From NCBI RefSeq assembly GCF_029223285.1, contig NZ_JARHUJ010000001.1, positions 620,001 to 684,000 on the forward strand: 64,000 bases of DNA, in the 5' to 3' direction. Origin of the DNA: Paraflavitalea sp. CAU 1676 (GTDB lineage Bacteria; Bacteroidota; Bacteroidia; Chitinophagales; Chitinophagaceae). Shown here piece after piece: positions 1 to 64,000 of the stretch (position 1 is the stretch's first letter; the number at the start of each line of letters is the position of its first letter). The notes under the pieces are model-generated. The model was not told the origin of the DNA. It made no database searches and saw nothing but the letters and a program-made list of their open reading frames with translations. The translations under genes and the position numbers were made by a program.

Positions 1-1047
1 CTGGAAGGCACTTCTACCGACAAGACCGGCAATTTTTACCTCGAGATCATTGGCGCTAATATTATTACCGGTAATTACGCCACACCTTCTGTCGTATTTG
101 GGTATTATAACAACGGCACACTGATATATAGCAACGATCCTCTTGCCGCCAACAAATTCAGTGTAACCATTACCAGTATCGATACGGCCGGCGTAAGTGG
201 TACCTTCACTGGTGAGGTCCTCGATACCACAGGCGCAGTAGTAACAGTAACCGACGGTAAGTTTGCTGCAAAATTCACCAGCACAACGCCAGGTCCCGTC
301 CCAACTGGCTGCCGCATCAGCAATGTGGCCAGTTATGAATTGACCAATGGTGATAAGATCGGCGCCATTACCAGCTACTTCAATAGCCAGGAACAGGTTA
401 TAAAAACCGAGGTCATCGATAGTACGGCGCAAACCTCCGGTACCGTCACCAACACCTTCAACATCACCTATTCGCCTACACAGATCAAGGTAGACACCGA
501 CCAGTATTTTACGCTCGATGGTAGCGGCCGCATCAGTTCCTTCCATGGGTACTTCGACCCATCAGACAATTCATCGCCGGCCCTGGTCATTGATTATACC
601 TACGATGCCAATGGCTATATGGTGAAGGCCGAGGCCGGTTTACAGGCATTCCCGGCATTGAAGATTGCAAAGTCGGAGTACACATGGACAAATGGCAACC
701 TCACCCAGGTAAAGATCACCGACAATATTGTGGGCAATGCCACGACAGTCACCTACGAATACGACCTTACGGAAGAAGGGAATGTCTTCCTGGCATTTCA
801 CCCCAATCCTGAGATCCTGATGTTCCAGAATGCCATCAATTACGGCAAGAACTCGGTAAACGTGCCAGTGAAATCAACCCGCACCGACACCGACAGCGGC
901 GGTACGCCGACAGGCCCTTCCACCACGGCAGAGTTCATAAATTATGAATTCGACGCCAACCACAATGTCACCAGCTTTGAAGCGACTGGCCAGGAGTCGG
1001 TGTACGGCGTGGATGTAAAGCATGTACTCACCTATAGATGCAAATAG
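1..1047 (+). CDS. Probable secreted/lipoprotein, DUF6252-like plus DUF4595/YD-type repeats (5' end missing)
   Basis: The reading frame is open from the first base and stops with TAG at 1045-1047, so the gene begins before the window; at least 348 residues are visible. The first ~100 residues (FYLEIIGANI..., SGTFTGEVLDTTG, VTDGKFAAKF) resemble the DUF6252-like beta domain of Bacteroidota lipoproteins. After residue ~110 there are tyrosine-rich strands (IDYTYDANGYMVKAEA, SEYTWTNGNLTQVKI, INYEFDANHNVTSFEA) like DUF4595/YD-repeat proteins, which usually sit on the cell surface or in the periplasm. No catalytic motif is visible and no function can be given. A 12-bp hairpin follows at 1066-1106. 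Domain assignment is by pattern memory and is tentative; the coding call is secure. Confidence 0.75.
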   Translation: MEGTSTDKTGNFYLEIIGANIITGNYATPSVVFGYYNNGTLIYSNDPLAANKFSVTITSIDTAGVSGTFTGEVLDTTGAVVTVTDGKFAAKFTSTTPGPVPTGCRISNVASYELTNGDKIGAITSYFNSQEQVIKTEVIDSTAQTSGTVTNTFNITYSPTQIKVDTDQYFTLDGSGRISSFHGYFDPSDNSSPALVIDYTYDANGYMVKAEAGLQAFPALKIAKSEYTWTNGNLTQVKITDNIVGNATTVTYEYDLTEEGNVFLAFHPNPEILMFQNAINYGKNSVNVPVKSTRTDTDSGGTPTGPSTTAEFINYEFDANHNVTSFEATGQESVYGVDVKHVLTYRCK

Positions 1048-1065
1048 CGACGCAGTCTAAATAGA

Positions 1066-1113
1066 TTCGGGCCAGGCCGGGGGAGTAACCTTTAGCCTGG
1101 CCCGAAGCATTTT
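1066..1113. terminator. Hairpin between convergent genes, likely transcription terminator
   Basis: Perfect 12-bp inverted repeat: 1066-1077 (TTCGGGCCAGGC) pairs with 1095-1106 across a 17-base loop, followed on the plus strand by GCATTTTA. It lies between the stop of the upstream plus-strand gene and the stop of the minus-strand gene at 1131, so it could serve both. The U-tract is weak and the loop long. Confidence 0.55.
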
Positions 1114-1130
1114 ATCAGGTGCATGGTTGA

Positions 1131-3425
1131 TTATTCTCTTTTCAGTTTCAACACCTGCCTGGTGATTACGGCATCCTGTTGCTGCAACTGGATAATGTAA
1201 TTGCCTGGCTGCACATTGCTAAGACCGGTGATGCTAACCGTGTTGTATCCTTTACTCACTACAGTAGATACCTTCCGGATAAGCCGGCCGTATCCATCCA
1301 TCAATGAAATCACCAGCGGCATGTTATCGGGCGATGTAAGGTCGATGTTGATCTTATCCTGGAAGGGGTTCACAATGGAACGCACCGCGAAATCGGGCAC
1401 ACCATTCGATACCTGTATGATACGGCTGTACTTGCTGGCCTTGCCATCGGTGATGATAATGCGGTAATAACGTACACCACTTATGGGCTGGGGATCGGTG
1501 AAGTGATAGGTTTGACTGCCGGTTGAAGTACCGGGCACCTCGCCGATCCTCGTAAAGTTCGTTTTATCGAAACTGCTTTCTATGATGTACCTCGTGCCTT
1601 CTTCTTCATTGATCGTGGTCCATTGAAGTTGGGTATGGTCGTTGACGGCTCTGCCTGCGAACGACTGCAGATCGGTTTGCACCAGTACATTACAATTGAC
1701 CGTAGTGATCGTGATGAGTGTGGTGGCCATGTAAGAACAGTTGTCGTTGCTCAGGTTGCCAGGCATGGAAGCGATCCGCACGCGGTAGCGGTGGCCATTG
1801 ACAACCGCTCCCGCCAGAAAGGTAGGGTAGGTCGCTTTGTACTCATATTCTCCGCCCACCAATACCGGCGTACCCGTTCCACTAACACCTGTATTGGCCC
1901 AGGTGGTGCCGCCATCCGTACTTCTTTCCCAGCGCCAGTGAATATAGTTGGGGAAGTAACAGCGGATATTGGCATACATGTCGATCACCTGCCCATCACA
2001 AACAGAGAGGGAAGGAGAGGGTTGGAGGTCGAGGTTGGGACTGCAGGTGGCGAGCGTCACATCGTCCAGCGCCCAGTCGTTACCACCGCCGCCGGCAGCA
2101 TTGTTGCGGATGGTGATGGTGAAAGAGGTTTGACCAGGTCCCGTCTTGTACACAAATCCTTTCTTCACCCACTGTCCGGTATATTTGAGATTACCCGTTG
2201 TATAATAGTCAACACCATCAACCGTAAAAGTAAGGTTGGGGTTTACACCCGAAGAGTCCGGGTCTCTGAAGTTGGGGTTGGGGAAAAAGGTAGAACCCGA
2301 ACTGCCGTAAGAGCCCTGGCCGGTAGAGTCGCAACCGCAATACTTACAGATATTCTTGAACCAGGCCGAGAATTCGTAATAGGTATTAGGGCAAAGACCG
2401 CCCACCGTTTGCTGTATCGCGTTGCTATTGGCGTAGGCTGCATTCACGGCGATGAAGTAACCGCCATTGGCGCCCGGCGCAACCGGTAAGTTGCCCGCTT
2501 GTTGATTGGTGGCCCCGGTGTGGTCGCCCATGATATCCCAGCGCGCGTGCACGCGGTTGGTGCTGTGGGGGATGGGCGAATTGGGGTTGGTATTGCCCGA
2601 AGGGCTTAAGTTGTTGACGATCGAGTAACTACCATCATTAGGCTGTCCGGTTGCAACGCTTTGAAAGGCGAAACCGGGTACAATAGCCGAAGTAGCCCTG
2701 TTTTGAGTGGTGCCGCTACCAAAAGTTCCGCCGTTTTCCAACACCGCATTGGCGCCTATTGAATTGGAGCAAAGACCGGCATTGGCCTGGATGGCAACAC
2801 TCCAGGCGCTGCAGGGACTGTTTACGTTGGTGCCATTGTTCCGGTAGTAAAACGATCCGCCATACAGGTTGATAGAACTGCCATAGGCCATGGCTGGATT
2901 GACGCGGATGCGGAAAGAGGCCGATATGATACAAACGCCTCCAAAGAAGGAAGGCCGTCCTTGCCCATGTATCAACCCACCGTTGGGAGCCGACCATGGA
3001 GTGGTATTGCTACAGATGCCGCCGAGATTCGCGCCGGCGTTGAAGGTGCTGCCCAGGTTGATGCGGATATACCCTGCCGGGTCGTAATAAGCAGGGTCGT
3101 CTCCCGCTGCATCGGAATAGGCTTTGAAATCGATCCCTTCATTGGTCAGCATTTTAAGGCTGCCGCTGATGAAAGTAGTGTTGGCGGGAATAGTGTCTAC
3201 ATAATGGGCATTGCTCACCGATCTGCCATCAAAGTTCCCCACGGCGATAGTGGCGCGTATTTCGAGCGTATCGCCGGGTTCGATGGTGCCGCCACTCACC
3301 CCCTTGGTGATGTTGACATAACTTTTCCCGGTAAGCACCCGGGCGGTTTGTGAATATGCCGCCGGTAGTATCACCAACGTGCATACGCAGAACAGTAGTG
3401 GTTGTAAAAGTAGATTTGCTTTCAT
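1131..3425 (-). CDS. Secreted T9SS cargo protein with type A sorting domain, function unknown
   Basis: 764 residues. Residues 1-26 (MKANLLLQPLLFCVCTLVIL..., cut after AYSQ) form a signal peptide. The last ~80 residues have the T9SS type A sorting pattern: an NPF turn, a strand ISLMDGYGRLIRKV, the GxxxPGxYIIQL-type segment (NVQPGNYIIQL) and a basic tail. Such domains carry proteins across the outer membrane and are usually removed on arrival. The middle holds beta-sandwich stretches, with a carbohydrate-binding/jelly-roll look around residues 290-460 (ARWDIMGDH, WALDDVTLATC) and many cysteines (CKYCGCDS), and a fibronectin-like part near 590-660 (LQWTTINEEEGTRYIIESS, YYRIIITDGKASKYS). No enzyme motif is recognised. 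It is an extracellular adhesin or matrix-type protein at best guess. Confidence 0.85.
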   Translation of the reverse strand: MKANLLLQPLLFCVCTLVILPAAYSQTARVLTGKSYVNITKGVSGGTIEPGDTLEIRATIAVGNFDGRSVSNAHYVDTIPANTTFISGSLKMLTNEGIDFKAYSDAAGDDPAYYDPAGYIRINLGSTFNAGANLGGICSNTTPWSAPNGGLIHGQGRPSFFGGVCIISASFRIRVNPAMAYGSSINLYGGSFYYRNNGTNVNSPCSAWSVAIQANAGLCSNSIGANAVLENGGTFGSGTTQNRATSAIVPGFAFQSVATGQPNDGSYSIVNNLSPSGNTNPNSPIPHSTNRVHARWDIMGDHTGATNQQAGNLPVAPGANGGYFIAVNAAYANSNAIQQTVGGLCPNTYYEFSAWFKNICKYCGCDSTGQGSYGSSGSTFFPNPNFRDPDSSGVNPNLTFTVDGVDYYTTGNLKYTGQWVKKGFVYKTGPGQTSFTITIRNNAAGGGGNDWALDDVTLATCSPNLDLQPSPSLSVCDGQVIDMYANIRCYFPNYIHWRWERSTDGGTTWANTGVSGTGTPVLVGGEYEYKATYPTFLAGAVVNGHRYRVRIASMPGNLSNDNCSYMATTLITITTVNCNVLVQTDLQSFAGRAVNDHTQLQWTTINEEEGTRYIIESSFDKTNFTRIGEVPGTSTGSQTYHFTDPQPISGVRYYRIIITDGKASKYSRIIQVSNGVPDFAVRSIVNPFQDKINIDLTSPDNMPLVISLMDGYGRLIRKVSTVVSKGYNTVSITGLSNVQPGNYIIQLQQQDAVITRQVLKLKRE

Positions 3426-3607
3426 AAGTATGGATTAGATACTTGGGTATCCTGGATTCCTGTAAAAGTATTGCACAGGTGTCAGATGTACAATCGTATA
3501 TATACTAGTGTCAGTGCGGGTTTCAGCTATTGTTTTGCATCAGGAAAATGCTCAACTTAGTGTTACCAAAATCAATAATCCGAAGCACCCTTAACCCTAT
3601 CCGGACT

Positions 3608-5365
3608 ATGAAAAACAACACCCTGCTTTTGAGCATTGTTATATTATTTTCATTCTCCTCTACCGCTCAAAATGAACCCTTTACACGCACTGTTTTGAAT
3701 GAAAAACCAGGCGCCGGTGGTTATCGGCTCGCGCATCCTTTCGATGTGGTGTACGGGCCAGATAACCACCTTTATATTACAGAAAAGATAGGTCGCATCG
3801 TTCGCGTGGATACAGGAACGGGAGTTCGGCAGATCATCCTCGATATACAGGGTTCAGTAGCATTGAACATTTCCCGCAACGGCTTTTCGCCCTATGCGGC
3901 CACCGGCATCGGGCAAAATGGAATGTTGGGCCTGGCCCTCCATCCGGGATTTGCAAAAGGCACTAACCAGGACTCTATATTCGTGGCTTATAGCTATACT
4001 TCTTCTCAGATCAGGATCGTGCGTTACAAATACAACGGAGGCGCATCGCCATCCCTCACCAACCCTACCACGCTGATACAGGGTATACCGGCCGGCGGCG
4101 ACCACAGCACCGGCCGCCTCATTATTGGTGCCGACGACAAATTGTATTATTCCTGCGGCGATCTCGGCAACAACCAGTTCAATAACCGGTGTAATGAGAT
4201 CAGGTCGCAAAAACTGCCTACGCAAGCCAATATCACAGCAGCCGATTATTCCCTGTATTCGGGAAAAATACTGCGGCTCAACTTCGATGGAACTATTCCT
4301 TCGGACAATCCCGTTTGGGGCGGCGTGCGCAGCCATATATTTACCATCGGGCACCGTAATCCGCAGGGCCTGGTATGGGAAAAAGAACCTGCTGCCGGGT
4401 TCACCACACCCATACTCACCGCTGGCGGCAAATTGTTCAGTTCCGAGCATGGCCCCAATACCGACGACGAAGTAAACATCATTGAAGGGGGCCGCAACTA
4501 TGGCTGGCCCTATATAGCCGGCGATTCGGATGAAGTGAATTACCAATATGTAAACTGGTCAACGGCCGACGATTGCTCGCAGGGTTTTGTGGAAAGCCCG
4601 TTTTATATTCCTACAGGAGCCACAGTAATGCAGGAGAAGAATGCGCCGGCCAGCGTAAAAGCCGTGTTCAAAAAGCCGGTGGTAAAGGCCTATACAGAGT
4701 GCACACCCCTGCCGGCCAGCAGTTGTGAGATCGCAAACGGCTGGTTGAAATATCCCACCATTGCTCCTTCGGCCATCGAATATTATCACCTGAATGCCGG
4801 TAAAGGCATACCCAATTGGTATCCTTCTCTGCTGGTGACTACCCTGCGCCGTGGTACCCTCTACCGTTATCGCCTCAATGCGGCTAAAGATGCCATCATC
4901 GGCGATTCGATCGGTTATTTCAAATCGGTCAACAGGTACCGCGATATTGCATTAAGTCCCGATGGAAAAATATTCATAGTAACAGACAGTATTGGTTCCA
5001 CTTCCGGACCCAGTGGCTCCAACCAAACCAATATGACCAATAAAGGCGCCATCCTGGTATTTGAATATTCCGGTATGATATTGCCCATGACAGAACAACC
5101 TGGCATAAAACCACCCGTTGAATATACAACGAGTGTGTACCCCAATCCCGCCACCAGTTATATCCAGGTAGAAACGGAGCCTGCTGTAACGAAACCTGTC
5201 CGTTACCGGCTCATCAATATGAATGCCATCCCGGTGCTGGAAGGACTCTCCACCCGTAATAGTTTTACCCTGAACGTAAGTGGGTTCAAAAGAGGTCTTT
5301 ATATCCTGAAATTGTACAATGCGAATGGTGCAGAGATCAGGACAGACAAGATAATATTACAATAA
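3608..5365 (+). CDS. PQQ-dependent sugar dehydrogenase (glucose/sorbosone dehydrogenase fold) with T9SS sorting domain
   Basis: 585 residues from ATG 3608. An earlier in-frame ATG at 3530 would add 26 residues in front of an ideal signal peptide (MKNNTLLLSIVILFSFSSTAQ), so 3608 is preferred. The six-bladed beta-propeller of soluble glucose/sorbosone dehydrogenases is clear: HPFDVVYGPDNHLYITEKIG, NGMLGLALHPGF, GGDHSTGRLIIGADDKLYY, GHRNPQGLVW and SSEHGPNTDDEVNII...NYGWPY. The family oxidises aldoses with pyrroloquinoline quinone as cofactor; whether this one binds PQQ is inferred. The C-terminal ~80 residues (SVYPNPATSYIQVE ... GLYILKLYNANGAEIRTDKI) are a T9SS type A sorting domain, so the enzyme should be secreted or attached to the cell surface. 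It is divergent from the T9SS protein at 1131-3425. Confidence 0.88.
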   Translation: MKNNTLLLSIVILFSFSSTAQNEPFTRTVLNEKPGAGGYRLAHPFDVVYGPDNHLYITEKIGRIVRVDTGTGVRQIILDIQGSVALNISRNGFSPYAATGIGQNGMLGLALHPGFAKGTNQDSIFVAYSYTSSQIRIVRYKYNGGASPSLTNPTTLIQGIPAGGDHSTGRLIIGADDKLYYSCGDLGNNQFNNRCNEIRSQKLPTQANITAADYSLYSGKILRLNFDGTIPSDNPVWGGVRSHIFTIGHRNPQGLVWEKEPAAGFTTPILTAGGKLFSSEHGPNTDDEVNIIEGGRNYGWPYIAGDSDEVNYQYVNWSTADDCSQGFVESPFYIPTGATVMQEKNAPASVKAVFKKPVVKAYTECTPLPASSCEIANGWLKYPTIAPSAIEYYHLNAGKGIPNWYPSLLVTTLRRGTLYRYRLNAAKDAIIGDSIGYFKSVNRYRDIALSPDGKIFIVTDSIGSTSGPSGSNQTNMTNKGAILVFEYSGMILPMTEQPGIKPPVEYTTSVYPNPATSYIQVETEPAVTKPVRYRLINMNAIPVLEGLSTRNSFTLNVSGFKRGLYILKLYNANGAEIRTDKIILQ

Positions 5366-5449
5366 CGGCCACCCAATAGTTACCCATATCGTAAACCGAT
5401 TTCCTCATACCGTAAGCCGGTGGGGCCGATACTTCATTCCTTTGCGGCG

Positions 5450-7873
5450 ATGAACACCAAACTACTCTCCGCCCTTGTAGGTTGTATACTTACAATATTT
5501 GGCGCTAATGCCATCGCGCAATCAAACGGCTCATTATCCGGTAAAGTGTATTCTTCCGATGGCGAACCCGCCGAAGGCGTATCGGTCACCCTGGTAGGTA
5601 AAAAGCAGGCTACCATGACCAACGCGCAAGGTGAATACAAGATCACCGGCATACCAGCTGGTGAATACACGATCAGGGTTTCCTCGGTTGAGTTGAAACC
5701 GGTCGATAAAACGATCACCGTAAAAGAAGGCGAAAACACGATCTGTAATTTTAACCTGAGTGAGAACCACGCGTTCCTCGAAGAGATCGTGATTGCAGGC
5801 CGAAAAAATAAATTCTATACCAAAGAAAGTCAGTCAGTGGCGAAGATGCCGCTGAGCCGGCTCGAGAACCCGCAGGTATATACATCTATACCCAAGAACC
5901 TGTTGCGTGAGCAAATGGTCATCGATTTTGCCAGTGCACTGCGCAATGCGCCTGGTCTGTACAAGGTACAGGGCAGCCGCGGTATCAATTCCGATGGAGC
6001 CTCTTATTATTCCCTGCGTGGATTTCGCACAGAAGCATCGCTGGTAGATGGCGTACCCGGACAAACCAACGGCGATTATGATCCTGCCTCCATCGAACGG
6101 ATCGAAGTGGTGAAAGGGCCATCGGCCACCTTGTTTGGCGGCGCCGTTACATCTTTTGGTGGTCTGGTAAATATCACCACCAAGAAACCACTCGATACCC
6201 TGGGTGGCGAAGTGTCTTATACCACCGGCAGTTTCAACCTCAACCGTGCAGTGGCCGATGTGTATGGTCCGCTGAACAAGGAAAAAACGGTGCTGTTTCG
6301 CTTAAACGCAGCTTATCATCATCAGCTCAGTTTCCAGGATGCCGGCTTCCGTAAAACTATGTTCCTGGCGCCATCACTGGAGTTGCGGGCATCTGAAAAA
6401 CTGCGGATCAACCTCAATGCCGATTTCTACAATGCAGAAGCGACCAGTCCGGCCGTTGTATTCCTCAACCGCACGCGCCAGTTCGTTGCACATGAGCCCG
6501 ATGAACTGCATTTTGACTGGAAGCGTTCCTATACCAGCAACGACCTTACCATGAAAACGCCTACGGTGAACGTACGTGCCATCGGTACTTACAAGTTGTC
6601 GCCCGGCTGGACATCGCAAACCATCATCTCCAGCAATACCCGTAAATCGGATGGGTACTACCAGTACCAGTTCATCCGTAAAGCAACCGACGACTCGCTG
6701 GAGCGCAATATTTCTCTGCAAAATACCATCAACACAGCGCTGGATATTCAACAGAACTTTACCGGCGAATTCAAGGTACTCGGCTTTCGCAACCGGCTGC
6801 TGATCGGTGTTGACTATGTTCGTTTCAAAGTGAACAATGACAACTCGCCGTATATCGTGTTCGATTTCGTGAATGGTACATTGAACGATGATAAGAACTA
6901 TACCAAAATATCGAAGTATGCGGTTGACCAAAAAATCGCGGCCAGCACACTGGCGCCCACACGCAACCACAGTTCCACTTATATCTATAGCGCCTATGCC
7001 TCTGATGTGATCAATGTTACGCCCGGCTTGCTGGCCATGCTCAGCCTGCGGGTAGATCGGTTCGACAGCAAAGGCACGCTTAACCATGCCACCAATGCAC
7101 TGCAGGCAAATACCAGGTACGCACAAACCGCCTTTTCTCCCAAACTGGGTTTGGTGTACCAGGTGATCAAAAAACATGTATCACTGTTTGGTAACTACAT
7201 GAATGGCTTTTCCAACGTAGCGCCGGTAGCACAACCGCTGCCCGAACTATCGGGCGTATTCAAGCCGCAGCAGGCAGAACAATGGGAGGGTGGCGTAAAG
7301 CTGGAACTGTTCAACAATCAGCTGAACTTTACTGCCAGCTATTATGATATCAGTGTATCCAACATCACCCGTCCCGATGTGCTTAAACAAAATGGCATCG
7401 ACTATAATGTGACTGTGCAGGATGGAACGCAAAACAGCAAGGGCATCGAGTTCGAGCTGAACACCAATCCCATCGACGGATTGAACGTCAACGCCGGCTA
7501 TGCCCACAACGATAGTAAACTCACCAAAACCACTGCAGCCCTGCAGGGAAGAAGACCTCCTGCTGCTGGTCCGGCCAACCTGGCTAATCTGTGGGTAAGC
7601 TATTCCATCCTGAAAGGCAAATACAAAGGCCTGGGCGTTGGTGCAGGTGGCACCTATACCGGCGAACATTTAACGGCCAATTCTGCCGCTACAGGGGTAT
7701 TTACGCTTCCTTCCTATGTACTGTTGAATGCAACGGTGTTCTATGAAACAAGAAGGTTCCGCCTGGGCGTTAAATTCGATAATATTACCGATCAGCAATA
7801 CTTTACCGGTCAGGGTACCTTGAGTCAGCAAATGCCTTACGGCGTGTTGGCCAATGTGGCGGTGAAGTTGTAG
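5450..7873 (+). CDS. TonB-dependent receptor, siderophore type, with CarboxypepD_reg-like domain
   Basis: 807 residues from ATG 5450; a GTG at 5420 adds ten residues before the signal peptide (MNTKLLSALVGCIL...ANAIAQ) and is less likely. Residues ~27-110 are a carboxypeptidase regulatory-like domain (LSGKVYSSDGEPAEGVSVTL, TMTNAQGEYKITGIPAGEYT). The plug follows (ALRNAPGLYKVQGSRGIN, YYSLRGFRTEASLVDGVPGQ, IERIEVVKGPSATLFGG, GGLVNITTKKP), then a 22-strand-type barrel ending near GVLANVAVKL. The plug wording and single-gene arrangement without a SusD partner match ferric-siderophore receptors (FhuA/FecA/FoxA type) rather than glycan SusC proteins. It should sit in the outer membrane and take TonB energy. 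A near-match to the Bacteroidota -7 box (TTCCTTTG, one mismatch) lies at 5437-5444, just before the start. Substrate is not predictable. Confidence 0.92.
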   Translation: MNTKLLSALVGCILTIFGANAIAQSNGSLSGKVYSSDGEPAEGVSVTLVGKKQATMTNAQGEYKITGIPAGEYTIRVSSVELKPVDKTITVKEGENTICNFNLSENHAFLEEIVIAGRKNKFYTKESQSVAKMPLSRLENPQVYTSIPKNLLREQMVIDFASALRNAPGLYKVQGSRGINSDGASYYSLRGFRTEASLVDGVPGQTNGDYDPASIERIEVVKGPSATLFGGAVTSFGGLVNITTKKPLDTLGGEVSYTTGSFNLNRAVADVYGPLNKEKTVLFRLNAAYHHQLSFQDAGFRKTMFLAPSLELRASEKLRINLNADFYNAEATSPAVVFLNRTRQFVAHEPDELHFDWKRSYTSNDLTMKTPTVNVRAIGTYKLSPGWTSQTIISSNTRKSDGYYQYQFIRKATDDSLERNISLQNTINTALDIQQNFTGEFKVLGFRNRLLIGVDYVRFKVNNDNSPYIVFDFVNGTLNDDKNYTKISKYAVDQKIAASTLAPTRNHSSTYIYSAYASDVINVTPGLLAMLSLRVDRFDSKGTLNHATNALQANTRYAQTAFSPKLGLVYQVIKKHVSLFGNYMNGFSNVAPVAQPLPELSGVFKPQQAEQWEGGVKLELFNNQLNFTASYYDISVSNITRPDVLKQNGIDYNVTVQDGTQNSKGIEFELNTNPIDGLNVNAGYAHNDSKLTKTTAALQGRRPPAAGPANLANLWVSYSILKGKYKGLGVGAGGTYTGEHLTANSAATGVFTLPSYVLLNATVFYETRRFRLGVKFDNITDQQYFTGQGTLSQQMPYGVLANVAVKL

Positions 7874-7901
7874 GTCGAAACGTAGTCCTGGTTTTCTGTG
7901 T

Positions 7902-7938
7902 AAAAAAAAGAGGTTGTCTTTCCTGGAAGACAACCTCT
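7902..7938 (-). terminator. Rho-independent terminator of fumC
   Basis: Read on the minus strand, a perfect 12-bp stem (7909-7920 with 7927-7938, AGAGGTTGTCTT and its complement) with a 6-base loop is followed by eight U residues (A-run at 7902-7909 on the plus strand). It lies 25 bases past the fumC stop. The plus-strand receptor gene may also end here. Confidence 0.9.
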
Positions 7939-7962
7939 CGTATTTTCAGCAAATGAGAACGC

Positions 7963-9360
7963 TTAGATCTTTCCAACCATGTTGGCAGGTACCACCCATT
8001 CGTCAAATTGTCCTGGCGTTACATAGCCGAGCTTAACGGCCATTTCTTTCAGGGTAGTGCCTTCTTTGTGGGCTGTCTGGGCAATTTCAGCAGCCTTGTA
8101 GTAACCGATCTTCGTGTTGAGAGCAGTTACCAGCATCAGTGAATTGTCCACGTGTTTCTTGATATTCTCTTCAATAGGCGCCAATCCCACCGCACACTTG
8201 TCGTTGAAACTTACGCAGCCATCGCCAATGAGGCGGGCACTGTGCAGGAAGTTGGCGATCATGACAGGCTTAAATACATTCAGCTCGAAATGACCGGTAG
8301 CGCCACCGATATTGATCGCCACATCATTACCCAACACCTGTGCGGCGATCATCGTGAGGGCTTCGCACTGGGTAGGGTTCACCTTACCAGGCATGATAGA
8401 AGAACCGGGTTCATTATCGGGAATGAAGATCTCTCCGATGCCGCTGCGCGGGCCCGAGCTCAGCATGCGGATATCGTTGGCGATCTTCATCAGGCTCACG
8501 GCAACCGTTTTCAGGGCACCGTGTGCTTCCACGATGGCATCGTGAGCAGCGAGCGCCTCAAATTTGTTTTCTGCAGTAACGAAGGGCAGGCCGGTGAGCT
8601 TTGCAATATGTTTGGCAACGTTTACATCGTAGTTGGGCGGGGTATTGATACCGGTACCAACTGCGGTACCACCCAGGGCCAGTTCGCTCAGGTGGGCAAG
8701 GGTATTCTTAATAGCCTTGAGGCCATGGTTCAGTTGCGAAACATAACCGCTGAACTCCTGACCTACAGTAAGCGGGGTGGCGTCCATAAAATGCGTACGG
8801 CCGATCTTCACCACTTTCATGTACTCCTTGCTCTTCGCCTGAAGCGTGTCACGCAGCTTCTCGATGCCGGGGATGGTTACATCCAGCAGCATCTTATAGG
8901 CTGCAATGTGCATCGCAGTAGGGAAGGTGTCGTTGGAAGACTGTGATTTATTTACATCATCGTTGGGATGAAGGAACTTCTCTTTATCGGTGAGCTGGCC
9001 GCCTTTGATCACGTGACCACGGTAAGCGACAACTTCATTTACGTTCATGTTGGATTGGGTACCCGAACCGGTTTGCCATATTACGAGGGGGAAGTAAGCA
9101 TCCAGCTTACCGGCGAGGATCTCATCGCACACCTGACCAATCAGGTCCGATTTTTCTTTGGGCAGCACACCTGCTTCGAAGTTGGTGATAGCGGCGGCTT
9201 TTTTCAGGTAGGCAAACGCACGGATGATCTCTTTGGGCATCTTATTGATATCCTGTGCAATCTTGAAATTTTCAATGCTGCGTTGGGTCTGTGCACCATA
9301 TAAAGCATCGGCTGGCACCTGCACCTCACCCATGGTATCTTTTTCAATACGATAATCCAT
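7963..9360 (-). CDS. fumC: Class II fumarate hydratase
   Basis: 465 residues, the normal length of iron-independent class II fumarases, which interconvert fumarate and malate in the TCA cycle in the cytosol as homotetramers. Visible signatures are [16 protein letters not shown] near the N terminus, the [13 protein letters not shown] substrate loop, [17 protein letters not shown] and the superfamily signature [15 protein letters not shown] with its catalytic serine loop. The start [28 protein letters not shown] is typical. A TAccTTTG box sits 20-27 bases upstream and a strong terminator follows the stop, so the gene looks monocistronic. Nothing is unusual. Confidence 0.98.
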
Positions 9361-9379
9361 AACGGAAAAAATTTGAGGG

Positions 9380-9387
9380 CAAAGGTA
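9380..9387 (-). promoter_or_regulatory. Bacteroidota -7 promoter box of fumC
   Basis: TACCTTTG on the minus strand matches the TAnnTTTG consensus exactly, 20 bases upstream of the fumC ATG. No clear -33 TTG is seen at the expected distance. Confidence 0.55.
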
Positions 9388-9400
9388 GGCGGATTACGCT

Positions 9401-10414
9401 TTAGTGCACGATTAATTCGCTTTTTAATACCACATTTTCGTAAGGAATATCCTGCCGGTTGATCTTGGTGTCCAGTAGTTTGAACAGCAATTCGGTGGCC
9501 CTGGCTCCCTGGTCGTAAGGGAACTGCTCTACCGAAGCGATGGGCGGGTAATCGAGATAGCGGGTTACCGAAACATTGGCATAGCTTACGAAGCTGATAT
9601 CCTTATCGATCTTTAATTTCTTTTGCCGCGCATAATGGATGGCGTCCAACGCCACATAATCATTAAATACCAATACCGCCGTGGGTTTCTTCTTCATCGA
9701 CAGCAAGGTATCCAAAGCCTGCTGCGTGCTTTCGGTCGAAAGGTCGGTGCTCACGATCAGCGACTCATCTGCCGGCAGTTTATGCTTTTTGAGCGCTTCG
9801 TAATAACCGGCCAGCCGTTCGTTCTTGATGCCCAGGGTGGCAGGCCCCTGGATATATCCTATGGTCTTGTGTCCTTTGTTGATGAGGAACTCTACCGCCT
9901 CGATCGAACTGTGGTACAGGTTGCAGCTTACCGAATGCACATCAGGCGCATCGGGCACCCGGTCGAAGAACACGACCGGAATATCATAGCTCTTCATTTG
10001 CTCAAAATGCTCGATCTGCGTGGTGTTCTTGGAAATGGAAGCGAGAATGCCGTCCACACGGTGCTTCTTCATCGTTTCCAATATCCTTTTCTCATTCTCG
10101 ATATCGTCGTGCGACTGACCGATCAGTACGATATAGTTATTTTGTAATGCGATCGTCTCGATGCCATTGATGGCCGAGGAAAAGAACTCTTCCCGCAGGT
10201 TGGGTAAAATGACGCCGATCGTAAAGGTCTTCCGCTGTTTGAAGAAAATAGCCGTTTGGTTGGGCTCGTAGTTCAACTCAGCCGCCATCTTCTTCACTGC
10301 CAGCCTCGTACGCAATCCAATACTGGGATGATCGTGCAAGGCGCGCGAAACAGTTGAAATGGAAATGTTGAGCCGCTGCGCTATTTCTTTAATGGTCGGA
10401 AGCTTTTTCTCCAT
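9401..10414 (-). CDS. LacI family transcriptional regulator
   Basis: 337 residues from ATG 10414; the frame stays open 150 bases further up but that part is not family-like. Residues ~5-55 are the LacI DNA-binding head: helix-turn-helix TIKEIAQRLNISISTVSRALHDHPSIG, then the minor-groove hinge region RLAVKKMAAELNYEPNQTA. The remainder is the periplasmic-binding-protein-like sensor (TIGVILPNLREEFFSSAINGIE, IPVVFFDRVPD, TAVLVFNDYVALDAI, SFVSYANVSVTRYLDYPP). The gene is divergent from the DUF1549/DUF1553 operon starting at 10537, with two inverted repeats in the 122-base space, so control of that operon and of itself in response to a sugar ligand is a reasonable inference. The ligand is unknown. 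Confidence 0.93.
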   Translation of the reverse strand: MEKKLPTIKEIAQRLNISISTVSRALHDHPSIGLRTRLAVKKMAAELNYEPNQTAIFFKQRKTFTIGVILPNLREEFFSSAINGIETIALQNNYIVLIGQSHDDIENEKRILETMKKHRVDGILASISKNTTQIEHFEQMKSYDIPVVFFDRVPDAPDVHSVSCNLYHSSIEAVEFLINKGHKTIGYIQGPATLGIKNERLAGYYEALKKHKLPADESLIVSTDLSTESTQQALDTLLSMKKKPTAVLVFNDYVALDAIHYARQKKLKIDKDISFVSYANVSVTRYLDYPPIASVEQFPYDQGARATELLFKLLDTKINRQDIPYENVVLKSELIVH

Positions 10415-10457
10415 ATGAACGAAAATAAACCGGTAATATATCAAAAAAAAGGCAAAC

Positions 10458-10469
10458 GATTGCGCAATC
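10458..10469. promoter_or_regulatory. Candidate LacI-type operator (perfect 12-bp palindrome)
   Basis: GATTGCGCAATC is a perfect palindrome centred in the space between the divergent LacI gene (start 10414) and the cytochrome/DUF1553 gene (start 10537). A second inverted repeat, AGCAGG-ATGCA-CCTGCT at 10478-10494, lies 9 bases on. LacI-family sites are typically 12-20 bp palindromes with a central CG or GC. Binding is inferred. Confidence 0.45.
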
Positions 10470-10536
10470 CCTGTCTGAGCAGGATGCACCTGCTGCAATT
10501 TATCATTAACTTTAGACGCTATCCAAACGGTTCCAT

Positions 10537-13266
10537 ATGATTGCACCTGCTGTAAAGAAAACATTGTTGGTTGTTGCCGTGTTGGTAGCAGCCGTCCTGA
10601 TATTCACCTTCAGTACCCGAAGCCCTGCCATCGACTTCAACACCGAAGTAAAACCTATCATTAATAAGAAGTGCATTTCCTGCCATGGAGGCGTAAAGCG
10701 CCAGGGAGGTTTCAGCCTGCTGTTCCGTTCAGAGGCATTGGCCAATACCGAATCGGGCAAGCCCGCCATCGTTCCCGGCGATCCGGACAACAGTGAAATG
10801 ATCCGCCGCCTTACGCTACACGATCTTGAGGAAAGGATGCCTTACCATGAAGAACCACTTACCGAAGGCGAAATAAAAATACTCCGCAATTGGGTGAAGC
10901 AAGGAGCCGTATGGGGCGATCACTGGGCTTATGTACCCGTTAAAGAAACCCCTGTGCCGGCATCGGGCAATACCGCCGCCCGAAATGCCATCGATCATTT
11001 TATATACGAAAAACAGGCCGATGCAGGATTGAAGCCTTCGCCCGAAGCAGACAAAGCAACCCTGCTGCGAAGGTTGAGTTTGGATCTTATTGGTATGCAG
11101 GCGCCGGAGGAGTGGGCGCAAACCTATTTAAAGAGTTCGGCAGCAAATGCCTATGACCAATTGGTCGATTCATTACTGGCCTCCCGTCACTTTGGAGAAA
11201 AATGGGCTTCTGTATGGCTCGATATCGCTCGCTACGCCGATACAAAAGGATATGAAAGAGATAGTCCCCGAAACATCTGGCGTTACCGCGACTGGTTGAT
11301 CAGGGCCTTCAATGAAGACAAATCATACGACAAATTCCTGAAGGAACAGATCGCCGGCGACCTGTTACCTCATCCTACCGATGATCAATTGATAGCGACC
11401 GCTTTTCATCGTAACACCCTTACTAACGATGAAGGCGGCACGGACAATGAAGAGTTTCGTACGGCTGCAGTATTGGATCGTGTAAATACTACCTGGGAAG
11501 GTATCATGGGCACAACCTTCGCCTGCGTGCAATGCCACAGTCACCCATACGATCCCTTCACGCATGATGAATATTATAAGTTCCTTGCTTTTTTCAACGA
11601 TACCCGCGATGAGGATACGTATGAAGAGTATCCCCTACTGAGACATTTTACCGATTCGATGAGCAGCGAATTGACGACCTTGATCGATTGGGCAGCGAAA
11701 TATGGTTCACCGGCCGAAGCGCAAAACTGGGAGCGATTCATCAAAACCTGGGAACCTTCTATTCATTCCCTTACTGCCGACGAGCTGGTGAACAGCGCCC
11801 TCGCCGATACCAAGTGGCTGAATTGCCGCAATCACGGCGTAGCGCGGTTGAAGTCCGTTGAACTCACCAACAGAACCGAGCTCCTGATGCGCTACTCGAC
11901 TGGGATTAATGATGGAATATTGACCTTACACATCGATAGCAGCAACGGGCCGGTTGTCAAAAAAATAACCTTGCCGGCGACCAAAGGATGGGAGATCCGT
12001 CGCTTTGAGATACCCGCTACCAATGGCGTTCACCATTTATACCTCAACTATAGCAGCGCAAGTCTTACGAATCCCGAAGCAAGTGGCGCCACATTCGATT
12101 GGTTTCATTTTTCGGCACCGTTTCCCGGAAAAGGTCAGCCAGGCTATGCTGCCCAGGAAGCACGTTGGTGGGGCCTGCTGAACAAAGGAGTACCCACTAC
12201 ACCCATCATGATGGACAACCCTGCCGACATGCACCGTCCTACGCAAGTATTTGAAAGAGGCAATTGGCTGGTAAAAGGAAAAGAGGTCAAGGCCGACGTA
12301 CCTCATGCCCTGAACCGGTTTCCCGACAAAGCGCCGCGTAACAGGCTTGGCCTGGCCATGTGGCTCACCCAAACCGACAACCCACTCACCGCACGCACGA
12401 TGGTAAACAGGGTATGGGAGCAGTTCTTTGGGGCCGGGCTCGCAGAAACGCTGGAAGACCTGGGCACACAGGGAGTTTCACCCACCCACCGGGAACTGCT
12501 CGACTATCTTGCCTATCAGTTTATGCACACCGATAAATGGAGTCTTAAAAAACTGATGAGGTCGGTTGTACTATCCGCCACCTATCGGCAGGATTCAAAG
12601 GCAACCAAAGAATTGATTGAAAAGGACCCTTACAATAAGTATTATGCCCGGGGAGCAAGAGTTCGCCTCTCGGCAGAGCAGGTGCGTGATCAGTCGCTAT
12701 GCATCAGTGGATTGATCAGTACAAAAATGTTTGGACCTCCGGTATACCCCTATCAGCCGGATGGTATCTGGCTGTCGCCCTATAACGGTGCCCAATGGAA
12801 AAATGCGCCTGGTGAAGACGGACATAGAAGGGCCGTGTATACCTACTGGAAACGAACAGCTCCTTATCCATCGATGATCACCTTCGATGGTGCGCCGCGT
12901 GAGTTGTGTGCAGCCAGGCGTATCCGTACCAATACCCCTTTGCAGGCGCTCGTAACAATGAACGATGAAGCCTATCTGGACATGGCCCGTCATATGGCCT
13001 ACCGGATGCAGCAATTGGAGGCAACCGATGTACAGAAGCAGATCAGCAAAGGATACGAACTGGCTATGTACAAAGCCATTACTCCTGCAAGGCTGCAGGC
13101 GCTTTCGGCGCTCTATCAAAAAGCATTGAAACAGTTCAGCCAGGATAAAGCGAAAACCTGCGCCATGATCGGTGTGATGGATGAACACAACAATCCCGAA
13201 ACGGCGGCCCTGGTGGTTACCGCCAATGCCATGCTGAACCTGGACGAACTGATCACTAAAAACTGA
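10537..13266 (+). CDS. Planctomycete-type cytochrome C / DUF1549 / DUF1553 protein
   Basis: 909 residues. A single N-terminal membrane segment (residues ~8-27) anchors the protein, with the rest expected outside the inner membrane. PSCyt1 (planctomycete cytochrome) comes first, with one heme motif CISCHGG near residue 47 and GFSLLFRSEALANTESGKPAIVPGDPDNSEMI. DUF1549 (PSCyt2) spans ~145-350 (RHFGEKWASVWLDIARYADTKGYE, CVQCHSHPYDPFTHDEYY, which adds a second CxxCH). DUF1553 fills ~600-880 (LTARTMVNRVWEQFFGAGLAETLEDLG, RRAVYTYWKRTAPYP, CAARRIRTNTPLQALVTMND). These proteins occur with DUF1501 partners in Planctomycetes and Bacteroidota; roles in carbohydrate oxidation are suspected but not settled. 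It is first of a four-gene co-directional run and divergent from the LacI gene. Confidence 0.9.
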   Translation: MIAPAVKKTLLVVAVLVAAVLIFTFSTRSPAIDFNTEVKPIINKKCISCHGGVKRQGGFSLLFRSEALANTESGKPAIVPGDPDNSEMIRRLTLHDLEERMPYHEEPLTEGEIKILRNWVKQGAVWGDHWAYVPVKETPVPASGNTAARNAIDHFIYEKQADAGLKPSPEADKATLLRRLSLDLIGMQAPEEWAQTYLKSSAANAYDQLVDSLLASRHFGEKWASVWLDIARYADTKGYERDSPRNIWRYRDWLIRAFNEDKSYDKFLKEQIAGDLLPHPTDDQLIATAFHRNTLTNDEGGTDNEEFRTAAVLDRVNTTWEGIMGTTFACVQCHSHPYDPFTHDEYYKFLAFFNDTRDEDTYEEYPLLRHFTDSMSSELTTLIDWAAKYGSPAEAQNWERFIKTWEPSIHSLTADELVNSALADTKWLNCRNHGVARLKSVELTNRTELLMRYSTGINDGILTLHIDSSNGPVVKKITLPATKGWEIRRFEIPATNGVHHLYLNYSSASLTNPEASGATFDWFHFSAPFPGKGQPGYAAQEARWWGLLNKGVPTTPIMMDNPADMHRPTQVFERGNWLVKGKEVKADVPHALNRFPDKAPRNRLGLAMWLTQTDNPLTARTMVNRVWEQFFGAGLAETLEDLGTQGVSPTHRELLDYLAYQFMHTDKWSLKKLMRSVVLSATYRQDSKATKELIEKDPYNKYYARGARVRLSAEQVRDQSLCISGLISTKMFGPPVYPYQPDGIWLSPYNGAQWKNAPGEDGHRRAVYTYWKRTAPYPSMITFDGAPRELCAARRIRTNTPLQALVTMNDEAYLDMARHMAYRMQQLEATDVQKQISKGYELAMYKAITPARLQALSALYQKALKQFSQDKAKTCAMIGVMDEHNNPETAALVVTANAMLNLDELITKN

Positions 13267-13285
13267 TACAACGTATTCAGAGCAT

Positions 13286-14797
13286 ATGACACAAAAAGAA
13301 TTGCATACCCAGCGCCTCGTCAAAGAAGCAAATGAACGGGCTGCACACTATCATTCGCGGAGGCACTTTCTCCGGGAAAGTGCCATGGGGCTCGGTGCTT
13401 TGGCCATGGGCTCCCTGTTTGGTGGTTGTAAGGATGATAAAGAGCAAGCCATCAGCAAGGTGGCGTTTGATGCGGCCAATCCACTCGCATCCAAACAGCC
13501 CTTGTTTCCTGGCAGGGCCAAATCCGTGATCTACCTGCACATGGCAGGAGCTCCATCCCAACTCGAACTATTCGATTACAAACCCGAACTGCTTAAACTG
13601 GATGGACAGGCCTGCCCGCAATCTCTCCTCGAAGGCAAGCGCTTTGCATTTATAAGAGGAGTACCCAAAATGCTGGGACCACAGGCTGCCTTCAAACAGC
13701 GGGGACAAAGCGGCGCCTGGGTTTCTGACCACCTGCCGCACCTGGCCAGCGTTGCCGATGAAATAAGCTTCCTGAAGGCAGTTACTACCGATCAGTTCAA
13801 TCATGGACCTGCACAATTGCTGATACATACCGGAGCGCCGAGGCTCGGCCGTCCCAGTATGGGCGCCTGGGCTACCTATGGATTGGGAACCGAAAACCAG
13901 AACCTACCGGGCTTCGTAGTGCTTACGTCCGGGGGGCGATTTCCCGATGCTGGCAAAAGCGTTTGGGGTAGCGGGTTTCTGCCCAGCGTGTACCAGGGCG
14001 TGCAGTGCCGCAGCGAAGGCGATCCGGTGTTGTTTATCAACGATCCGGAAGGCATCGACCGCGACCTGCGTAAAGCGTCTATTGATGCCATCAATGAAGT
14101 GAACCGTCAGCAATATGCCGAGTTCCAGGATCCCGAAACACTCTCCCGGATAGCTCAATACGAAATGGCCTACCGCATGCAGATATCTGTGCCGGAGGTA
14201 ATGAACATCAACGACGAGCCGCAATACATACACGATATGTATGGCACGCAACCTGGTAAGTCCTGTTATGCCAATAACGTGCTGCTGGCGCGGAAGCTGG
14301 TTGAGAAAGGAGTTCGATTTGTACAGTTGTTCGATTGGGGTTGGGATAGTCACGGTACCGATGCCGGAGGAGCAATAGACGTTGGTTTCATTAATAAATG
14401 TCGGCAGATCGATAAAGCCACTACCGCCTTATTGCTTGATCTTAAGCAAAGAGGCCTGCTCGAAGATACGCTGGTGGTATGGGGTGGTGAATTTGGCAGA
14501 ACGCCTATGATGGAGAACCGCGATGGTAAACAGAATCCTTTCAAAGGGCGCGACCACCACGTAGAAGCCTTCACCATCTGGATGGCAGGCGGAGGCATTA
14601 AGCGGGGAGCCAGTTTTGGCGAAACCGACGAGATCGGTTATGCAGCCGTCAGCGGTAAAACAACTGCTTTCGATATACAAGCAACTATACTCAATCAATT
14701 GGGCTTTGATCACGAAAAATTCACCTACCAATTCCAGGGCAGGCCATTCCGCCTCACCGATGTGCATGGCCGGGTAATAGAAGAGATCATAGCATAA
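13286..14797 (+). CDS. DUF1501 family exported protein
   Basis: 503 residues. Near residues 28-50 a twin-arginine-like stretch (SRRHFLRES) runs into a short hydrophobic segment ending GSLFGGC, so export by Tat and possible lipidation are suggested. The body has the DUF1501 sulfatase-like (alkaline phosphatase superfamily) pattern: KSVIYLHMAGAPSQLELFDYKP, HLASVADEISFLKAVTTDQFNHGPAQLLIHTG, RFVQLFDWGWDSHGT, LVVWGGEFGRTPM and GRDHHVEAFTIWMAGGG. It starts 19 bases after the DUF1553 gene. DUF1549/DUF1553 and DUF1501 genes are classic neighbours and probably act together in the periplasm; the reaction is unknown. Confidence 0.93.
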   Translation: MTQKELHTQRLVKEANERAAHYHSRRHFLRESAMGLGALAMGSLFGGCKDDKEQAISKVAFDAANPLASKQPLFPGRAKSVIYLHMAGAPSQLELFDYKPELLKLDGQACPQSLLEGKRFAFIRGVPKMLGPQAAFKQRGQSGAWVSDHLPHLASVADEISFLKAVTTDQFNHGPAQLLIHTGAPRLGRPSMGAWATYGLGTENQNLPGFVVLTSGGRFPDAGKSVWGSGFLPSVYQGVQCRSEGDPVLFINDPEGIDRDLRKASIDAINEVNRQQYAEFQDPETLSRIAQYEMAYRMQISVPEVMNINDEPQYIHDMYGTQPGKSCYANNVLLARKLVEKGVRFVQLFDWGWDSHGTDAGGAIDVGFINKCRQIDKATTALLLDLKQRGLLEDTLVVWGGEFGRTPMMENRDGKQNPFKGRDHHVEAFTIWMAGGGIKRGASFGETDEIGYAAVSGKTTAFDIQATILNQLGFDHEKFTYQFQGRPFRLTDVHGRVIEEIIA

Positions 14798-14821
14798 AAA
14801 AATAAAAACAACCAACAACAT

Positions 14822-15751
14822 ATGCCTTTAAGCCGCAGAAAGTTTTTTGGATTGGGCGCATCAGCCACCACTGCTATGATGCTGTCGTCATTAGAAACAT
14901 TTGCACAGGAAAAACATGCCTTCCCGGCAGCCAAAGGATTTTCACTGAAGATCATGGCCACCAACTGGGGCTTCAGGGGCACCACCGATGAGTTTTGTGC
15001 CAAAGTGAAAAAAGAAGGTTACGATGGCATTGAATTGTGGTGGCCCGGCGATCAGGCATCGCGCGATGAGTTGTTCACCGCCTTGAAAAAGCATGGACTG
15101 GAAGTGGGATTCCTTTGCGGAGGATCTTCCAGCAACCCACAGCAGCACCTTACGGAGTTCAAGACCGCTGTAGATGCAGCGGCAAACAATACAGCTCAAA
15201 AGCCTTTGTACCTTAATTGCCATTCAGGTCGCGACTATTTCACCTTCGAGCAAAACCAGGCATTCATCGATCATACCACCCAGCTGGCGAAGAAAACAGG
15301 TATCCGCATATGTCATGAAACACATCGTTCGCGTATCCTCTTTGCTGCGTCTGTGGCCAGGCAGTATATGGAGAAATTGCCCGATCTGCGGCTGACGCTC
15401 GATATATCGCATTGGTGCACCGTGCATGAAAGCCTGTTGGGCGATCAGCCCGAAACAGTGGCACTGGCGCTCGACCGCACCGATCATATCCACGCCCGCG
15501 TAGGTCATCCCGAAGGTCCACAGGTAAGCGATCCGCGGGCTCCCGAATGGGAAGGCGCCGTGAAAACGCATATCGGCTGGTGGGATGCCATTGTAGAGAA
15601 GAAGAAAAAAGCAGGACAGCCATTAACGATATTGACCGAGTTTGGTCCTCCCGATTATATGCCCACCTTGCCCTATACCCGTCAGCCCCTGGCCGACCAG
15701 TGGGCCATCAATGTGCATATGATGCAAATGCTCAGAAAGCGATATTCATAA
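14822..15751 (+). CDS. Exported sugar phosphate isomerase/epimerase-like TIM barrel
   Basis: 309 residues. The N terminus MPLSRRKFFGLGASATTAMM...TFAQ is a twin-arginine type signal. The rest is an AP-endonuclease-2/xylose-isomerase-like TIM barrel: GYDGIELWWPGDQASRDELF, KKHGLEVGFLCGG, LYLNCHSGRDYF, GIRICHETHRSRILFA, LRLTLDISHWCTVHES, DHIHARVGHPEGPQV and ILTEFGPPDYMPTLPY. Acidic and histidine metal ligands of the family (E in CHETH, D in LDISHW, H in HIHARVGH, E in LTEFGPP) are present. Known relatives isomerise sugars or inosose-like compounds. It begins 24 bases after the DUF1501 gene, in the same LacI-flanked operon, which supports a role in sugar processing outside the cytoplasm. Confidence 0.88.
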   Translation: MPLSRRKFFGLGASATTAMMLSSLETFAQEKHAFPAAKGFSLKIMATNWGFRGTTDEFCAKVKKEGYDGIELWWPGDQASRDELFTALKKHGLEVGFLCGGSSSNPQQHLTEFKTAVDAAANNTAQKPLYLNCHSGRDYFTFEQNQAFIDHTTQLAKKTGIRICHETHRSRILFAASVARQYMEKLPDLRLTLDISHWCTVHESLLGDQPETVALALDRTDHIHARVGHPEGPQVSDPRAPEWEGAVKTHIGWWDAIVEKKKKAGQPLTILTEFGPPDYMPTLPYTRQPLADQWAINVHMMQMLRKRYS

Positions 15752-15845
15752 GCCGGTAGCCGCCGGATGTAGGGTGGCCAGTACTCCTGTATCAAGCAGC
15801 TCCCGCAACAGTTCATAACGTAACACGAGGTTCTATCTATTCCAT

Positions 15846-17249
15846 ATGTTTTCATTAGTTGGTCATTTCCATCCCGTATTCGTACACCTGCCGATCGGTA
15901 TACTGGTGCTTGCAGGTATACTCCAGTTCCTCGAGCGCCGGAAGCCCGCCGCCGGACTGGAACAAGCGATCAATATATCGCTCCTCTTCGGTATGATCAG
16001 TGCGGTCATATCTTGTATAACCGGCTATTTCCTGTCGCGTAGTGATGATTATGATGAACAACTCGTCAATCAGCATCAGTGGCTGGGCATCGCAGTAGCC
16101 GCGCTGGCCATCGTATTGTATTTCCTGCGCAGAAGGCAACAGGGTAAACGCTGGCATTGGCCCATGATGATCGGGTTGATGGTCTTGATCACGCTCACAG
16201 GCCATGTAGGTGGCTCGCTCACCCATGGATCCGACTACCTCACAAAAGCCTTCGGCTCGTTCGGTAAGGAAGATACAGCCCGCCGCGCAGCCATTGCCAA
16301 TGTGCAGGAAGCGGCAGCCTATGCAGACGTTATTCAACCCCTGCTGCAGGAGAAATGCTACAGTTGTCACAACAAGAACAAGCAAAAAGGCAGCTACCGC
16401 ATGGATGAACAGGCGCTGTTGATCAAAGGAGGTAAAACAGGTGTTGCCATCATACCCGGTAAAGCCGGAGAAGGCGACCTGATGAAGAGACTGCTGCTCC
16501 CCAAGGAACATGAAGATCATATGCCGCCTAAAGAGAAACCGCAACTTTCCGAGCAGGAGCTCGCCCTGTTGCACTGGTGGGTAGCTTCAGGTGCTTCTTT
16601 TGATAAAAAGGTAAAAGAGCTTGAACAACCGGAAGCCATCAAACCCGCCTTGCTGGCCCTGCAAAATAAATCGGGCACTCCCGAAAAGAAGCTGGCAGCA
16701 GCAATACCCGCCGAGCCGGTGGCAAAAGCCGACGACAGCGCATTGAAGAGAATACGATCGCTGGGTACGGTCATACTGCCCGTGTCGCAAAACAGTCATT
16801 ACCTGTCGGCCAGTTTCATCACTGCCCGGGGCGTTACCAACAAAGACCTGCAACTGCTGTTGCCCATGAAACAACAGTTGGCCTGGGTAAAGCTAGGCCT
16901 GCCTGCCATCAACGATTCGGCAATGGATTATATCATACAATGCAACAACATCACACGCCTGCAACTGGATCATAGCGGTATATCCGATGCAGGATTACAG
17001 CAACTAAAAAAACTCACCAAACTTCAATACCTCAACCTCGTAGGCACAAAGATCACTGCCAACGGACTGTTACAGTTGAAGGGCATGAAGGGATTGCAAT
17101 CAATTTATTGTTACCAAACCGGGGTTCGCAGAGAAGACTACGCCAGCCTGCAGCAGGCGTTCCCAGGCGTATTGATAGATACCGGTGGATACCAGGTGCC
17201 GCTGTTGCCCACCGATACAACCGAAGTAAAGCCGGCGACCACGAAGTAA
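15846..17249 (+). CDS. DUF2231 membrane protein with planctomycete-type cytochrome and LRR-like tail
   Basis: 467 residues. The first ~130 hold four hydrophobic helices of DUF2231 type, opening VGHFHPVFVHLPIGILVLAG with the conserved HP/H pattern often linked to heme or electron transfer. Then comes one c-type heme site (CYSCHNKNKQKGSYRMDE) in a planctomycete cytochrome domain (IIPGKAGEGDLMKRLLLPKEHEDHMPP, LLHWWVASGASFD). Residues ~330-450 contain leucine-rich-repeat-like turns (LQLDHSGISDAGLQQLKKLTKLQYLNLVGTKI split over two units). It lies 94 bases behind the isomerase gene and ends the operon before a strong hairpin. A role in passing electrons from the exported enzymes to the membrane is inferred. 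Confidence 0.88.
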   Translation: MFSLVGHFHPVFVHLPIGILVLAGILQFLERRKPAAGLEQAINISLLFGMISAVISCITGYFLSRSDDYDEQLVNQHQWLGIAVAALAIVLYFLRRRQQGKRWHWPMMIGLMVLITLTGHVGGSLTHGSDYLTKAFGSFGKEDTARRAAIANVQEAAAYADVIQPLLQEKCYSCHNKNKQKGSYRMDEQALLIKGGKTGVAIIPGKAGEGDLMKRLLLPKEHEDHMPPKEKPQLSEQELALLHWWVASGASFDKKVKELEQPEAIKPALLALQNKSGTPEKKLAAAIPAEPVAKADDSALKRIRSLGTVILPVSQNSHYLSASFITARGVTNKDLQLLLPMKQQLAWVKLGLPAINDSAMDYIIQCNNITRLQLDHSGISDAGLQQLKKLTKLQYLNLVGTKITANGLLQLKGMKGLQSIYCYQTGVRREDYASLQQAFPGVLIDTGGYQVPLLPTDTTEVKPATTK

Positions 17250-17274
17250 GCCTTTGACATCCGCCTATAAATTG

Positions 17275-17306
17275 CAACGGCGCGACAGTAGAAAGTCGCG
17301 CCGTTG
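17275..17306. terminator. Bidirectional hairpin between convergent genes
   Basis: Perfect 12-bp stem CAACGGCGCGAC (17275-17286) with 17295-17306, 8-base loop, between the DUF2231-cytochrome stop at 17249 and the enoyl-CoA hydratase stop at 17327. GC-rich, but no long U-tract on either side. Confidence 0.6.
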
Positions 17307-17326
17307 TCATATAAAGTCAGTAAGGA

Positions 17327-18100
17327 CTATTTTCCCTTGAATACCGGCTTACGTTTTTCAAGAAATGCCGAGGCGCCCTCCACCATGTCTTCCGTAGCAA
17401 AGCATTCACCGAATTTCTGCACTTCATAGTCATAGCCCTGCTGGGTATGATCGAAGTTGTTGACGCAGGCGATGATACTGGCCACGGCGATAGGCGCTTT
17501 GGAGATGATCGTTTGTAATAGCTCTTTAACGGTCGTCAACAGTTCCCTCGGCGGCACGATCGCATTGATCATACCAATGCTTTTGGCTTCCTGCGCATCG
17601 ATCATTCTGCCACTCATTAGAAGTTCCATGGCCCTGCCTTTGCCCGCCACCTGTACCAGTCTTTGCGTGCCGCCATAACCGGGAATAAGACCAAGGTTTA
17701 CTTCGGGCTGGCCGAATTTGGCATTGTCGGCGGCGATCATGAAATGACAGGCAAGGGCGAGTTCGCATCCGCCACCCAGTGCAAAGCCATTCACAGCAGC
17801 CACAATGGGTTTGGGCGAACGCTCTATTTTGAAGAAAACATCATGTCCTTTTTTGGAGAGGGCCTGGCCCTGCTCTTTCGTCAAACCCTGAAACTCACTG
17901 ATGTCTGCTCCGGCTACAAAGGCCTTGATGCCCGATCCGGTAATGATGGCCGCCTTGATGTCGGGGTTGCTATACACTTCATCTACCGCCCGCCCCAGTT
18001 CCTCCATGACGGTCTTATTGATCGCATTGAGTTTGTCGGGCCGGTTGATGGTGATCGTACAAATTTGTTCTTCAGTGGTTACAAGCAAGGTTTGATACAT
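17327..18100 (-). CDS. Enoyl-CoA hydratase/isomerase family protein (crotonase)
   Basis: 257 residues, the usual length for short-chain enoyl-CoA hydratases, which add water across the 2-enoyl-CoA double bond in fatty acid or amino acid breakdown in the cytosol. The oxyanion-hole segments are clear: GSGIKAFVAGADISEFQG and FALGGGCELALACHFMIAAD. The two catalytic acids fit GGGCELALAC and FGQPEVNLGLIPGYGGTQRL, so it is probably an active hydratase and not a mere isomerase. The start codon lies 19 bases after the stop of the small lipoprotein gene 18120-18617, so the two may share a transcript; a near-consensus box (AATCTTTG) also sits just before the ATG. The exact acyl chain preference is not visible. 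Confidence 0.93.
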   Translation of the reverse strand: MYQTLLVTTEEQICTITINRPDKLNAINKTVMEELGRAVDEVYSNPDIKAAIITGSGIKAFVAGADISEFQGLTKEQGQALSKKGHDVFFKIERSPKPIVAAVNGFALGGGCELALACHFMIAADNAKFGQPEVNLGLIPGYGGTQRLVQVAGKGRAMELLMSGRMIDAQEAKSIGMINAIVPPRELLTTVKELLQTIISKAPIAVASIIACVNNFDHTQQGYDYEVQKFGECFATEDMVEGASAFLEKRKPVFKGK

Positions 18101-18119
18101 GACAAAGATTTTCTCAAAT

Positions 18120-18617
18120 CTAAGGAATGTCTTCTATATAGGCAGTCAATCGGTTTTCCAGTTTGCCCTTGCCGTATTTGTCCCAGAAAGTAACCACGAT
18201 CTGGTACTCCTGCTGCCAGTCCATCGGCTTTCCGGTGTTGACGGTGCATTTAAGGTCGGTGGCTTTTTCCTTGTCCCATACATCGTTGCCTTTAAAAAGG
18301 TCGGGTTCGGTGAGCAATGTTTTGCCGGTGCTGTCGATGATCTTGAGTGAGCAGCCTACCGATACTTTACCTTCTTTAACCACCAGGCCCTTTACGCCCT
18401 GGTTCACCACGGCAAAGCTTTCGCCCAATACTACCTGGTTATGAGAAACTTTCTCGCCATTCATAATGCGCACTACATCTTTAGGCTCCATATTTTTCCA
18501 GCTGGTGGTAATACCATTGCTGAGATCTTTTTTCATGCCCACATTCAATTGAGCGTCGCACGAGGCCAGCATCAGCATAATGATGATGACTGCCAGTATT
18601 TTGTTTGTTCTGAACAT
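18120..18617 (-). CDS. Small lipoprotein of unknown function
   Basis: 165 residues. The N terminus MFRTNKILAVIIIMLMLASC is a lipoprotein signal with the lipobox LASC, placing the mature protein on a membrane facing the periplasm. The mature part reads as a beta-sandwich (VRIMNGEKVSHNQVVLGESFAVVNQGVKGLVVKEGKVSVGCS split by turns; YQIVVTFWDKYGKGKLENRL). No family is recognised and there is no catalytic motif. It is upstream of, and co-directional with, the enoyl-CoA hydratase gene. A one-mismatch promoter box (GATCTTTG) lies ~25 bases before the start. Confidence 0.8.
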   Translation of the reverse strand: MFRTNKILAVIIIMLMLASCDAQLNVGMKKDLSNGITTSWKNMEPKDVVRIMNGEKVSHNQVVLGESFAVVNQGVKGLVVKEGKVSVGCSLKIIDSTGKTLLTEPDLFKGNDVWDKEKATDLKCTVNTGKPMDWQQEYQIVVTFWDKYGKGKLENRLTAYIEDIP

Positions 18618-18979
18618 AGAAAGGTTGATTTTGACAATACAAAGATCAGCTCATTACCCGGCCCGGAAAAGCAAATAGCAGTAAGGCGTTGGTTTGGGCG
18701 GGTAAGCCGTGGTGAAAACCCAGTGAAATGCAGGCCAATCACAATTCCTGCGGGTTATTGATCCAAAACGACCGGGTACCCATTTGTGCTTATAAATGGC
18801 CGTGGTGCACGATAGCTTTGTGCCGGAAAGTGCCTTTGCAAACATTCCGGATCGTGTTACATACATTTCGTTCTGTGAATACAACGGGTGGGATGGTAAA
18901 ATTTCTGTGGAGCCTGCCGATCATAGCACCTTTGCCAGGCAATAGCACATCAAAGATCATTAATCATTAAACCTAATTT
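18618..18979. other. 362-base intergenic stretch with no recognised gene
   Basis: Divergent space between two lipoprotein genes. Short frames here on either strand do not look like protein, and no strong hairpin is seen. It should carry both promoters: GATCTTTG toward the left gene and CACCTTTG (18929 region) toward the right gene each miss the TAnnTTTG consensus by one base. Confidence 0.5.
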
Positions 18980-19756
18980 ATGAAACGGTGGATTGTGGCC
19001 GGTGTAACGATAGCATCACTGGCGGGGTATATGGCATGCGTAAAAGCAACAGCAAAACAGGAAATTCCAGTGATCAGTAAGAAGCTGGTTAGTTGGGAAA
19101 GTACCGGCGACAGCGCTGCAACCACGCGGCTGGCAAAAGATAGCCTGGGGCGTGTTGTACGGGTAGAGAACGAGTCTGAGGTCAACACATTTCAATACAA
19201 AGGCGACAGCCTTTTTATCAGCGAGTACTCCAAAACAGAATCAAGGATCGTGTACCGGTTCAATGGCCGGGTGGATAGTGCCGGCAAACTGATTGGCGGC
19301 AGGGCCATAGCAGCTTATGGCAGCTTTCATCCCGATACGGTGGGGCACCGGTTCGAATACAATGATCGCGGCTACCTCAGCAAAGAGTTTCGCGATTATG
19401 GAGAGGATGGTATTTATGTGATCGCTTATGAATACGAAGGTGGCGATGCCGTCCGCATATCAACCTGGTACAACAATGAATTGTACAATACGAAAGAACT
19501 GGAGTACTATACGGATAAACACAACCAAACAGGTATCGAAGACTTCAAGTTCAGGCGCAATGTCAACAACCTGGCGGGGCACAACAGCCTGCACCTGGTA
19601 AAGAAGATCAGTTCGATCGCCCGCAATGGCAACTTGAACTACTCCTTCAATTATGAGTACGAAACCGACGAAGAAGGATTGCCGGTAAAGCTGATAGCCA
19701 AAAAAGGCAAAAAAGTAAGTACGGTCACCACCTACTTCTATGCAGCCGGCACCTGA
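18980..19756 (+). CDS. Putative lipoprotein with DUF4595/YD-like beta repeats
   Basis: 258 residues. MKRWIVAGVTIASLAGYMAC is a lipoprotein-type signal with a cysteine at residue 20. The mature protein is made of short tyrosine-rich beta hairpins: NTFQYKGDSLFISEYSK, GHRFEYNDRGYLSKEFRDY, VIAYEYEGGDAVRISTWYN and YSFNYEYETDEEGLPVKLI. This is the pattern of DUF4595/YD-like extracellular proteins, similar in style to the cut gene at the left edge. A surface location is likely; the job is unknown. Confidence 0.82.
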   Translation: MKRWIVAGVTIASLAGYMACVKATAKQEIPVISKKLVSWESTGDSAATTRLAKDSLGRVVRVENESEVNTFQYKGDSLFISEYSKTESRIVYRFNGRVDSAGKLIGGRAIAAYGSFHPDTVGHRFEYNDRGYLSKEFRDYGEDGIYVIAYEYEGGDAVRISTWYNNELYNTKELEYYTDKHNQTGIEDFKFRRNVNNLAGHNSLHLVKKISSIARNGNLNYSFNYEYETDEEGLPVKLIAKKGKKVSTVTTYFYAAGT

Positions 19757-19792
19757 CCGTTACCAACTATGAACTAAAATCGAACAACCGTG

Positions 19793-20101
19793 ATGGGCTG
19801 GTGGAAAATAGCAACGCGCAGAAGAAACCGCAAACAGGTATATGATCAGCTGCAGCAACAACGAATGTTGCTGCAGCAGGGGTTGAAAGCCCATGCCCGG
19901 ATCATAGAGATCGAAGAAAGCAATGAATTGCTGAAAGGGTATGTGGTGTTGAAGGTATGGGTCATGATCAGGATCCAGGAAAGACTGCTGTACCAGTTGT
20001 CACGCACGATGGTCACAGATGGAAAGATACCGGTGGTGGGAGAGGTGGTGCCCATTCGCATCCTGCCCGAAGAACCAGACGATATATTGATCATGGTCTA
20101 A
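19793..20101 (+). CDS. Small conserved-looking cytosolic protein, function unknown
   Basis: 102 residues from ATG 19793; a GTG directly before it gives the same frame. A basic, helix-prone start (TRRRNRKQVYDQLQQQRMLLQQ) leads into a compact beta segment (GLKAHARIIEIEESNELLKG ... GEVVPIRILPEEPDDILIMV). The pattern A-x-I-x-x-I-E...G-x-V-V-P-I-R-x-x-P-x-D recalls small OB-like domains of unknown function that are common in bacteria, but I cannot name the family. There is no signal peptide. It stands alone between a lipoprotein and the globin gene. Confidence 0.6.
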   Translation: MGWWKIATRRRNRKQVYDQLQQQRMLLQQGLKAHARIIEIEESNELLKGYVVLKVWVMIRIQERLLYQLSRTMVTDGKIPVVGEVVPIRILPEEPDDILIMV

Positions 20102-20205
20102 GGCCACCCGTCCTGCTACGGTTCATTTGAAATTTGCCACGCTTCAGGCGAAAAAACGGGGCCATTACAGGGCTTACCTGCATATTTACAGTTGAAACCC
20201 AAGTA

Positions 20206-20616
20206 ATGACGGCACAGCAAATTCGGCTCATACAAACATCCTGGGGAAAAATTCAACCGCTGGCACAGCAGGCGGGCGAGTTATTCTACAAGAAGTTATT
20301 TGCCAGTGAGCCCTTGATCCGACACCTATTCAAGACCGACCTCCGCGAGCAGGCCTGTAAGCTAACGGCCATGTTGAACCACATCGTCAACAACCTGGAG
20401 CGGCACGAACTCATCGCTAAAGACATTTACAAACTCGGCCAGCGGCACAGCGGCTATGGTGCTCAACCCGAGCATTATGCCGTAGTGGGCGAAAGCCTGC
20501 TGGTGACCATTGCCGATGGCATGGGCGAGGCCTGGACGCCAGCACTCAGTGAGGCCTGGCAGGAAATGCTCAACTGGCTATTCAAAGAAATGCTGCGGGG
20601 GCAGGGAATTGACTAA
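20206..20616 (+). CDS. Single-domain globin
   Basis: 136 residues from ATG 20206; a TTG 72 bases upstream is possible but adds non-globin sequence. The family pattern of bacterial hemoglobins and flavohemoglobin heads is visible: LIQTSWGKIQPLAQQAGELFYKKLF with the B10 tyrosine in LFYKKLF, an E-helix glutamine in LREQACKL, and the proximal histidine in GQRHSGYGAQPEHYAVVG. The C-terminal helix is AWQEMLNWLFKEML. There is no reductase domain. Such proteins bind O2 or NO. The histidine kinase gene begins 13 bases after its stop, suggesting co-transcription with that two-component pair and perhaps a gas-related stimulus; that link is inference from position only. Confidence 0.9.
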   Translation: MTAQQIRLIQTSWGKIQPLAQQAGELFYKKLFASEPLIRHLFKTDLREQACKLTAMLNHIVNNLERHELIAKDIYKLGQRHSGYGAQPEHYAVVGESLLVTIADGMGEAWTPALSEAWQEMLNWLFKEMLRGQGID

Positions 20617-20629
20617 ATTGACAGTAATT

Positions 20630-23600
20630 ATGTTCAGTCGCTCCCAAACCTTTTTCCTGTTCATATTCCTGCTGCTACACTTCAGCAACGCTGCATACAC
20701 CCAGGATGCTGCTGATTTCAATATTACCCATTACGACGAAACCAACGGACTGCGCAACAATAAGATCACCGCCATGTTGCAGGATTCGCGCGGCTATCTC
20801 TGGTTTGGAACGGCCAACGGACTTTACCGCTACGATGGATACAATTTCAAAGTTTACCGCCGCATCAAAGGCGATGGCAATAGCCTGGCCAGCAATGCAG
20901 TCACGAAACTGGCCGAAGACAGTCTGGGGAATATCTGGATAGGATTGGTGCGTGCCGGCATTAGCTGCTACGATCCCTCAACCGGCATTTTTAAGAATTA
21001 TCCCATAAACGTAGGCGAAGGACAGCAGGCCGCTACGCCTGCAGTATGCATGTTGTACATCGCACAGGATAATACCATTTGGGCAGGCTTGGTGCAAAAA
21101 GGGATATTCCAGCTCGACAAAGCAACGGGTAGGTACAAACAATACGATATCATACCCGACACCAGTACCCTGTACTCAAAGGAGTTTCGTCCGATCTACA
21201 ACTCCGCCTATGACATGCACGAAGAGCGGAAAGGGCTTTACTGGCTAGCCACGCACGACGGGCTTTACAGGTTTGAGCCGGCAAAAGGTCTCATGTTGCC
21301 AGTGCGAACCGCCTGGCCGCAAAATCGCATCCTGCGCGATGATCTGTTTGCTACCCTCCTGGCCGATAAAGACGGTGTCTGGCTGGGCTCCTGGGCTGGT
21401 GGCCTCAGTTACTACGACATTCGCACCGGACAATGGAGCAATTATAAGTTCAGCAAAGGCAATAAGAATATCGGCACTACCAATATCGTCATGGACATCA
21501 AAGCCCGTAACGACAACGAACTTTGGATAGCCAGTAACGATGCCGGCTTGGGGGTCTTCAACAAACAAACCAGGCGGTTCGCCTTCTTCGGTCAGGATGA
21601 AATGCCATCCGGCATACCCGGTAAACTCGTGGACAGGTTGTTGCAGGATAACCAGCAGAACCTCTGGGCCGGCCATGTTGGCGGTCTTTCGCGCATCCGC
21701 GAGCGCGAAAAGAAATTTGTGTTCAATCCGGTGCGGGTAAGCCATACCGACAACGGTAACTTTTATGCCATCTCTAAATTGCTGGACGATCGCACCGGCA
21801 GATGGCAGTTTACCGGCACGGCCTTTGCCGATGGGCTACACGTGTACGACCGTACAACCGGCAGCACTTTGGCCATACCTTTTACCAGTATGGAGGGCGA
21901 GGAAACGATCCTCATCGTCAACGATATTTTCCAATGCAGCAAGGGGATTATTTGGGTGCTTACGCGCGATTACGTTTACCAGTACGATCCGTTAACCCGA
22001 AAGTTGGCGCAACCCGTGCAGCCTCCCTCATACTCCCCGGCAAAGCCATCCAATAACTTCATCCTGCTGCGCGAAGACCGGCAGGGACAGATCTGGATGG
22101 CTACCGAAAGGAATGGCCTGTTTTGCTACAACCCGCTTACCCAACAGTATAGCCATTACCACAACGAACCCTCCAATAAACAATCAATTCCCACCAATGT
22201 AGTAAGGGCCATGGCCATAGATGGCAAAGGGCGCGTATGGATCGGTAACCGCCGGGGCATGTTTGGATACATCGATCCGGCAACAAAGGCATTCATAAAC
22301 CCCGACGCCGGAAAGGCGGGCCTGCAGGAAGTTAAAAAGAATCATGTGTATGCGCTGTATGCCGACCGCGATGGCGATATCTGGGCCGGCACCGATGGCG
22401 GCCTTTTTCACTACCAAACCGCCGCCCCACAACCAGTCCTGGCGAAGCTCTACAATGTCGATAACGGATTGCAGGAAGAAGTGACCATCGCCATCCAGGG
22501 CGACGCCGATGGGAATATCTGGAGCATTACGCCGCCCAATATCTGCATGGTGAGGAAAGACAATGGTAGTATCGTGAGCTACGGTAAGCAGGACGGTCTG
22601 GAAAAGATTGGCCTGGCCAGCGGGTTAGCCCTGTTGCGCGACAGCAATATGGCCGTACTCACTGCCGCAGGATATTACACATTCAATCCGCAATCGTTCC
22701 CCAAAAAGAACAGTACCGTACCCTTGCTCATTACCACTTTTAAGATCGACGATAAAGACGTGTATTGCGAAGACAAACTGAGGGGCCGGGAACCCATCAG
22801 TGTACCCTCGGGGGTAAATGTGATCTCCTTCGAATATGCAGCGCTCGATTTCAACCGCCCCGATAAGCAGGAGTATGCTTATATGCTTGAGGGGTTCGAT
22901 AAAGATTGGGTGATGGCCGGTCAAAGGCGTTACGCAGGTTATGCAAATATTCCCGGCGGTGATTATGTTTTTAAAGTAAAAGCAACCAACACGCCGGGTA
23001 ACTGGAATACAACTATTGCATCGCTGGTGATCCATGTGGAGGAACCATTCTACCGCACCTGGTGGTTTTTATTGTGTACCGTTGCCGCACTATTGGCGTC
23101 TCTTTATTTGTACTATCGTACCAAGCTGGGTCAGCAACAGCAGATATTAAAGCTGGAAACCAAAACACAGCAACTCGAAAAAGAGAAAACCCTGGTGCTG
23201 TATGAAAACCTTAAGCAACACCTTAACCCGCATTTCCTGTTCAATTCCCTCACCTCATTGAGCAGCCTTATCCGCATCGATCAGAAGATGGCCATCAATT
23301 TCCTCGACAAGATGTCGAAGATATACCGGTATATTTTGAAGAACAGGGATAGTGAGATCGTACCACTTGCCGATGAGCTGAAATTCGTTCAGCTATACAT
23401 CGACCTGCAGTTGACGCGTTTTGAACAGGGCCTGCGCATCAATAACCAGATCAATGAAGAGTACCTGCAGAAAAAGATAGCTCCTGTTAGCCTGCAAAAC
23501 CTGGTGGAGAACGCCATTAAGCATAACCTGGTGGATATCGGGTCACCGCTGGTCATCGACATGTTTGTCGAGAACGATTATCTCGTTGTACGTAACAACC

Positions 23601-23740
23601 TGCAGAAAAAGAATTTCGTGGAAACATCGAATCGGCAGGGGCTGGCCAATATGATGTCGCTGTACAGGTTCCTGTGCAAACAACCCATGCTGATAGAAGA
23701 AGATGCCAACTATTTCACAGTAAGGATCCCCTTATTGTAA
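20630..23740 (+). CDS. Two-component-regulator-propeller histidine kinase, LytS/YehU type
   Basis: 1036 residues from ATG 20630 (signal peptide MFSRSQTFFLFIFLLLHFSN...). Residues ~30-700 are a periplasmic beta-propeller of Reg_prop repeats (MLQDSRGYLWFGTANGLYRY, LAEDSLGNIWIGLVRAGISC, ALYADRDGDIWAGTDGGLFH). A Y_Y_Y domain follows (ISFEYAALDFNRPDKQEYAYMLEGFD...). One membrane helix is near 810-830, then a coiled linker, then the His_kinase domain of LytS type with KQHLNPHFLFNSLTSLSSLI (phospho-accepting His at ~868), and an HATPase with N-box VENAIKHN. In contrast to hybrid SusR-like regulators there is no fused receiver or AraC domain; signal passes to the LytTR gene 17 bases downstream. The ligand is unknown; similar propellers often sense glycans. 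Confidence 0.93.
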   Translation: MFSRSQTFFLFIFLLLHFSNAAYTQDAADFNITHYDETNGLRNNKITAMLQDSRGYLWFGTANGLYRYDGYNFKVYRRIKGDGNSLASNAVTKLAEDSLGNIWIGLVRAGISCYDPSTGIFKNYPINVGEGQQAATPAVCMLYIAQDNTIWAGLVQKGIFQLDKATGRYKQYDIIPDTSTLYSKEFRPIYNSAYDMHEERKGLYWLATHDGLYRFEPAKGLMLPVRTAWPQNRILRDDLFATLLADKDGVWLGSWAGGLSYYDIRTGQWSNYKFSKGNKNIGTTNIVMDIKARNDNELWIASNDAGLGVFNKQTRRFAFFGQDEMPSGIPGKLVDRLLQDNQQNLWAGHVGGLSRIREREKKFVFNPVRVSHTDNGNFYAISKLLDDRTGRWQFTGTAFADGLHVYDRTTGSTLAIPFTSMEGEETILIVNDIFQCSKGIIWVLTRDYVYQYDPLTRKLAQPVQPPSYSPAKPSNNFILLREDRQGQIWMATERNGLFCYNPLTQQYSHYHNEPSNKQSIPTNVVRAMAIDGKGRVWIGNRRGMFGYIDPATKAFINPDAGKAGLQEVKKNHVYALYADRDGDIWAGTDGGLFHYQTAAPQPVLAKLYNVDNGLQEEVTIAIQGDADGNIWSITPPNICMVRKDNGSIVSYGKQDGLEKIGLASGLALLRDSNMAVLTAAGYYTFNPQSFPKKNSTVPLLITTFKIDDKDVYCEDKLRGREPISVPSGVNVISFEYAALDFNRPDKQEYAYMLEGFDKDWVMAGQRRYAGYANIPGGDYVFKVKATNTPGNWNTTIASLVIHVEEPFYRTWWFLLCTVAALLASLYLYYRTKLGQQQQILKLETKTQQLEKEKTLVLYENLKQHLNPHFLFNSLTSLSSLIRIDQKMAINFLDKMSKIYRYILKNRDSEIVPLADELKFVQLYIDLQLTRFEQGLRINNQINEEYLQKKIAPVSLQNLVENAIKHNLVDIGSPLVIDMFVENDYLVVRNNLQKKNFVETSNRQGLANMMSLYRFLCKQPMLIEEDANYFTVRIPLL

Positions 23741-23757
23741 GCGATAAAATATAGCAT

Positions 23758-24528
23758 ATGAAAGCAGTAATTATTGAAGACGAACACCTCATTGCCAAAG
23801 AGCTGGCCGCGAAGATCAAAAACGTAGCGCCGGATATCACCATCGTCGAAACGCTGCCAAGCATGAAGACGGCCTTCAAATGGTTTATGGAGAATGCCGA
23901 GCCGGATGTCCTTTTTATGGACATTCAATTATCCGATGGTGTCAGTTTCGAACTGCTCGATCGTTATGATATCAAGTGCCCGATCATATTTACCACGGCT
24001 TATGATGAATACGCCATCAGGGCATTTAAAGTAAATGGGGTCGACTACCTGCTGAAGCCGGTCGATGAAGAGGAGCTGCAAAGGGCCATTGCCAAAAGCA
24101 GGGCTATTGTAGAAAGTCAGGCCCGGTATCCTGCACCCATGCAGAAGATACTGCAATCGCTGATGACCAACCAAAGCACCGCGCCTGCTTATAAAGAAAA
24201 ATTCATTGTACATGTGCGCCACCAGTGGATACCTGTCAATACTAAAGACATCGCCTGCTTTCTGCGCGACAACCTCAACTACATCTACACCTTCGGCGGC
24301 GAAAAACATATCCTGGACTTTACCACCCTCGAAGAAGTGGAAGAGTTGCTCGATCCGCAGGTCTTCTACCGGGCCAACCGGCAGGGCATTATACACATCG
24401 ATTCCATCCAGAGTGTGCGGCCCCATGAAAATCAAAAGCTCACCATCACGCTGAAAGCGCCGTTGAAGATCGATCTCGATATCAGTCGCGAAAAAGCACC
24501 CGCCTTTAAGAAGTGGTTTGATCGATAG
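23758..24528 (+). CDS. LytTR family response regulator
   Basis: 256 residues. Residues 1-120 form a receiver: acidic pocket E7/D8, phospho-acceptor D55 in VLFMDIQLSDG, switch residues in IIFTTAYDEYAIRAF and K in LLKPVDEEEL. The C-terminal ~105 residues are a LytTR DNA-binding domain (FIVHVRHQWIPVNTKDIACF, NLNYIYTFGGEKHIL, EVEELLDPQVFYRANRQGII, SVRPHENQKLTITLK). It is the cognate regulator of the upstream LytS-type kinase (17-base gap). Targets are unknown; autoregulation of the globin-kinase-regulator run is possible. Confidence 0.95.
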   Translation: MKAVIIEDEHLIAKELAAKIKNVAPDITIVETLPSMKTAFKWFMENAEPDVLFMDIQLSDGVSFELLDRYDIKCPIIFTTAYDEYAIRAFKVNGVDYLLKPVDEEELQRAIAKSRAIVESQARYPAPMQKILQSLMTNQSTAPAYKEKFIVHVRHQWIPVNTKDIACFLRDNLNYIYTFGGEKHILDFTTLEEVEELLDPQVFYRANRQGIIHIDSIQSVRPHENQKLTITLKAPLKIDLDISREKAPAFKKWFDR

Positions 24529-24580
24529 AGGTGGCAACAAAGCAGGGCTCCATGTCCGCAAACCAAACCTATCTATCTCA

Positions 24581-25000
<420 letters not shown>

Positions 25001-25069
25001 ATAGCTAGTTTAGAAGGCAGTCGCATTGGCGTACGCTGCCAGGCAATAAATTCAGCAAATCGTTATCGG

Positions 25070-25100
25070 AAAAATAAGACGCCTGCCCATGGGGCAGGCG
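25070..25100 (-). terminator. Rho-independent terminator of gltX
   Basis: On the minus strand, a 9-bp perfect stem (25080-25088 with 25092-25100, CGCCTGCCC and its complement) with a 3-base loop is followed by TCTTATTTTT. It starts 8 bases after the gltX stop. Confidence 0.85.
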
Positions 25101-25107
25101 CACCATA

Positions 25108-26634
25108 TTAAAGTTGTTGCAAAGCGTTGTTGATCCTTTTTACGGTCTCCGCTTTGCCGATCAGTTCGGCGATGTCGAAAACCCCAGGTCCAAATTTTCC
25201 GCCCACCAGCATAATACGCAGGGGCAGCAATACTTCACCGGGTTTGATATTCTTGGCAGCAGCGAGAGCCTTGAAAGAAGTCTCCAGGTCAATGGCTTTC
25301 CAGCTTGTGGCTTCCTGTATTTCGTTGGCGGCAGCCTCGAAGAAATCTTTCTTGTCGGCATTCCACTTTGGCTTCACTGCATCGAGATCAAGCTGCGCCG
25401 GTGTTTCAAACAGGAACTTCGACTGCTCATAGAAGTCTGTCAGCAATGTACAGCGATCCTTTACCAGGGTCATGACCTTATCGAGGTAAGCTTCGTCGCC
25501 AACAGCAATACCCTTGGCTTCCAGAAATGCGCTCACCATCGGGCGATAATGCTCAACCGGCAGCTTTTTGATCCACTCGTGGTTGAACCATTTTGCTTTT
25601 TCAAAGTCGAACTTGGCGCCACCTTTGTGAACCCGGTCCATAGAGAACTTCTCAGTCAGTTCGGTGAGCGTGAAGAGTTCCTGTGGAGTGCCATCGTTCC
25701 AGCCCAGCATCGCCAACAGGTTCACAAAAGCCTCAGGCAAAAAGCCCAGCTCTCGGAAGCCTGTGGTGAGGTCATTGGTCTTGGGGTCGGTCCAATTCAT
25801 GGCAAATACGGGGAATCCGAGGCGGTCGCCATCGCGTTTGCTTAATTTTCCATTGCCATCGGGCTTCAGGATCAGCGGCAGGTGCGCCCATTGGGGCATT
25901 TCACTTTCCCATCCCAGGTATTTCCACAGCAGCACGTGCACGGGTGCGCTCGGCAACCATTCCTCACCGCGAAAAGCATGCGTTATTTTCATCAGGTAAT
26001 CGTCTACCACCACGGCCAGGTGATAAGTCGGCATACCGTCAGCTTTCAGTAATACTTTATCATCCACGAGACCAGTATTGAAACTCACCTCGCCACGGAT
26101 CATATCGGTGAAGGTAACCGTCTCGTTTTCGGGCATGCGGATCCGGATAACGTACGGCACACCGTCTTCGAGCAGGGTTTCCGTCTCCTCGAGCGTCAAC
26201 GAACACGAGTTGCGCATCTCCAGGCGCACGTTACGATCGTATTGGGGAGTAGGATTTTCAGGCGTCTTGAACCTTTCCCGCATGGTCTCCAGTTCTTCGG
26301 GACGGTCAAAGGCATAATAGGCATGGCCGCTCTTTACCAGGCGGTCTGCATATTGGCGATACAGGGATTTTCGCTCGCTTTGACGATAAGGGCCATAGTC
26401 GCCGCCCACATGTGGACCTTCGTCTGGCTCCAGGCCACACCATTTAAGGCAGTTGATGATATACTCTTCGGCGCCGGGCACAAAACGGGTTTGATCCGTG
26501 TCTTCAATACGCAACACGAAATCTCCTCCATTGCGGCGGGCAAACAGGTAATTGTATAAAACAGTGCGCACACCACCCAGGTGCAGGCCACCTGTTGGAC
26601 TGGGTGCAAATCGAACACGTACTTTTTTCGCCAT
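25108..26634 (-). CDS. gltX: Glutamate--tRNA ligase
   Basis: 508 residues from ATG 26634 (MAKKVRVRFAPSPTGGLHLG); a TTG three codons earlier is less likely. It charges tRNA-Glu with glutamate in the cytosol. Class I signatures are present: the HIGH-type motif GGLHLGGVRTVLYNYLFARR, LRIEDTDQTR, ADGMPTYHLAVVVDDYLM, FRGEEWLPSAPVHVLL and KMSKS-type GKLSKRDGDRLGFPVFAM. The C-terminal anticodon-binding helical region is full length. No Zn-binding cysteine cluster is obvious. A TAtcTTTG promoter box lies only 7 bases before the ATG, which would give a very short leader. Confidence 0.97.
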   Translation of the reverse strand: MAKKVRVRFAPSPTGGLHLGGVRTVLYNYLFARRNGGDFVLRIEDTDQTRFVPGAEEYIINCLKWCGLEPDEGPHVGGDYGPYRQSERKSLYRQYADRLVKSGHAYYAFDRPEELETMRERFKTPENPTPQYDRNVRLEMRNSCSLTLEETETLLEDGVPYVIRIRMPENETVTFTDMIRGEVSFNTGLVDDKVLLKADGMPTYHLAVVVDDYLMKITHAFRGEEWLPSAPVHVLLWKYLGWESEMPQWAHLPLILKPDGNGKLSKRDGDRLGFPVFAMNWTDPKTNDLTTGFRELGFLPEAFVNLLAMLGWNDGTPQELFTLTELTEKFSMDRVHKGGAKFDFEKAKWFNHEWIKKLPVEHYRPMVSAFLEAKGIAVGDEAYLDKVMTLVKDRCTLLTDFYEQSKFLFETPAQLDLDAVKPKWNADKKDFFEAAANEIQEATSWKAIDLETSFKALAAAKNIKPGEVLLPLRIMLVGGKFGPGVFDIAELIGKAETVKRINNALQQL

Positions 26635-26640
26635 AGGGAG

Positions 26641-26648
26641 CAAAGATA
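26641..26648 (-). promoter_or_regulatory. -7 promoter box immediately before gltX
   Basis: TATCTTTG on the minus strand fits TAnnTTTG exactly and ends 6 bases before the gltX start codon. If used, transcription would start at or next to the ATG, giving a leaderless or nearly leaderless mRNA. Confidence 0.5.
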
Positions 26649-26727
26649 AGGAGTCGCGCGAAGAAGGGATAGGGTTGGGGTAAACCGGGAAAGTACTATT
26701 TTAGATGACCGGGCGTTAATATTGCAT

Positions 26728-27678
26728 ATGTTCAGGATCATTTTCTTCATAGTGTTGATGGCAGCAGCGGGTACCGTAAGCGGGCAGCTCACCTATAACA
26801 ACCTGACGGTTGATTATGATAGCACCTGGACATACAAAAACATTAAGATCATCCCCATCAGGCCCAAAGGTGGAGGCACCGGCAGCCCCCGGGGCGCACT
26901 TCAACAGCCGGGCCGGCCTCTCCTATCACTTAGCCAGGCACTCAAAAGAGGGCATGCAAAAATTACTGAGCGGGGTACGGCTTCTACCGAAAATGTACAT
27001 TACCTGCGGATCAACAATTTTACCGATACCGCTATATTCATCGCCTCTGGTGAGGTCATTACCGGCGGGAGGCAGGATCGTATGGTGACCCACGATACCA
27101 TCATGGTGCCCAATGGCCGCGATCAGTATTTCGATGTGATGTGTGTGGAAGAGGGCCGCTGGAGCAACAAGGAAAAAGCGTTTGGCTATTATGGATACGC
27201 CAATCCGTCCCTGCGCAAAGTAGTGGATGCCTCGAAGAACCAGGTATTGGTGTGGAAAGAGATATTCGGACAATTGGAGGGCAATGCCATTAAATCGCCA
27301 ACGCTGGCCTATACTGCGCGTAAGCAGGACAAAAAATATGTGCTACAGGAAGCGGAATATTTCCGGTATTTCTTCGACAAAATAATGGCCGACAGCAGCA
27401 TAACGGGTATCGTATGCGTAAGTGGCGATAAAGTGATCGGTACTGATATTTTTGCCGGTAACAATCTTTTCCGGGAAGAGTTGGAACCGCTGTTACGCGG
27501 TTACATAGAACAGGCCATTGAAAAGGGAAGCCCGGCTATTGCCACCGATGCTGCCATAAAACAGTACATGGATAAAATACTTACCAGCGAATTTGAACAG
27601 GAGCAATACCTGAAGAAGAATGGTAAGATTTTTCGGTTCGAGCAGAAGGTATACCACCTGACGGGCTACGGAGAATAA
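26728..27678 (+). CDS. Secreted ARPP-1-like domain protein
   Basis: 316 residues from ATG 26728 (a TTG two codons earlier is in frame). The N terminus MFRIIFFIVLMAAAGTVSGQ is a signal peptide. Residues ~70-180 carry the pattern I associate with the ARPP-1 (DUF6569) family: LSQALKRGHAKITERG, NVHYLRINNFTDTAIFIASGEVITGGRQDRMVTHDTIMVPNG and FDVMCVEEGRWS. The C-terminal half (VLVWKEIFGQLEGNAIKSPT, GIVCVSGDKVIGTDIFAGNN) also fits. The family is of unknown biochemical role, often linked with phosphatase/rhodanese contexts. It lies 22 bases upstream of the polysaccharide deacetylase gene and probably shares its transcript. The family name is from memory of motif wording. Confidence 0.8.
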   Translation: MFRIIFFIVLMAAAGTVSGQLTYNNLTVDYDSTWTYKNIKIIPIRPKGGGTGSPRGALQQPGRPLLSLSQALKRGHAKITERGTASTENVHYLRINNFTDTAIFIASGEVITGGRQDRMVTHDTIMVPNGRDQYFDVMCVEEGRWSNKEKAFGYYGYANPSLRKVVDASKNQVLVWKEIFGQLEGNAIKSPTLAYTARKQDKKYVLQEAEYFRYFFDKIMADSSITGIVCVSGDKVIGTDIFAGNNLFREELEPLLRGYIEQAIEKGSPAIATDAAIKQYMDKILTSEFEQEQYLKKNGKIFRFEQKVYHLTGYGE

Positions 27679-27700
27679 ATTCTGCTACCTTTAGGAAACG

Positions 27701-28342
27701 ATGTTCTACTTTGTAAAAACACCCTGGCTGCTCAAGAAGCTATATCCGCACTGCACCTGGCACGTATCCACACGTGAAAAGATCCTATACCTCACTTTCG
27801 ACGATGGCCCTCATCCTGTAGCTACCCCATTTGTACTGGATACCCTGAAGGAATACCGGGCTAAAGCCACCTTCTTTTGTATAGGGAAAAACGTGGTGGA
27901 GCACCCCGCTATTTATCGCCGCATACTCGACGAAGGGCATCGAACGGCCAACCATACCCACAATCACCTCAACGGCTGGAAAGTAAAGAACGATCAGTAT
28001 ATACACAACATCCTGGAAGCTGCAAAGCATATAGATTCCAACCTATACCGTCCTCCTTACGGTCGCATTACCCGCTTTCAGGTAAAACTCCTCACTGGCA
28101 TTGAAGCGTATAAAGGTTCCGACCGAAGCTTTAAGATTATTATGTGGGATGTGCTTAGTGGAGATTTTGACACAAAACTTAGCGCAGAGAATTGTTCGCT
28201 CAATGTCATCAACAAAACAAAACCGGGTAGCATAATCGTATTTCACGATAGTGAAAAAGCATTTCCGAGAATGCAAAAAGCATTGCCAGATACATTAAAA
28301 TATTTTGCTGGAAAAGGGTATCGGTTCGAGTCGATTCAATAA
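27701..28342 (+). CDS. Polysaccharide deacetylase family protein (CE4/NodB fold)
   Basis: 213 residues. All five CE4 motifs are visible: LTFDDGPHP (catalytic base and metal Asp), HRTANHTHNHLNGW (metal His residues), YRPPYGRIT, IMWDVLSGDFDTKLS and IVFHDSEKAF (catalytic His). These metal-dependent enzymes remove N-acetyl groups from chitin oligomers or peptidoglycan. Unlike many relatives there is no obvious cleaved signal peptide (MFYFVKTPWLLKKLYPHCTWHV), so location is uncertain. It follows the ARPP-1-like gene and precedes a terminator at 28419-28448. Confidence 0.93.
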   Translation: MFYFVKTPWLLKKLYPHCTWHVSTREKILYLTFDDGPHPVATPFVLDTLKEYRAKATFFCIGKNVVEHPAIYRRILDEGHRTANHTHNHLNGWKVKNDQYIHNILEAAKHIDSNLYRPPYGRITRFQVKLLTGIEAYKGSDRSFKIIMWDVLSGDFDTKLSAENCSLNVINKTKPGSIIVFHDSEKAFPRMQKALPDTLKYFAGKGYRFESIQ

Positions 28343-28418
28343 TAAAAACAATACTGGAAGACTGAAAATTTGTCGGTCGGGGAGTTCCCAAATTTGGAGA
28401 AACGGCCTAAAATAATTT

Positions 28419-28448
28419 GGGCCTGGGTAGACACCCTGGCCCGTTTTT
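28419..28448 (+). terminator. Rho-independent terminator after the deacetylase gene
   Basis: Stem GGGCC-T-GGGT (28419-28428), loop AGAC, ACCC-T-GGCCC (28433-28442), then G and five T. Read on the other strand it is followed by AAATTATTTT, so it may also stop the convergent lipoprotein gene. Confidence 0.82.
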
Positions 28449-28494
28449 AATCCGTACCCTATGAAAACTGAATTAAAGGTATAATATTTTTTGA

Positions 28495-29400
28495 TTAAAC
28501 CAAAGATATTTCGAATATCACCCCATTCACCGTGAGGGTGGCTTTCCGGTCACATTGTCCGGTTCCATAATCCAGTACCCCAATTTGGGAATTATTGTGG
28601 CTGATGGTGATGGTTCCCTGACTGATGCGCGGACAGGCAAATTTCTTGATCAGGGGGCTGGTGATGGCGGTTTGCCAGTTGAAGGTCTTGTTCGCCTTTA
28701 CCAGGGTGCCGGTAGCCTGACCCGTTACCGAGAACACATCATCGGCCAGAACGAGTGGGGTCAATTGACCTCCTGTTTGGGTAATGGTCTTCGTGCTGCT
28801 CCAGGTACTGTAGTTACCGTTAGGCTTGGCTAGCTTGGCGTTAGTAATGTCAATGGTTAAACTGAGTTTTTCCTGGGTGCTGGCATTGGTCACTTTATGG
28901 GTGCCTTCAACCTTGAAACTATCCAGGTAAAAGCCATCGAAAGTGGTTGTGGCGGTGTTCCCGGGTAAAATGAGGCGTCCCGAATACACGATGATCATCT
29001 TTCCTTTGCGAACGCGGCCGTCAATACCGGTGCAGCCTGCCCCAAAATCAACGGTAACCTGGAGGGGAAATGCGTTGGATCCGTTCAGCTTAACGGTGCT
29101 AACTGTAAAACAAGGAGTGTCCTCGGTGCCGTTTTCCTTTCCGTTGCTGGGTGCGGAGGCAGTTCTGGCAAAAACACCGGTGCCGCCAATGGCAACATCG
29201 CTGTTGACACCCAACACGTTATTTAGAACATCGTCAAAAACGGCTTCCGATTCTGCATCGGCCTGAGAGCTGTTGGTAGCGATTTCCTGCTGTTCGGCCT
29301 GATTCGTAGATGAATTGTCGTCTTTTTTACAGCCTGTAAATACAACGGCCAGCAGGAGGGCAGCCGCCACGGAGGCTTTCAAGAGGTTGTTGGTTTTCAT
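28495..29400 (-). CDS. Putative lipoprotein, Bacteroidota type, unknown function
   Basis: 301 residues. The N terminus MKTNNLLKASVAAALLLAVV ends in the lipobox FTGCKKDD, followed by a Ser/Asn/Gln-rich linker. The mature protein is beta-rich: CFTVSTVKLNGSNAFPLQVT, DFGAGCTGIDGRVRKGKMII, TTTFDGFYLDSFKVEGTHKV, TGQATGTLVKANKTFNWQ, and near the C terminus CPRISQGTITI / DYGTGQCDRKATLTVNG. The recurring DFG-x-G-C and DYG-x-G-x-C-D elements suggest a repeated sandwich unit with paired cysteines. This wording recurs in uncharacterised Bacteroidota surface lipoproteins; I cannot attach a function. It is transcribed away from tatD, toward the deacetylase. Confidence 0.82.
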   Translation of the reverse strand: MKTNNLLKASVAAALLLAVVFTGCKKDDNSSTNQAEQQEIATNSSQADAESEAVFDDVLNNVLGVNSDVAIGGTGVFARTASAPSNGKENGTEDTPCFTVSTVKLNGSNAFPLQVTVDFGAGCTGIDGRVRKGKMIIVYSGRLILPGNTATTTFDGFYLDSFKVEGTHKVTNASTQEKLSLTIDITNAKLAKPNGNYSTWSSTKTITQTGGQLTPLVLADDVFSVTGQATGTLVKANKTFNWQTAITSPLIKKFACPRISQGTITISHNNSQIGVLDYGTGQCDRKATLTVNGVIFEISLV

Positions 29401-29474
29401 AAAATCGAGATTGATAATTAGTATTTAACGTCCTGAGACGGAACAATGAGGTGATAGTTTAAAAAATCTTCAAT

Positions 29475-29482
29475 TATTTTTG
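29475..29482 (+). promoter_or_regulatory. -7 promoter box upstream of tatD
   Basis: TATTTTTG matches TAnnTTTG exactly, 21 bases before the TatD start codon. Confidence 0.5.
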
Positions 29483-29503
29483 CGGCGAGAAATAGTGGAA
29501 TAA

Positions 29504-30268
29504 ATGCAAATTATTGATACTCATTGCCATTTGTACGGCAATTCATTTTTGAGCGATATCGACGCCGTAATAGCCCGGGCCGAAACAGAGGGGGTAGAGA
29601 AGTTTTACCTGCCGGCCATCGATAGCGAAACCCACCAGGCCATGATCGATCTGGAAACCCGGTTCCCCGGCAAGTGCATCGCCATGATGGGTTTGCACCC
29701 CTGTTCGGTGCAGGAAGACTACCAAAAAGAGCTGGCGATCGTGGAAGAATGGCTGGCGAAAAGGCCGTTTACGGCGGTAGGGGAGATTGGGCTGGATTAC
29801 TACTGGGACCGTTCCTGGGATGCTCAGCAGGCCGAAGCCTTCCACCGGCAGATCGAGCTGGCATTACACTATAAATTGCCCATTGTGATCCATTCGCGCG
29901 AGTCGATGGAAGAATGTATCGCGATTGTGCGGGAGCACCAGAAAGGTGCCCTGGGGGGCATATTCCATTGTTTTACGGGCACGGCCGACCAGGCACAGCG
30001 CATTATCGATGCGGGGCTGTACCTGGGCATTGGGGGCGTGCTTACCTATAAAAAATCGCCCCTGCCCGAGGCGTTGGCTGGGATACCCCTGGAAGCGATG
30101 GTGCTGGAAACGGATGCGCCCTATTTGCCGCCGGTGCCCTTTCGCGGAAAAAGGAACGAAAGCAGCTACCTGAAATACATTATTGAGAAGCTGGCGGAGG
30201 TAAAAGGAGTGTCAAAAGAGGAGGTCGCAAAAATAACTACGGCCAATGCCCAAAAAATATTCGGTTGA
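29504..30268 (+). CDS. TatD family metal-dependent hydrolase (DNase)
   Basis: 254 residues, normal for TatD. The metal-binding set is complete: IIDTHCHLYG (H-x-H), GLHPCSV, VGEIGLDYYWDRS (bridging Glu), IVIHSRESMEE, GIFHCFTG and METDAPYLPP (Asp). TatD proteins are cytosolic 3'-5' exonucleases/AP-type DNases with roles in DNA repair. A promoter box precedes it at 29475. The tRNA-Ser gene with its own promoter follows 70 bases after the stop. Confidence 0.95.
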   Translation: MQIIDTHCHLYGNSFLSDIDAVIARAETEGVEKFYLPAIDSETHQAMIDLETRFPGKCIAMMGLHPCSVQEDYQKELAIVEEWLAKRPFTAVGEIGLDYYWDRSWDAQQAEAFHRQIELALHYKLPIVIHSRESMEECIAIVREHQKGALGGIFHCFTGTADQAQRIIDAGLYLGIGGVLTYKKSPLPEALAGIPLEAMVLETDAPYLPPVPFRGKRNESSYLKYIIEKLAEVKGVSKEEVAKITTANAQKIFG

Positions 30269-30291
30269 TAGGGTGCGAAACTGTATTTTTG
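30265..30291 (+). promoter_or_regulatory. Promoter of tRNA-Ser
   Basis: TTG at 30265-30267 and TATTTTTG at 30284-30291, 16 bases apart (slightly short for the Bacteroidota TTG-N17-23-TAnnTTTG promoter). It would start the transcript about 40 bases before the mature tRNA. Confidence 0.6.
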
Positions 30292-30338
30292 CAACCCATT
30301 TTTAAAGGAGCAATCCCCGAATGGAAGTTTCAATAGCC

Positions 30339-30425
30339 GGAGACGTGTCCGAGTGGTTGAAGGAGCACGCCTGGAAAGTGTGTATACTCGAAAGGGTATC
30401 GCGAGTTCGAATCTCGCCGTCTCCG
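30339..30425 (+). tRNA. tRNA-Ser (anticodon GGA)
   Basis: 87 bases including the discriminator G. Acceptor GGAGACG pairs with CGTCTCC (30418-30424). The anticodon stem CACGC/GTGTG encloses the loop CTGGAAA, so the anticodon is GGA, reading UCC and UCU. A long variable arm (TATACTC...GGGTATC) is typical of serine tRNAs, and the T-arm is GCGAG-TTCGAAT-CTCGC. CCA is not encoded. Promoter at 30265-30291, terminator at 30461. Confidence 0.97.
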
Positions 30426-30460
30426 CTCACAAGAATTAAGTAAAACCAACTTAAGGTAAT

Positions 30461-30494
30461 AAAACCTGCAAAATCACTGTTTTGCAGGTTTTTT
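30461..30494 (+). terminator. Rho-independent terminator after tRNA-Ser
   Basis: Perfect 13-bp stem AAAACCTGCAAAA (30461-30473) with 30480-30492, 6-base loop, ending in a run of six T (30489-30494). Confidence 0.9.
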
Positions 30495-30776
30495 GCTTTT
30501 TAAGCCAACCTGCATTTCAAGCGGACAAATCCGTCCTTCTCACGCGAACTTTCTCCAAAAGAAGAGCTGCGATCGGAGGTAATACTTGGAAGATAAAATG
30601 CACCCGACGACGGCAACATCCGCCAAAGCTGGCGGAAACGTCAGATCGCAGGTGTCTTGAGTATTGTAGTTCTCCCCCCAGGAATATAACATGATGGAGT
30701 GCCCGGCCCTCTCCGATACAGCAAATTGTTGTTGCGCTTCCAGGTAGCAGTTTCGCACTTTTAACTATCAAATCAT

Positions 30777-32324
30777 ATGAAGCAGGTCAAACTAAAAGCC
30801 GGTCTCATCGTAGCCATCGTAGCTTGCTCAACGATCATGTTGCATGCGCAAAATAAAAAGCCCAATATCCTGGTGATATGGGGAGATGATGTCGGTTATT
30901 GGAACATCAGTGCCTATAACCTGGGTATGATGGGCTATAAAACACCCAACATTGACCGAATAGCTAAAGAAGGCGCACTATTTACCGACTGGTATGGACA
31001 ACAAAGTTGTACGGCAGGTCGTGCCTGCTTTATCACGGGACAGGTAGGATTCCGTACGGGCATGCTGAAAGTTGGGCTACCCGGAGCAAAAGAAGGCCTG
31101 CAGGCCCGGGATGTAACCATCGCGGAGTTGTTGAAGGGACAAGGCTATGTTACAGGTCAGTTCGGTAAAAATCACTTGGGCGATGCCGATGCAACCCTGC
31201 CTACAGCGCATGGGTTTGACGAATTTTATGGATCGCTCTATCACCTCAATGCCGAACAGGAGCCGGAAAACCCCGACTATTTTAAAGATCCGGAACTCCG
31301 TAAGAAGTATGGAACGCGTGGTGTGCTCCACACCTGGGCCAATCCCGATGGAACACAAAAAATAGAACTAACGGGAGCGCTGAGTACCAAACGCATGGAA
31401 ACCGTTGATGAGGAGTTCACCAGAGAAGCGCTGAGGTTCATGACCGACGCCAGCAAGTCGGGCAAGCCCTTCTTCTTGTGGTGGAATTCTACCCGGATGC
31501 ACATCTTTACGCATCTGAAAAAGGAAAGTGAAGGAAAGACCGGGCTAGGTACCTACCCGGATGGAATGGTAGAACATGATGCCATGGTGGGTCAGTTGCT
31601 CGATAAGCTGAAAGAACTCGGCCTGGATGAAAACACGATCGTAATGTATTCCACCGACAATGGCGCTGAAAAATTTACCTGGCCTGATGGCGGAACATCC
31701 CCCTTTCGGGGAGAGAAAAATACAAACTGGGAAGGCGGCTATCGGGTGCCTTGCGCCATTCGCTGGCCGGGCGTCATAAAGCCGGGCACCATCAACAATG
31801 ATATATTTGCACATGAAGACATGCTGCCTACATTGCTCGCCGCGGTGGGCGTATCCGATGTGAAAAATCAATTGCTTAAAGGCATGAAGGTGGGTTCCAA
31901 AACCTTTAAAGTGCATCTTGATGGATACAATATTACAGATGCCCTGGCCGGTAAAACGCCAAGTCCACGCAAGGAATTTTTCTATTTCAACGATGATGGT
32001 TCGCTGGTAGGCCTGCGTTACAATCAATGGAAAATTGTCTTCGCTGAACAAAGAGCCGAAGGATTTGACGTTTGGCAGGAACCTTTCGTGCCGTTACGTT
32101 TGCCAAAAGTATTTAATCTCCGATCCGATCCATTTGAGGAAGGGGATAAAGAAGCAATGGACTACGGACATTGGCGAGCAGATCGTATATTCCTCCTGGT
32201 CCCTGCCCAGGAATACGTCGGTAGGTTTCTTGCCTCCTTTAAAGAATTTCCGCCCAGTCAGAAACCCGGCAGTTTCAGCATTGACGATGCGCTGGAGAAG
32301 TTGCAGCAATCCGGTAATAATTAA
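30777..32324 (+). CDS. Arylsulfatase-type sulfatase (exported)
   Basis: 515 residues. Signal peptide MKQVKLKAGLIVAIVACSTI...LHAQ. Sulfatase fold with metal-binding Asp37/Asp38 in ILVIWGDDVGY and the formylglycine site C78-T-A-G-R82 in SCTAGRACFITGQ, a C-x-A-x-R variant of the usual C-x-P-x-R. Other signatures are GYVTGQFGKNHLG, FLWWNSTRMHIFTH and TIVMYSTDNGAEKFTWPDGG, then PFRGEKNTNWEGGYRVPCAIRWPG. It hydrolyses sulfate esters; the active cysteine must be converted by a formylglycine-generating or anaerobic maturation enzyme, which is not in the window. There is no SusC/SusD pair or other sulfatase nearby, so it is not an obvious polysaccharide utilisation locus. The substrate is unknown. Confidence 0.93.
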   Translation: MKQVKLKAGLIVAIVACSTIMLHAQNKKPNILVIWGDDVGYWNISAYNLGMMGYKTPNIDRIAKEGALFTDWYGQQSCTAGRACFITGQVGFRTGMLKVGLPGAKEGLQARDVTIAELLKGQGYVTGQFGKNHLGDADATLPTAHGFDEFYGSLYHLNAEQEPENPDYFKDPELRKKYGTRGVLHTWANPDGTQKIELTGALSTKRMETVDEEFTREALRFMTDASKSGKPFFLWWNSTRMHIFTHLKKESEGKTGLGTYPDGMVEHDAMVGQLLDKLKELGLDENTIVMYSTDNGAEKFTWPDGGTSPFRGEKNTNWEGGYRVPCAIRWPGVIKPGTINNDIFAHEDMLPTLLAAVGVSDVKNQLLKGMKVGSKTFKVHLDGYNITDALAGKTPSPRKEFFYFNDDGSLVGLRYNQWKIVFAEQRAEGFDVWQEPFVPLRLPKVFNLRSDPFEEGDKEAMDYGHWRADRIFLLVPAQEYVGRFLASFKEFPPSQKPGSFSIDDALEKLQQSGNN

Positions 32325-32636
32325 TATATATACTTCGGAAAAATCATTGGTATACCCATTGGGGTGTTGGAATGCTTCGTGTTCATTTGTGGGATCTTTT
32401 TTGTGTCATGACATAACCTGACATTACCTGACACCCCGAAGCATTCGATTGTACGGCTCCGTAAATTTGTGTTGAGCAAGCCGCCCGCAGGCACCCGGCC
32501 CGTGGCGCTCCCGTACCCGTTCCGTACCGCTCCCGTACCAGTCCCGTATAAATAGCACAACTTTTGAAACAGCCTCATTTTCACTAAAAATGAACAGGCA
32601 TGGAGTGTCCCTGCGCAATTACCGGCTCCACGACAA
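32325..32636. other. 312-base intergenic stretch rich in inverted and tandem repeats
   Basis: It lies between the convergent sulfatase and AraC genes. A 10-bp inverted repeat is at 32370-32379/32437-32446, and GGGGTGT at 32361 pairs with ACACCCC at 32431. A 10-bp palindrome TGTCATGACA lies at 32404-32413 and a duplicated CTGACA motif near 32418-32435. Four 11-base tandem units follow at 32507-32550. No protein-like frame is present. Confidence 0.6.
32507..32550. repeat. Four imperfect 11-bp tandem repeats (consensus GCTCCCGTACC)
   Basis: Units are GCTCCCGTACC, CGTTCCGTACC, GCTCCCGTACC and AGTCCCGTATA in direct succession; units 1 and 3 are identical. They lie in non-coding DNA, so the 11-base period is not a codon artefact. 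Confidence 0.75.
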
Positions 32637-33500
32637 TCACGCCAGCACCTGCTGCTTCACCGACATCGGCGAACACCCATAACGCTGACGAAAAGCCCGG
32701 CTGAAATGAGAAATGTTTTCAAACCCGCTGTCGAAAGCAGCTTCCGTTACCGTTTTATCGAGGCGCGACAGCAAATACATGGCATGATCCAGCCTTTTCT
32801 CCAGGAGCCACTTGCCAGGCGAAGTTTGGAATAAACGCTGAAAATCCCGCTTAAAGGCCGAAAGACTACGCGCACTCAAACGGGCAAATTCCTCCAGCCG
32901 CAGGTTATAGCAAAAGTTATCTTCCATCACCCTGCGCATAGAAACCCCCTGCGGCTCCTGCAGCAGCGACGCAAAAAAAGCATTAAGCGCTCTATTCTGC
33001 GGATTATCGGCCATCGTTAAGATCACCTCCTTAAATTTCAGTTCCAATAAGGAAGCATCCGGTTCCTGCGCAGCATCGAAGTGCAATAACATGGATTGAA
33101 AAAATGCCTGCACCGCCTCATTGCGCTCTACTTGCATCACCCGGTCGAAAGTCGAACCGGAAGCGGCGATCGGCCTGCTTCTCGACCGGATCACTTCCCG
33201 GATAAAATCATCCGGCATAAAAAAAACCAGTACGCAGAACGTTGAATCTGTAAAGTGCTCCACAATGCAGGCGCCCTTACGCACAAACACACAATTCCCT
33301 TTATTCAATTCAAACGAACCCTCAGCAGTATGCCACACCCGCCTGCCCTCGATGATATACACCAGGTAGTTGTTGTGGCTCCAGAAATTATCAAACTTCG
33401 TTTGATAATGGCAATTGATCTGTGTGATCAATGCCTCCCTGCAATTGAATTGCCGGTAGTAGGCGGGATTCTCCGCAATTTTTGAGTAGAGGTTGTACAC
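32637..33500 (-). CDS. AraC family transcriptional regulator
   Basis: 287 residues if started at GTG 33500. The frame extends to a GTG at 33593, but that codon lies inside the terminator hairpin of the neighbouring haloperoxidase gene, and the extra residues are not family-like. The N-terminal part is a cupin-like sensor (YLVYIIEGRRVWHTAEGSFEL, GNCVFVRKGACIVEHFTD). The C-terminal ~100 residues hold two helix-turn-helix motifs of AraC type: LRLEEFARLSARSLSAFKRDFQRLF and KTVTEAAFDSGFENISHFSRAFRQRYG. It is downstream of and co-directional with the haloperoxidase gene. Target and effector are unknown. Confidence 0.88.
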   Translation of the reverse strand: MYNLYSKIAENPAYYRQFNCREALITQINCHYQTKFDNFWSHNNYLVYIIEGRRVWHTAEGSFELNKGNCVFVRKGACIVEHFTDSTFCVLVFFMPDDFIREVIRSRSRPIAASGSTFDRVMQVERNEAVQAFFQSMLLHFDAAQEPDASLLELKFKEVILTMADNPQNRALNAFFASLLQEPQGVSMRRVMEDNFCYNLRLEEFARLSARSLSAFKRDFQRLFQTSPGKWLLEKRLDHAMYLLSRLDKTVTEAAFDSGFENISHFSRAFRQRYGCSPMSVKQQVLA

Positions 33501-33573
33501 GATCGAATGATTAGACCATAAATGTACACCTCCGAAAAACCGTTCCCAATCCCTCAAAGCGGTGAGTCGATAC

Positions 33574-33610
33574 AAAAAAAGGGTCACCTTCACGAAAGAA
33601 GGCAGACCCT
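33574..33610 (-). terminator. Rho-independent terminator of the haloperoxidase gene
   Basis: On the minus strand AGGGTC and CCTTC pair with GAAGG and GACCCT (an interrupted 11-bp stem), followed by seven U (A-run 33574-33580). It starts 24 bases after the stop at 33634. Confidence 0.8.
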
Positions 33611-33633
33611 TGTGTTAGGACCTCTACTACTAA

Positions 33634-34998
33634 CTATTCGATAGTGAAATTGGATGGGAGACTGGCTTTGAGGATGTTCTCGGCAGCTTTCTTACCCTGC
33701 ACCAAACCTGCATCGATCGAAGGTTGATAATGGATGCCTGCATACAACCTTGAAATGCCCGCCTCAATCGCAATGCTATGAAAATCATTGTACGACCGTG
33801 GTGCAAAGCCCATATAATCATACGTATGATCCACAATGCTATGCACCTCCGGGAATAGGGACTGAAGCACCACCGCAGCGCCCGCCGATAAAGAGGAGTG
33901 GGCCGAAGGATACTCAGGATGTGGCGGCGTGTTCAGGTAGGAGTTCCAGCCGGCATCACCGATCACATCCCTGATATAGGTAATGGGGCGCACCAGGTTA
34001 TAAGTGTACTTGGCCTGGAAACAACCGATCAAAGCATCGTTGACAGCCGCACCAGAAAGCGCATAGGCCAATGCAGCCTTTGCCAAAGACGTTTTCTTGC
34101 TTTGCAAAGTTTGTAAAAGAACACTCACCCAGTGGCCCGGAGATGTAACACCCGGTACGTCGCGCCAGAAGATCGCCATGTCCTTTTGCTGTTGGGTAAG
34201 CGTTTGAGAAGCATCGTGCACTTTCTTTACCATCAGGTAGAAAGGAGAGCCGGGATCTGTAGAATAAGCCAGCGGTGCCGGAGCAGCGGCATTCGTCAAA
34301 CTACCGATGACCACCGTGCGGTTTTCGCCCCAGTAAGGAGTGGAAGCCGCAGCATTGGTAGGTGGCGTTGGTTTCCATTTCCCATCACCCACCGGTGGCG
34401 TATAAGCCCTGCTGGCATTCTTGTAGCCATCAGTCTCACTCCAGCTGTACACAGCAGTAGCCACGCTTTTGCCAAAATCGGCAGCAGCCTTGATCCGGTC
34501 TGCAGGCGAGGTCTTAAGAAAATTTTCGTTCAGCGTTTGCTCCAGCGAGTCGATAGAGGCTTTGTCGCCCGCACTCGCATTGGGGAATAAAGAACGATTG
34601 ATCGCAGCCAGCGACGCATTCACACTGGCGGGCCAGTAATATTTGATGTTGCTTGAAGCCTGCGGAAGACCAGTCAGGCCATTCCATTTTTTAGTATACT
34701 GCTGACTGCCAGCTACACCCGGAGCAACACTTTCCCATGCCGCAATGCCACTGTACGCATAATGCCTGGAGAAAGCCTGGTTGGGAACACCCGTTGTATT
34801 TTTCATTAATCGCAATTGCAGGTTCATCCACTTTTCAATGACCTCCGATCCAAAAGAGGAAGGCGAACCTGGTTTGCCGGGGTGATGTTGCCACACATCA
34901 TCCAGCTTGTTACATCCGCTAAAAATAGTAATGGCCATTAAAGCCGGCAACACGCGGGCAAATGAACGCCCGTTCTTCTTGTTGATTGTTGAATACAT
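33634..34998 (-). CDS. Vanadium-dependent haloperoxidase-like lipoprotein (PAP2 superfamily)
   Basis: 454 residues. The signal ends in the lipobox FSGC (residues ~26-29), so it is a lipoprotein. The PAP2/vanadate pocket is recognisable: KYTYNLVRP (K-x6-RP), EYPSAHSSLSAGAA (PSxH) and SRLYAGIHYQPSIDAG (SR-x5-H). These residues bind vanadate in haloperoxidases or phosphate in PAP2 phosphatases. The all-helical 450-residue layout (WESVAPGVAG, FWRDVPGVTSPGHW, HSIVDHTYDYMGF) matches bacterial vanadium haloperoxidase-like proteins. True halide oxidation is not proven by sequence; an acid phosphatase activity is the main alternative. An operator-like palindrome lies upstream at 35034. Confidence 0.9.
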   Translation of the reverse strand: MYSTINKKNGRSFARVLPALMAITIFSGCNKLDDVWQHHPGKPGSPSSFGSEVIEKWMNLQLRLMKNTTGVPNQAFSRHYAYSGIAAWESVAPGVAGSQQYTKKWNGLTGLPQASSNIKYYWPASVNASLAAINRSLFPNASAGDKASIDSLEQTLNENFLKTSPADRIKAAADFGKSVATAVYSWSETDGYKNASRAYTPPVGDGKWKPTPPTNAAASTPYWGENRTVVIGSLTNAAAPAPLAYSTDPGSPFYLMVKKVHDASQTLTQQQKDMAIFWRDVPGVTSPGHWVSVLLQTLQSKKTSLAKAALAYALSGAAVNDALIGCFQAKYTYNLVRPITYIRDVIGDAGWNSYLNTPPHPEYPSAHSSLSAGAAVVLQSLFPEVHSIVDHTYDYMGFAPRSYNDFHSIAIEAGISRLYAGIHYQPSIDAGLVQGKKAAENILKASLPSNFTIE

Positions 34999-35033
34999 AA
35001 TCCTTATGGTATTTGATAGTTAAGAGATCGAAA

Positions 35034-35050
35034 CTGTTCTTGCAGAACAG
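35034..35050. promoter_or_regulatory. Operator-like palindrome between divergent genes
   Basis: CTGTTCT-TGC-AGAACAG is a perfect 7-bp inverted repeat with a 3-base centre, 36 bases upstream of the haloperoxidase start and ~130 bases upstream of the glycerate kinase start. It has the size and symmetry of a dimeric repressor site, but the binding protein is unknown. Confidence 0.4.
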
Positions 35051-35178
35051 GTCATTCACAGGATGTATCATGCATGCAAATTGGGACTAATTGTGAGGTT
35101 TCGTTTGTCTGTAGAGTCCGCAAACTGTGCTGAAAAGTCCATGCTTTCCGCCTGACCAAAAACCACTAAATTAGATCA

Positions 35179-36510
35179 ATGAACGAATTTGCAGCCAGAG
35201 AGCACGCTGTCAGCATATTAGCCGCCGCCATACACGCCGTACAACCGGCGAACCTATTGCCGCAATACCTGAAAGTGGGGATACGCGAAAAGTTCATCGA
35301 TAAGGAATCCCTGTACAATACATCCGGAAATACCTATGTGATCGGTGCAGGCAAAGCGGCTGCAGCCATGGCGCTGGTTACCGAGCAATTGCTCGGCGAT
35401 CATATCAAAGAAGGATTGGTAACGACTAAATATGATCATTCCCTCGCTACTAAAAAGATCCGCATCATCGAAGCCGCTCACCCCGTGCCCGATCAACAGG
35501 GAGTAAGCGCTGTAACGGAAACAATACAGTTGTTAAAAAAAGTTACCACCAACGACACCGTAATCTGTCTCATCAGCGGTGGAGCTTCTGCGCTTTGGTG
35601 CGATGTGCCTGAGGGCATAACCCTACCGGAAGTGCAAAGACTATTTGATCAGTTGATTCGTTCTGGCGCATCGATCGCAGAGATCAATACCGTGCGCAAG
35701 CATCTCTCAGCCATCAAAGGCGGCCAGTTGATACGTCGCTGCAATGGAGCCAGGGTACATGCCCTGATCATCAGTGACGTGCCGGGCGATGACTTGTCTG
35801 TGATTGCCAGCGGACCAACCGTAGCTGATCACACAACCTTTACTGATGCATGTGAAGTGCTGCATCGTTATCAGCTATGGGCGCACCTGTCCGTTGCAAT
35901 AAAACAATATCTGGAGGAAGGCCGCAACGGCCAGCGTGCTGAAACGCCCAAGCCAGGTGATCCCTTATTTAAGCAAACCTCCAACACGATCATCGGCAGC
36001 AATAGCATGGCCCTCGAAGCAGCCGCGGCCCACGCAACGGCGATTGGGTACCACACAGAGATTGATCCACATTTCGTGACCGGCAACGCCGAAGAAGCTG
36101 CCCGTCAACTGGTGCAAAAAGCCCTGGCGTACAAAGGTCCCTTGCCTGTCTGCTTACTCCAGGGTGGCGAAACCACCGTACAGGTAAAGGGAAAAGGACT
36201 GGGAGGAAGGAATCAGCATTTTGTATTGGCTGCACTTCAAGCAATACAAGGCAGCGTCGATCAGTCGCGCACCTCGAAGCTCACCATCCTGAGTGGTGGC
36301 ACCGACGGAACCGACGGCCCTACCGATGCCACCGGCGCCATCGGCGATCGGCATACCCTCGATCGCGCCGCTGAAGCAACGCTTAACCTCGGGACTTACC
36401 TTGCTGACAACGATGCCTATCATTTTTTTCAACGAACGAACAGCCTGGTAATTACCGGACCTACACAAACCAACGTGATGGACATCATGATGGCCATCAT
36501 TGAAAAATAA
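35179..36510 (+). CDS. Glycerate 2-kinase (MOFRL/DUF4147 type)
   Basis: 443 residues. The DUF4147 part (YVIGAGKAAAAMALVTEQLL, IRIIEAAHPVPDQQGVSAV, CLISGGASALWCDVPEGI, INTVRKHLSAIKGGQLI, ALIISDVPGDDLSVIASGPT) and the C-terminal MOFRL domain (CLLQGGETTVQVKGKGLGGR, LSGGTDGTDGPTDATGA) are complete. It phosphorylates D-glycerate to 2-phosphoglycerate with ATP, feeding glycolysis from glycerate, tartronate or hydroxypyruvate routes. The GntP permease gene begins 6 bases later, so import and activation of a sugar acid are probably coupled. Confidence 0.93.
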   Translation: MNEFAAREHAVSILAAAIHAVQPANLLPQYLKVGIREKFIDKESLYNTSGNTYVIGAGKAAAAMALVTEQLLGDHIKEGLVTTKYDHSLATKKIRIIEAAHPVPDQQGVSAVTETIQLLKKVTTNDTVICLISGGASALWCDVPEGITLPEVQRLFDQLIRSGASIAEINTVRKHLSAIKGGQLIRRCNGARVHALIISDVPGDDLSVIASGPTVADHTTFTDACEVLHRYQLWAHLSVAIKQYLEEGRNGQRAETPKPGDPLFKQTSNTIIGSNSMALEAAAAHATAIGYHTEIDPHFVTGNAEEAARQLVQKALAYKGPLPVCLLQGGETTVQVKGKGLGGRNQHFVLAALQAIQGSVDQSRTSKLTILSGGTDGTDGPTDATGAIGDRHTLDRAAEATLNLGTYLADNDAYHFFQRTNSLVITGPTQTNVMDIMMAIIEK

Positions 36511-36516
36511 GAAAGG

Positions 36517-37857
36517 ATGACCAATACCTACTATCTGCTCTTTTTGTTGATCCTTAGCATCGGATTCATCATCTGGATCACGGCTTACAAAAAAGTAAAT
36601 GCCTTCTTCGCATTGCTGCTGGCAGCCTTGGCAGTGGGTATACTTAGCGGATTGCCCCTCGATAAAATATTGACAACCCTCAAAGCAGGCTTTGGACATA
36701 CGATGGAGAAGATCGGACTACTCATCCTCTTCGGCACAACGCTCGGTGTGATATTGGAGAAAACCGGCGCCACCATCAGCATGGCCAATGCCATACTGCG
36801 ACGGGTAAAAGAAACCAATGCGCCAGCAGCCATCGCCATCACCGGGTTCATCGTGGGCTTACCCATCTTTTGCGATAGCGGCTTTATCATCCTCAGTGGT
36901 CTCAACCATTCGCTGGTTAAGAAAACACATTTCCGCATGCCCGTAATGGCGGCCGTGCTGGCAACTTCGCTTTATGCTGTGCATTGTCTGGTGCCGCCGC
37001 ATCCCGGCATTACCGCAGCAGTAGGCACCGCAGGAGGCAACCTCGGCATGGTCATGTTGTGGGGTATCGTGCTGGCGATACCGGCTGCGCTGGTAGGTTA
37101 TGTTTGGAGCGTAACGCGCGGCGCAAAGGTCGCACATGAGTACATAGAGCCAGAAGTATTGGAGCAGCCCAAAGGGCAACTGCCGCCAGCACACTTGGCC
37201 TTTCTACCTGTAGTCATACCAATAGGGTTGATCGCATTTAGATCGATCATGGCAGTCGTAGGTGTACAGGAGCACGCAGCAGGCGGCTTCCTGGCCAATT
37301 TCGTCGTATTCATCGGCGATCCGGTGATCGCGCTGGCCATTGGGATACTGGTATCATTTGCACTCATCAAAAAGGAAGACAAAAAGGAATGGAGTCACTG
37401 GCTCACCAATGGGGTTGAAAAGGCAGGCATGATCCTCGCCATCATCGCAGCCGGTGGTATGTTTGGAGAAATGCTGCAGGCAACCGGGATGGGTAAAAAC
37501 CTGGGGCAATTATTAGGCGGTCTGTCACTCGGCATCTTTTTCCCATTCCTCATCACCGCCATCCTGAAAACGGCACAAGGCTCATCAACGGTGGCCGTCA
37601 TTACAGCAGCATCGATCGTAACACCACTCTTTGCAACACTCGGCATACATACACCCACCGGCCTCACCCTGGCCATCCTTAGCATGGGCGCGGGCAGCAT
37701 GGTCGTTAGCCACGCCAACGATGCCTACTTCTGGGTCATCAGCCGTTTCTCCAATCTCGAAACAGCCGCAACCCTTAAAACCTACAGCATCGCTACCTTG
37801 CTGATGGGTATAACAGTGCAGCTGCTTATTTGGGTACTTTTTATCGCATTTGCCTAG
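36517..37857 (+). CDS. GntP family sugar-acid permease
   Basis: 446 residues, almost entirely hydrophobic with ~12 membrane helices. GntP/gluconate:H+ symporter wording is clear: ILLFGTTLGVILEKTGAT, GFIVGLPIFCDSGFIIL, HCLVPPHPGITAAVGTAGG, ITAILKTAQGSSTVAVITAA and MGAGSMVVSHANDAYFWVIS. Members bring gluconate or related acids in with protons across the inner membrane. Given the glycerate kinase gene directly upstream (6-base gap), glycerate is the likely substrate, but this is from context only. Confidence 0.93.
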   Translation: MTNTYYLLFLLILSIGFIIWITAYKKVNAFFALLLAALAVGILSGLPLDKILTTLKAGFGHTMEKIGLLILFGTTLGVILEKTGATISMANAILRRVKETNAPAAIAITGFIVGLPIFCDSGFIILSGLNHSLVKKTHFRMPVMAAVLATSLYAVHCLVPPHPGITAAVGTAGGNLGMVMLWGIVLAIPAALVGYVWSVTRGAKVAHEYIEPEVLEQPKGQLPPAHLAFLPVVIPIGLIAFRSIMAVVGVQEHAAGGFLANFVVFIGDPVIALAIGILVSFALIKKEDKKEWSHWLTNGVEKAGMILAIIAAGGMFGEMLQATGMGKNLGQLLGGLSLGIFFPFLITAILKTAQGSSTVAVITAASIVTPLFATLGIHTPTGLTLAILSMGAGSMVVSHANDAYFWVISRFSNLETAATLKTYSIATLLMGITVQLLIWVLFIAFA

Positions 37858-37871
37858 CCGCAAACCCACCC

Positions 37872-39521
37872 TTACTTGGTCTTGATCCGCTTGGTATCGC
37901 CCCGCACGGTCAGCACAGGATGTTCCACCACGGCGCGGAATTCATATTCACGACCTTTTTCAAGTCCTGCCAAATTGATAGAGTAAGCCCCTTCTTTATC
38001 CACCGGCAATACCTCCGATTTCAGCCAGGTAGTACTGTATAGGTTCTCTGCAAAACCAGCATAGGGCCGGTATTCAAAATATACTTTTATTTGGGCCGCA
38101 TCACCCTTCTTGACCAGGCGGCTGTCGAGTTTCAAGCCCTCGGCAGTAGCCGAACTGCGAAGTGTTTCGATCACCGGCGGATCAAGCGCTGGCAAAACGT
38201 TCTCCAGCTTTACCGTGATCGGGTTGGGCCATTTATAGTTGTCATACACCCGCTGCGCCCGTGCAACCGAAATGTGCAGCCCATCAGCCTGTTGTTGAAA
38301 GCGAGAGCGTACGTCGAGGCCATTGTTGTATTCAGTAACCAGGTCATTTTGTCCCAGCACACTGATCTTTGTCTGCGGAGTAATTTTAATGGAACCGATC
38401 ACAAACTCCTTGCGAGCGCCCTTGGGCCATTCAGGAATACCGGTCAACACTGCATATACAGTACGCTTGTCTTTAGAGGCCGTGAACCAGATATTCTGTT
38501 CATTGGTAACGATCCAGGGACGAACGCTTTCAATCGCTTCATGATTGATGAAATGCCAGGCCGCTACTTCTCTTAATTGTGTTTCCTGTTCGTAAGGGAT
38601 ATAGCCGTCCGGGTGAGGGCCAACGTTCAATAAGAAGTTGCCGCCCTTGGCTCTTGCTTCTACCAGTAGTTCTATCAATCGGCCACCGGGTTTAATATCA
38701 TCGTGGGTAGGCTTGTAATTCCATTGCGTACCCATCGTAACGCAAGACTCCCAAAACTCATCCAGGGCTACGCCGGGTAGCGTTTGCTCGGGTGTATTGA
38801 CAGCCCCACGGGTGATCACCACAGATGGCTGCAGCTTCCAGGCCACCTCCTTGCAGGGTTCCTTGGGTTCTCCGTCGATAAACAAAACATCGATCTTGCC
38901 GAATTGAGAGAACAGTTCCGCAGTTTGCTTTTTTACAAGATCATCGTAAGCATCCTGAGTAGCTTTGTCGAATTTGATATCTCCCCGCTGTACTACGATC
39001 TTACGGTCATGCAGGAATTTGAAATCTTCCGGAGAATAATATAGTCCCACAGCCAACCCTGCCTTCCTCACGCCGTCCACATATTTTTTGAGCAGGTCGG
39101 CTTTGTAGGGCGTATTGGTGATCTTGAAGCTGGTCGTCTTTGTATCCCAGAAGCAAAAGCCCGAATGGTGTTTGGCTGTGAATACAACATATTTCATGCC
39201 CGCCAGCCTGGCCAGTTTGGCAATGGCAAAAGCATCAAACTTAGCAGGGTCGAAGGTCTGGGGTAACTCGTTATAATATCGCTGAACATAATCTTCCGAG
39301 GCGCCCACCAGCGAGTGACTGATCGTAATACCCAGTTGTGCATCCACATTGAAGTGAATGAACATGCCAAAGCCAAGGTCGCGCAGCCATTCCTGCCGTG
39401 CGGGAGTGTTCTTGTTGCCGCCGAACCGGTTGTCATTCTGTTCTTTTTGAGCAAACAGTGGTTGGGTAGATAAAACGAAAGCAAAAATGCCAATGGCGCA
39501 GGAGCGTAGCAAAGCAGTCAT
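37872..39521 (-). CDS. Alpha-L-fucosidase, GH29 family
   Basis: 549 residues from ATG 39521 (signal peptide MTALLRSCAIGIFAFVLSTQ...FAQ); a TTG 13 codons upstream precedes the signal and is not favoured. GH29 core: LRDLGFGMFIHFNVDAQLG (usually FGIFIHWG), YVVFTAKHHSGFCFWDTKTT, AVGLYYSPEDFKFL, the nucleophile Asp in IDVLFIDGEPKE, and GGNFLLNVGPHPDGYIP. A C-terminal beta-sandwich (~residues 330-549) follows. It should release terminal L-fucose in the periplasm or outside. The altered HFNVDA box in place of HWG suggests a divergent subfamily with different specificity. It converges with the GntP gene with 14 bases between stops. Confidence 0.9.
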   Translation of the reverse strand: MTALLRSCAIGIFAFVLSTQPLFAQKEQNDNRFGGNKNTPARQEWLRDLGFGMFIHFNVDAQLGITISHSLVGASEDYVQRYYNELPQTFDPAKFDAFAIAKLARLAGMKYVVFTAKHHSGFCFWDTKTTSFKITNTPYKADLLKKYVDGVRKAGLAVGLYYSPEDFKFLHDRKIVVQRGDIKFDKATQDAYDDLVKKQTAELFSQFGKIDVLFIDGEPKEPCKEVAWKLQPSVVITRGAVNTPEQTLPGVALDEFWESCVTMGTQWNYKPTHDDIKPGGRLIELLVEARAKGGNFLLNVGPHPDGYIPYEQETQLREVAAWHFINHEAIESVRPWIVTNEQNIWFTASKDKRTVYAVLTGIPEWPKGARKEFVIGSIKITPQTKISVLGQNDLVTEYNNGLDVRSRFQQQADGLHISVARAQRVYDNYKWPNPITVKLENVLPALDPPVIETLRSSATAEGLKLDSRLVKKGDAAQIKVYFEYRPYAGFAENLYSTTWLKSEVLPVDKEGAYSINLAGLEKGREYEFRAVVEHPVLTVRGDTKRIKTK

Positions 39522-39715
39522 ATCGGATCTGGTTGTATTGAATGTAGGTGTTGCCCGCAACTAAAGCATAATAATTCTTCGGGGCTCCCGGAGAAACAGC
39601 TTTTTATTCAACTGGATTAGCATGCCCTGCCCCATCCACCACAGCCACTTAATTCATGTTGCGACCCGCACAGCCCACAAACCGAACTCCGCCGCCCGCC
39701 CGCAATGTCCCCGCC

Positions 39716-40954
39716 TCACTTCCCCACACTATCCTTCTTAAGCGTCGCCATGATCCGGCTGGTCTCGTCCGGATAGACCCTGATAAGATGGGTGCGGATC
39801 AGGTCCGGGGTCGGACTGCTTTGCCCGTTCGTCAGTAACGTGATCTTGTTCGAAGCCTGTTCGGGCATATGGCAATCGATGCAACGCTGAGTCAAGGTAC
39901 TGACAGGTAAAGACTGCAAAGTGCAAAACTGCTGACCGGCAGGTGCATGACAGGTCATACACTTGGCCGAAAGCGCTGCAAGGTTATTGCGTTCGGTCGT
40001 ATGCGGATTATGGCAAGAAGAACAATTCATGTCCTTGCTTTTGCGAAAGCAGGCACTGGCTGTGAACAGCTGGTATTGATTGCCGTGCACATCCATCTCT
40101 TCCGCTTTGGTGCTTCGCGTAAAATCAGGATAATAATAGTCGGTTAGCACATCGCCAGGCTTAAATTCAAAGGGCGACTTTTGCGGCGTCTTTAAACCCG
40201 AATGGCATAGCGCACATTGATCGAGCTTAGCCTGGTTATTCAGGGTCGCCATCTTCATAATGTGCATCGCCTGCTTCTCCGCAGGATGCTCCTGGTGAAA
40301 GTTCACATGCGTAGCCGCCGGGCCGTGGCAACGCTCGCAGTCGATGCCATAAATAACCTGGTTGTCTTCAAAAGACTCAACAGCCGTTACTCCCTGTTGC
40401 TTAACTTCTTTAATGCCCACCATCGAACTGTGACAACCGAAACAGGTGCTCGGGATCACCCGGTCAAATTTTGGATGGGTAGCCGGAAACCCCGGACTGT
40501 TCGCCCAGCTGTGCGCCGGAATGAAATAAGACACAGGCAGTTGAAAGTACTGGCCGCCCTTCCAATACAGGTAGGTTTGCGCCTTCCTGCCCGACCCGAT
40601 CGCAATATCAAAAGGATAACTGCCTTGAATAGCACCGTTTAGGTAACCGGTCTGGAACAAACCATCCGCCCGGTCTTCCATCACCACTTTTGCCTGGGCA
40701 GTATAATTAAATACATTATCCGTAGGGGAAAAAGAGCCCTTGACTGTCTTATTGGTAGCCGGGCTCGAAGTATGAAAATGAGCCGTGCTGACATAGGAGT
40801 CATACACGGACCTGTGGCAATTGGCGCAGGTCGATGAGCCGGCATACTGGGCTCCCCGCAGATCCTTGGTGCTGCCTCCGCTGTCTACGCATTGCGAAAA
40901 GAAAGCCACGCCGGCAGTGAGCAATATGATGATGGAAAGCAGTCGTTTGGTCAT
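39716..40954 (-). CDS. Seven-heme c-type cytochrome, lipoprotein
   Basis: 412 residues. The N terminus MTKRLLSIIILLTAGVAFFS is followed by Cys22, a likely lipid-anchored start. Seven CxxCH heme motifs occur in order: CANCH, CFGCH, CERCH, CALCH, CSSCH, CMTCH and CIDCH. Spacing and wording (AGSSTCANCHRSVYDSYVST, GIDCERCHGPAATHV, MNCSSCHNPHTTE, RCIDCHMPEQASN) match the cytochrome c554/NrfA-like 'doubled CXXCH' proteins of Bacteroidota. It should carry electrons on the periplasmic or outer face. No nitrite reductase, terminal reductase or cytochrome maturation gene is near, so the electron partner is unknown. Confidence 0.93.
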   Translation of the reverse strand: MTKRLLSIIILLTAGVAFFSQCVDSGGSTKDLRGAQYAGSSTCANCHRSVYDSYVSTAHFHTSSPATNKTVKGSFSPTDNVFNYTAQAKVVMEDRADGLFQTGYLNGAIQGSYPFDIAIGSGRKAQTYLYWKGGQYFQLPVSYFIPAHSWANSPGFPATHPKFDRVIPSTCFGCHSSMVGIKEVKQQGVTAVESFEDNQVIYGIDCERCHGPAATHVNFHQEHPAEKQAMHIMKMATLNNQAKLDQCALCHSGLKTPQKSPFEFKPGDVLTDYYYPDFTRSTKAEEMDVHGNQYQLFTASACFRKSKDMNCSSCHNPHTTERNNLAALSAKCMTCHAPAGQQFCTLQSLPVSTLTQRCIDCHMPEQASNKITLLTNGQSSPTPDLIRTHLIRVYPDETSRIMATLKKDSVGK

Positions 40955-41120
40955 ATCCCTGAAATGATCTTAAATATAAGGAACCCTCGCCTTATTCACA
41001 ATTCAAGGGAGCGATACAACAGTTCAAAGGAAATTGGTAGGCCCTCACCAGCCCATGAGCCACATTTGTACCAGGAAACCGAAAACCTGAGTGTAGACCA
41101 TAAAAACAAAAAAGTTGACC

Positions 41121-41756
41121 ATGAGAACACTAACCATGTTGGCCACCCTGTTGATAGGAACAGGGTATACGACGGTCGCAACCAATACCAGTGAGGGCGA
41201 ATTCAAACTGGTGAAGTCCGATAAGGTGGTATCCCTGTACGAACGGTGGATACCCGGCTCGGGAGGAGAACAGGTGAGGGAGGTCAAAGCCCTGTTTGAA
41301 GTAAAGACCGGAATAGAAGCAGCCATCACCTTACTAACCGATCAGGCCAAAGGCAAAGAGTGGAATGCCCAGGCAGAGCAATACAAGGTACTTTCATCGG
41401 GCAACCGGAACCAGTGGATAACCTATACCCGCTACAGCGTGCCCTGGCCATTCGGCGATCAGGATTGTTGCCTCTCGCATCACGTTAGTAAAGATCCCAA
41501 CAACCCGAGAGCGGGAACTATCTATTTTGAAAGCATCGATCATATACAGTTTCCCGTAAAGACCTCGGTAACCCGCATACAGGGCACCAAAGGCCGGTGG
41601 GTGTTTGAGGAGATCCGCCCTGGTACTATCAGTGTTGCCTATATCGTATCCACCAACCGGAGCAAAAAGCTGCCCCGCTGGGTAACTGACCCCATCGTGC
41701 GCAATAACTTGTTCACCACCATGACCACCTTCAGGAGCCTGCTCGAAAAGGGATAA
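41121..41756 (+). CDS. START-like lipid-binding domain protein, exported
   Basis: 211 residues from ATG 41121. The N-terminal hydrophobic stretch MRTLTMLATLLIGTGYTTVA is a signal peptide. The body has the START/SRPBCC pattern seen in eukaryotic-like StAR domains and their Bacteroidota relatives: FKLVKSDKVVSLYERWIPGSG, VREVKALFEVKTGIEAAITL, WITYTRYSVPWPFGDQDCCL (PWP-x-x-x-RD type), FPVKTSVTRIQGTKGRW and LPRWVTDPIVRNNLFTTMTT. Such domains hold lipids or other hydrophobic ligands. The ligand is unknown. It converges with the DUF92 gene (18 bases). Confidence 0.85.
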   Translation: MRTLTMLATLLIGTGYTTVATNTSEGEFKLVKSDKVVSLYERWIPGSGGEQVREVKALFEVKTGIEAAITLLTDQAKGKEWNAQAEQYKVLSSGNRNQWITYTRYSVPWPFGDQDCCLSHHVSKDPNNPRAGTIYFESIDHIQFPVKTSVTRIQGTKGRWVFEEIRPGTISVAYIVSTNRSKKLPRWVTDPIVRNNLFTTMTTFRSLLEKG

Positions 41757-41774
41757 CGCAACAGGAAGTGCCAT

Positions 41775-42494
41775 TTAAAATAAAAGAACCAACAAAGCTG
41801 CTGCCAGCGTGTTGATAAAGTTCACCGCATCGTTATGGAGAATATGCCTGCGCTCAAGCGTAGCGCCCAATAAGGAGTCGAGCAGGTTGCCAAAAGTACC
41901 AGCCGCGACTATTAGCAGGAAGGAAGCGCCCCAACCCTCAAATAAACAATAGAGAAAGGCGATCAACGCACTGCCGGCAACACCGAGTAAAGTGCCCTCG
42001 ATACTGATCACGCCATCAAGGCCACGGCGATCGCTGCGAAAGGTAAGGATGTTGAAGAAGCGGCGTCCATACACCATGCCCAGTTCCGAAGAACTGGTGT
42101 CGGCAGCTGCCGACGAAAGGCTGGCAGCCATCATCAGCGTGTAAAGGTCCTTTCGTTCATGGTCGACGATTGCCAAAATGCCGAGTAGTGCAGCCACACC
42201 ACCATTGGCCAATACCTGTCCTGCCTGGCGCCTTTCTGTATGCGTAGCGGAGCCCGGCAGTAAGGCCTTCAGGTCTTTTTGATGTTTCGTCGCCAGCACA
42301 CCCAGCACAAAGAAAGCTGTCAGCATAACAAAACCCGCATAGCCACCTCCGGCAAAAACGGCCACACCAACCAGCCCCGCCACGACCGACGCAGGCAACG
42401 TCAGCTTACCGCGTTGATAACTCAACACGGCGCCGAACAGAATGACAAGGCCGATGATGAAAAAGCCAATTAAAGAAAGGGAAGAAGACGTCAC
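41775..42494 (-). CDS. DUF92 family integral membrane protein
   Basis: 239 residues starting at GTG 42494. Six or seven hydrophobic helices are seen. DUF92 (TMEM19-like) signatures are present: ASVVAGLVGVAVFAGGGYAGF, VLGVLATKHQ, RRQAGQVLANGGVAALLGIL, AAADTSSSELGMVYGRRFFN, DGVISIEGTLLGVAGSALIA and GNLLDSLLGATLERR. In plants and archaea DUF92 relatives include phytyl/farnesyl-phosphate kinases (VTE6-like), so an isoprenoid phosphate role is conceivable, but nothing nearby supports it. It is divergent from the FHA-kinase-SEDS cluster. Confidence 0.9.
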   Translation of the reverse strand: MTSSSLSLIGFFIIGLVILFGAVLSYQRGKLTLPASVVAGLVGVAVFAGGGYAGFVMLTAFFVLGVLATKHQKDLKALLPGSATHTERRQAGQVLANGGVAALLGILAIVDHERKDLYTLMMAASLSSAAADTSSSELGMVYGRRFFNILTFRSDRRGLDGVISIEGTLLGVAGSALIAFLYCLFEGWGASFLLIVAAGTFGNLLDSLLGATLERRHILHNDAVNFINTLAAALLVLLF

Positions 42495-42740
42495 GCCGCT
42501 AAACTAACGAAATCATCTTCATTTTAACTTTTCGTAAATACAATAATTTACGGCGCACACCGTTTTTGCGCCCGTCATTTCATTACGCTGCACCAACTCC
42601 TGTTTATCTTAAGGAATTCATAAAGGCTGCGCCGGTGGGGCGTTTTAAGGTTTCTTTATCACTCCTCAGGTTCAAATCCATTTACATTTATTCCGAAATG
42701 AACCACCCTGCATTTTTAAGCATTTACAACCCGACTAATT

Positions 42741-43703
42741 ATGAAGAAACGTCCAGGCGATTTTTGGGGAGCTATGAAAAACTGGCTCATCCCGGAAAGT
42801 ACCCGGGAGATACCCATGCCGCTCACCAACAATGATATGCTGAATGAGTTGGTGGATTGTTTCGACGGATCATGCAAAACAGAATCGGTGGGCGCCAGTC
42901 TGGTATTCAATATGCACTTCCTGGTCATCCTGCATCCCGATGTCTACGAGCAACGTCTTCCCTCATTTCCGGTGGTGGTAAAAGAAGCAGTCAAGCTGTT
43001 CTACAAAAAACTCCAGGCATATAAAAAGAACTTCGAAGAGCTGTCACCCGTCTCCTCTCACTGGCAATTCAGGTTTGGGCCGGCTACTGATTTCAACGGC
43101 GAAACCATTAGTCCCTACGATATCAGGGTAGTGGGTATGTTAACTGGTATAAGGACAGGTTCCATGGGAGCCGAACGAAGGCATACGGCTAAAGTAACTA
43201 TGAAGTCGAAAGCCACCAATGTATTTGATAAGATGGATATCAACCTCGATGTATTGAGGCATATTCACTTTGCGGAGAGCGGCAACTTCACCGTCAAGTT
43301 CAGCAATGACCTTACCCTGGGCGGTGGCTCCCTGTTACGGCAGGCACGCAACAGCGATAACGGCTTCGCCAGGATCGAATACTTTCTGGGAGATAAGAAC
43401 AAGTCGGATGTCTATATCATGAAAGATACAGAGATCGTTATCGCCCGCCGTGAACCGGAAAACCAGGGCTACAACAATTATCTCCTGATAGATTCGACCT
43501 ACGTGTCCAACCCCCATGCCCGCATCAGGCTCAACGAGGCAACCGGCAAGTTCCAGATAGCGGCCTTCAGTGCCAACGAAACCCGGGTCAACGAAGTGGT
43601 GATCGCAAGAAGCGAGGTAAGCATGCCCCGTTGGTTCGACCTCGAACCCCAAAGCCAGATACTGTTGAATGGCATCATAACCCTTGAATTCAAACAACAA
43701 TAA
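42741..43703 (+). CDS. FHA domain protein, first gene of the phospho-signalling/cell-wall cluster
   Basis: 320 residues, no signal or membrane segment. The C-terminal ~95 residues are a forkhead-associated fold: TEIVIARREPENQGYNNYLL, TYVSNPHARIRL (S-x-x-H core) and TRVNEVVI; the usual GR of the first strand is ARR here. FHA domains bind phosphothreonine. Residues ~30-150 form a second domain (SLVFNMHFLVILHPDVYEQR, VVKEAVKLFYKKLQAYKKNF, HWQFRFGPATDFNGETIS) that recalls the N-terminal DUF3662 region of actinobacterial FhaA by pattern; a similar block occurs in the second FHA protein at 51124. Only one base separates its stop from the next ATG, so it is translationally coupled to the 27-residue peptide and then the phosphatase. 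Confidence 0.88.
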   Translation: MKKRPGDFWGAMKNWLIPESTREIPMPLTNNDMLNELVDCFDGSCKTESVGASLVFNMHFLVILHPDVYEQRLPSFPVVVKEAVKLFYKKLQAYKKNFEELSPVSSHWQFRFGPATDFNGETISPYDIRVVGMLTGIRTGSMGAERRHTAKVTMKSKATNVFDKMDINLDVLRHIHFAESGNFTVKFSNDLTLGGGSLLRQARNSDNGFARIEYFLGDKNKSDVYIMKDTEIVIARREPENQGYNNYLLIDSTYVSNPHARIRLNEATGKFQIAAFSANETRVNEVVIARSEVSMPRWFDLEPQSQILLNGIITLEFKQQ

Positions 43704-43704
43704 T

Positions 43705-43788
43705 ATGGGAGCGTTGGTCACTACATCCCTGTTGCTGGCATTCGTTGTGTTTGTATTGATCAGGCATTTCAAAAAACTGCCCCGATAA
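43705..43788 (+). CDS. 27-residue single-pass membrane peptide inside the FHA-PP2C-kinase operon
   Basis: A complete short frame ATG...TAA encodes one hydrophobic helix (GALVTTSLLLAFVVFVLIRH) with a basic tail HFKKLPR. It starts one base after the FHA stop (43703) and its stop ends one base before the phosphatase ATG (43790), so it exactly fills the space between two genes. The in-frame start, the hydrophobic core followed by positive charges and the tight packing argue for a real gene. Orientation would be N-out/C-in by the positive-inside rule. Function is unknown; a helper subunit for the membrane kinase, phosphatase or SEDS-PBP is the natural guess. Confidence 0.65.
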   Translation: MGALVTTSLLLAFVVFVLIRHFKKLPR

Positions 43789-43789
43789 A

Positions 43790-45241
43790 ATGAAGAACAT
43801 CCTCATAAACGGCAATACCGATCCGGGTAAACGACGCAAGGAGAACCAGGACGCCTGGATCGCCCGCCAGCTTTGGTCGGCCGATAACGCCCTGCTCGTG
43901 GTGATCGATGGGGTGGGTGGATACATGGGGGGCGAAAAGGCAGCAGCGATAGCGAAAGAAAGCATCGAGCAATACATGCAGCACCCCAAAGGGGATACGC
44001 TCACCATGTTGCGCGAAGCAGTCATCTACGCCAACAACCGGATCGTAGAGGAACGAAAAAATGATCAGCTGCTCAGCGAAATGTGCTGCGTGCTGACGGC
44101 AGTAGTAGCGGACGAAGCCAGTCAGTCGGTATACTATGTGCACGTAGGCGATACCCGGTTGTACCGGTTTCGCGCCGGCAACTTGCAAAAGCTCACGCGC
44201 GACCATTCATTTGTAGGCATCCGGGAAGATGCCGGCGAAATGACCGAAATGGAAGCTATGAACCATCCCCACCGCAACCAGATACTCCGCGAAGTAGGCT
44301 CGGCAACGCACCGGCTCGATGATGAAGACTTCATAGACTACGGCCGCGAAGAACTGTTGCCCGGCGATCACCTGTTGCTTTGCAGCGATGGCCTTACCGA
44401 TATGATCACCAGCCGGCAGGTAACCACCATTTTGTCGACCAGGCAGCCGCTGGGACATAAAGTGAATAGTCTCATCGCACTGGCCAATGAAATGGGTGGC
44501 AATGATAACATAACAGTAGTATTGTTCAAATTGAAGCCGGCTCCCGCCAAAAAGCAACTGACGGTGTCGGCGCCCGTTCCCAAACCAGCCACGGCAACCT
44601 TGCGGGAAACACCGGGGATAGCGGAGCTCGTCGAAGCATCTGCAACGGTCAATGATACGCCGACTTCCGCGGCTACGGAGCAGCCACGTCAGGAGATCCT
44701 CAACAAAAAAAGACCCGGCACCTGGGTCAAAGTGTATATCACAGCGTTGAGTCTTTTATTGATAGCCATCATTGGGTGGTACTTCACGCCACCGCGCAAT
44801 ATCGAAGTAATGCCGCCTGCCACGCTGCCCATCGACAGTATCCGCACCGGCACATCCGTACGGGTCAACCACACCGCAGTGCCCGGTCCTGTAGTGATAG
44901 AAAGTATTGATACGCTCCGGATCAACGGCACCCGGAGCTGGAGCAGTATTCAACATCACCTCGACAGCACGGGCAAAGCCCTGGTGTTGATGCCGGCAAA
45001 AAAAACGAACACCCGCTTCGCCGCTATCGAGATCAGCGACCGCAGCGCAAAGCCGGGCGATACCCTGGTAGTAAAGAACATCCGTTTCCAAAGTTTTGAA
45101 ACGGCTATTCGTGTTCTGGTCCCGGTGGTCATCAAAACCGATAACCTCTCATTTGAAAATATCAAATATCCATTCCTGCATCTTGTGAAAGCCGACAGCA
45201 GCCATTCCTCCCAATTGATCATGAACAACGTCAAGCGATAA
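43790..45241 (+). CDS. Membrane-anchored PP2C-type Ser/Thr phosphatase
   Basis: 483 residues. Residues 1-245 are a PPM/PP2C catalytic domain with metal ligands and signatures KENQDAWIA, VVIDGVGGYMGG, YYVHVGDTRLYRFRAG, DHLLLCSDGLTDMI and GGNDNITVVLF. A linker rich in Pro/Ala/Thr (~250-305) leads to one membrane helix (VYITALSLLLIAIIGWYF, ~315-332). The ~150-residue C-terminal part outside (RINGTRSWSSIQHHLDSTGK, PGDTLVVKNIRFQSFETAIR, NLSFENIKYPFLHLVKAD) has a beta-helix look. It should strip phosphate from Thr/Ser of proteins in the cytosol, opposing the kinase encoded 3 bases downstream. The layout (catalytic domain, helix, outer domain) is that of actinobacterial PstP, though the outer part is much larger here. 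Confidence 0.93.
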   Translation: MKNILINGNTDPGKRRKENQDAWIARQLWSADNALLVVIDGVGGYMGGEKAAAIAKESIEQYMQHPKGDTLTMLREAVIYANNRIVEERKNDQLLSEMCCVLTAVVADEASQSVYYVHVGDTRLYRFRAGNLQKLTRDHSFVGIREDAGEMTEMEAMNHPHRNQILREVGSATHRLDDEDFIDYGREELLPGDHLLLCSDGLTDMITSRQVTTILSTRQPLGHKVNSLIALANEMGGNDNITVVLFKLKPAPAKKQLTVSAPVPKPATATLRETPGIAELVEASATVNDTPTSAATEQPRQEILNKKRPGTWVKVYITALSLLLIAIIGWYFTPPRNIEVMPPATLPIDSIRTGTSVRVNHTAVPGPVVIESIDTLRINGTRSWSSIQHHLDSTGKALVLMPAKKTNTRFAAIEISDRSAKPGDTLVVKNIRFQSFETAIRVLVPVVIKTDNLSFENIKYPFLHLVKADSSHSSQLIMNNVKR

Positions 45242-45244
45242 ATC

Positions 45245-47002
45245 ATGGCTACTTCGATCTTTAAAGAATATTTTAAAGGCTACGAGATCCTCGGCGAGCT
45301 GGGCAGGGGTAACGCGCGTGTGTTAAAAGCGCGCAGTGTCCACAACGGCGAACTGGTGGCCATCAAGCACTTTGCATTCAATACTGATCCCGATACGCTG
45401 CGCCGCTTTCAACGCGAGTCGGAGATCATGAAATCCATACAGCACGAACACATCGTCAAAATACTGGAAGTACACCTCGATGCCGAGTTGCCCTACATTG
45501 TCATGCAACTCATCGAAGGAGGCGACCTGCGCAGTCTGCTCAGGAAGCACAATACACTCGATATACCTACCGTCATCAGGTTGGCCCATCACCTTACCGA
45601 AGCGCTGGATGCCATCCATGCCAATGCAGTGGTACACCGCGATGTAAAGCCGGAGAACATCATGTACCGGCGCCTGCCCACGGGTGAGATCCATTTCCTG
45701 CTCACCGATTTTGGGATCGCCAAGTTACGCGAGCAGTCGGATGGATTAACGGTTACTGGCGCCTCCATGCTTACTTACGACTACGCATCGCCCGAACAGT
45801 TCAATCAGTCGAAGAATGTGTCTACACCCACCGATTATTATTCACTGGGCGTAGTATTGTATGAATGCCTCACCGGCGTGGTGCCATTCGAATATGAGCA
45901 GGACGACCTGCTCATGCACATCAACCGCGTGATCGCATCGCCGATCCCCAAACCACAACTGCCGCCCGATACGTCCATGCCGCCCAGTTTGCAAATGTTG
46001 CTGGAAGGTCTGATGACCAAACAGGGATCTTACCGCCTCGCCGATCCTGTCCAGGTACGTCAGCTATTAAAGTTGGCAGCTATCGAAGACCTCCGCGGCA
46101 TCAGAACCTGGGCGCCGCCTGTCGATGAGACCCGTACGGTAAGATTCGTGCCGCCACCGAAACCAACACCATCTAAGAAAAGGGACATCACATTTATTGC
46201 AGTGGTGCTCCTGCTCATCAGCGCCGCAGTATTCTTTTCCTGGACAACCCTTGTACGGTCCCAGGCAAATGCGGCAGAAACAGAAGGGCCCGATCTTAAG
46301 CCAACGAGGGTACAGGAAATACAGTATGCCTCGGTGGGCGGAAAAAAGAAAATACCCGGAAATGTCATTCAGTCGCCTACAGTAGAGCCGCCATCGGGTA
46401 CTGTGGAGGAACAGCCAACCACCAACAACCACCAGCCGGGTATAGCATTGAACCACGGTATCTACTACAATGACTTCAGCGAGCCGGTAGACAGTGTGTG
46501 GGATATTGGCCGCGATGAGACCAGCGAATTCAACCTGGCCGATGGCAAGTATGTAATGAAAGGGTATGCCGATAGTCTGAGCTATTCTACGGCAGTAAAG
46601 TTTAACCTCGATACCCATAAGGATTTTACCATGTCGGTCAATGCCACCCATTGGGGCGATAGCGCTGGCGATCCCTTTGGCCTCAATTTCTGCGGCGATC
46701 AGCAGCAGGACGCGTGGTTCGTCTTTTACATCACCTCCAATGGTTATTATTCAATTGGTACACTCGTGAAAGACGAATGGAATGTGATCGTAGACTGGAC
46801 AGCATCGTCGATCATCAGGCCCGATGCTGGAATGAACATGCTGACTGTAGAAAAACAAGGTAGCAGCTTGCGTTTTCTCATCAATGACCGGCTCGAAAAA
46901 ACTTTGACCTATAATGGAGGCTTCGGCAATTACTTTGGCCTCCGCGTTGATGGAGCACAAACCGTATCATTTGATCAATTGATCGTAAAAGGATCACAAT
47001 AA
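45245..47002 (+). CDS. Membrane-anchored Hanks-type Ser/Thr protein kinase with jelly-roll-like outer domain
   Basis: 585 residues. The kinase domain (12-280) is complete: glycine loop GELGRGNARVLKA, ATP lysine K41 (VAIK), catalytic H131-R-D-V-K-P-E-N138, D155-F-G157, and ASPEQF in place of APE. Candidate activation-loop threonines are in LTVTGASMLTY. A Pro/Lys linker precedes one helix (ITFIAVVLLLISAAVFF, ~315-332). The outer part has a linker and then, from ~residue 420, a concanavalin/jelly-roll-like domain (YYNDFSEPVDSVWDIGRDE, FTMSVNATHWGDSAGDPFGL, GNYFGLRVDGAQTVSFDQLI). PknB-type kinases of Gram-positives carry PASTA repeats here; none is seen. Flanked by PP2C upstream and the SEDS-PBP fusion 17 bases downstream. 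Confidence 0.94.
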   Translation: MATSIFKEYFKGYEILGELGRGNARVLKARSVHNGELVAIKHFAFNTDPDTLRRFQRESEIMKSIQHEHIVKILEVHLDAELPYIVMQLIEGGDLRSLLRKHNTLDIPTVIRLAHHLTEALDAIHANAVVHRDVKPENIMYRRLPTGEIHFLLTDFGIAKLREQSDGLTVTGASMLTYDYASPEQFNQSKNVSTPTDYYSLGVVLYECLTGVVPFEYEQDDLLMHINRVIASPIPKPQLPPDTSMPPSLQMLLEGLMTKQGSYRLADPVQVRQLLKLAAIEDLRGIRTWAPPVDETRTVRFVPPPKPTPSKKRDITFIAVVLLLISAAVFFSWTTLVRSQANAAETEGPDLKPTRVQEIQYASVGGKKKIPGNVIQSPTVEPPSGTVEEQPTTNNHQPGIALNHGIYYNDFSEPVDSVWDIGRDETSEFNLADGKYVMKGYADSLSYSTAVKFNLDTHKDFTMSVNATHWGDSAGDPFGLNFCGDQQQDAWFVFYITSNGYYSIGTLVKDEWNVIVDWTASSIIRPDAGMNMLTVEKQGSSLRFLINDRLEKTLTYNGGFGNYFGLRVDGAQTVSFDQLIVKGSQ

Positions 47003-47019
47003 AACACCAGGTAACATCC

Positions 47020-50000
47020 ATGGCCGAAAAGGTAGCCAATACCAATAAAGCAGTCCGCAGAGAAGGATGGTTGCTGCTCACCGGAGCAGCGATCGTACTA
47101 CTGATACTTTTCTATCAGCTCTACCAGGCATTGCTGCCACAGCTCGATCGTACCGACAAACTATTGAAAGAAGGAGCTGCCGTAAAGCTGGAACGCGTCA
47201 TCAGCAAAGATCGCCTGCGAAAAGTGATAGCCGATGGCAGTTACTTCACCGATCCGCGCGACATTAGTTTACTGGTCGATTCGCTCGCGGCACGCCTGCT
47301 CACCACCGGCGAGCCTGATAACCTTGGCGCACTGAATAAAAGCGGATTTGCCATCACCGCCCCATTGGACTGGCAGCCCACTATTGGCGGGCCAGATTTT
47401 GCCGGGCGCTTACTGGCATCACGACAAAGGCTTGGGTTCGATTCTGCTTTATACGTACAGGAGTTAACCGGCCCCGTCAGCAGGGAATTGTTGAGTGGAG
47501 CGTCCTCATCGGGAACAGGGCGGGTCACCATTGCAAACGGCGACCAGGAAATGACGGGGCAGGTCCTGTACAAGGGGCAACCGATGCCGGGTGTGCTCGT
47601 GCAGTTAAGGGAACACATACCCTCCCTCGACGAAGACTCCCTTACGGGTATCATTGGTTATGCCCGTACCGATGCGAAAGGGGCATTCAACTTTGCGGGG
47701 CTGAACCGCGATTCAGGATACAGCGTATTACCACTAAAACCAGGCTTTGAGTTTGGCAGCCGTAAAGGGATCGCATCACTCAATGGAAAGGCCTACTACA
47801 CGTTTACTGCAAAACCTCATAAAGTACGACTCATCGGTTCGATCATCTATGGGCAATTGAAGGAAGATGGAGTGCTGATCGTGCGTACGCCCGAAGAGTT
47901 CAAAATGCTTTACCAGGTGATAGCTGGAGGCCTCCTCCTTGCCTTCTTCCTTGTTCAGCTCATATTGTCGGTCAGGAAACGCCAGCCCGATGCCTTTCTG
48001 TTACCCATCCTCCTATTGCTTTGCGGCATTTCGCTCCTGACGTTATTTAGTATACAAAACCCGCTTACCGATTCACTGCACGCCTTTCAAACCCTGCAGG
48101 GCATAGCAGCAGGGCTGACAGGCTATACCGTGCTGGCCACAGTCAACATCGGCAAGTGGTATACCCGCTGGTGGTTTGATGGATTGTTCAATTTCCGGCA
48201 AAAGAATATTTATCAGCAGAAAGGCTGGACCTGGCTCGCGCTGGCCATCCTCCTGGCATTGCTTACCGTATTCATCGGCACCGGCCCCGAAGGGAGTGGC
48301 GTAAAAGTGAACCTGCAACTGGGAGGCTTTACTTTTCAACCAAGTGAGATCACCAAGTACCTGCTGTTGTTCTTCCTGGCAGCCTTCTTTGCCGCTAATG
48401 AAGAGCATATCCGGAACTTCTCGGATATACGGTGGCGCTTGTATATCAATTGGAGTGTATTTGCAGGCATAGCCACCATTCTTATGCTTTACCTGCTCAT
48501 GGGTGATATGGGACCGGCATTGGTGGTATGTTTCACCTTCCTGTTCTTTTATAGTATCGCGCGCGGCAACCTGCTGCTGACGGTATCCGCCGGCGCGGGT
48601 TATGCGATCCTGCTCGCTCTTTTGCCGGGGTGGATAGCAACCGCAGCTGCCCTGGTGCTGGTGTTGATCGCCTCATTGATCAAAGGCCACCTGCGCAGCA
48701 CCAAATGGTTTGGAGCCTTCGCGGCAATTGCCGATGCACCGGTCATCATCATCATGGTCATAGCCGCATTTGCCTTCGGCGACCGGGTGCCCGGCATCGG
48801 CCAGCGCCTTGCCGATCGTAAATCAATGTGGCTAAGTCAATGGAACAATGATGTGTTTGGGGGCGATCACCTTGCTCACAGTTATTGGACGCTTTCCTCG
48901 GGAGGTTTTACCGGCCAGGGCATCGGTAAGGGTTTCCCCAATACCATGCCCGCATCGCATACCGATATGATATTGCCGAGCATTGGGGAAGAACTTGGCT
49001 GGCTGGGCCTCGTGGCCGTGTTGTTGTTATTCGGCATCCTCATTCACCGCACCTTTCTCATAGCACGTCGTTCCGGACAACCGTTCACCTTTTACCTCAG
49101 TGCTGGAATAGCGATCACCATTGGCATACAATTACTCATCATAGCGGGCGGGTCTATTGGCTTGCTGCCGCTTACGGGCGTAGCGGTTCCTTTTCTCAGT
49201 TATGGCAAAATATCACTGATCATCAACCTGGCCGCCCTGGGCATTGTGGCGGGTATTTCGGCCCGGGAAGGGCAGGAGGTGCAGCGCGAGCGCATCCAGA
49301 AAAGTTACGACCCCGTACTGGCAACCGGCATCATCTTCTTCCTGCTGGGTATAGGCATACTGGCCGCAAAGCTGCTCATGGTGCAGGTCGTCGATCGGGA
49401 TAAATACATCGTTAAGCAGGCGCGGGTGGTCATGCGCAATGGAATACCAGTATATAGCTACAATCCCCGCATCGATAAGCTGATGAAATTGCTGGCAGCT
49501 GGTAATGTATATGACCGAAACGGATTGGTCCTCGCCACCAGTGAAGCAGGAGCCATACAACACAATATCGATTCACTGCAAAAGGCAGGCATCCCCAAAG
49601 AAAAACTCACGGAGCTGATGCAGAAAAGGGTGCGGCGCTTTTATCCTTTTGGTGAGCACTTGTATTTCTGGACGGGCGATTACAATACCCGGTTGTTCTG
49701 GGGCCAGGCCAACGGGTATTTTGCCGAAGCACGCCACCTAACCGCCCTGCGGGGATTTGGCATCAACCGCGAAATACAGGACTCTGTGTACACCCTGTAC
49801 CAGCCCGATAGGTTTACCAGGCCATTCCATAAAACCGTGCCCATGGTTCGGTACGACTACACAGCCCTGGTAGAAGGATTGAAAAGCGGGGTCGATAGCA
49901 ACCAGGCGCCAATAAAAAAGATCAGGGATAAGGATCGCAGCCTCTATCTGTCGGTGGATGCAGCCCTGCAGGTGGAGATACAGGACTCGCTCCGCAATAG

Positions 50001-51072
50001 CCTGTTTAACCACAAACGCATATCGGTAGTAGTGCTCAATGCCACAACAGGCGACGTGCTGGCCTCGGCCCTCAATCCATTGCCCAATCTGCAGTCGCCC
50101 GAGCTCATGGAATTACCCGATAGGGAACGCATACGCCTGGAGGCGCCCGTCACCGAACGCGATCTGGGAATGACGTATGCTACCGCACCCGGTTCAACTG
50201 CCAAGATACTCACCGCCATGGCAGGCCTCAATAAAATGGGTATGCCGGCAACCGAAGTGAAGTATAATGACATCTTCCGGCAGGAGATCTTCCGGGATAA
50301 TAAAAAGGAACAGGAGCCATTTATACCCAAAGTGCCCTTCGTGGATATGCGCGAGGCGATCATCAACTCCAGCAACATCTTCTTCATCAGGTTGGCCAAT
50401 GAGCAATACCTCGAAGAGGAAATGGCCGCCTTATACGAAGCAACTGGAATGAACATCGAACAAAGAGGCGGTTATAATTATTCCCTGCCCGGTGACCAAC
50501 TCAAACTGTCGGGCGACCTCGCTGCCTGGAGAGAAGAGGTATTGAACGGAGACCACAAACAATATAACAATCCCAATTACAAAGGCACCACCAAAAGATA
50601 CCGCAGTGTATTCTCCGGACTTGCCTGGGGACAAAGTGTATTGACGGCAACCCCTGCATCGATGGCCCGCATGGCAGGTGGCATCGCCAATGGAGGTGTG
50701 TTGCAGCCATCGCGCTACGTTACACAACAGGAGGGGAAACAACTGCCATTGCAGGAACCCGTTAAACTGGCGAAGGATACGGCCTATGCAGGTGTGTTGC
50801 GCCGCTTCATGATCGATCAGTCCAGTACAACCGGCAGGTATAAGATCAAAGAGATGAAGGTGGCCGGTAAAACAGGAACGCCCGAACGCATTATCAAAGG
50901 TGAGAAGGAGTCCGACGGCTGGTACGTATTCTTTGCGCCCACACCCGATCAAACATCTTATACAGTTACCTGTATCCGTATAGAAGAAGGTCAAAGTTCG
51001 GCCAATGCAGTGCTGTTGGGAAACACCGTGGCAAAGATCCTGGCGAAAAGAGCCTATATCAGTTCATTCTAA
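47020..51072 (+). CDS. RodA/FtsW (SEDS) glycosyltransferase fused to class B penicillin-binding transpeptidase
   Basis: 1350 residues. A first helix (~16-36) and an outer segment (~40-295) with a carboxypeptidase-regulatory/Ig-like fold (MTGQVLYKGQPMPGVLVQL, ARTDAKGAFNFAGLNRDSGY) precede a SEDS core (~297-760): FQPSEITKYLLLFFLAAFFA, SSGGFTGQGIGKGFPNTMP, SHTDMILPSIGEELGWLG with the presumed catalytic D649, and GVAVPFLSYGKISLI. After a further helix (~775-795) comes a transpeptidase with NVYDRNGLVLA, S1059-T-A-K1062, S1117-S-N1119 and K1284-T-G-T1287, all intact. SEDS proteins polymerise glycan from lipid II and class B PBPs cross-link it; they normally are separate partner proteins. Both activities are predicted in one chain, on the outer face of the inner membrane. 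Transcribed directly behind the kinase gene. Confidence 0.93.
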   Translation: MAEKVANTNKAVRREGWLLLTGAAIVLLILFYQLYQALLPQLDRTDKLLKEGAAVKLERVISKDRLRKVIADGSYFTDPRDISLLVDSLAARLLTTGEPDNLGALNKSGFAITAPLDWQPTIGGPDFAGRLLASRQRLGFDSALYVQELTGPVSRELLSGASSSGTGRVTIANGDQEMTGQVLYKGQPMPGVLVQLREHIPSLDEDSLTGIIGYARTDAKGAFNFAGLNRDSGYSVLPLKPGFEFGSRKGIASLNGKAYYTFTAKPHKVRLIGSIIYGQLKEDGVLIVRTPEEFKMLYQVIAGGLLLAFFLVQLILSVRKRQPDAFLLPILLLLCGISLLTLFSIQNPLTDSLHAFQTLQGIAAGLTGYTVLATVNIGKWYTRWWFDGLFNFRQKNIYQQKGWTWLALAILLALLTVFIGTGPEGSGVKVNLQLGGFTFQPSEITKYLLLFFLAAFFAANEEHIRNFSDIRWRLYINWSVFAGIATILMLYLLMGDMGPALVVCFTFLFFYSIARGNLLLTVSAGAGYAILLALLPGWIATAAALVLVLIASLIKGHLRSTKWFGAFAAIADAPVIIIMVIAAFAFGDRVPGIGQRLADRKSMWLSQWNNDVFGGDHLAHSYWTLSSGGFTGQGIGKGFPNTMPASHTDMILPSIGEELGWLGLVAVLLLFGILIHRTFLIARRSGQPFTFYLSAGIAITIGIQLLIIAGGSIGLLPLTGVAVPFLSYGKISLIINLAALGIVAGISAREGQEVQRERIQKSYDPVLATGIIFFLLGIGILAAKLLMVQVVDRDKYIVKQARVVMRNGIPVYSYNPRIDKLMKLLAAGNVYDRNGLVLATSEAGAIQHNIDSLQKAGIPKEKLTELMQKRVRRFYPFGEHLYFWTGDYNTRLFWGQANGYFAEARHLTALRGFGINREIQDSVYTLYQPDRFTRPFHKTVPMVRYDYTALVEGLKSGVDSNQAPIKKIRDKDRSLYLSVDAALQVEIQDSLRNSLFNHKRISVVVLNATTGDVLASALNPLPNLQSPELMELPDRERIRLEAPVTERDLGMTYATAPGSTAKILTAMAGLNKMGMPATEVKYNDIFRQEIFRDNKKEQEPFIPKVPFVDMREAIINSSNIFFIRLANEQYLEEEMAALYEATGMNIEQRGGYNYSLPGDQLKLSGDLAAWREEVLNGDHKQYNNPNYKGTTKRYRSVFSGLAWGQSVLTATPASMARMAGGIANGGVLQPSRYVTQQEGKQLPLQEPVKLAKDTAYAGVLRRFMIDQSSTTGRYKIKEMKVAGKTGTPERIIKGEKESDGWYVFFAPTPDQTSYTVTCIRIEEGQSSANAVLLGNTVAKILAKRAYISSF

Positions 51073-51123
51073 ATCAGCCGGCGTAGTGGTAGGTCCGCAT
51101 CGCTGGTAACAAAGCTTATTACA

Positions 51124-52002
51124 ATGAAGAACCTGTTCAACAAACTTAAAAAGAGCTTCGGCATCGCCGAATTGCCAGCTGTTGAAGAAACCGTCGCCAC
51201 TACACCCGAAGAACCGGTATCGACCTTTGTGCCCGTAACGCCTGTGAAGCGCGATGCCATCATCAGGTTCATCATACAGTCGCTGAAGCCTTATGTAGAT
51301 GAAAAGAGTATGTCGGTAGCGGGCATCCGCCTATATGTATTGTGCAATAGCCAGGAGCAGGAAGAAGCGGCAAAGATCGCCCTGTATGCCGATAAGCCGG
51401 GCATGTTCCGTACGGAACACCTCGAACGGAAGCTGTTGAATCACTTTATACAACTCGAACCATCCTGGTACTTTGAGTTCCAGATCGTGAAAGACCAACT
51501 GCCCGAAAACTGTATACAACAGGGCAACTATGGAATTAAAGTAACCCGCGCAGGCGATCATGTGGTAGAGAAGTATACAACGGCCATCCTGCAGGTATTG
51601 GTAGGGCAAACCGATCAGTTCGAATACCTGCTCGATCCGCACCAGCAGCTGCGCTTTAATATTGGCCGGAGCAAATCTCCCCAATTGGCTACAGGTAAGA
51701 TACAACTGAATGACATTGTGTTCCTGGCGTCGGGCGAAGCTGGTTTTGATGAAGGCTTGGGTAAAGCCAACCTGCATGTAAGCCGCAACCACGCGTATAT
51801 CATCTACGATCCTAAAAACAATAAATACTTATTGTATCCTGATAAAGGTGGCCTGCCCGATAGTGGCAATAAACTCAAGGTCCACACCACCGACGACAAG
51901 ATCAAGCAGCTTAATATGTACGGAATAGGCCATCACCTGCAGGATGGTGATCAGATAGAGTTAGGCGGAGAGGCAGTGCTGCGCTTTAAAGGCGGCAGCT
52001 AG
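51124..52002 (+). CDS. Second FHA domain protein of the cluster
   Basis: 292 residues, soluble. The FHA domain occupies the C-terminal ~120 residues: RFNIGRSKSPQLATGKIQLN (GRS core), ANLHVSRNHAYIIYDPKNNK (SRNH core), DGDQIELGGEAVLRF. A ~100-residue domain before it (MSVAGIRLYVLCNSQEQEEA, FRTEHLERKLLNHFIQLEPS, WYFEFQIVKDQLPENCIQQG) has the same layout as the N-terminal block of the FHA protein at 42741, again recalling FhaA-type DUF3662. It starts 51 bases after the SEDS-PBP stop and is last in the run. It probably reads phosphothreonine marks set by the kinase; targets are unknown. Confidence 0.88.
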   Translation: MKNLFNKLKKSFGIAELPAVEETVATTPEEPVSTFVPVTPVKRDAIIRFIIQSLKPYVDEKSMSVAGIRLYVLCNSQEQEEAAKIALYADKPGMFRTEHLERKLLNHFIQLEPSWYFEFQIVKDQLPENCIQQGNYGIKVTRAGDHVVEKYTTAILQVLVGQTDQFEYLLDPHQQLRFNIGRSKSPQLATGKIQLNDIVFLASGEAGFDEGLGKANLHVSRNHAYIIYDPKNNKYLLYPDKGGLPDSGNKLKVHTTDDKIKQLNMYGIGHHLQDGDQIELGGEAVLRFKGGS

Positions 52003-52010
52003 CCCAAAAC

Positions 52011-52394
52011 TCACAATACCAGGTCGGCATGTAACTTCTCCAAAGTAGCCATCGGGTCAATACAAAAGCCAGGATGTACTTTCGAACACTGCACCACGGT
52101 ACTGCGGGTAGCGGTAAGCCACCGGAAACGCGAGGCCATATCGAGGCGGGCAATGGGGCCACCCGCAGGCAATCCCAGGCATATATGTTCAAATGCGCAT
52201 AAATAGGCCTTTACCTCTTCTACGTCCAGCTTTGGACAAAAAACACGAAGCCGCTCGATGTCCAGTGTATATTTGGCTTGCAGGAAAGACGGTTTCTTGC
52301 AATACAACACGACACCCACATTGAGGAATTCCTCCCGCTCAACGCGTGGCACCACCCGGATCACCGCATACTCAAATAAGTGTTGTTCTTGCAT
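52011..52394 (-). CDS. DUF3037 family protein
   Basis: 127 residues. The start MQEQHLFEYAVIRVVPRVER and the following EEFLNVGVVLYCKKPSFLQ are the hallmark of DUF3037, a small cytosolic family. Its start overlaps the 3' end of the HipA-like kinase gene by 23 bases, so the two are translationally coupled; such pairs are recurrent in bacteria. The job of DUF3037 is unknown. It converges with the second FHA gene with 8 bases between stops. Confidence 0.9.
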   Translation of the reverse strand: MQEQHLFEYAVIRVVPRVEREEFLNVGVVLYCKKPSFLQAKYTLDIERLRVFCPKLDVEEVKAYLCAFEHICLGLPAGGPIARLDMASRFRWLTATRSTVVQCSKVHPGFCIDPMATLEKLHADLVL

Positions 52395-53166
52395 ACATTG
52401 CTTCTTTTACAAAGATCGGGGAGGAGGCTACCCGCGACAATAAAAACTGAACATAAACTTCCCGGCGCCCGGCAGCATCGATGTCGGCATCGCCGCCCGT
52501 CAGCCATTCCCCGGGCACAAGGTCTACAATATTTCTGATCCGCTCTTCCGTCAACAAAGGCGCAAAAGCAGCATCTACTGTTTCCAGCTCTCCTGCCTGT
52601 GGCAACAATACATGGTCTTTTACCTGTGTAAAAGGCTTTTTGGAATGCTCCTCCCAATTGGTCCAGGAGTGATGAAAGTACAGCGCGGCGCCATGGTCTA
52701 TCAACCACAACTCTTTATTCCATACCAGCATATTGGTATTGCGGGCCGTGCGGTCTACATTCATTAGCAGGCAATCGAGCCACACGATGTGTGAAGCCAG
52801 CAGTGAAGGCAGTTTCAAAACTGCCGGGTCATAGGTGATAGATCCCGATAAATAATGCAGGCCCAGGTTCAAGCCTACACTGGCTTTTAAAAGGTCCTGA
52901 ATCTCTTCATCCGGTTCCGTGCGTCCAAAAGCAGTGTCGAGGTTGGCAAAAACGATCTCAGGGATCTTAAATCCCAGCAGCCGCGCTACTTCACCCCCGA
53001 TCAGTTCAGAGATCAAAGCCTTTGGCCCCTGGCCTGCGCCCCTGAACTTCAGCACGTATAAAAAGCCATCATCCGCTTCCGCGATAGCAGGCAGAGACCC
53101 CCCTTCGCGCAGGGGCGTCACGTACCGGATCACATTTACCGTTCTTAATTGAGGTCTGTTGTCCAT
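52372..53166 (-). CDS. HipA-like kinase family protein (SPII-type fold)
   Basis: 264 residues from ATG 53166 (MDNRPQLRTVNVIRYVTPLR); a longer frame to 53235 starts with non-family sequence. The N-lobe is LREGGSLPAIAEADDGFLYV with the lysine in VLKFRGAGQGPKAL. The C-lobe holds the catalytic loop LLMNVDRTARNTNMLVWNKE (D...N) and the metal-binding DHG in LWLIDHGAALYFH. Unlike HipA toxins it lacks the N-subdomain-1 region, is much shorter, and has no HipB-like antitoxin gene next to it. The overlapping DUF3037 gene is its probable partner. A protein or small-molecule kinase role is plausible; toxin activity is unproven. Confidence 0.88.
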   Translation of the reverse strand: MDNRPQLRTVNVIRYVTPLREGGSLPAIAEADDGFLYVLKFRGAGQGPKALISELIGGEVARLLGFKIPEIVFANLDTAFGRTEPDEEIQDLLKASVGLNLGLHYLSGSITYDPAVLKLPSLLASHIVWLDCLLMNVDRTARNTNMLVWNKELWLIDHGAALYFHHSWTNWEEHSKKPFTQVKDHVLLPQAGELETVDAAFAPLLTEERIRNIVDLVPGEWLTGGDADIDAAGRREVYVQFLLSRVASSPIFVKEAMYARTTLI

Positions 53167-53305
53167 AACTACATGATTAAGCCAATACACCACATCCGAA
53201 TGCACCGGCATAAACTGCTGCCAAATTAAACCCAATTTTCAACTTGTACAAACGAACACCATCACGCTTAATTTTCCTAATTTCATCCCCAAATCAGCGG
53301 CAGCA

Positions 53306-54175
53306 ATGGCGGTAACACCAGTACTGGATATAGGGAAAACAGCGGCTAACACACCTTTCGAGATCCATACCATGGATTGGATCGCGCAAAACAGGTTTCA
53401 CCAGAACGAGCTGCCCCACCGCCACAGTTATTTTGTGATCATCTGGGTCAAAAGTGGCTCCGGAGTACATTTTATCGATGTAGACAAGTATGAGCTGGAA
53501 AATAATACCGTCTACTGCCTCACACCCGGCCAGATCCACCAGTTGAAAGTGAACGGACCCGTAGATGGCTATGTCATTTCGTTCACGGCCGACTTCATTA
53601 CGGTCAATGAGGACAATATCAATCTCCTCTTCAATACAGGCCTATTTTATACATTTTCCCACTCCCCCGTCATTCATGTCTCACCCGAAATGGAAGAAGA
53701 TATGAAAGGAGCGGTCGATAAAATGCTGAAGGAATACAGTAACTTCTTCCTGTTGCGTTCCGAAATATTGAGGGGGTATTTGAAGATTTTCCTCATCTAT
53801 CTTACCCGCCAGTTCGAAGGCGTGGATACACAGGCACAGCAACCCCGCAACGTAGAGCTGGCCAAGAAATTCCTCTCACTGCTCGAGCAACAATACACCA
53901 CCAAAAAGATGGTGGCCGACTATGCCGATCAACTGGCCGTAACCCCCAATTACCTCAACGAGGTGGTTAAAAAAGTATCGGGATTCCCTGCCAGCCACCA
54001 CATACAACAGCGCATCATCCTCGAAGCAAAGCGGCAGGCCGCTTACTCCGAAGTCAGCATGAAAGAGATTGCCTGGCACCTGGGATTCGACGATGTAGCC
54101 CACTTCAGTAAATTCTTCAAGAACGTATCAGGCACCAGCTTCTCCGATTTCCGGAAGGAAATAGCTGTCCGTTAG
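53306..54175 (+). CDS. AraC family transcriptional regulator
   Basis: 289 residues. The N-terminal cupin sensor is clear (FHQNELPHRHSYFVIIWVKS, GSGVHFIDVDKYELENNTVY, LTPGQIHQLKV). The C-terminal ~100 residues carry the paired AraC helix-turn-helix: MVADYADQLAVTPNYLNEVV, ILEAKRQAAYSEVSMKEIAW and HLGFDDVAHFSKFFKNVSGT. It is divergent from the HipA-like gene. Its target is unknown; the ~440 bases downstream hold an apparent small RNA gene and the ppk1 promoter region. Confidence 0.93.
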   Translation: MAVTPVLDIGKTAANTPFEIHTMDWIAQNRFHQNELPHRHSYFVIIWVKSGSGVHFIDVDKYELENNTVYCLTPGQIHQLKVNGPVDGYVISFTADFITVNEDNINLLFNTGLFYTFSHSPVIHVSPEMEEDMKGAVDKMLKEYSNFFLLRSEILRGYLKIFLIYLTRQFEGVDTQAQQPRNVELAKKFLSLLEQQYTTKKMVADYADQLAVTPNYLNEVVKKVSGFPASHHIQQRIILEAKRQAAYSEVSMKEIAWHLGFDDVAHFSKFFKNVSGTSFSDFRKEIAVR

Positions 54176-54251
54176 TGGTCGTTTCCCACCATCTTTCAGG
54201 CTGCAATTGCTCCAATCAATAAAATTGACAACAATTACCATAATTTTTGAA

Positions 54252-54283
54252 TTGACTTGAGGCCCCTGCTCAGGTTATCTTTG
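54252..54283 (+). promoter_or_regulatory. Promoter of the candidate small RNA
   Basis: TTG at 54252-54254 (or 54257-54259) and TATCTTTG at 54276-54283, a spacing of 21 (or 16) bases. This fits the Bacteroidota housekeeping promoter. Confidence 0.65.
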
Positions 54284-54287
54284 TTTT

Positions 54288-54396
54288 AACAGACGGGCAC
54301 ATGAGTTAAGAAGAATTTCTGGTCACAGAGCACAGTAGTTGGTTGTTTAGGTTAGGGTAAAAAGGGCTGACTTCATTGGAAGTGGCCCTTTTCTTG
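54288..54396 (+). ncRNA. Candidate ~109-base small RNA
   Basis: A promoter (54252-54283) is followed ~110 bases later by a strong terminator hairpin (54359-54396) with no open frame longer than a few codons between. The stretch lies between the AraC stop (54175) and ppk1 (54620), which has its own candidate promoters. It does not match SRP RNA, tmRNA, RNase P or a tRNA by eye. Ends are estimates. Confidence 0.5.
54359..54396 (+). terminator. Rho-independent terminator of the candidate small RNA
   Basis: Stem AAAAGGGC (54360-54367) with GCCCTTTT (54385-54392), inner stem ACTTC/GAAGT (54370-54374/54379-54383), loop ATTG, followed by TTTTCTTGTTT. Confidence 0.85.
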
Positions 54397-54500
54397 TTTA
54401 TCATATTAATGATTCTTTATACTTTTGAGAATCGGGCAACCATGGTATAATATCTTCCTCGCAAACGGTGATTTATACAATTGTAGCCCTTGTTTATCTA

Positions 54501-54531
54501 TTGCTGCTGCAGGACCCGTGAGATAATTTTG
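54501..54531 (+). promoter_or_regulatory. Promoter of ppk1
   Basis: TTG at 54501-54503, 20-base spacer, TAATTTTG at 54524-54531: an excellent Bacteroidota promoter, ~88 bases before the ppk1 ATG. A second -7 box TACTTTTG sits at 54420-54427. Confidence 0.6.
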
Positions 54532-54619
54532 AAAGCAGTTTCGTCAGCGTACCTTCAAATAAAGCAGGGCTGTTCCCCGCACCACCGGCCTGATTGAAAA
54601 CCGTCAGGTACTAATTTCT

Positions 54620-56671
54620 ATGCAGACAACCGATTTTTTCAGCAGGGACCTTAGCTGGCTATCCTTCAATCACCGCGTATTGATGGAGGCCGGAAAGTCT
54701 ACTGTACCATTGGGCGAGCGAATAAAATTCCTTTCTATTTACTCTTCCAATCTCGATGAGTTTTACCGGGTGCGCATGCCGGCGCTCATGGCCCTCCAAA
54801 AGATAAACAAGACCAAGCCGGGAAAAGAACTTACTTACACAACCGCGTTGGAAGAAGCCAGGTCGCTCATAGACCGGCAGTTGGAGTTATTTGGCCAAAC
54901 CATCAGCACCGTGCTTCCCCTGCTGGAGCATCACGGCATCAAACTCGTTTACAACCAGCCTATCCCCGAAGCGATATTGCCTCAACTTACCGAGTACTTC
55001 TATACGCAGGTGCTGGGGTTCCTGCAACCGGTACGGCTGGCCGATATTGGTCCCGACTTTTTCCCGGCCAACAATAAACTGTACATCGTTGCAGCATTGC
55101 AATACCCGGGCAGGGAACCTGGGTATGCGATCATCAATACCCCTTCCGACAACCTCCCCCGGTTCAAGGCATGTACCGTAAATGGTACAACTTATATCGT
55201 GTTCCTCGAAGACATCATAAAGCAACACCTGCCCGACATATTCAGGCAGGCTACCCTTACCGGTGCCTGGAACTTCAAGATCACCCGCGATGCCGAACTG
55301 AACCTCGAAGACGACTTCGAAGAAGATATGGCCGAAAAGATCGAGAAGCAGATCATGAAGCGCGACTTTGGATTCGCTACCCGGTTTTTGTATCAGCCCG
55401 GCATACCCTCCGATTGCCTCGAGGCGCTCAACACGCAGTTCGGTCTGGCCAATGCCAGCATCGTGACAGGCGGTACCTACCACAACCTGAAAGACCTGGC
55501 ATCGCTGCCCCTCAATAGTCATGTACCGCAGTACCAGCCCTGGCCAGCTATCATGCCGGCCCTCAATGGCAAGCGTACCTCGATCTTTGATGCCATCACC
55601 GCACGTGATATCATCATTCACACGCCTTATCAGTCGTACCACACCGTATTGCGCTACTTCAATGAAGCAGCCATCGATCCGGCTGTATCGGAGATATATG
55701 TAACCCTCTACCGCGTGGCCGACGATTCAAAGATCGTACAGGCCCTCATGAGCGCCGCCCGCAACGGTAAACAGGTAACCGTATTGGTAGAGCTCAAGGC
55801 CCGGTTCGATGAAGCAAACAACATACGTTGGGCCCGGAAGATGAAAGCGGCCGGAGTGAAGATCATCTATTCCGAAACCATCCTGAAAGTCCACGCCAAG
55901 ATCGCCCTGGTAAAACGCAAGGATAAGCTCGGCACCTATTATGCCGGACTCCTCGCAACCGGCAACCTCAACGAGAGTACTGCCCGCTTTTATACCGACC
56001 ATATATTGCTGACGGCCGATTATGCCATGCTCAGCGAAATGGAGCAACTATTCATACACCTCAGCCAACGGAAGAAATCGGGCAACGCTAACATTAAGTT
56101 CAGGCACCTGCTGGTAGCACAGTTCAACCTGCAACGGTCCTTCTTCGATAAGATCGACCGCGAGATTGCCTGGGCAAAACAGGGAAAGCCCGCCAGCATC
56201 ACCATCAAACTCAATAACCTCGAAGAAAAAAAGCTGATCACCAAACTGTACGAGGCCTCACAGGCAGGCGTAACCATTCAACTGCTCGTACGCAGCATAT
56301 GTTGCCTGGTGCCAGGAGTGCCGGGTTTCAGCGAAAACATCACGATAAAAAGGATTGTCGATCGTTACCTCGAGCATGGGCGGGTATTCATATTCCAGAA
56401 CGGCGGTCGTGAGGAAATATACCTTGGGTCTGCCGATTGGATGGACCGGAATATCTACCGTCGTATAGAGGTTTGCTTTCCCATATATGATAAGGATATA
56501 CAACAGGAGATAAAAGATATCATCGCACTACAGCTAAAAGATACAGTACAGGCAGTGCAGCTCGACGCCCATTTGCAGAATAGTCCATTGGCCGTCACCG
56601 CGCCGGCACTGCGTTCGCAGGAAGCCATATATCAGTATTTGAATAATAAAGTAGCCGGAGTTCCGGAATAG
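54620..56671 (+). CDS. ppk1: Polyphosphate kinase 1
   Basis: 683 residues, the usual PPK1 length. PPK1 reversibly makes long-chain polyphosphate from ATP at the inner face of the membrane. N and head domains are recognisable (DFFSRDLSWLSFNHRVLMEA, IKFLSIYSSNLDEFYRVRMP). The phospholipase-D-like catalytic domains contain the autophosphorylated histidine candidate H425 in LKVHAKIALVKRK and the second conserved histidine H586 in YLEHGRVFIFQNGG, plus LLATGNLNESTARFYTD and LGSADWMDRNIYRRIEV. Nothing is missing. The phosphoesterase-barrel gene starts 20 bases after the stop, pointing to one transcript and a link in phosphate metabolism. Confidence 0.97.
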   Translation: MQTTDFFSRDLSWLSFNHRVLMEAGKSTVPLGERIKFLSIYSSNLDEFYRVRMPALMALQKINKTKPGKELTYTTALEEARSLIDRQLELFGQTISTVLPLLEHHGIKLVYNQPIPEAILPQLTEYFYTQVLGFLQPVRLADIGPDFFPANNKLYIVAALQYPGREPGYAIINTPSDNLPRFKACTVNGTTYIVFLEDIIKQHLPDIFRQATLTGAWNFKITRDAELNLEDDFEEDMAEKIEKQIMKRDFGFATRFLYQPGIPSDCLEALNTQFGLANASIVTGGTYHNLKDLASLPLNSHVPQYQPWPAIMPALNGKRTSIFDAITARDIIIHTPYQSYHTVLRYFNEAAIDPAVSEIYVTLYRVADDSKIVQALMSAARNGKQVTVLVELKARFDEANNIRWARKMKAAGVKIIYSETILKVHAKIALVKRKDKLGTYYAGLLATGNLNESTARFYTDHILLTADYAMLSEMEQLFIHLSQRKKSGNANIKFRHLLVAQFNLQRSFFDKIDREIAWAKQGKPASITIKLNNLEEKKLITKLYEASQAGVTIQLLVRSICCLVPGVPGFSENITIKRIVDRYLEHGRVFIFQNGGREEIYLGSADWMDRNIYRRIEVCFPIYDKDIQQEIKDIIALQLKDTVQAVQLDAHLQNSPLAVTAPALRSQEAIYQYLNNKVAGVPE

Positions 56672-56691
56672 CCAGGCAAAAACCAACCGAC

Positions 56692-59600
56692 ATGAAAAAA
56701 CAATTATATACCCTCCTCCTCCTTCTTCTTGGCTGTGCATTCCTCGCAAAGGCGCAGGACAGCATCGTGTACCGCGTCATCCTCATTGGCGATGCAGGGG
56801 AGATCAGCAAAGAACAGAAGCATCTTATACCACAGGCAGCCGGAATGGTGAAGAATGGAAAAACATCCGTCGTTTACCTTGGTGATAATATATATCCTAA
56901 AGGCATGGGCCTTCCCGGATCAAAGAACGAAAAGAGCACACAGGATATCCTGCGCTCACAGTTCACACCCATGCGAAGCAACGGGGCATCGGTCTATTTT
57001 GTACCCGGCAATCACGATTGGGATAGAATGGGAAAAAATGGATTGGCAAAGATCCAGGCTCAGTCAACATTCCTCGCGCAGCAGAATGACACACTGCTTA
57101 AAATGGCGCCGGCCGATGGATGCCCCGATCCGCAGGAGATCAACGTAAGCGAAAACCTCACTATCATTGCGTTCGACAGCGAATGGTGGCTATTCCCTTA
57201 TAACAAAGACAACAAAGCAAACTGCAGTTGCAATAGCAAGGAAGAAGTGGTCGCCAAAATCATAGAGCTCCTCTACAGGAACAGGCACAAGCAAATATTG
57301 CTGGCATCACACCACCCCTTTCAGTCATATGGACATCATGGAGGATATTACTCGATCATCGATCACCTCTTTCCTTTTACGGCCGTTAATAAGAATCTTT
57401 ACATACCATTACCCATCATTGGATCGCTGTACCCCATCCTGCGCAAAGCGATCGTCAACCCGGAAGATATGGGACATCCATTGTACAAGGGGATGATCAA
57501 GAACATCAGCGCGATCTCCGACCGGGTAGCCAACCTCGTTTATGTAGCCGGGCATGAGCACGGATTACAGTTCATTAAAAGCTCACAAAAACAGGTCGTC
57601 AGTGGGGCTGGTGCTAAAAAGAACTACGCAAAAAAAGGAAAGAATGCCTTGTTTGCCTCCAGCCAGGCTGGCTTTGTAACGGCAGATCTGCTCACAAACA
57701 ACGATCTGCGGTTTACGTATTATACCTCAACAGAAGAAGGCATAAAGCCGGCATTCACCTATACCCAGGAATATGTGCCGGTAAAGGAAATTGAAAGACT
57801 GGCCATCAAAGCCATCCCCGAAGATAGCGTCAGCATGGTGCCCCTCGCCCGGTTCGATAGTGTTGGTAAAACCCATCGCTGGCTCTTTGGCGAAAACTAC
57901 CGCAAGGATTATGCAACGGAAACGACCTTCCCCGTTATCCGCATCTCGCAGATAAAAGGCGGATTAACACCTAGCCGCCTCGGCGGCGGCCACCAATCCA
58001 AATCACTGCGCCTGCTGGATAAAGATGGAAAAGAATGGGCGCTGCGCAGCGTAGAGAAATATCCCGATGTACTGTTGCCCGAAGAGCTGCGCGAAACCTT
58101 TGTGAAAGACCTGCTCTCCGATAACATGTCATCCAACTATCCCTACGGAGCGCTGGTAGTGCCCCCCATCGCCAACCTGCTGGGTATACCACATTCCAAT
58201 CCCATTATCGGTTATGTAGCACCTGATACTGCCCTCGGCATATATACCAATACATTCGCCAACACGCTTTGCCTGCTCGAAGAACGTGAACCGCTCGGTG
58301 AGTCCGACAACACGCCCAAAATGCGGCGCAAGGTTGATGAAGACAACGACAATAGCTTCGATAGCACGCTCTACCTACGCGCACGCATGCTTGATCTGCT
58401 GGTAGGCGATTGGGACCGGCACGAAGACCAATGGCGCTGGTATCCCGAAAAAGATGGTAAAGGGAAGAAATACCTGGCCGTACCGAGAGATCGTGATCAG
58501 GTGTTTTACATCAATGATGGCGTGGTGCCGGGCATGGCCAAATGGAGATGGTTGTTGCCATTCCTCCAGGGCTTCAAAAGCGATTACCACAACATCGAAG
58601 GCATCCTGTGGGAAAGCCGCGCCCTCAATGGTCGCTTCCTGGTGCAGTTTGGTTACGACGACTGGATGCGCATCACCAACGAATTTGTAGCCGCGGTGAC
58701 CGACTCCGTATTGGAAGAGGGCCTGAAGCGGTTGCCGGCAGCAGCTTACCGGATGCGGCACGACGAGTTCCTGAAGATATTGAAAGACAGGAGAGACAAT
58801 CTGCCCAAAGCCATGAAGCGCTATTACACTTTCCTCAATAAGATCGTCGATATAAAAGTGTCCGATAAGCATGAGTTGGTGAAGATCACTGATGCGCCCA
58901 ATAACGGGATTACTATACAGATCAACAAGCTGTCAAAAAGCAGAAAGGCCGAAGACCAGTTATTTACAAAAACCTTCGATCCATCCGCTACCAGGGAAGT
59001 GAGGCTCTACCTGTCAAAAGGCAATGATAGTGTCCTGATTAACAATGCCAATAACGGAGTAAAGCTGCGTATCATTGGTGGAGAAGGCAGTAAAACATAC
59101 GAAGTGGCCGAGGGCCGGGGTGGCATTAAGTTGTACGAAAGAAAAGACAACGCCGTGTTCGCCGGAAGCGAAGGCAGGTTGCGCAAACGCATGTCCAACG
59201 ACAGTGCCCATACATCCTTCAATCCCGTCGATCTGTACAATGTAACCCAGCCGCTTGCCTCTATTGGCCTCAACGTTGACGATGGATTCCTCCTTGGCGT
59301 AGGCTTCAGGCATGTGCGCAGGCAGGGATTCCGCAAAAAGCCCTATACGAAGGTCTCGCAATATTCAGGACTCCAGCAGTTGCTGGTATCGCATTCCTTT
59401 TCTACCAAAGCCTATAAGATTGATTATAAGGGTGAGTTTATACAAGCCCTGGGTAAAGCCGATATCATTACCCAGGCGATCATCAAGGCGCCCAACAATA
59501 CGATCAACTTCTTTGGCCGTGGCAATGAGTCGGAGTTCATCAAGTTCAACAACTTTAAAACATATTACCGCACCCGGTTCAATACATACCAGGCATGGGC

Positions 59601-60318
59601 TGCGCTGCGTTGGGGCACCACCAAAGGAAGCAGTATCAGTGTAGGCCCGGCTGCGCAGGTGTATCGTTTCGACGATGAAGGCAACAAAGGACGCTTCATT
59701 GAGAATACATCTGAGATCGGTTCCTACGACAGCGCCACCATTGCCGACGATAAAGCCCACGCAGGTGTCATCGTTAATTATATAGTCGACAAAAGGAACA
59801 ATCCCATACTCACCATGTGGGGTACCTACCTCAACGTACGCCTGCAAGGATTTGCCGGACTGAATACCTATTCCAAATCATTTGCCCAGCTGATACCGGA
59901 ATTCTCTTTCTATACACCGCTTAATGCAAAAGGGTCGGTCGTGCTGGCCAACCGCATTGGCGGTGCGTTAACCCTGGGGAAAACCACCTTCTATCAATCC
60001 GTCTTCCTGGGTGGCCACGAAAACCTGCTCGGTTACAGGCAATACCGTTTCGCCGGAGACCATAGTCTCTATAATAACTTTGAGTTGCGTGTAAAACTCG
60101 CAGAAGTAGGTGGATATGTATTGCCGGGCATCATGGGGCTTATTGGCTTCTACGATGTAGGCCGTGTATGGCAGAAGGATGAGCAATCCCGCAAATGGCA
60201 TAGCGGAGCAGGGGGTGGATTGTTCTTTGCGCCAGCCCAAATGATCGTAGTGCGCGCATTGGCAGGTTGGTCCAATGAAGGCTGGCTGCCATTCATAGTA
60301 GTGGGCATGCGGTTCTGA
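56692..60318 (+). CDS. Metallophosphoesterase / kinase-like / outer-membrane barrel fusion protein
   Basis: 1208 residues. Signal peptide 1-21 (MKKQLYTLLLLLLGCAFLAKA). Residues ~25-340 are a calcineurin-type phosphoesterase with every metal motif: ILIGDAGE, VYLGDNIYPKG, FVPGNHDWDRMG, LLASHHPFQSYGHHGG and VAGHEHGLQF. Residues ~385-780 hold a domain with LLVGDWDRHEDQWRWY (G572-D-W-D-R-H-E-D579) and LAVPRDRDQVFYIND, resembling the catalytic core of CotH/HipA-like kinases; this is inference. From ~850 to the end, beta strands with LGGHENLLGYRQYRFAGDHS and LMGLIGFYDVGRVW-type wording (GIMGLIGFYDVGRVWQ) match the surface antigen/BamA barrel, ending in a terminal Phe (VVGMRF). The protein should sit in the outer membrane. 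It directly follows ppk1. Confidence 0.9.
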   Translation: MKKQLYTLLLLLLGCAFLAKAQDSIVYRVILIGDAGEISKEQKHLIPQAAGMVKNGKTSVVYLGDNIYPKGMGLPGSKNEKSTQDILRSQFTPMRSNGASVYFVPGNHDWDRMGKNGLAKIQAQSTFLAQQNDTLLKMAPADGCPDPQEINVSENLTIIAFDSEWWLFPYNKDNKANCSCNSKEEVVAKIIELLYRNRHKQILLASHHPFQSYGHHGGYYSIIDHLFPFTAVNKNLYIPLPIIGSLYPILRKAIVNPEDMGHPLYKGMIKNISAISDRVANLVYVAGHEHGLQFIKSSQKQVVSGAGAKKNYAKKGKNALFASSQAGFVTADLLTNNDLRFTYYTSTEEGIKPAFTYTQEYVPVKEIERLAIKAIPEDSVSMVPLARFDSVGKTHRWLFGENYRKDYATETTFPVIRISQIKGGLTPSRLGGGHQSKSLRLLDKDGKEWALRSVEKYPDVLLPEELRETFVKDLLSDNMSSNYPYGALVVPPIANLLGIPHSNPIIGYVAPDTALGIYTNTFANTLCLLEEREPLGESDNTPKMRRKVDEDNDNSFDSTLYLRARMLDLLVGDWDRHEDQWRWYPEKDGKGKKYLAVPRDRDQVFYINDGVVPGMAKWRWLLPFLQGFKSDYHNIEGILWESRALNGRFLVQFGYDDWMRITNEFVAAVTDSVLEEGLKRLPAAAYRMRHDEFLKILKDRRDNLPKAMKRYYTFLNKIVDIKVSDKHELVKITDAPNNGITIQINKLSKSRKAEDQLFTKTFDPSATREVRLYLSKGNDSVLINNANNGVKLRIIGGEGSKTYEVAEGRGGIKLYERKDNAVFAGSEGRLRKRMSNDSAHTSFNPVDLYNVTQPLASIGLNVDDGFLLGVGFRHVRRQGFRKKPYTKVSQYSGLQQLLVSHSFSTKAYKIDYKGEFIQALGKADIITQAIIKAPNNTINFFGRGNESEFIKFNNFKTYYRTRFNTYQAWAALRWGTTKGSSISVGPAAQVYRFDDEGNKGRFIENTSEIGSYDSATIADDKAHAGVIVNYIVDKRNNPILTMWGTYLNVRLQGFAGLNTYSKSFAQLIPEFSFYTPLNAKGSVVLANRIGGALTLGKTTFYQSVFLGGHENLLGYRQYRFAGDHSLYNNFELRVKLAEVGGYVLPGIMGLIGFYDVGRVWQKDEQSRKWHSGAGGGLFFAPAQMIVVRALAGWSNEGWLPFIVVGMRF

Positions 60319-60393
60319 TAATAGATAGAAGCTGGCCCTGCATATATTATTCATTTGAGCAGTAAGCTGTCCCGGTTGCTCATCAATTAGTGG

Positions 60394-60401
60394 TATTTTT
60401 G
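60394..60401 (+). promoter_or_regulatory. -7 promoter box of the TPR histidine kinase gene
   Basis: TATTTTTG matches TAnnTTTG, with a TTG at 60376-60378 (15-base spacing, short). It lies 86 bases before the ATG at 60487. Confidence 0.45.
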
Positions 60402-60486
60402 CAGCCACCTTGATCCGTGATAGTTACTGCTCAATCCATTTCCTGATGAAAGTACACCGGCAACGGCCCGATTGATAGCTCCCTAT

Positions 60487-62466
60487 ATGCGCACATGGCA
60501 GATCATATTTTGCATAGCAGTACTGTTGCACAACTCGGCGACGGCACGTCAGCGCCCCATCCCGCCGTCCCGTAATAATAATACCGCAGCAGCCAGATCA
60601 CTAGTCAACGGGGCTTTCGCGCAGCAGCTGGATACACTCATGAAGGCATTGCATAAAGTGGAAGTGGCTAAAGACAGCGCCGGTCAGATAGCTGCACTCG
60701 ATAAACTCGCCATTTATTACATCCGGCCCGGCCAGGTGGAAAAGAGCGAACCGCTCCTTAAGCAGATTCTCGACATCCAGGTAAAGCAGGGAATAAAAGA
60801 GCAGCAGAAAACATACGATAACCTGGTCACCGTTTACCGCGCAAAAGGCGATCTGAGCCAGGCGCTATACTATGCACTTGAATCGGTGCGCCTCGCAGAG
60901 ACCCTTGACGATTCGGCAAGACTCAATCGCTATTATGGCCGCCTTGGAGGAGTGTATAAAGACCTCGGTCAATTTGATAAGTCACTACAGTATCACCAGC
61001 GATCCCTGGCCCGCGTGCAACAGCATCCTCAAAAAGATACCTTTCAATTGTACACGGTAACCTCAAGCGTCGTAAGTGCATTGATCAGGGTAGATCGCGC
61101 AGCAGAAGCATCCCGGCTCATCGAAGAAACCGTCGCCGGTTATCCCCCCGTTCAACCAGATGTAAAACAACTGGCAGCGACCATGCGGGGCGAAACCTTC
61201 CAGTCGCAGAAGGATTACAAACAGGCGGAACAGTATTTTCTCGAAGCAGTTCATTGGGAAGAGTACAGTCCGCATGGATTTGTATTGCGTTTCAATACTT
61301 ACTACAATATAGGCGCCTTCTATTGCGATCGCGGCCAGTACGAAAAAGCAAGGCCTTACTTGCTGCAGGCTTCCGCTACACCGGGATTCGGTAGTCATGC
61401 CACACAACGCAACGTACAGTGGTTGTTGTTCCGGGCCGATTCGGCTGCCGGTAATTATCGATCGGCCTTACAACATTTTCAGGCATATAAGGACATCAGC
61501 GATACCATGTTCAATGCTGCCAGGAGCCGCCAGATCGAAGAGATGCAGGCCAAATACGAGACGGATAAAAAGGAACGCGATATACAATTTCTGCTGCATG
61601 AAACAAGATACCAGCAGACGCAGTTACAGCAAGCGGCAACCGGTAGAAACGTGACCATTTCGATCATCGCGCTGTTATTGGTGATCATTGCCTTGCTGTA
61701 CGGCCGGTACCGTAGCCGGCAGCGGAATAGCCGCCGTCTCGAAACCCAGCAGCACGAGATTCAGCGAAAAAATGGCTCACTCGAGAAACTGGTAAAGGAA
61801 AAAGACGGACTCTTGCAGGAAAAGGAATGGCTGCTGAAGGAAATACACCACCGGGTCAACAATAATTTGCAGATCGTCATCAGCCTCCTCAATACCCAAC
61901 TTGCCTATCTTGATGATGAGTCTGCAGCGATAGCCATTCGCGATAGTCAACAACGTATGAGAGCGATGTCCCTCATTCACCAGCGGCTTTATCACAGCGA
62001 TAAACTGGCTACTGTCGACATACAGAATTACATCAGGGAATTGATCAGCTACCTCGATGATAATTTCAATGTGAACCACCGTATTCGTTTCCTGCTGGAG
62101 TTGCCTGTTCTCGAGTTGAACGTGTCGCAGGCTGTTCCGGTGGGCCTTATACTTAATGAAGCGATCACCAATGCGATCAAATATGCATTCCCGGGCAACC
62201 AGTCGGGATCCATCACCGTCACCGTCCGTGAAATCGAAAACGATCATGTCCTGCTGCTGATCTCCGACAACGGCGCAGGGCTTCCTGTTGGGTTCGACAT
62301 GAGTGCAAGCCGAACACTTGGTATCAATCTCATGCAGGGGTTGGCCCGTCAGCTGAACGGCACTTTTACCATGAAGGGGCAGCAGGGAACACTTGTAGCG
62401 GTGAGTTTCCCATTGGAGGACGTCGCTGCACTATACGAAGAAAAAATAGCAGCAGTGGCCGTTTGA
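60487..62466 (+). CDS. TPR-containing sensor histidine kinase (HisKA_2 type)
   Basis: 659 residues from ATG 60487 (MRTWQIIFCIAVLLHNSATA signal); a TTG five codons earlier is less likely. Residues ~60-350 are tetratricopeptide-like helical pairs in the periplasm (AIYYIRPGQVEKSEPLLKQI, YYGRLGGVYKDLGQFDKSLQ, YNIGAFYCDRGQYEKARPYL). A coiled segment, one membrane helix (~388-408, VTISIIALLLVIIALLYG) and another coiled segment follow. The HisKA_2 dimerisation domain has EIHHRVNNNLQIVISLLNTQ (H454/H455), and the HATPase has LILNEAITNAIKYAF and LLISDNGAGLP. The receiver/sigma-54 regulator gene begins 33 bases (or 3, by an upstream ATG) after the stop and should be its partner. Confidence 0.93.
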   Translation: MRTWQIIFCIAVLLHNSATARQRPIPPSRNNNTAAARSLVNGAFAQQLDTLMKALHKVEVAKDSAGQIAALDKLAIYYIRPGQVEKSEPLLKQILDIQVKQGIKEQQKTYDNLVTVYRAKGDLSQALYYALESVRLAETLDDSARLNRYYGRLGGVYKDLGQFDKSLQYHQRSLARVQQHPQKDTFQLYTVTSSVVSALIRVDRAAEASRLIEETVAGYPPVQPDVKQLAATMRGETFQSQKDYKQAEQYFLEAVHWEEYSPHGFVLRFNTYYNIGAFYCDRGQYEKARPYLLQASATPGFGSHATQRNVQWLLFRADSAAGNYRSALQHFQAYKDISDTMFNAARSRQIEEMQAKYETDKKERDIQFLLHETRYQQTQLQQAATGRNVTISIIALLLVIIALLYGRYRSRQRNSRRLETQQHEIQRKNGSLEKLVKEKDGLLQEKEWLLKEIHHRVNNNLQIVISLLNTQLAYLDDESAAIAIRDSQQRMRAMSLIHQRLYHSDKLATVDIQNYIRELISYLDDNFNVNHRIRFLLELPVLELNVSQAVPVGLILNEAITNAIKYAFPGNQSGSITVTVREIENDHVLLLISDNGAGLPVGFDMSASRTLGINLMQGLARQLNGTFTMKGQQGTLVAVSFPLEDVAALYEEKIAAVAV

Positions 62467-62499
62467 TTAATGGAGGCCCACACAAGAATAGAGAATTGT

Positions 62500-64000
62500 A
62501 TGACAGAGCAAATTCTGATAGTAGAGGATGAGTTTATAGTGGCCAACGATCTGAAGTTGATCCTGGAAAAAGCAGGATATAAGGTTTGTGGAATTGCCGC
62601 TTCAGTAGTGGAAGCCCGCGAGCTGATACAGCAGCACAAACCAGGGTTCGTATTACTCGATATCCATTTAAAAGGCAAAACAACGGGAATCCAGCTGGCG
62701 TATGAGTTGCGGGAGCAACACATAGCCTTCATCTACATCTCAGCCAATTCCAATCAGCAGGTACTCGAAGCTGCAAGGGCAACGGAACCATACGGCTTCC
62801 TGGTAAAGCCATTCCGTGCCCGCGACGTACTGATATCGCTCGATATTGCACGCTACCGCCATAAGCATAGTCTCGAAGCAGGCTTAAGGCAGGAAGCGAT
62901 ACTGCACGAAAAGCTGCAGACCATCGCGACACAGTCGGGTGGTGTTATGGAAAAGCTGTTACAAGCCATCAGGATACTGCAGCCCTACCTGCCCGCCGAT
63001 CTTATGCTTGTAAGTAAAACGGATGTACAGGATGATAGAGTACAGCTGTCGGGTTATCTCCGCATTGGATTTGATGAATACCAGTGGTTAGGTTCCGACG
63101 AGTTGATCACCATCACCGGGCTGTCACAAAGCGAATGGGCAGGTATACAGCCCAACGCCAATAAGCATTTTGTTCCCGCCTGGCGCAATGAGGAAGCATT
63201 TAATACAGTCTGCTGTGAGGACCCCGTCACCAACCTGCTGGCCGAAACCTTCGGTCAACACTCGTTGTTGCAATTCCCGTTGGAGGTAGATGAAATACAC
63301 AGCAGCATAATTACAATGTATAGCCGCAAGCCCGATGCCTGGCATGCCGGTCACCTGGCTTTGTTGCAGAGAATGAAGGCCGAACTGGCGACTATCATTG
63401 ACGATGGCAAGGCCTCCCCCAATAGATATGCCGCTAATGGCATACCCAAAACAAATCCGGTAACACCAGCAGTTGCCAAAAACAAAGCCGGGTTCGAGGG
63501 CATCGTTGGCAACAGCCATCAGTTGTTGCGCGTACTTGACCAGGTATCGCAGGTAGCACCGCTCGATACCTCCGTACTCATCCTTGGCGAAAGCGGTACC
63601 GGCAAGGAGCGCATAGCGCATTGCATTCACCTTCAGTCTTCAAGGAGTGCCATGCCTTTCGTTAAGATCAACTGCGCCGCACTGCCGCCCACATTGATCG
63701 AATCAGAATTGTTTGGACATGAAAAAGGGGCATTCACCGGAGCCCTTGACAGGCGCATCGGAAAATTTGAACAAGCCAATGGAGGCACCATCTTCCTCGA
63801 TGAGATCGGCGAAATGCCCCTGGAGCTTCAGGTCAAATTGCTGCGGGTACTACAGGAGAAAGAAATAGAACGCATCGGCGGACAAGCGCCTTTTAAGATC
63901 AACGTACGCATCGTCGCGGCAACCAACCGCAACCTCGAACAGGAAGTAGCAGAAGGCCGCTTTCGTCTCGATCTCTATTATCGCCTCAATGTATTCCCGG
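62500..64000 (+). CDS. Sigma-54-dependent response regulator, NtrC type with middle GAF-like domain (3' end missing)
   Basis: The frame is open to the window edge; 500 residues are visible. ATG 62500 gives the canonical receiver start [20 protein letters not shown]; an in-frame ATG at 62470 would add ten residues. The receiver (1-120) has D54 in [11 protein letters not shown] and K in [11 protein letters not shown]. Residues ~150-290 look like a GAF-type domain. The AAA+ domain starts ~340 with Walker A GESGTGKE (363-370), the sigma-54 contact loop GAFTGA in [13 protein letters not shown], Walker [14 protein letters not shown] and the sensor stretch [15 protein letters not shown]. The helix-turn-helix end lies beyond the window. 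It should activate sigma-54 promoters when phosphorylated by the upstream kinase. Confidence 0.93.

Follow-up and report, generated by a model that had tools for sequence, protein, structure and literature searches.

At positions 42741-52002 of the window (the whole stretch of 64,000 nucleotides that was analysed), six genes lie on the + strand in the order FHA1, membrane peptide, PP2C phosphatase, kinase, SEDS::PBP fusion and FHA2 (Table 1), and we consider it rather probable that this locus encodes a peptidoglycan synthase that is accessory and mobile and is gated through phosphothreonine. The gaps between the genes, from FHA1 to FHA2, are 1, 1, 3, 17 and 51 bases, and the six same-strand genes for FHA protein, membrane peptide, PP2C, kinase, SEDS-PBP and FHA protein, mostly with gaps of 1-51 bases, which the initial annotation had described, are indeed present.

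Table 1. Genes of the module locus, with coordinates in the window
Feature	Position	Strand	Remarks
FHA1, 320 aa	42741..43703	+	N-terminal alpha/beta domain and degenerate C-terminal FHA
Membrane peptide, 27 aa, single-pass, basic tail	43705..43788	+	Recurs between FHA1 and PP2C
PP2C phosphatase, 483 aa	43790..45241	+	Pfam; predicted membrane helix 315-333, C-terminal tail
Hanks-type Ser/Thr kinase, 585 aa	45245..47002	+	Pfam; predicted membrane helix 315-333
SEDS::class B PBP fusion, 1350 aa	47020..51072	+	Pfam FTSW_RODA_SPOVE and Transpeptidase
FHA2, 292 aa	51124..52002	+	FHA motif residues G181 R182, S220 R221, H223

Four domains scored above their Pfam cut-offs (PP2C_2, 53.3 bits; Pkinase, 159.2; FTSW_RODA_SPOVE, 169; Transpeptidase, 94.7), and the FHA scores of both window FHA genes were below theirs (16.7 and 15.1 vs 20.7 bits). 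Across the 8.84 Mb genome PF00498 (FHA) gave two matches at E<=1, both in the module locus, which also holds one of the two Pkinase matches, one of the three PP2C_2 matches and, as the fusion, one of the three SEDS loci; Transpeptidase matches numbered seven genome-wide. Matches to a Bacteroidota-type promoter were found upstream of FHA1 and before PP2C with two mismatches each, a class with a background of about 0.7 per 300 bases in the window. Sigma-70-like sites numbered 9 (9.5 expected) and terminator-like sites 13 (10.6 expected), with none lying on the + strand at a junction between genes. As the promoter and terminator matches were near background, it is only from the gaps that a single transcript for the six genes is suggested.

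Because the Pfam scores of FHA1 and FHA2 were below the cut-off, their identity as FHA proteins was probed by alignment, profile comparison and fold search. In the FHA2 alignment GR and SRxH were kept in all 26 proteins, and Pfam FHA at E<=0.05 matched 25 of the 26 FHA2 proteins and 8 of the 26 FHA1 proteins; searching the PDB sequences with this alignment gave no match at E<=0.1. The FHA motif of FHA1 is degenerate, with GR missing and, in many aligned rows, the Ser missing as well. When an AlphaFold2 model of FHA1 (mean pLDDT 82.3) was used in a fold search, the top matches were FHA domains (best E 1.0e-6, probability 1.00, target TM 0.82), and the best 50 of 621 matches were all to the FHA part, none of them named FhaA_N. 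The suspicion that FHA1 is no FHA protein, raised by its sub-cut-off Pfam score, was ruled out by this search and the profile comparison given below. Between FHA1 and PP2C, a membrane peptide of 22-36 aa (some longer if upstream starts are used) was present in 21/26 loci and not found in L057, L060 and L071-L073; it was also present in all five loci of our initial six-locus GTDB scan that reach that spot. No FHA gene was seen between FHA1 and PP2C, the place of fhaB, in the loci read.

The PP2C motif residues, among them D21, D40-G44, D121, D200-G201 and D239-N240, were invariant in 26/26 proteins, and K, E, HxD and DFG were kept in 31/31 aligned kinases, HxD being HRD in the window's clade and HGD, HND or HRD in others. 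The kinase alignment (A2, 31 rows) omits L001-L006, L050, L064, L066, L071-L073, L077, L078 and L086; alignments A3, A4 and A5 have 26 rows each. A hydrophobic membrane helix was predicted after the catalytic domain in 23/26 PP2C proteins and 29/31 kinases, and was missing from the other three and two, respectively. The C-terminal tail of the window's PP2C would be periplasmic, and the kinase model (mean pLDDT 72.6) presented a beta-rich ectodomain at about 429-583, for which PDB sequences gave no credible match. PASTA was absent from the families matched at E<=0.01 by the 31 scanned kinases (0/31), and the NCBIfam models for Stp1 and Stk1 matched below their cut-offs (194.8 of 230 and 189.8 of 450, respectively).

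The fusion starts with a membrane helix (16-34), followed by a presumably periplasmic region at about 40-295 with a sub-threshold CarboxypepD_reg match (179-252). The SEDS domain occupies about 324-749 and contains Asp649, which aligned with D262 of E. coli RodA, a residue that we take to be catalytic; the transpeptidase domain spans 1002-1326, with Ser1059, SSN at 1117-1119 and KTG at 1284-1286. SEDS HTD, SxxK, SxN and K[T/S]G were kept in 40/40 fusion rows (39 distinct), the third transpeptidase motif being KTG in 37 and KSG in 3 of the 40. Judged by these kept catalytic motifs, the module enzymes look active. In L078 the PP2C is itself fused N-terminally to SEDS::PBP, giving one ORF of 1384 aa.

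Exactly three SEDS loci per genome, two of canonical size plus the fusion, were present in 9/9 genomes checked (the window's own and eight more). Trees were built with 24 of the 40 fusion rows, and in the SEDS tree, which carries a long-branch warning that includes the fusions and E. coli FtsW, the 24 fusions lay on one side of a branch and 20 canonical rows on the other (support 100/100). Of the two groups formed by the canonical rows, one contains E. coli RodA and the other is called FtsW-type by elimination; the placement of E. coli FtsW was weakly supported (46/0). The fusion SEDS domains did not reach the cut-offs of the ftsW and rodA models. By sequence, and subject to the long-branch warning, they are a clade of their own apart from the FtsW and RodA groups.

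The first scan of GTDB contigs revealed six loci with the fusion, in Niastella (three), Pseudobacter, Paraflavitalea and a Chitinophagaceae MAG, with identical gene order in all six (L005 is cut at its 5' end). Searches with a 7-row alignment found the fusion in 23/195 genomes and 14/101 genera of the window's family (E<=1e-60), and in 15/395 genomes and 9/171 genera of the phylum (E<=1e-100), both counts including the window's own genome. A SEDS-only profile recovered the same 15/395 genomes, with all 15 matches in ORFs of at least 1222 aa. The assignment to Gram-negative Bacteroidota made in the initial annotation is too wide, given these 15 of 395 sampled genomes of the phylum. Thirty-two of the 35 fusion places were read with their flanks, using HMMs built for the module families; those left out were the window, G175 (the place of L003) and a fragment in G191. 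Together with the window, the six scan loci and a plasmid locus, in which gene identities rest on RefSeq names, the set comprised 40 loci; because the fusion proteins of L005 and L066 are identical, these two count as one and 39 loci are distinct. Five loci (L074-L078) came from other classes and 34 distinct loci from the window's class.

All five families (FHA1, PP2C, SEDS::PBP, FHA2 and at least one kinase) were found in 31/34 distinct loci of the window's class, the three incomplete ones (L052, L065 and L005/L066) being cut by contig ends. The proposal of a conserved module of kinase, phosphatase, FHA and SEDS-PBP genes, equivalent in its functional set to the actinobacterial pstP locus, is borne out. 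Its gene order, whose restriction to this genome had been set beforehand as a refuting test, is shared by other genera and families. In the window's clade a kinase gene separates PP2C from the fusion (L067, L068 and the plasmid have two kinases at this place); a second set (L053-L060, L062 and L065) has the kinase after FHA2, and a third (L061, L063, L064 and L069-L073) has kinases on both sides. The flanking genes vary among groups while the module persists. In L074-L076, from other classes, no PP2C or kinase match was found within the 20 kb read; a nearby kinase/phosphatase arm thus does not accompany every fusion.

The FHA1 profile (E<=1e-5) matched 13/395 genomes, all within the 15 fusion genomes, at full length in 10 and by the FHA part only in the other three, two of these being copies outside the module; the remaining 2/15 fusion genomes gave no match at this threshold. 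A chance association of neighbours was ruled out by the recurring order, by the location of the genome's sole FHA matches in the module and by the confinement of the FHA1 profile to fusion genomes. A lytic transglycosylase gene (LysM + SLT) separates FHA1 from a WD40-bearing kinase in L077 and L078 (the L077 kinase domain begins at the edge of the stretch read). These neighbours, like the PP2C::SEDS::PBP ORF, are further signs of a wall function.

The module did not follow family taxonomy. The 14 rows of family f1 (Chitinophagaceae, according to names in the initial GTDB scan) formed no clade in the module tree, and their constrained monophyly was rejected (p-AU 9.9e-36), the constraint group being a taxon and the test having been made after the SEDS tree was seen. 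Rows of f10, together with a module copy on a Spirosoma plasmid, adjoin the window's clade (99/99), and f3 rows are nested in the second f1 set (100/100); in both canonical SEDS groups the f1 rows stay together. This conflict between tree and taxonomy may reflect transfer between families or duplication followed by loss; transfer is favoured because of the plasmid copy, and the best reading is that the module, whose distribution is patchy, moves horizontally.

As to where the module came from, the initial annotation had suggested either convergent assembly or ancient transfer. Convergent assembly, in which common signalling domains were joined independently to SEDS-PBP and the FhaA_N resemblance is weak or separate, strikes us as somewhat unlikely. 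The FHA1 proteins of the other classes consist of FhaA_N + FHA (in L074, FhaA_N 27.4 bits against a cut-off of 25, and FHA 47 bits; in L078, FhaA_N 17.7 bits, below the cut-off). At E<=0.01 FhaA_N was matched in 5/395 genomes, which are exactly the five other-class fusion genomes, and among 14 control genomes only Corynebacterium glutamicum matched. This coincidence speaks against convergence, as does L077, where an FhaA_N-type FHA1, PP2C, SEDS::PBP and FHA2 stand in the window's order. The FhaA_N matches are weak, though, exceeding the Pfam cut-off in three genomes (G206, G225 and G319) and remaining below it in G222 and G366, with a best score of 29.6 bits; the window's own FHA1 and genome gave no Pfam match to FhaA_N, and the kinases differ by clade (HRD, HGD, HND), all of which fits convergence. 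Three of the five FhaA_N genomes also have matches outside the module. Comparison of window-type with FhaA_N-type FHA1 profiles over the whole protein gave a probability of 97.3 (E 1.7e-11, 268 columns), most of which came from the FHA domain: the FHA parts alone reached a probability of 98.0, and the N-terminal part of window-type FHA1 matched FhaA_N weakly (probability 20.4, E 0.0011). Homology of the window FHA1 to FhaA over its full length was dropped, because this split test showed that the FHA domain carries the score. The weak N-terminal match extends over 70 colinear columns and is set apart from those of four controls (E 0.19 to 0.76), which again speaks against convergence. Given the split comparison, the FHA-domain link between window-type and other-class FHA1 is firm at the profile level and the FhaA_N link of the window's own N-terminus is suggestive; orthology of the window FHA1 to the FhaA_N + FHA proteins rests also on position. 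The five FhaA_N genomes thus weaken the claim of convergence, which keeps some ground in the weak match of the window's FHA1 N-terminus.

Ancient transfer of the whole fhaA-fhaB-pstP-rodA-pbpA-pknA-pknB locus from Actinobacteria, with rodA and pbpA fused later, is unlikely. The confinement of FhaA_N to fusion genomes and C. glutamicum would fit it, the order FHA1-PP2C-SEDS::PBP-FHA2-kinase in L053-L060 and L062 is near the actinobacterial one given in the initial annotation, and an earlier, narrower PBP profile had placed penicillin-binding protein A (PbpA) first among the PBPs (45 bits). Broader profiles against PDB proteins favoured other relatives, however: FtsW (142 bits) over RodA (95) for SEDS, MrdA (128) over PbpA (104) for the PBP and, for PP2C, 5iti (137) and 2j82 (136), both of which we take to be cyanobacterial PP2C, over Stp1 (104) and PstP (91). 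Among proteins of known structure, then, the nearest relatives of the SEDS, PBP and PP2C domains in these searches were not actinobacterial ones. These rankings, and PASTA in 0/31 kinases, give no support to ancient transfer of the locus as a whole. A further reading is that the kinase, phosphatase and FHA proteins form a general signalling set that shares the operon but leaves the synthase unaffected. Pleiotropy is common among bacterial kinases, and the module kinases differ between loci in their number (three in L056) and position; even so, an order kept across several families, the PP2C-SEDS-PBP fusion of L078 and the location of the genome's only FHA matches in the module make this reading quite unlikely.

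For the gated accessory synthase that we prefer, we infer a scheme of enzymatic activities, topology, phospho-targets, switch direction and sensed signal in which the kinase would control wall synthesis. The module synthase would be distinct from the FtsW-type and RodA-type SEDS genes, the canonical pair of the cell, and SEDS::PBP, as one polypeptide, would polymerise lipid II and crosslink the product. The membrane kinase, through its beta-rich ectodomain, and the membrane PP2C, through its periplasmic tail, may sense the envelope and adjust how much phosphothreonine module proteins carry on the cytosolic side. FHA2, with its canonical pThr-reader motif, and FHA1, as an FhaA-like adaptor with a degenerate FHA, would dock on phosphorylated partners; the FHA proteins, with the tiny membrane peptide, would then switch the synthase on or off, and PP2C would reset the system.

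More speculatively, and as a possibility to which we give limited credence, the module could represent a third type of SEDS-PBP machine, mobile, self-contained and phosphothreonine-gated, whose FhaA-type adaptor shares ancestry with the actinobacterial locus, and in which kinases were repeatedly swapped and the FhaA-PP2C-SEDS::PBP core stayed constant. FhaB has a membrane anchor, and on this third-type reading the 27-aa peptide in the place of fhaB would be a leftover or counterpart of that anchor, the FHA part having moved to FHA2.

Adjacency of SEDS and bPBP, perhaps also fusion, has already been remarked on in print. Among the open-access titles listed, none deals with the module or with a natural SEDS-PBP fusion, and neither FtsW nor RodA occurs in the main text of a PP2C survey from 2025 (PMC12088040); RefSeq names the Spirosoma plasmid genes singly, one by one. 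If the proposal is true, Gram-negative bacteria possess, as a portable unit, phosphothreonine control of peptidoglycan synthesis, a type of control investigated so far chiefly in Actinobacteria and Firmicutes. The polymerase-crosslinker fusion, joined in one genome by the phosphatase, would be a compact system for questions of SEDS switching, which are hard to isolate in the essential divisome and elongasome complexes, and through the FhaA_N link the question of where the actinobacterial locus came from becomes open to testing.

According to two studies, phosphatase, SEDS, PBP and kinase genes are linked in the actinobacterial pstP locus, and in mycobacteria wall synthesis and polar growth are connected with FhaA and its locus (PMC6554272; PMC11898655). 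The module resembles that locus in its functional set, in a membrane PP2C and kinase, in the placement of PP2C beside SEDS and PBP and, in the other-class relatives, in an FhaA_N-type first gene. It differs in that SEDS and PBP are fused, with an extra N-terminal region, that its SEDS stands apart from FtsW and RodA, that no PASTA was found in the scanned kinases, that the second FHA gene follows the synthase, with none between FHA1 and PP2C, that most module loci have the 22-36 aa membrane peptide at that place, and that its distribution is patchy, with a plasmid copy. As in the Stp1/PrpC-Stk1/PrkC pairs, PP2C and a Hanks kinase are adjacent in the window's clade; unlike in those PASTA pairs, the module kinase is without PASTA and is linked to SEDS::PBP and FHA genes. 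Like RodA-PBP2 and FtsW-FtsI, the module combines polymerase and transpeptidase domains with the active-site residues kept, but it does so in one polypeptide, which is a third SEDS beside the two canonical ones.

Apart from the module kinase, the Paraflavitalea genome has a single further Pkinase match, which adjoins another PP2C (Table). Kinase number varied among the loci. Locus L056, in which the kinase position follows FHA2, carries three kinase genes in tandem, and an FHA match was present in 2 of the 31 aligned kinases. The whole module, with two kinases, was also observed on plasmid unnamed7 of Spirosoma oryzicola (NZ_CP089545.1), where the genes were assigned by their RefSeq names. Two loci, L077 and L078, come from other classes of the phylum; in both the FHA2 counterpart has HEPN_Swt1 at its N-terminus, and in L078 PP2C is joined to SEDS and PBP (Table).

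Coordinates of features within and outside the module (bare positions refer to the window)
Position	Strand	Feature
52011-53235	-	DUF3037 and HipA_2 kinase-like gene pair
56692-60318	+	One ORF, 1208-aa protein combining Metallophos and Omp85 domains
G000:C1:1183098-1184740		Second Pkinase match, own genome
L056:12951-18304		Kinase genes, three in tandem, downstream of FHA2
L078:8012-12166		Single 1384-aa ORF, PP2C, SEDS and PBP fused
L077:12321-13691		FHA2 counterpart, N-terminal HEPN_Swt1
L078:12229-13503		FHA2 counterpart, N-terminal HEPN_Swt1

The DUF3037/HipA_2 pair lies directly downstream of FHA2; L004, L047 and L048 also have such a pair in the neighbourhood of the module. Seven loci (L053, L054, L056, L057, L058, L059 and L062) contain, adjoining the module, proteins of 151-179 aa (family f4), several of which start like lipoproteins and contain a motif resembling YYYPxxNxYYD; a Pfam scan of one of them gave no match.

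The f19 genomes (a family label) carry additional genes of the type defined by FhaA_N, the domain of actinobacterial FhaA, away from the module. Three of these (L100-L102) each adjoin a protein of 1130-1168 aa, one (L103) stands alone, and that at L099 lies within an FHA-FhaA_N-PP2C run.
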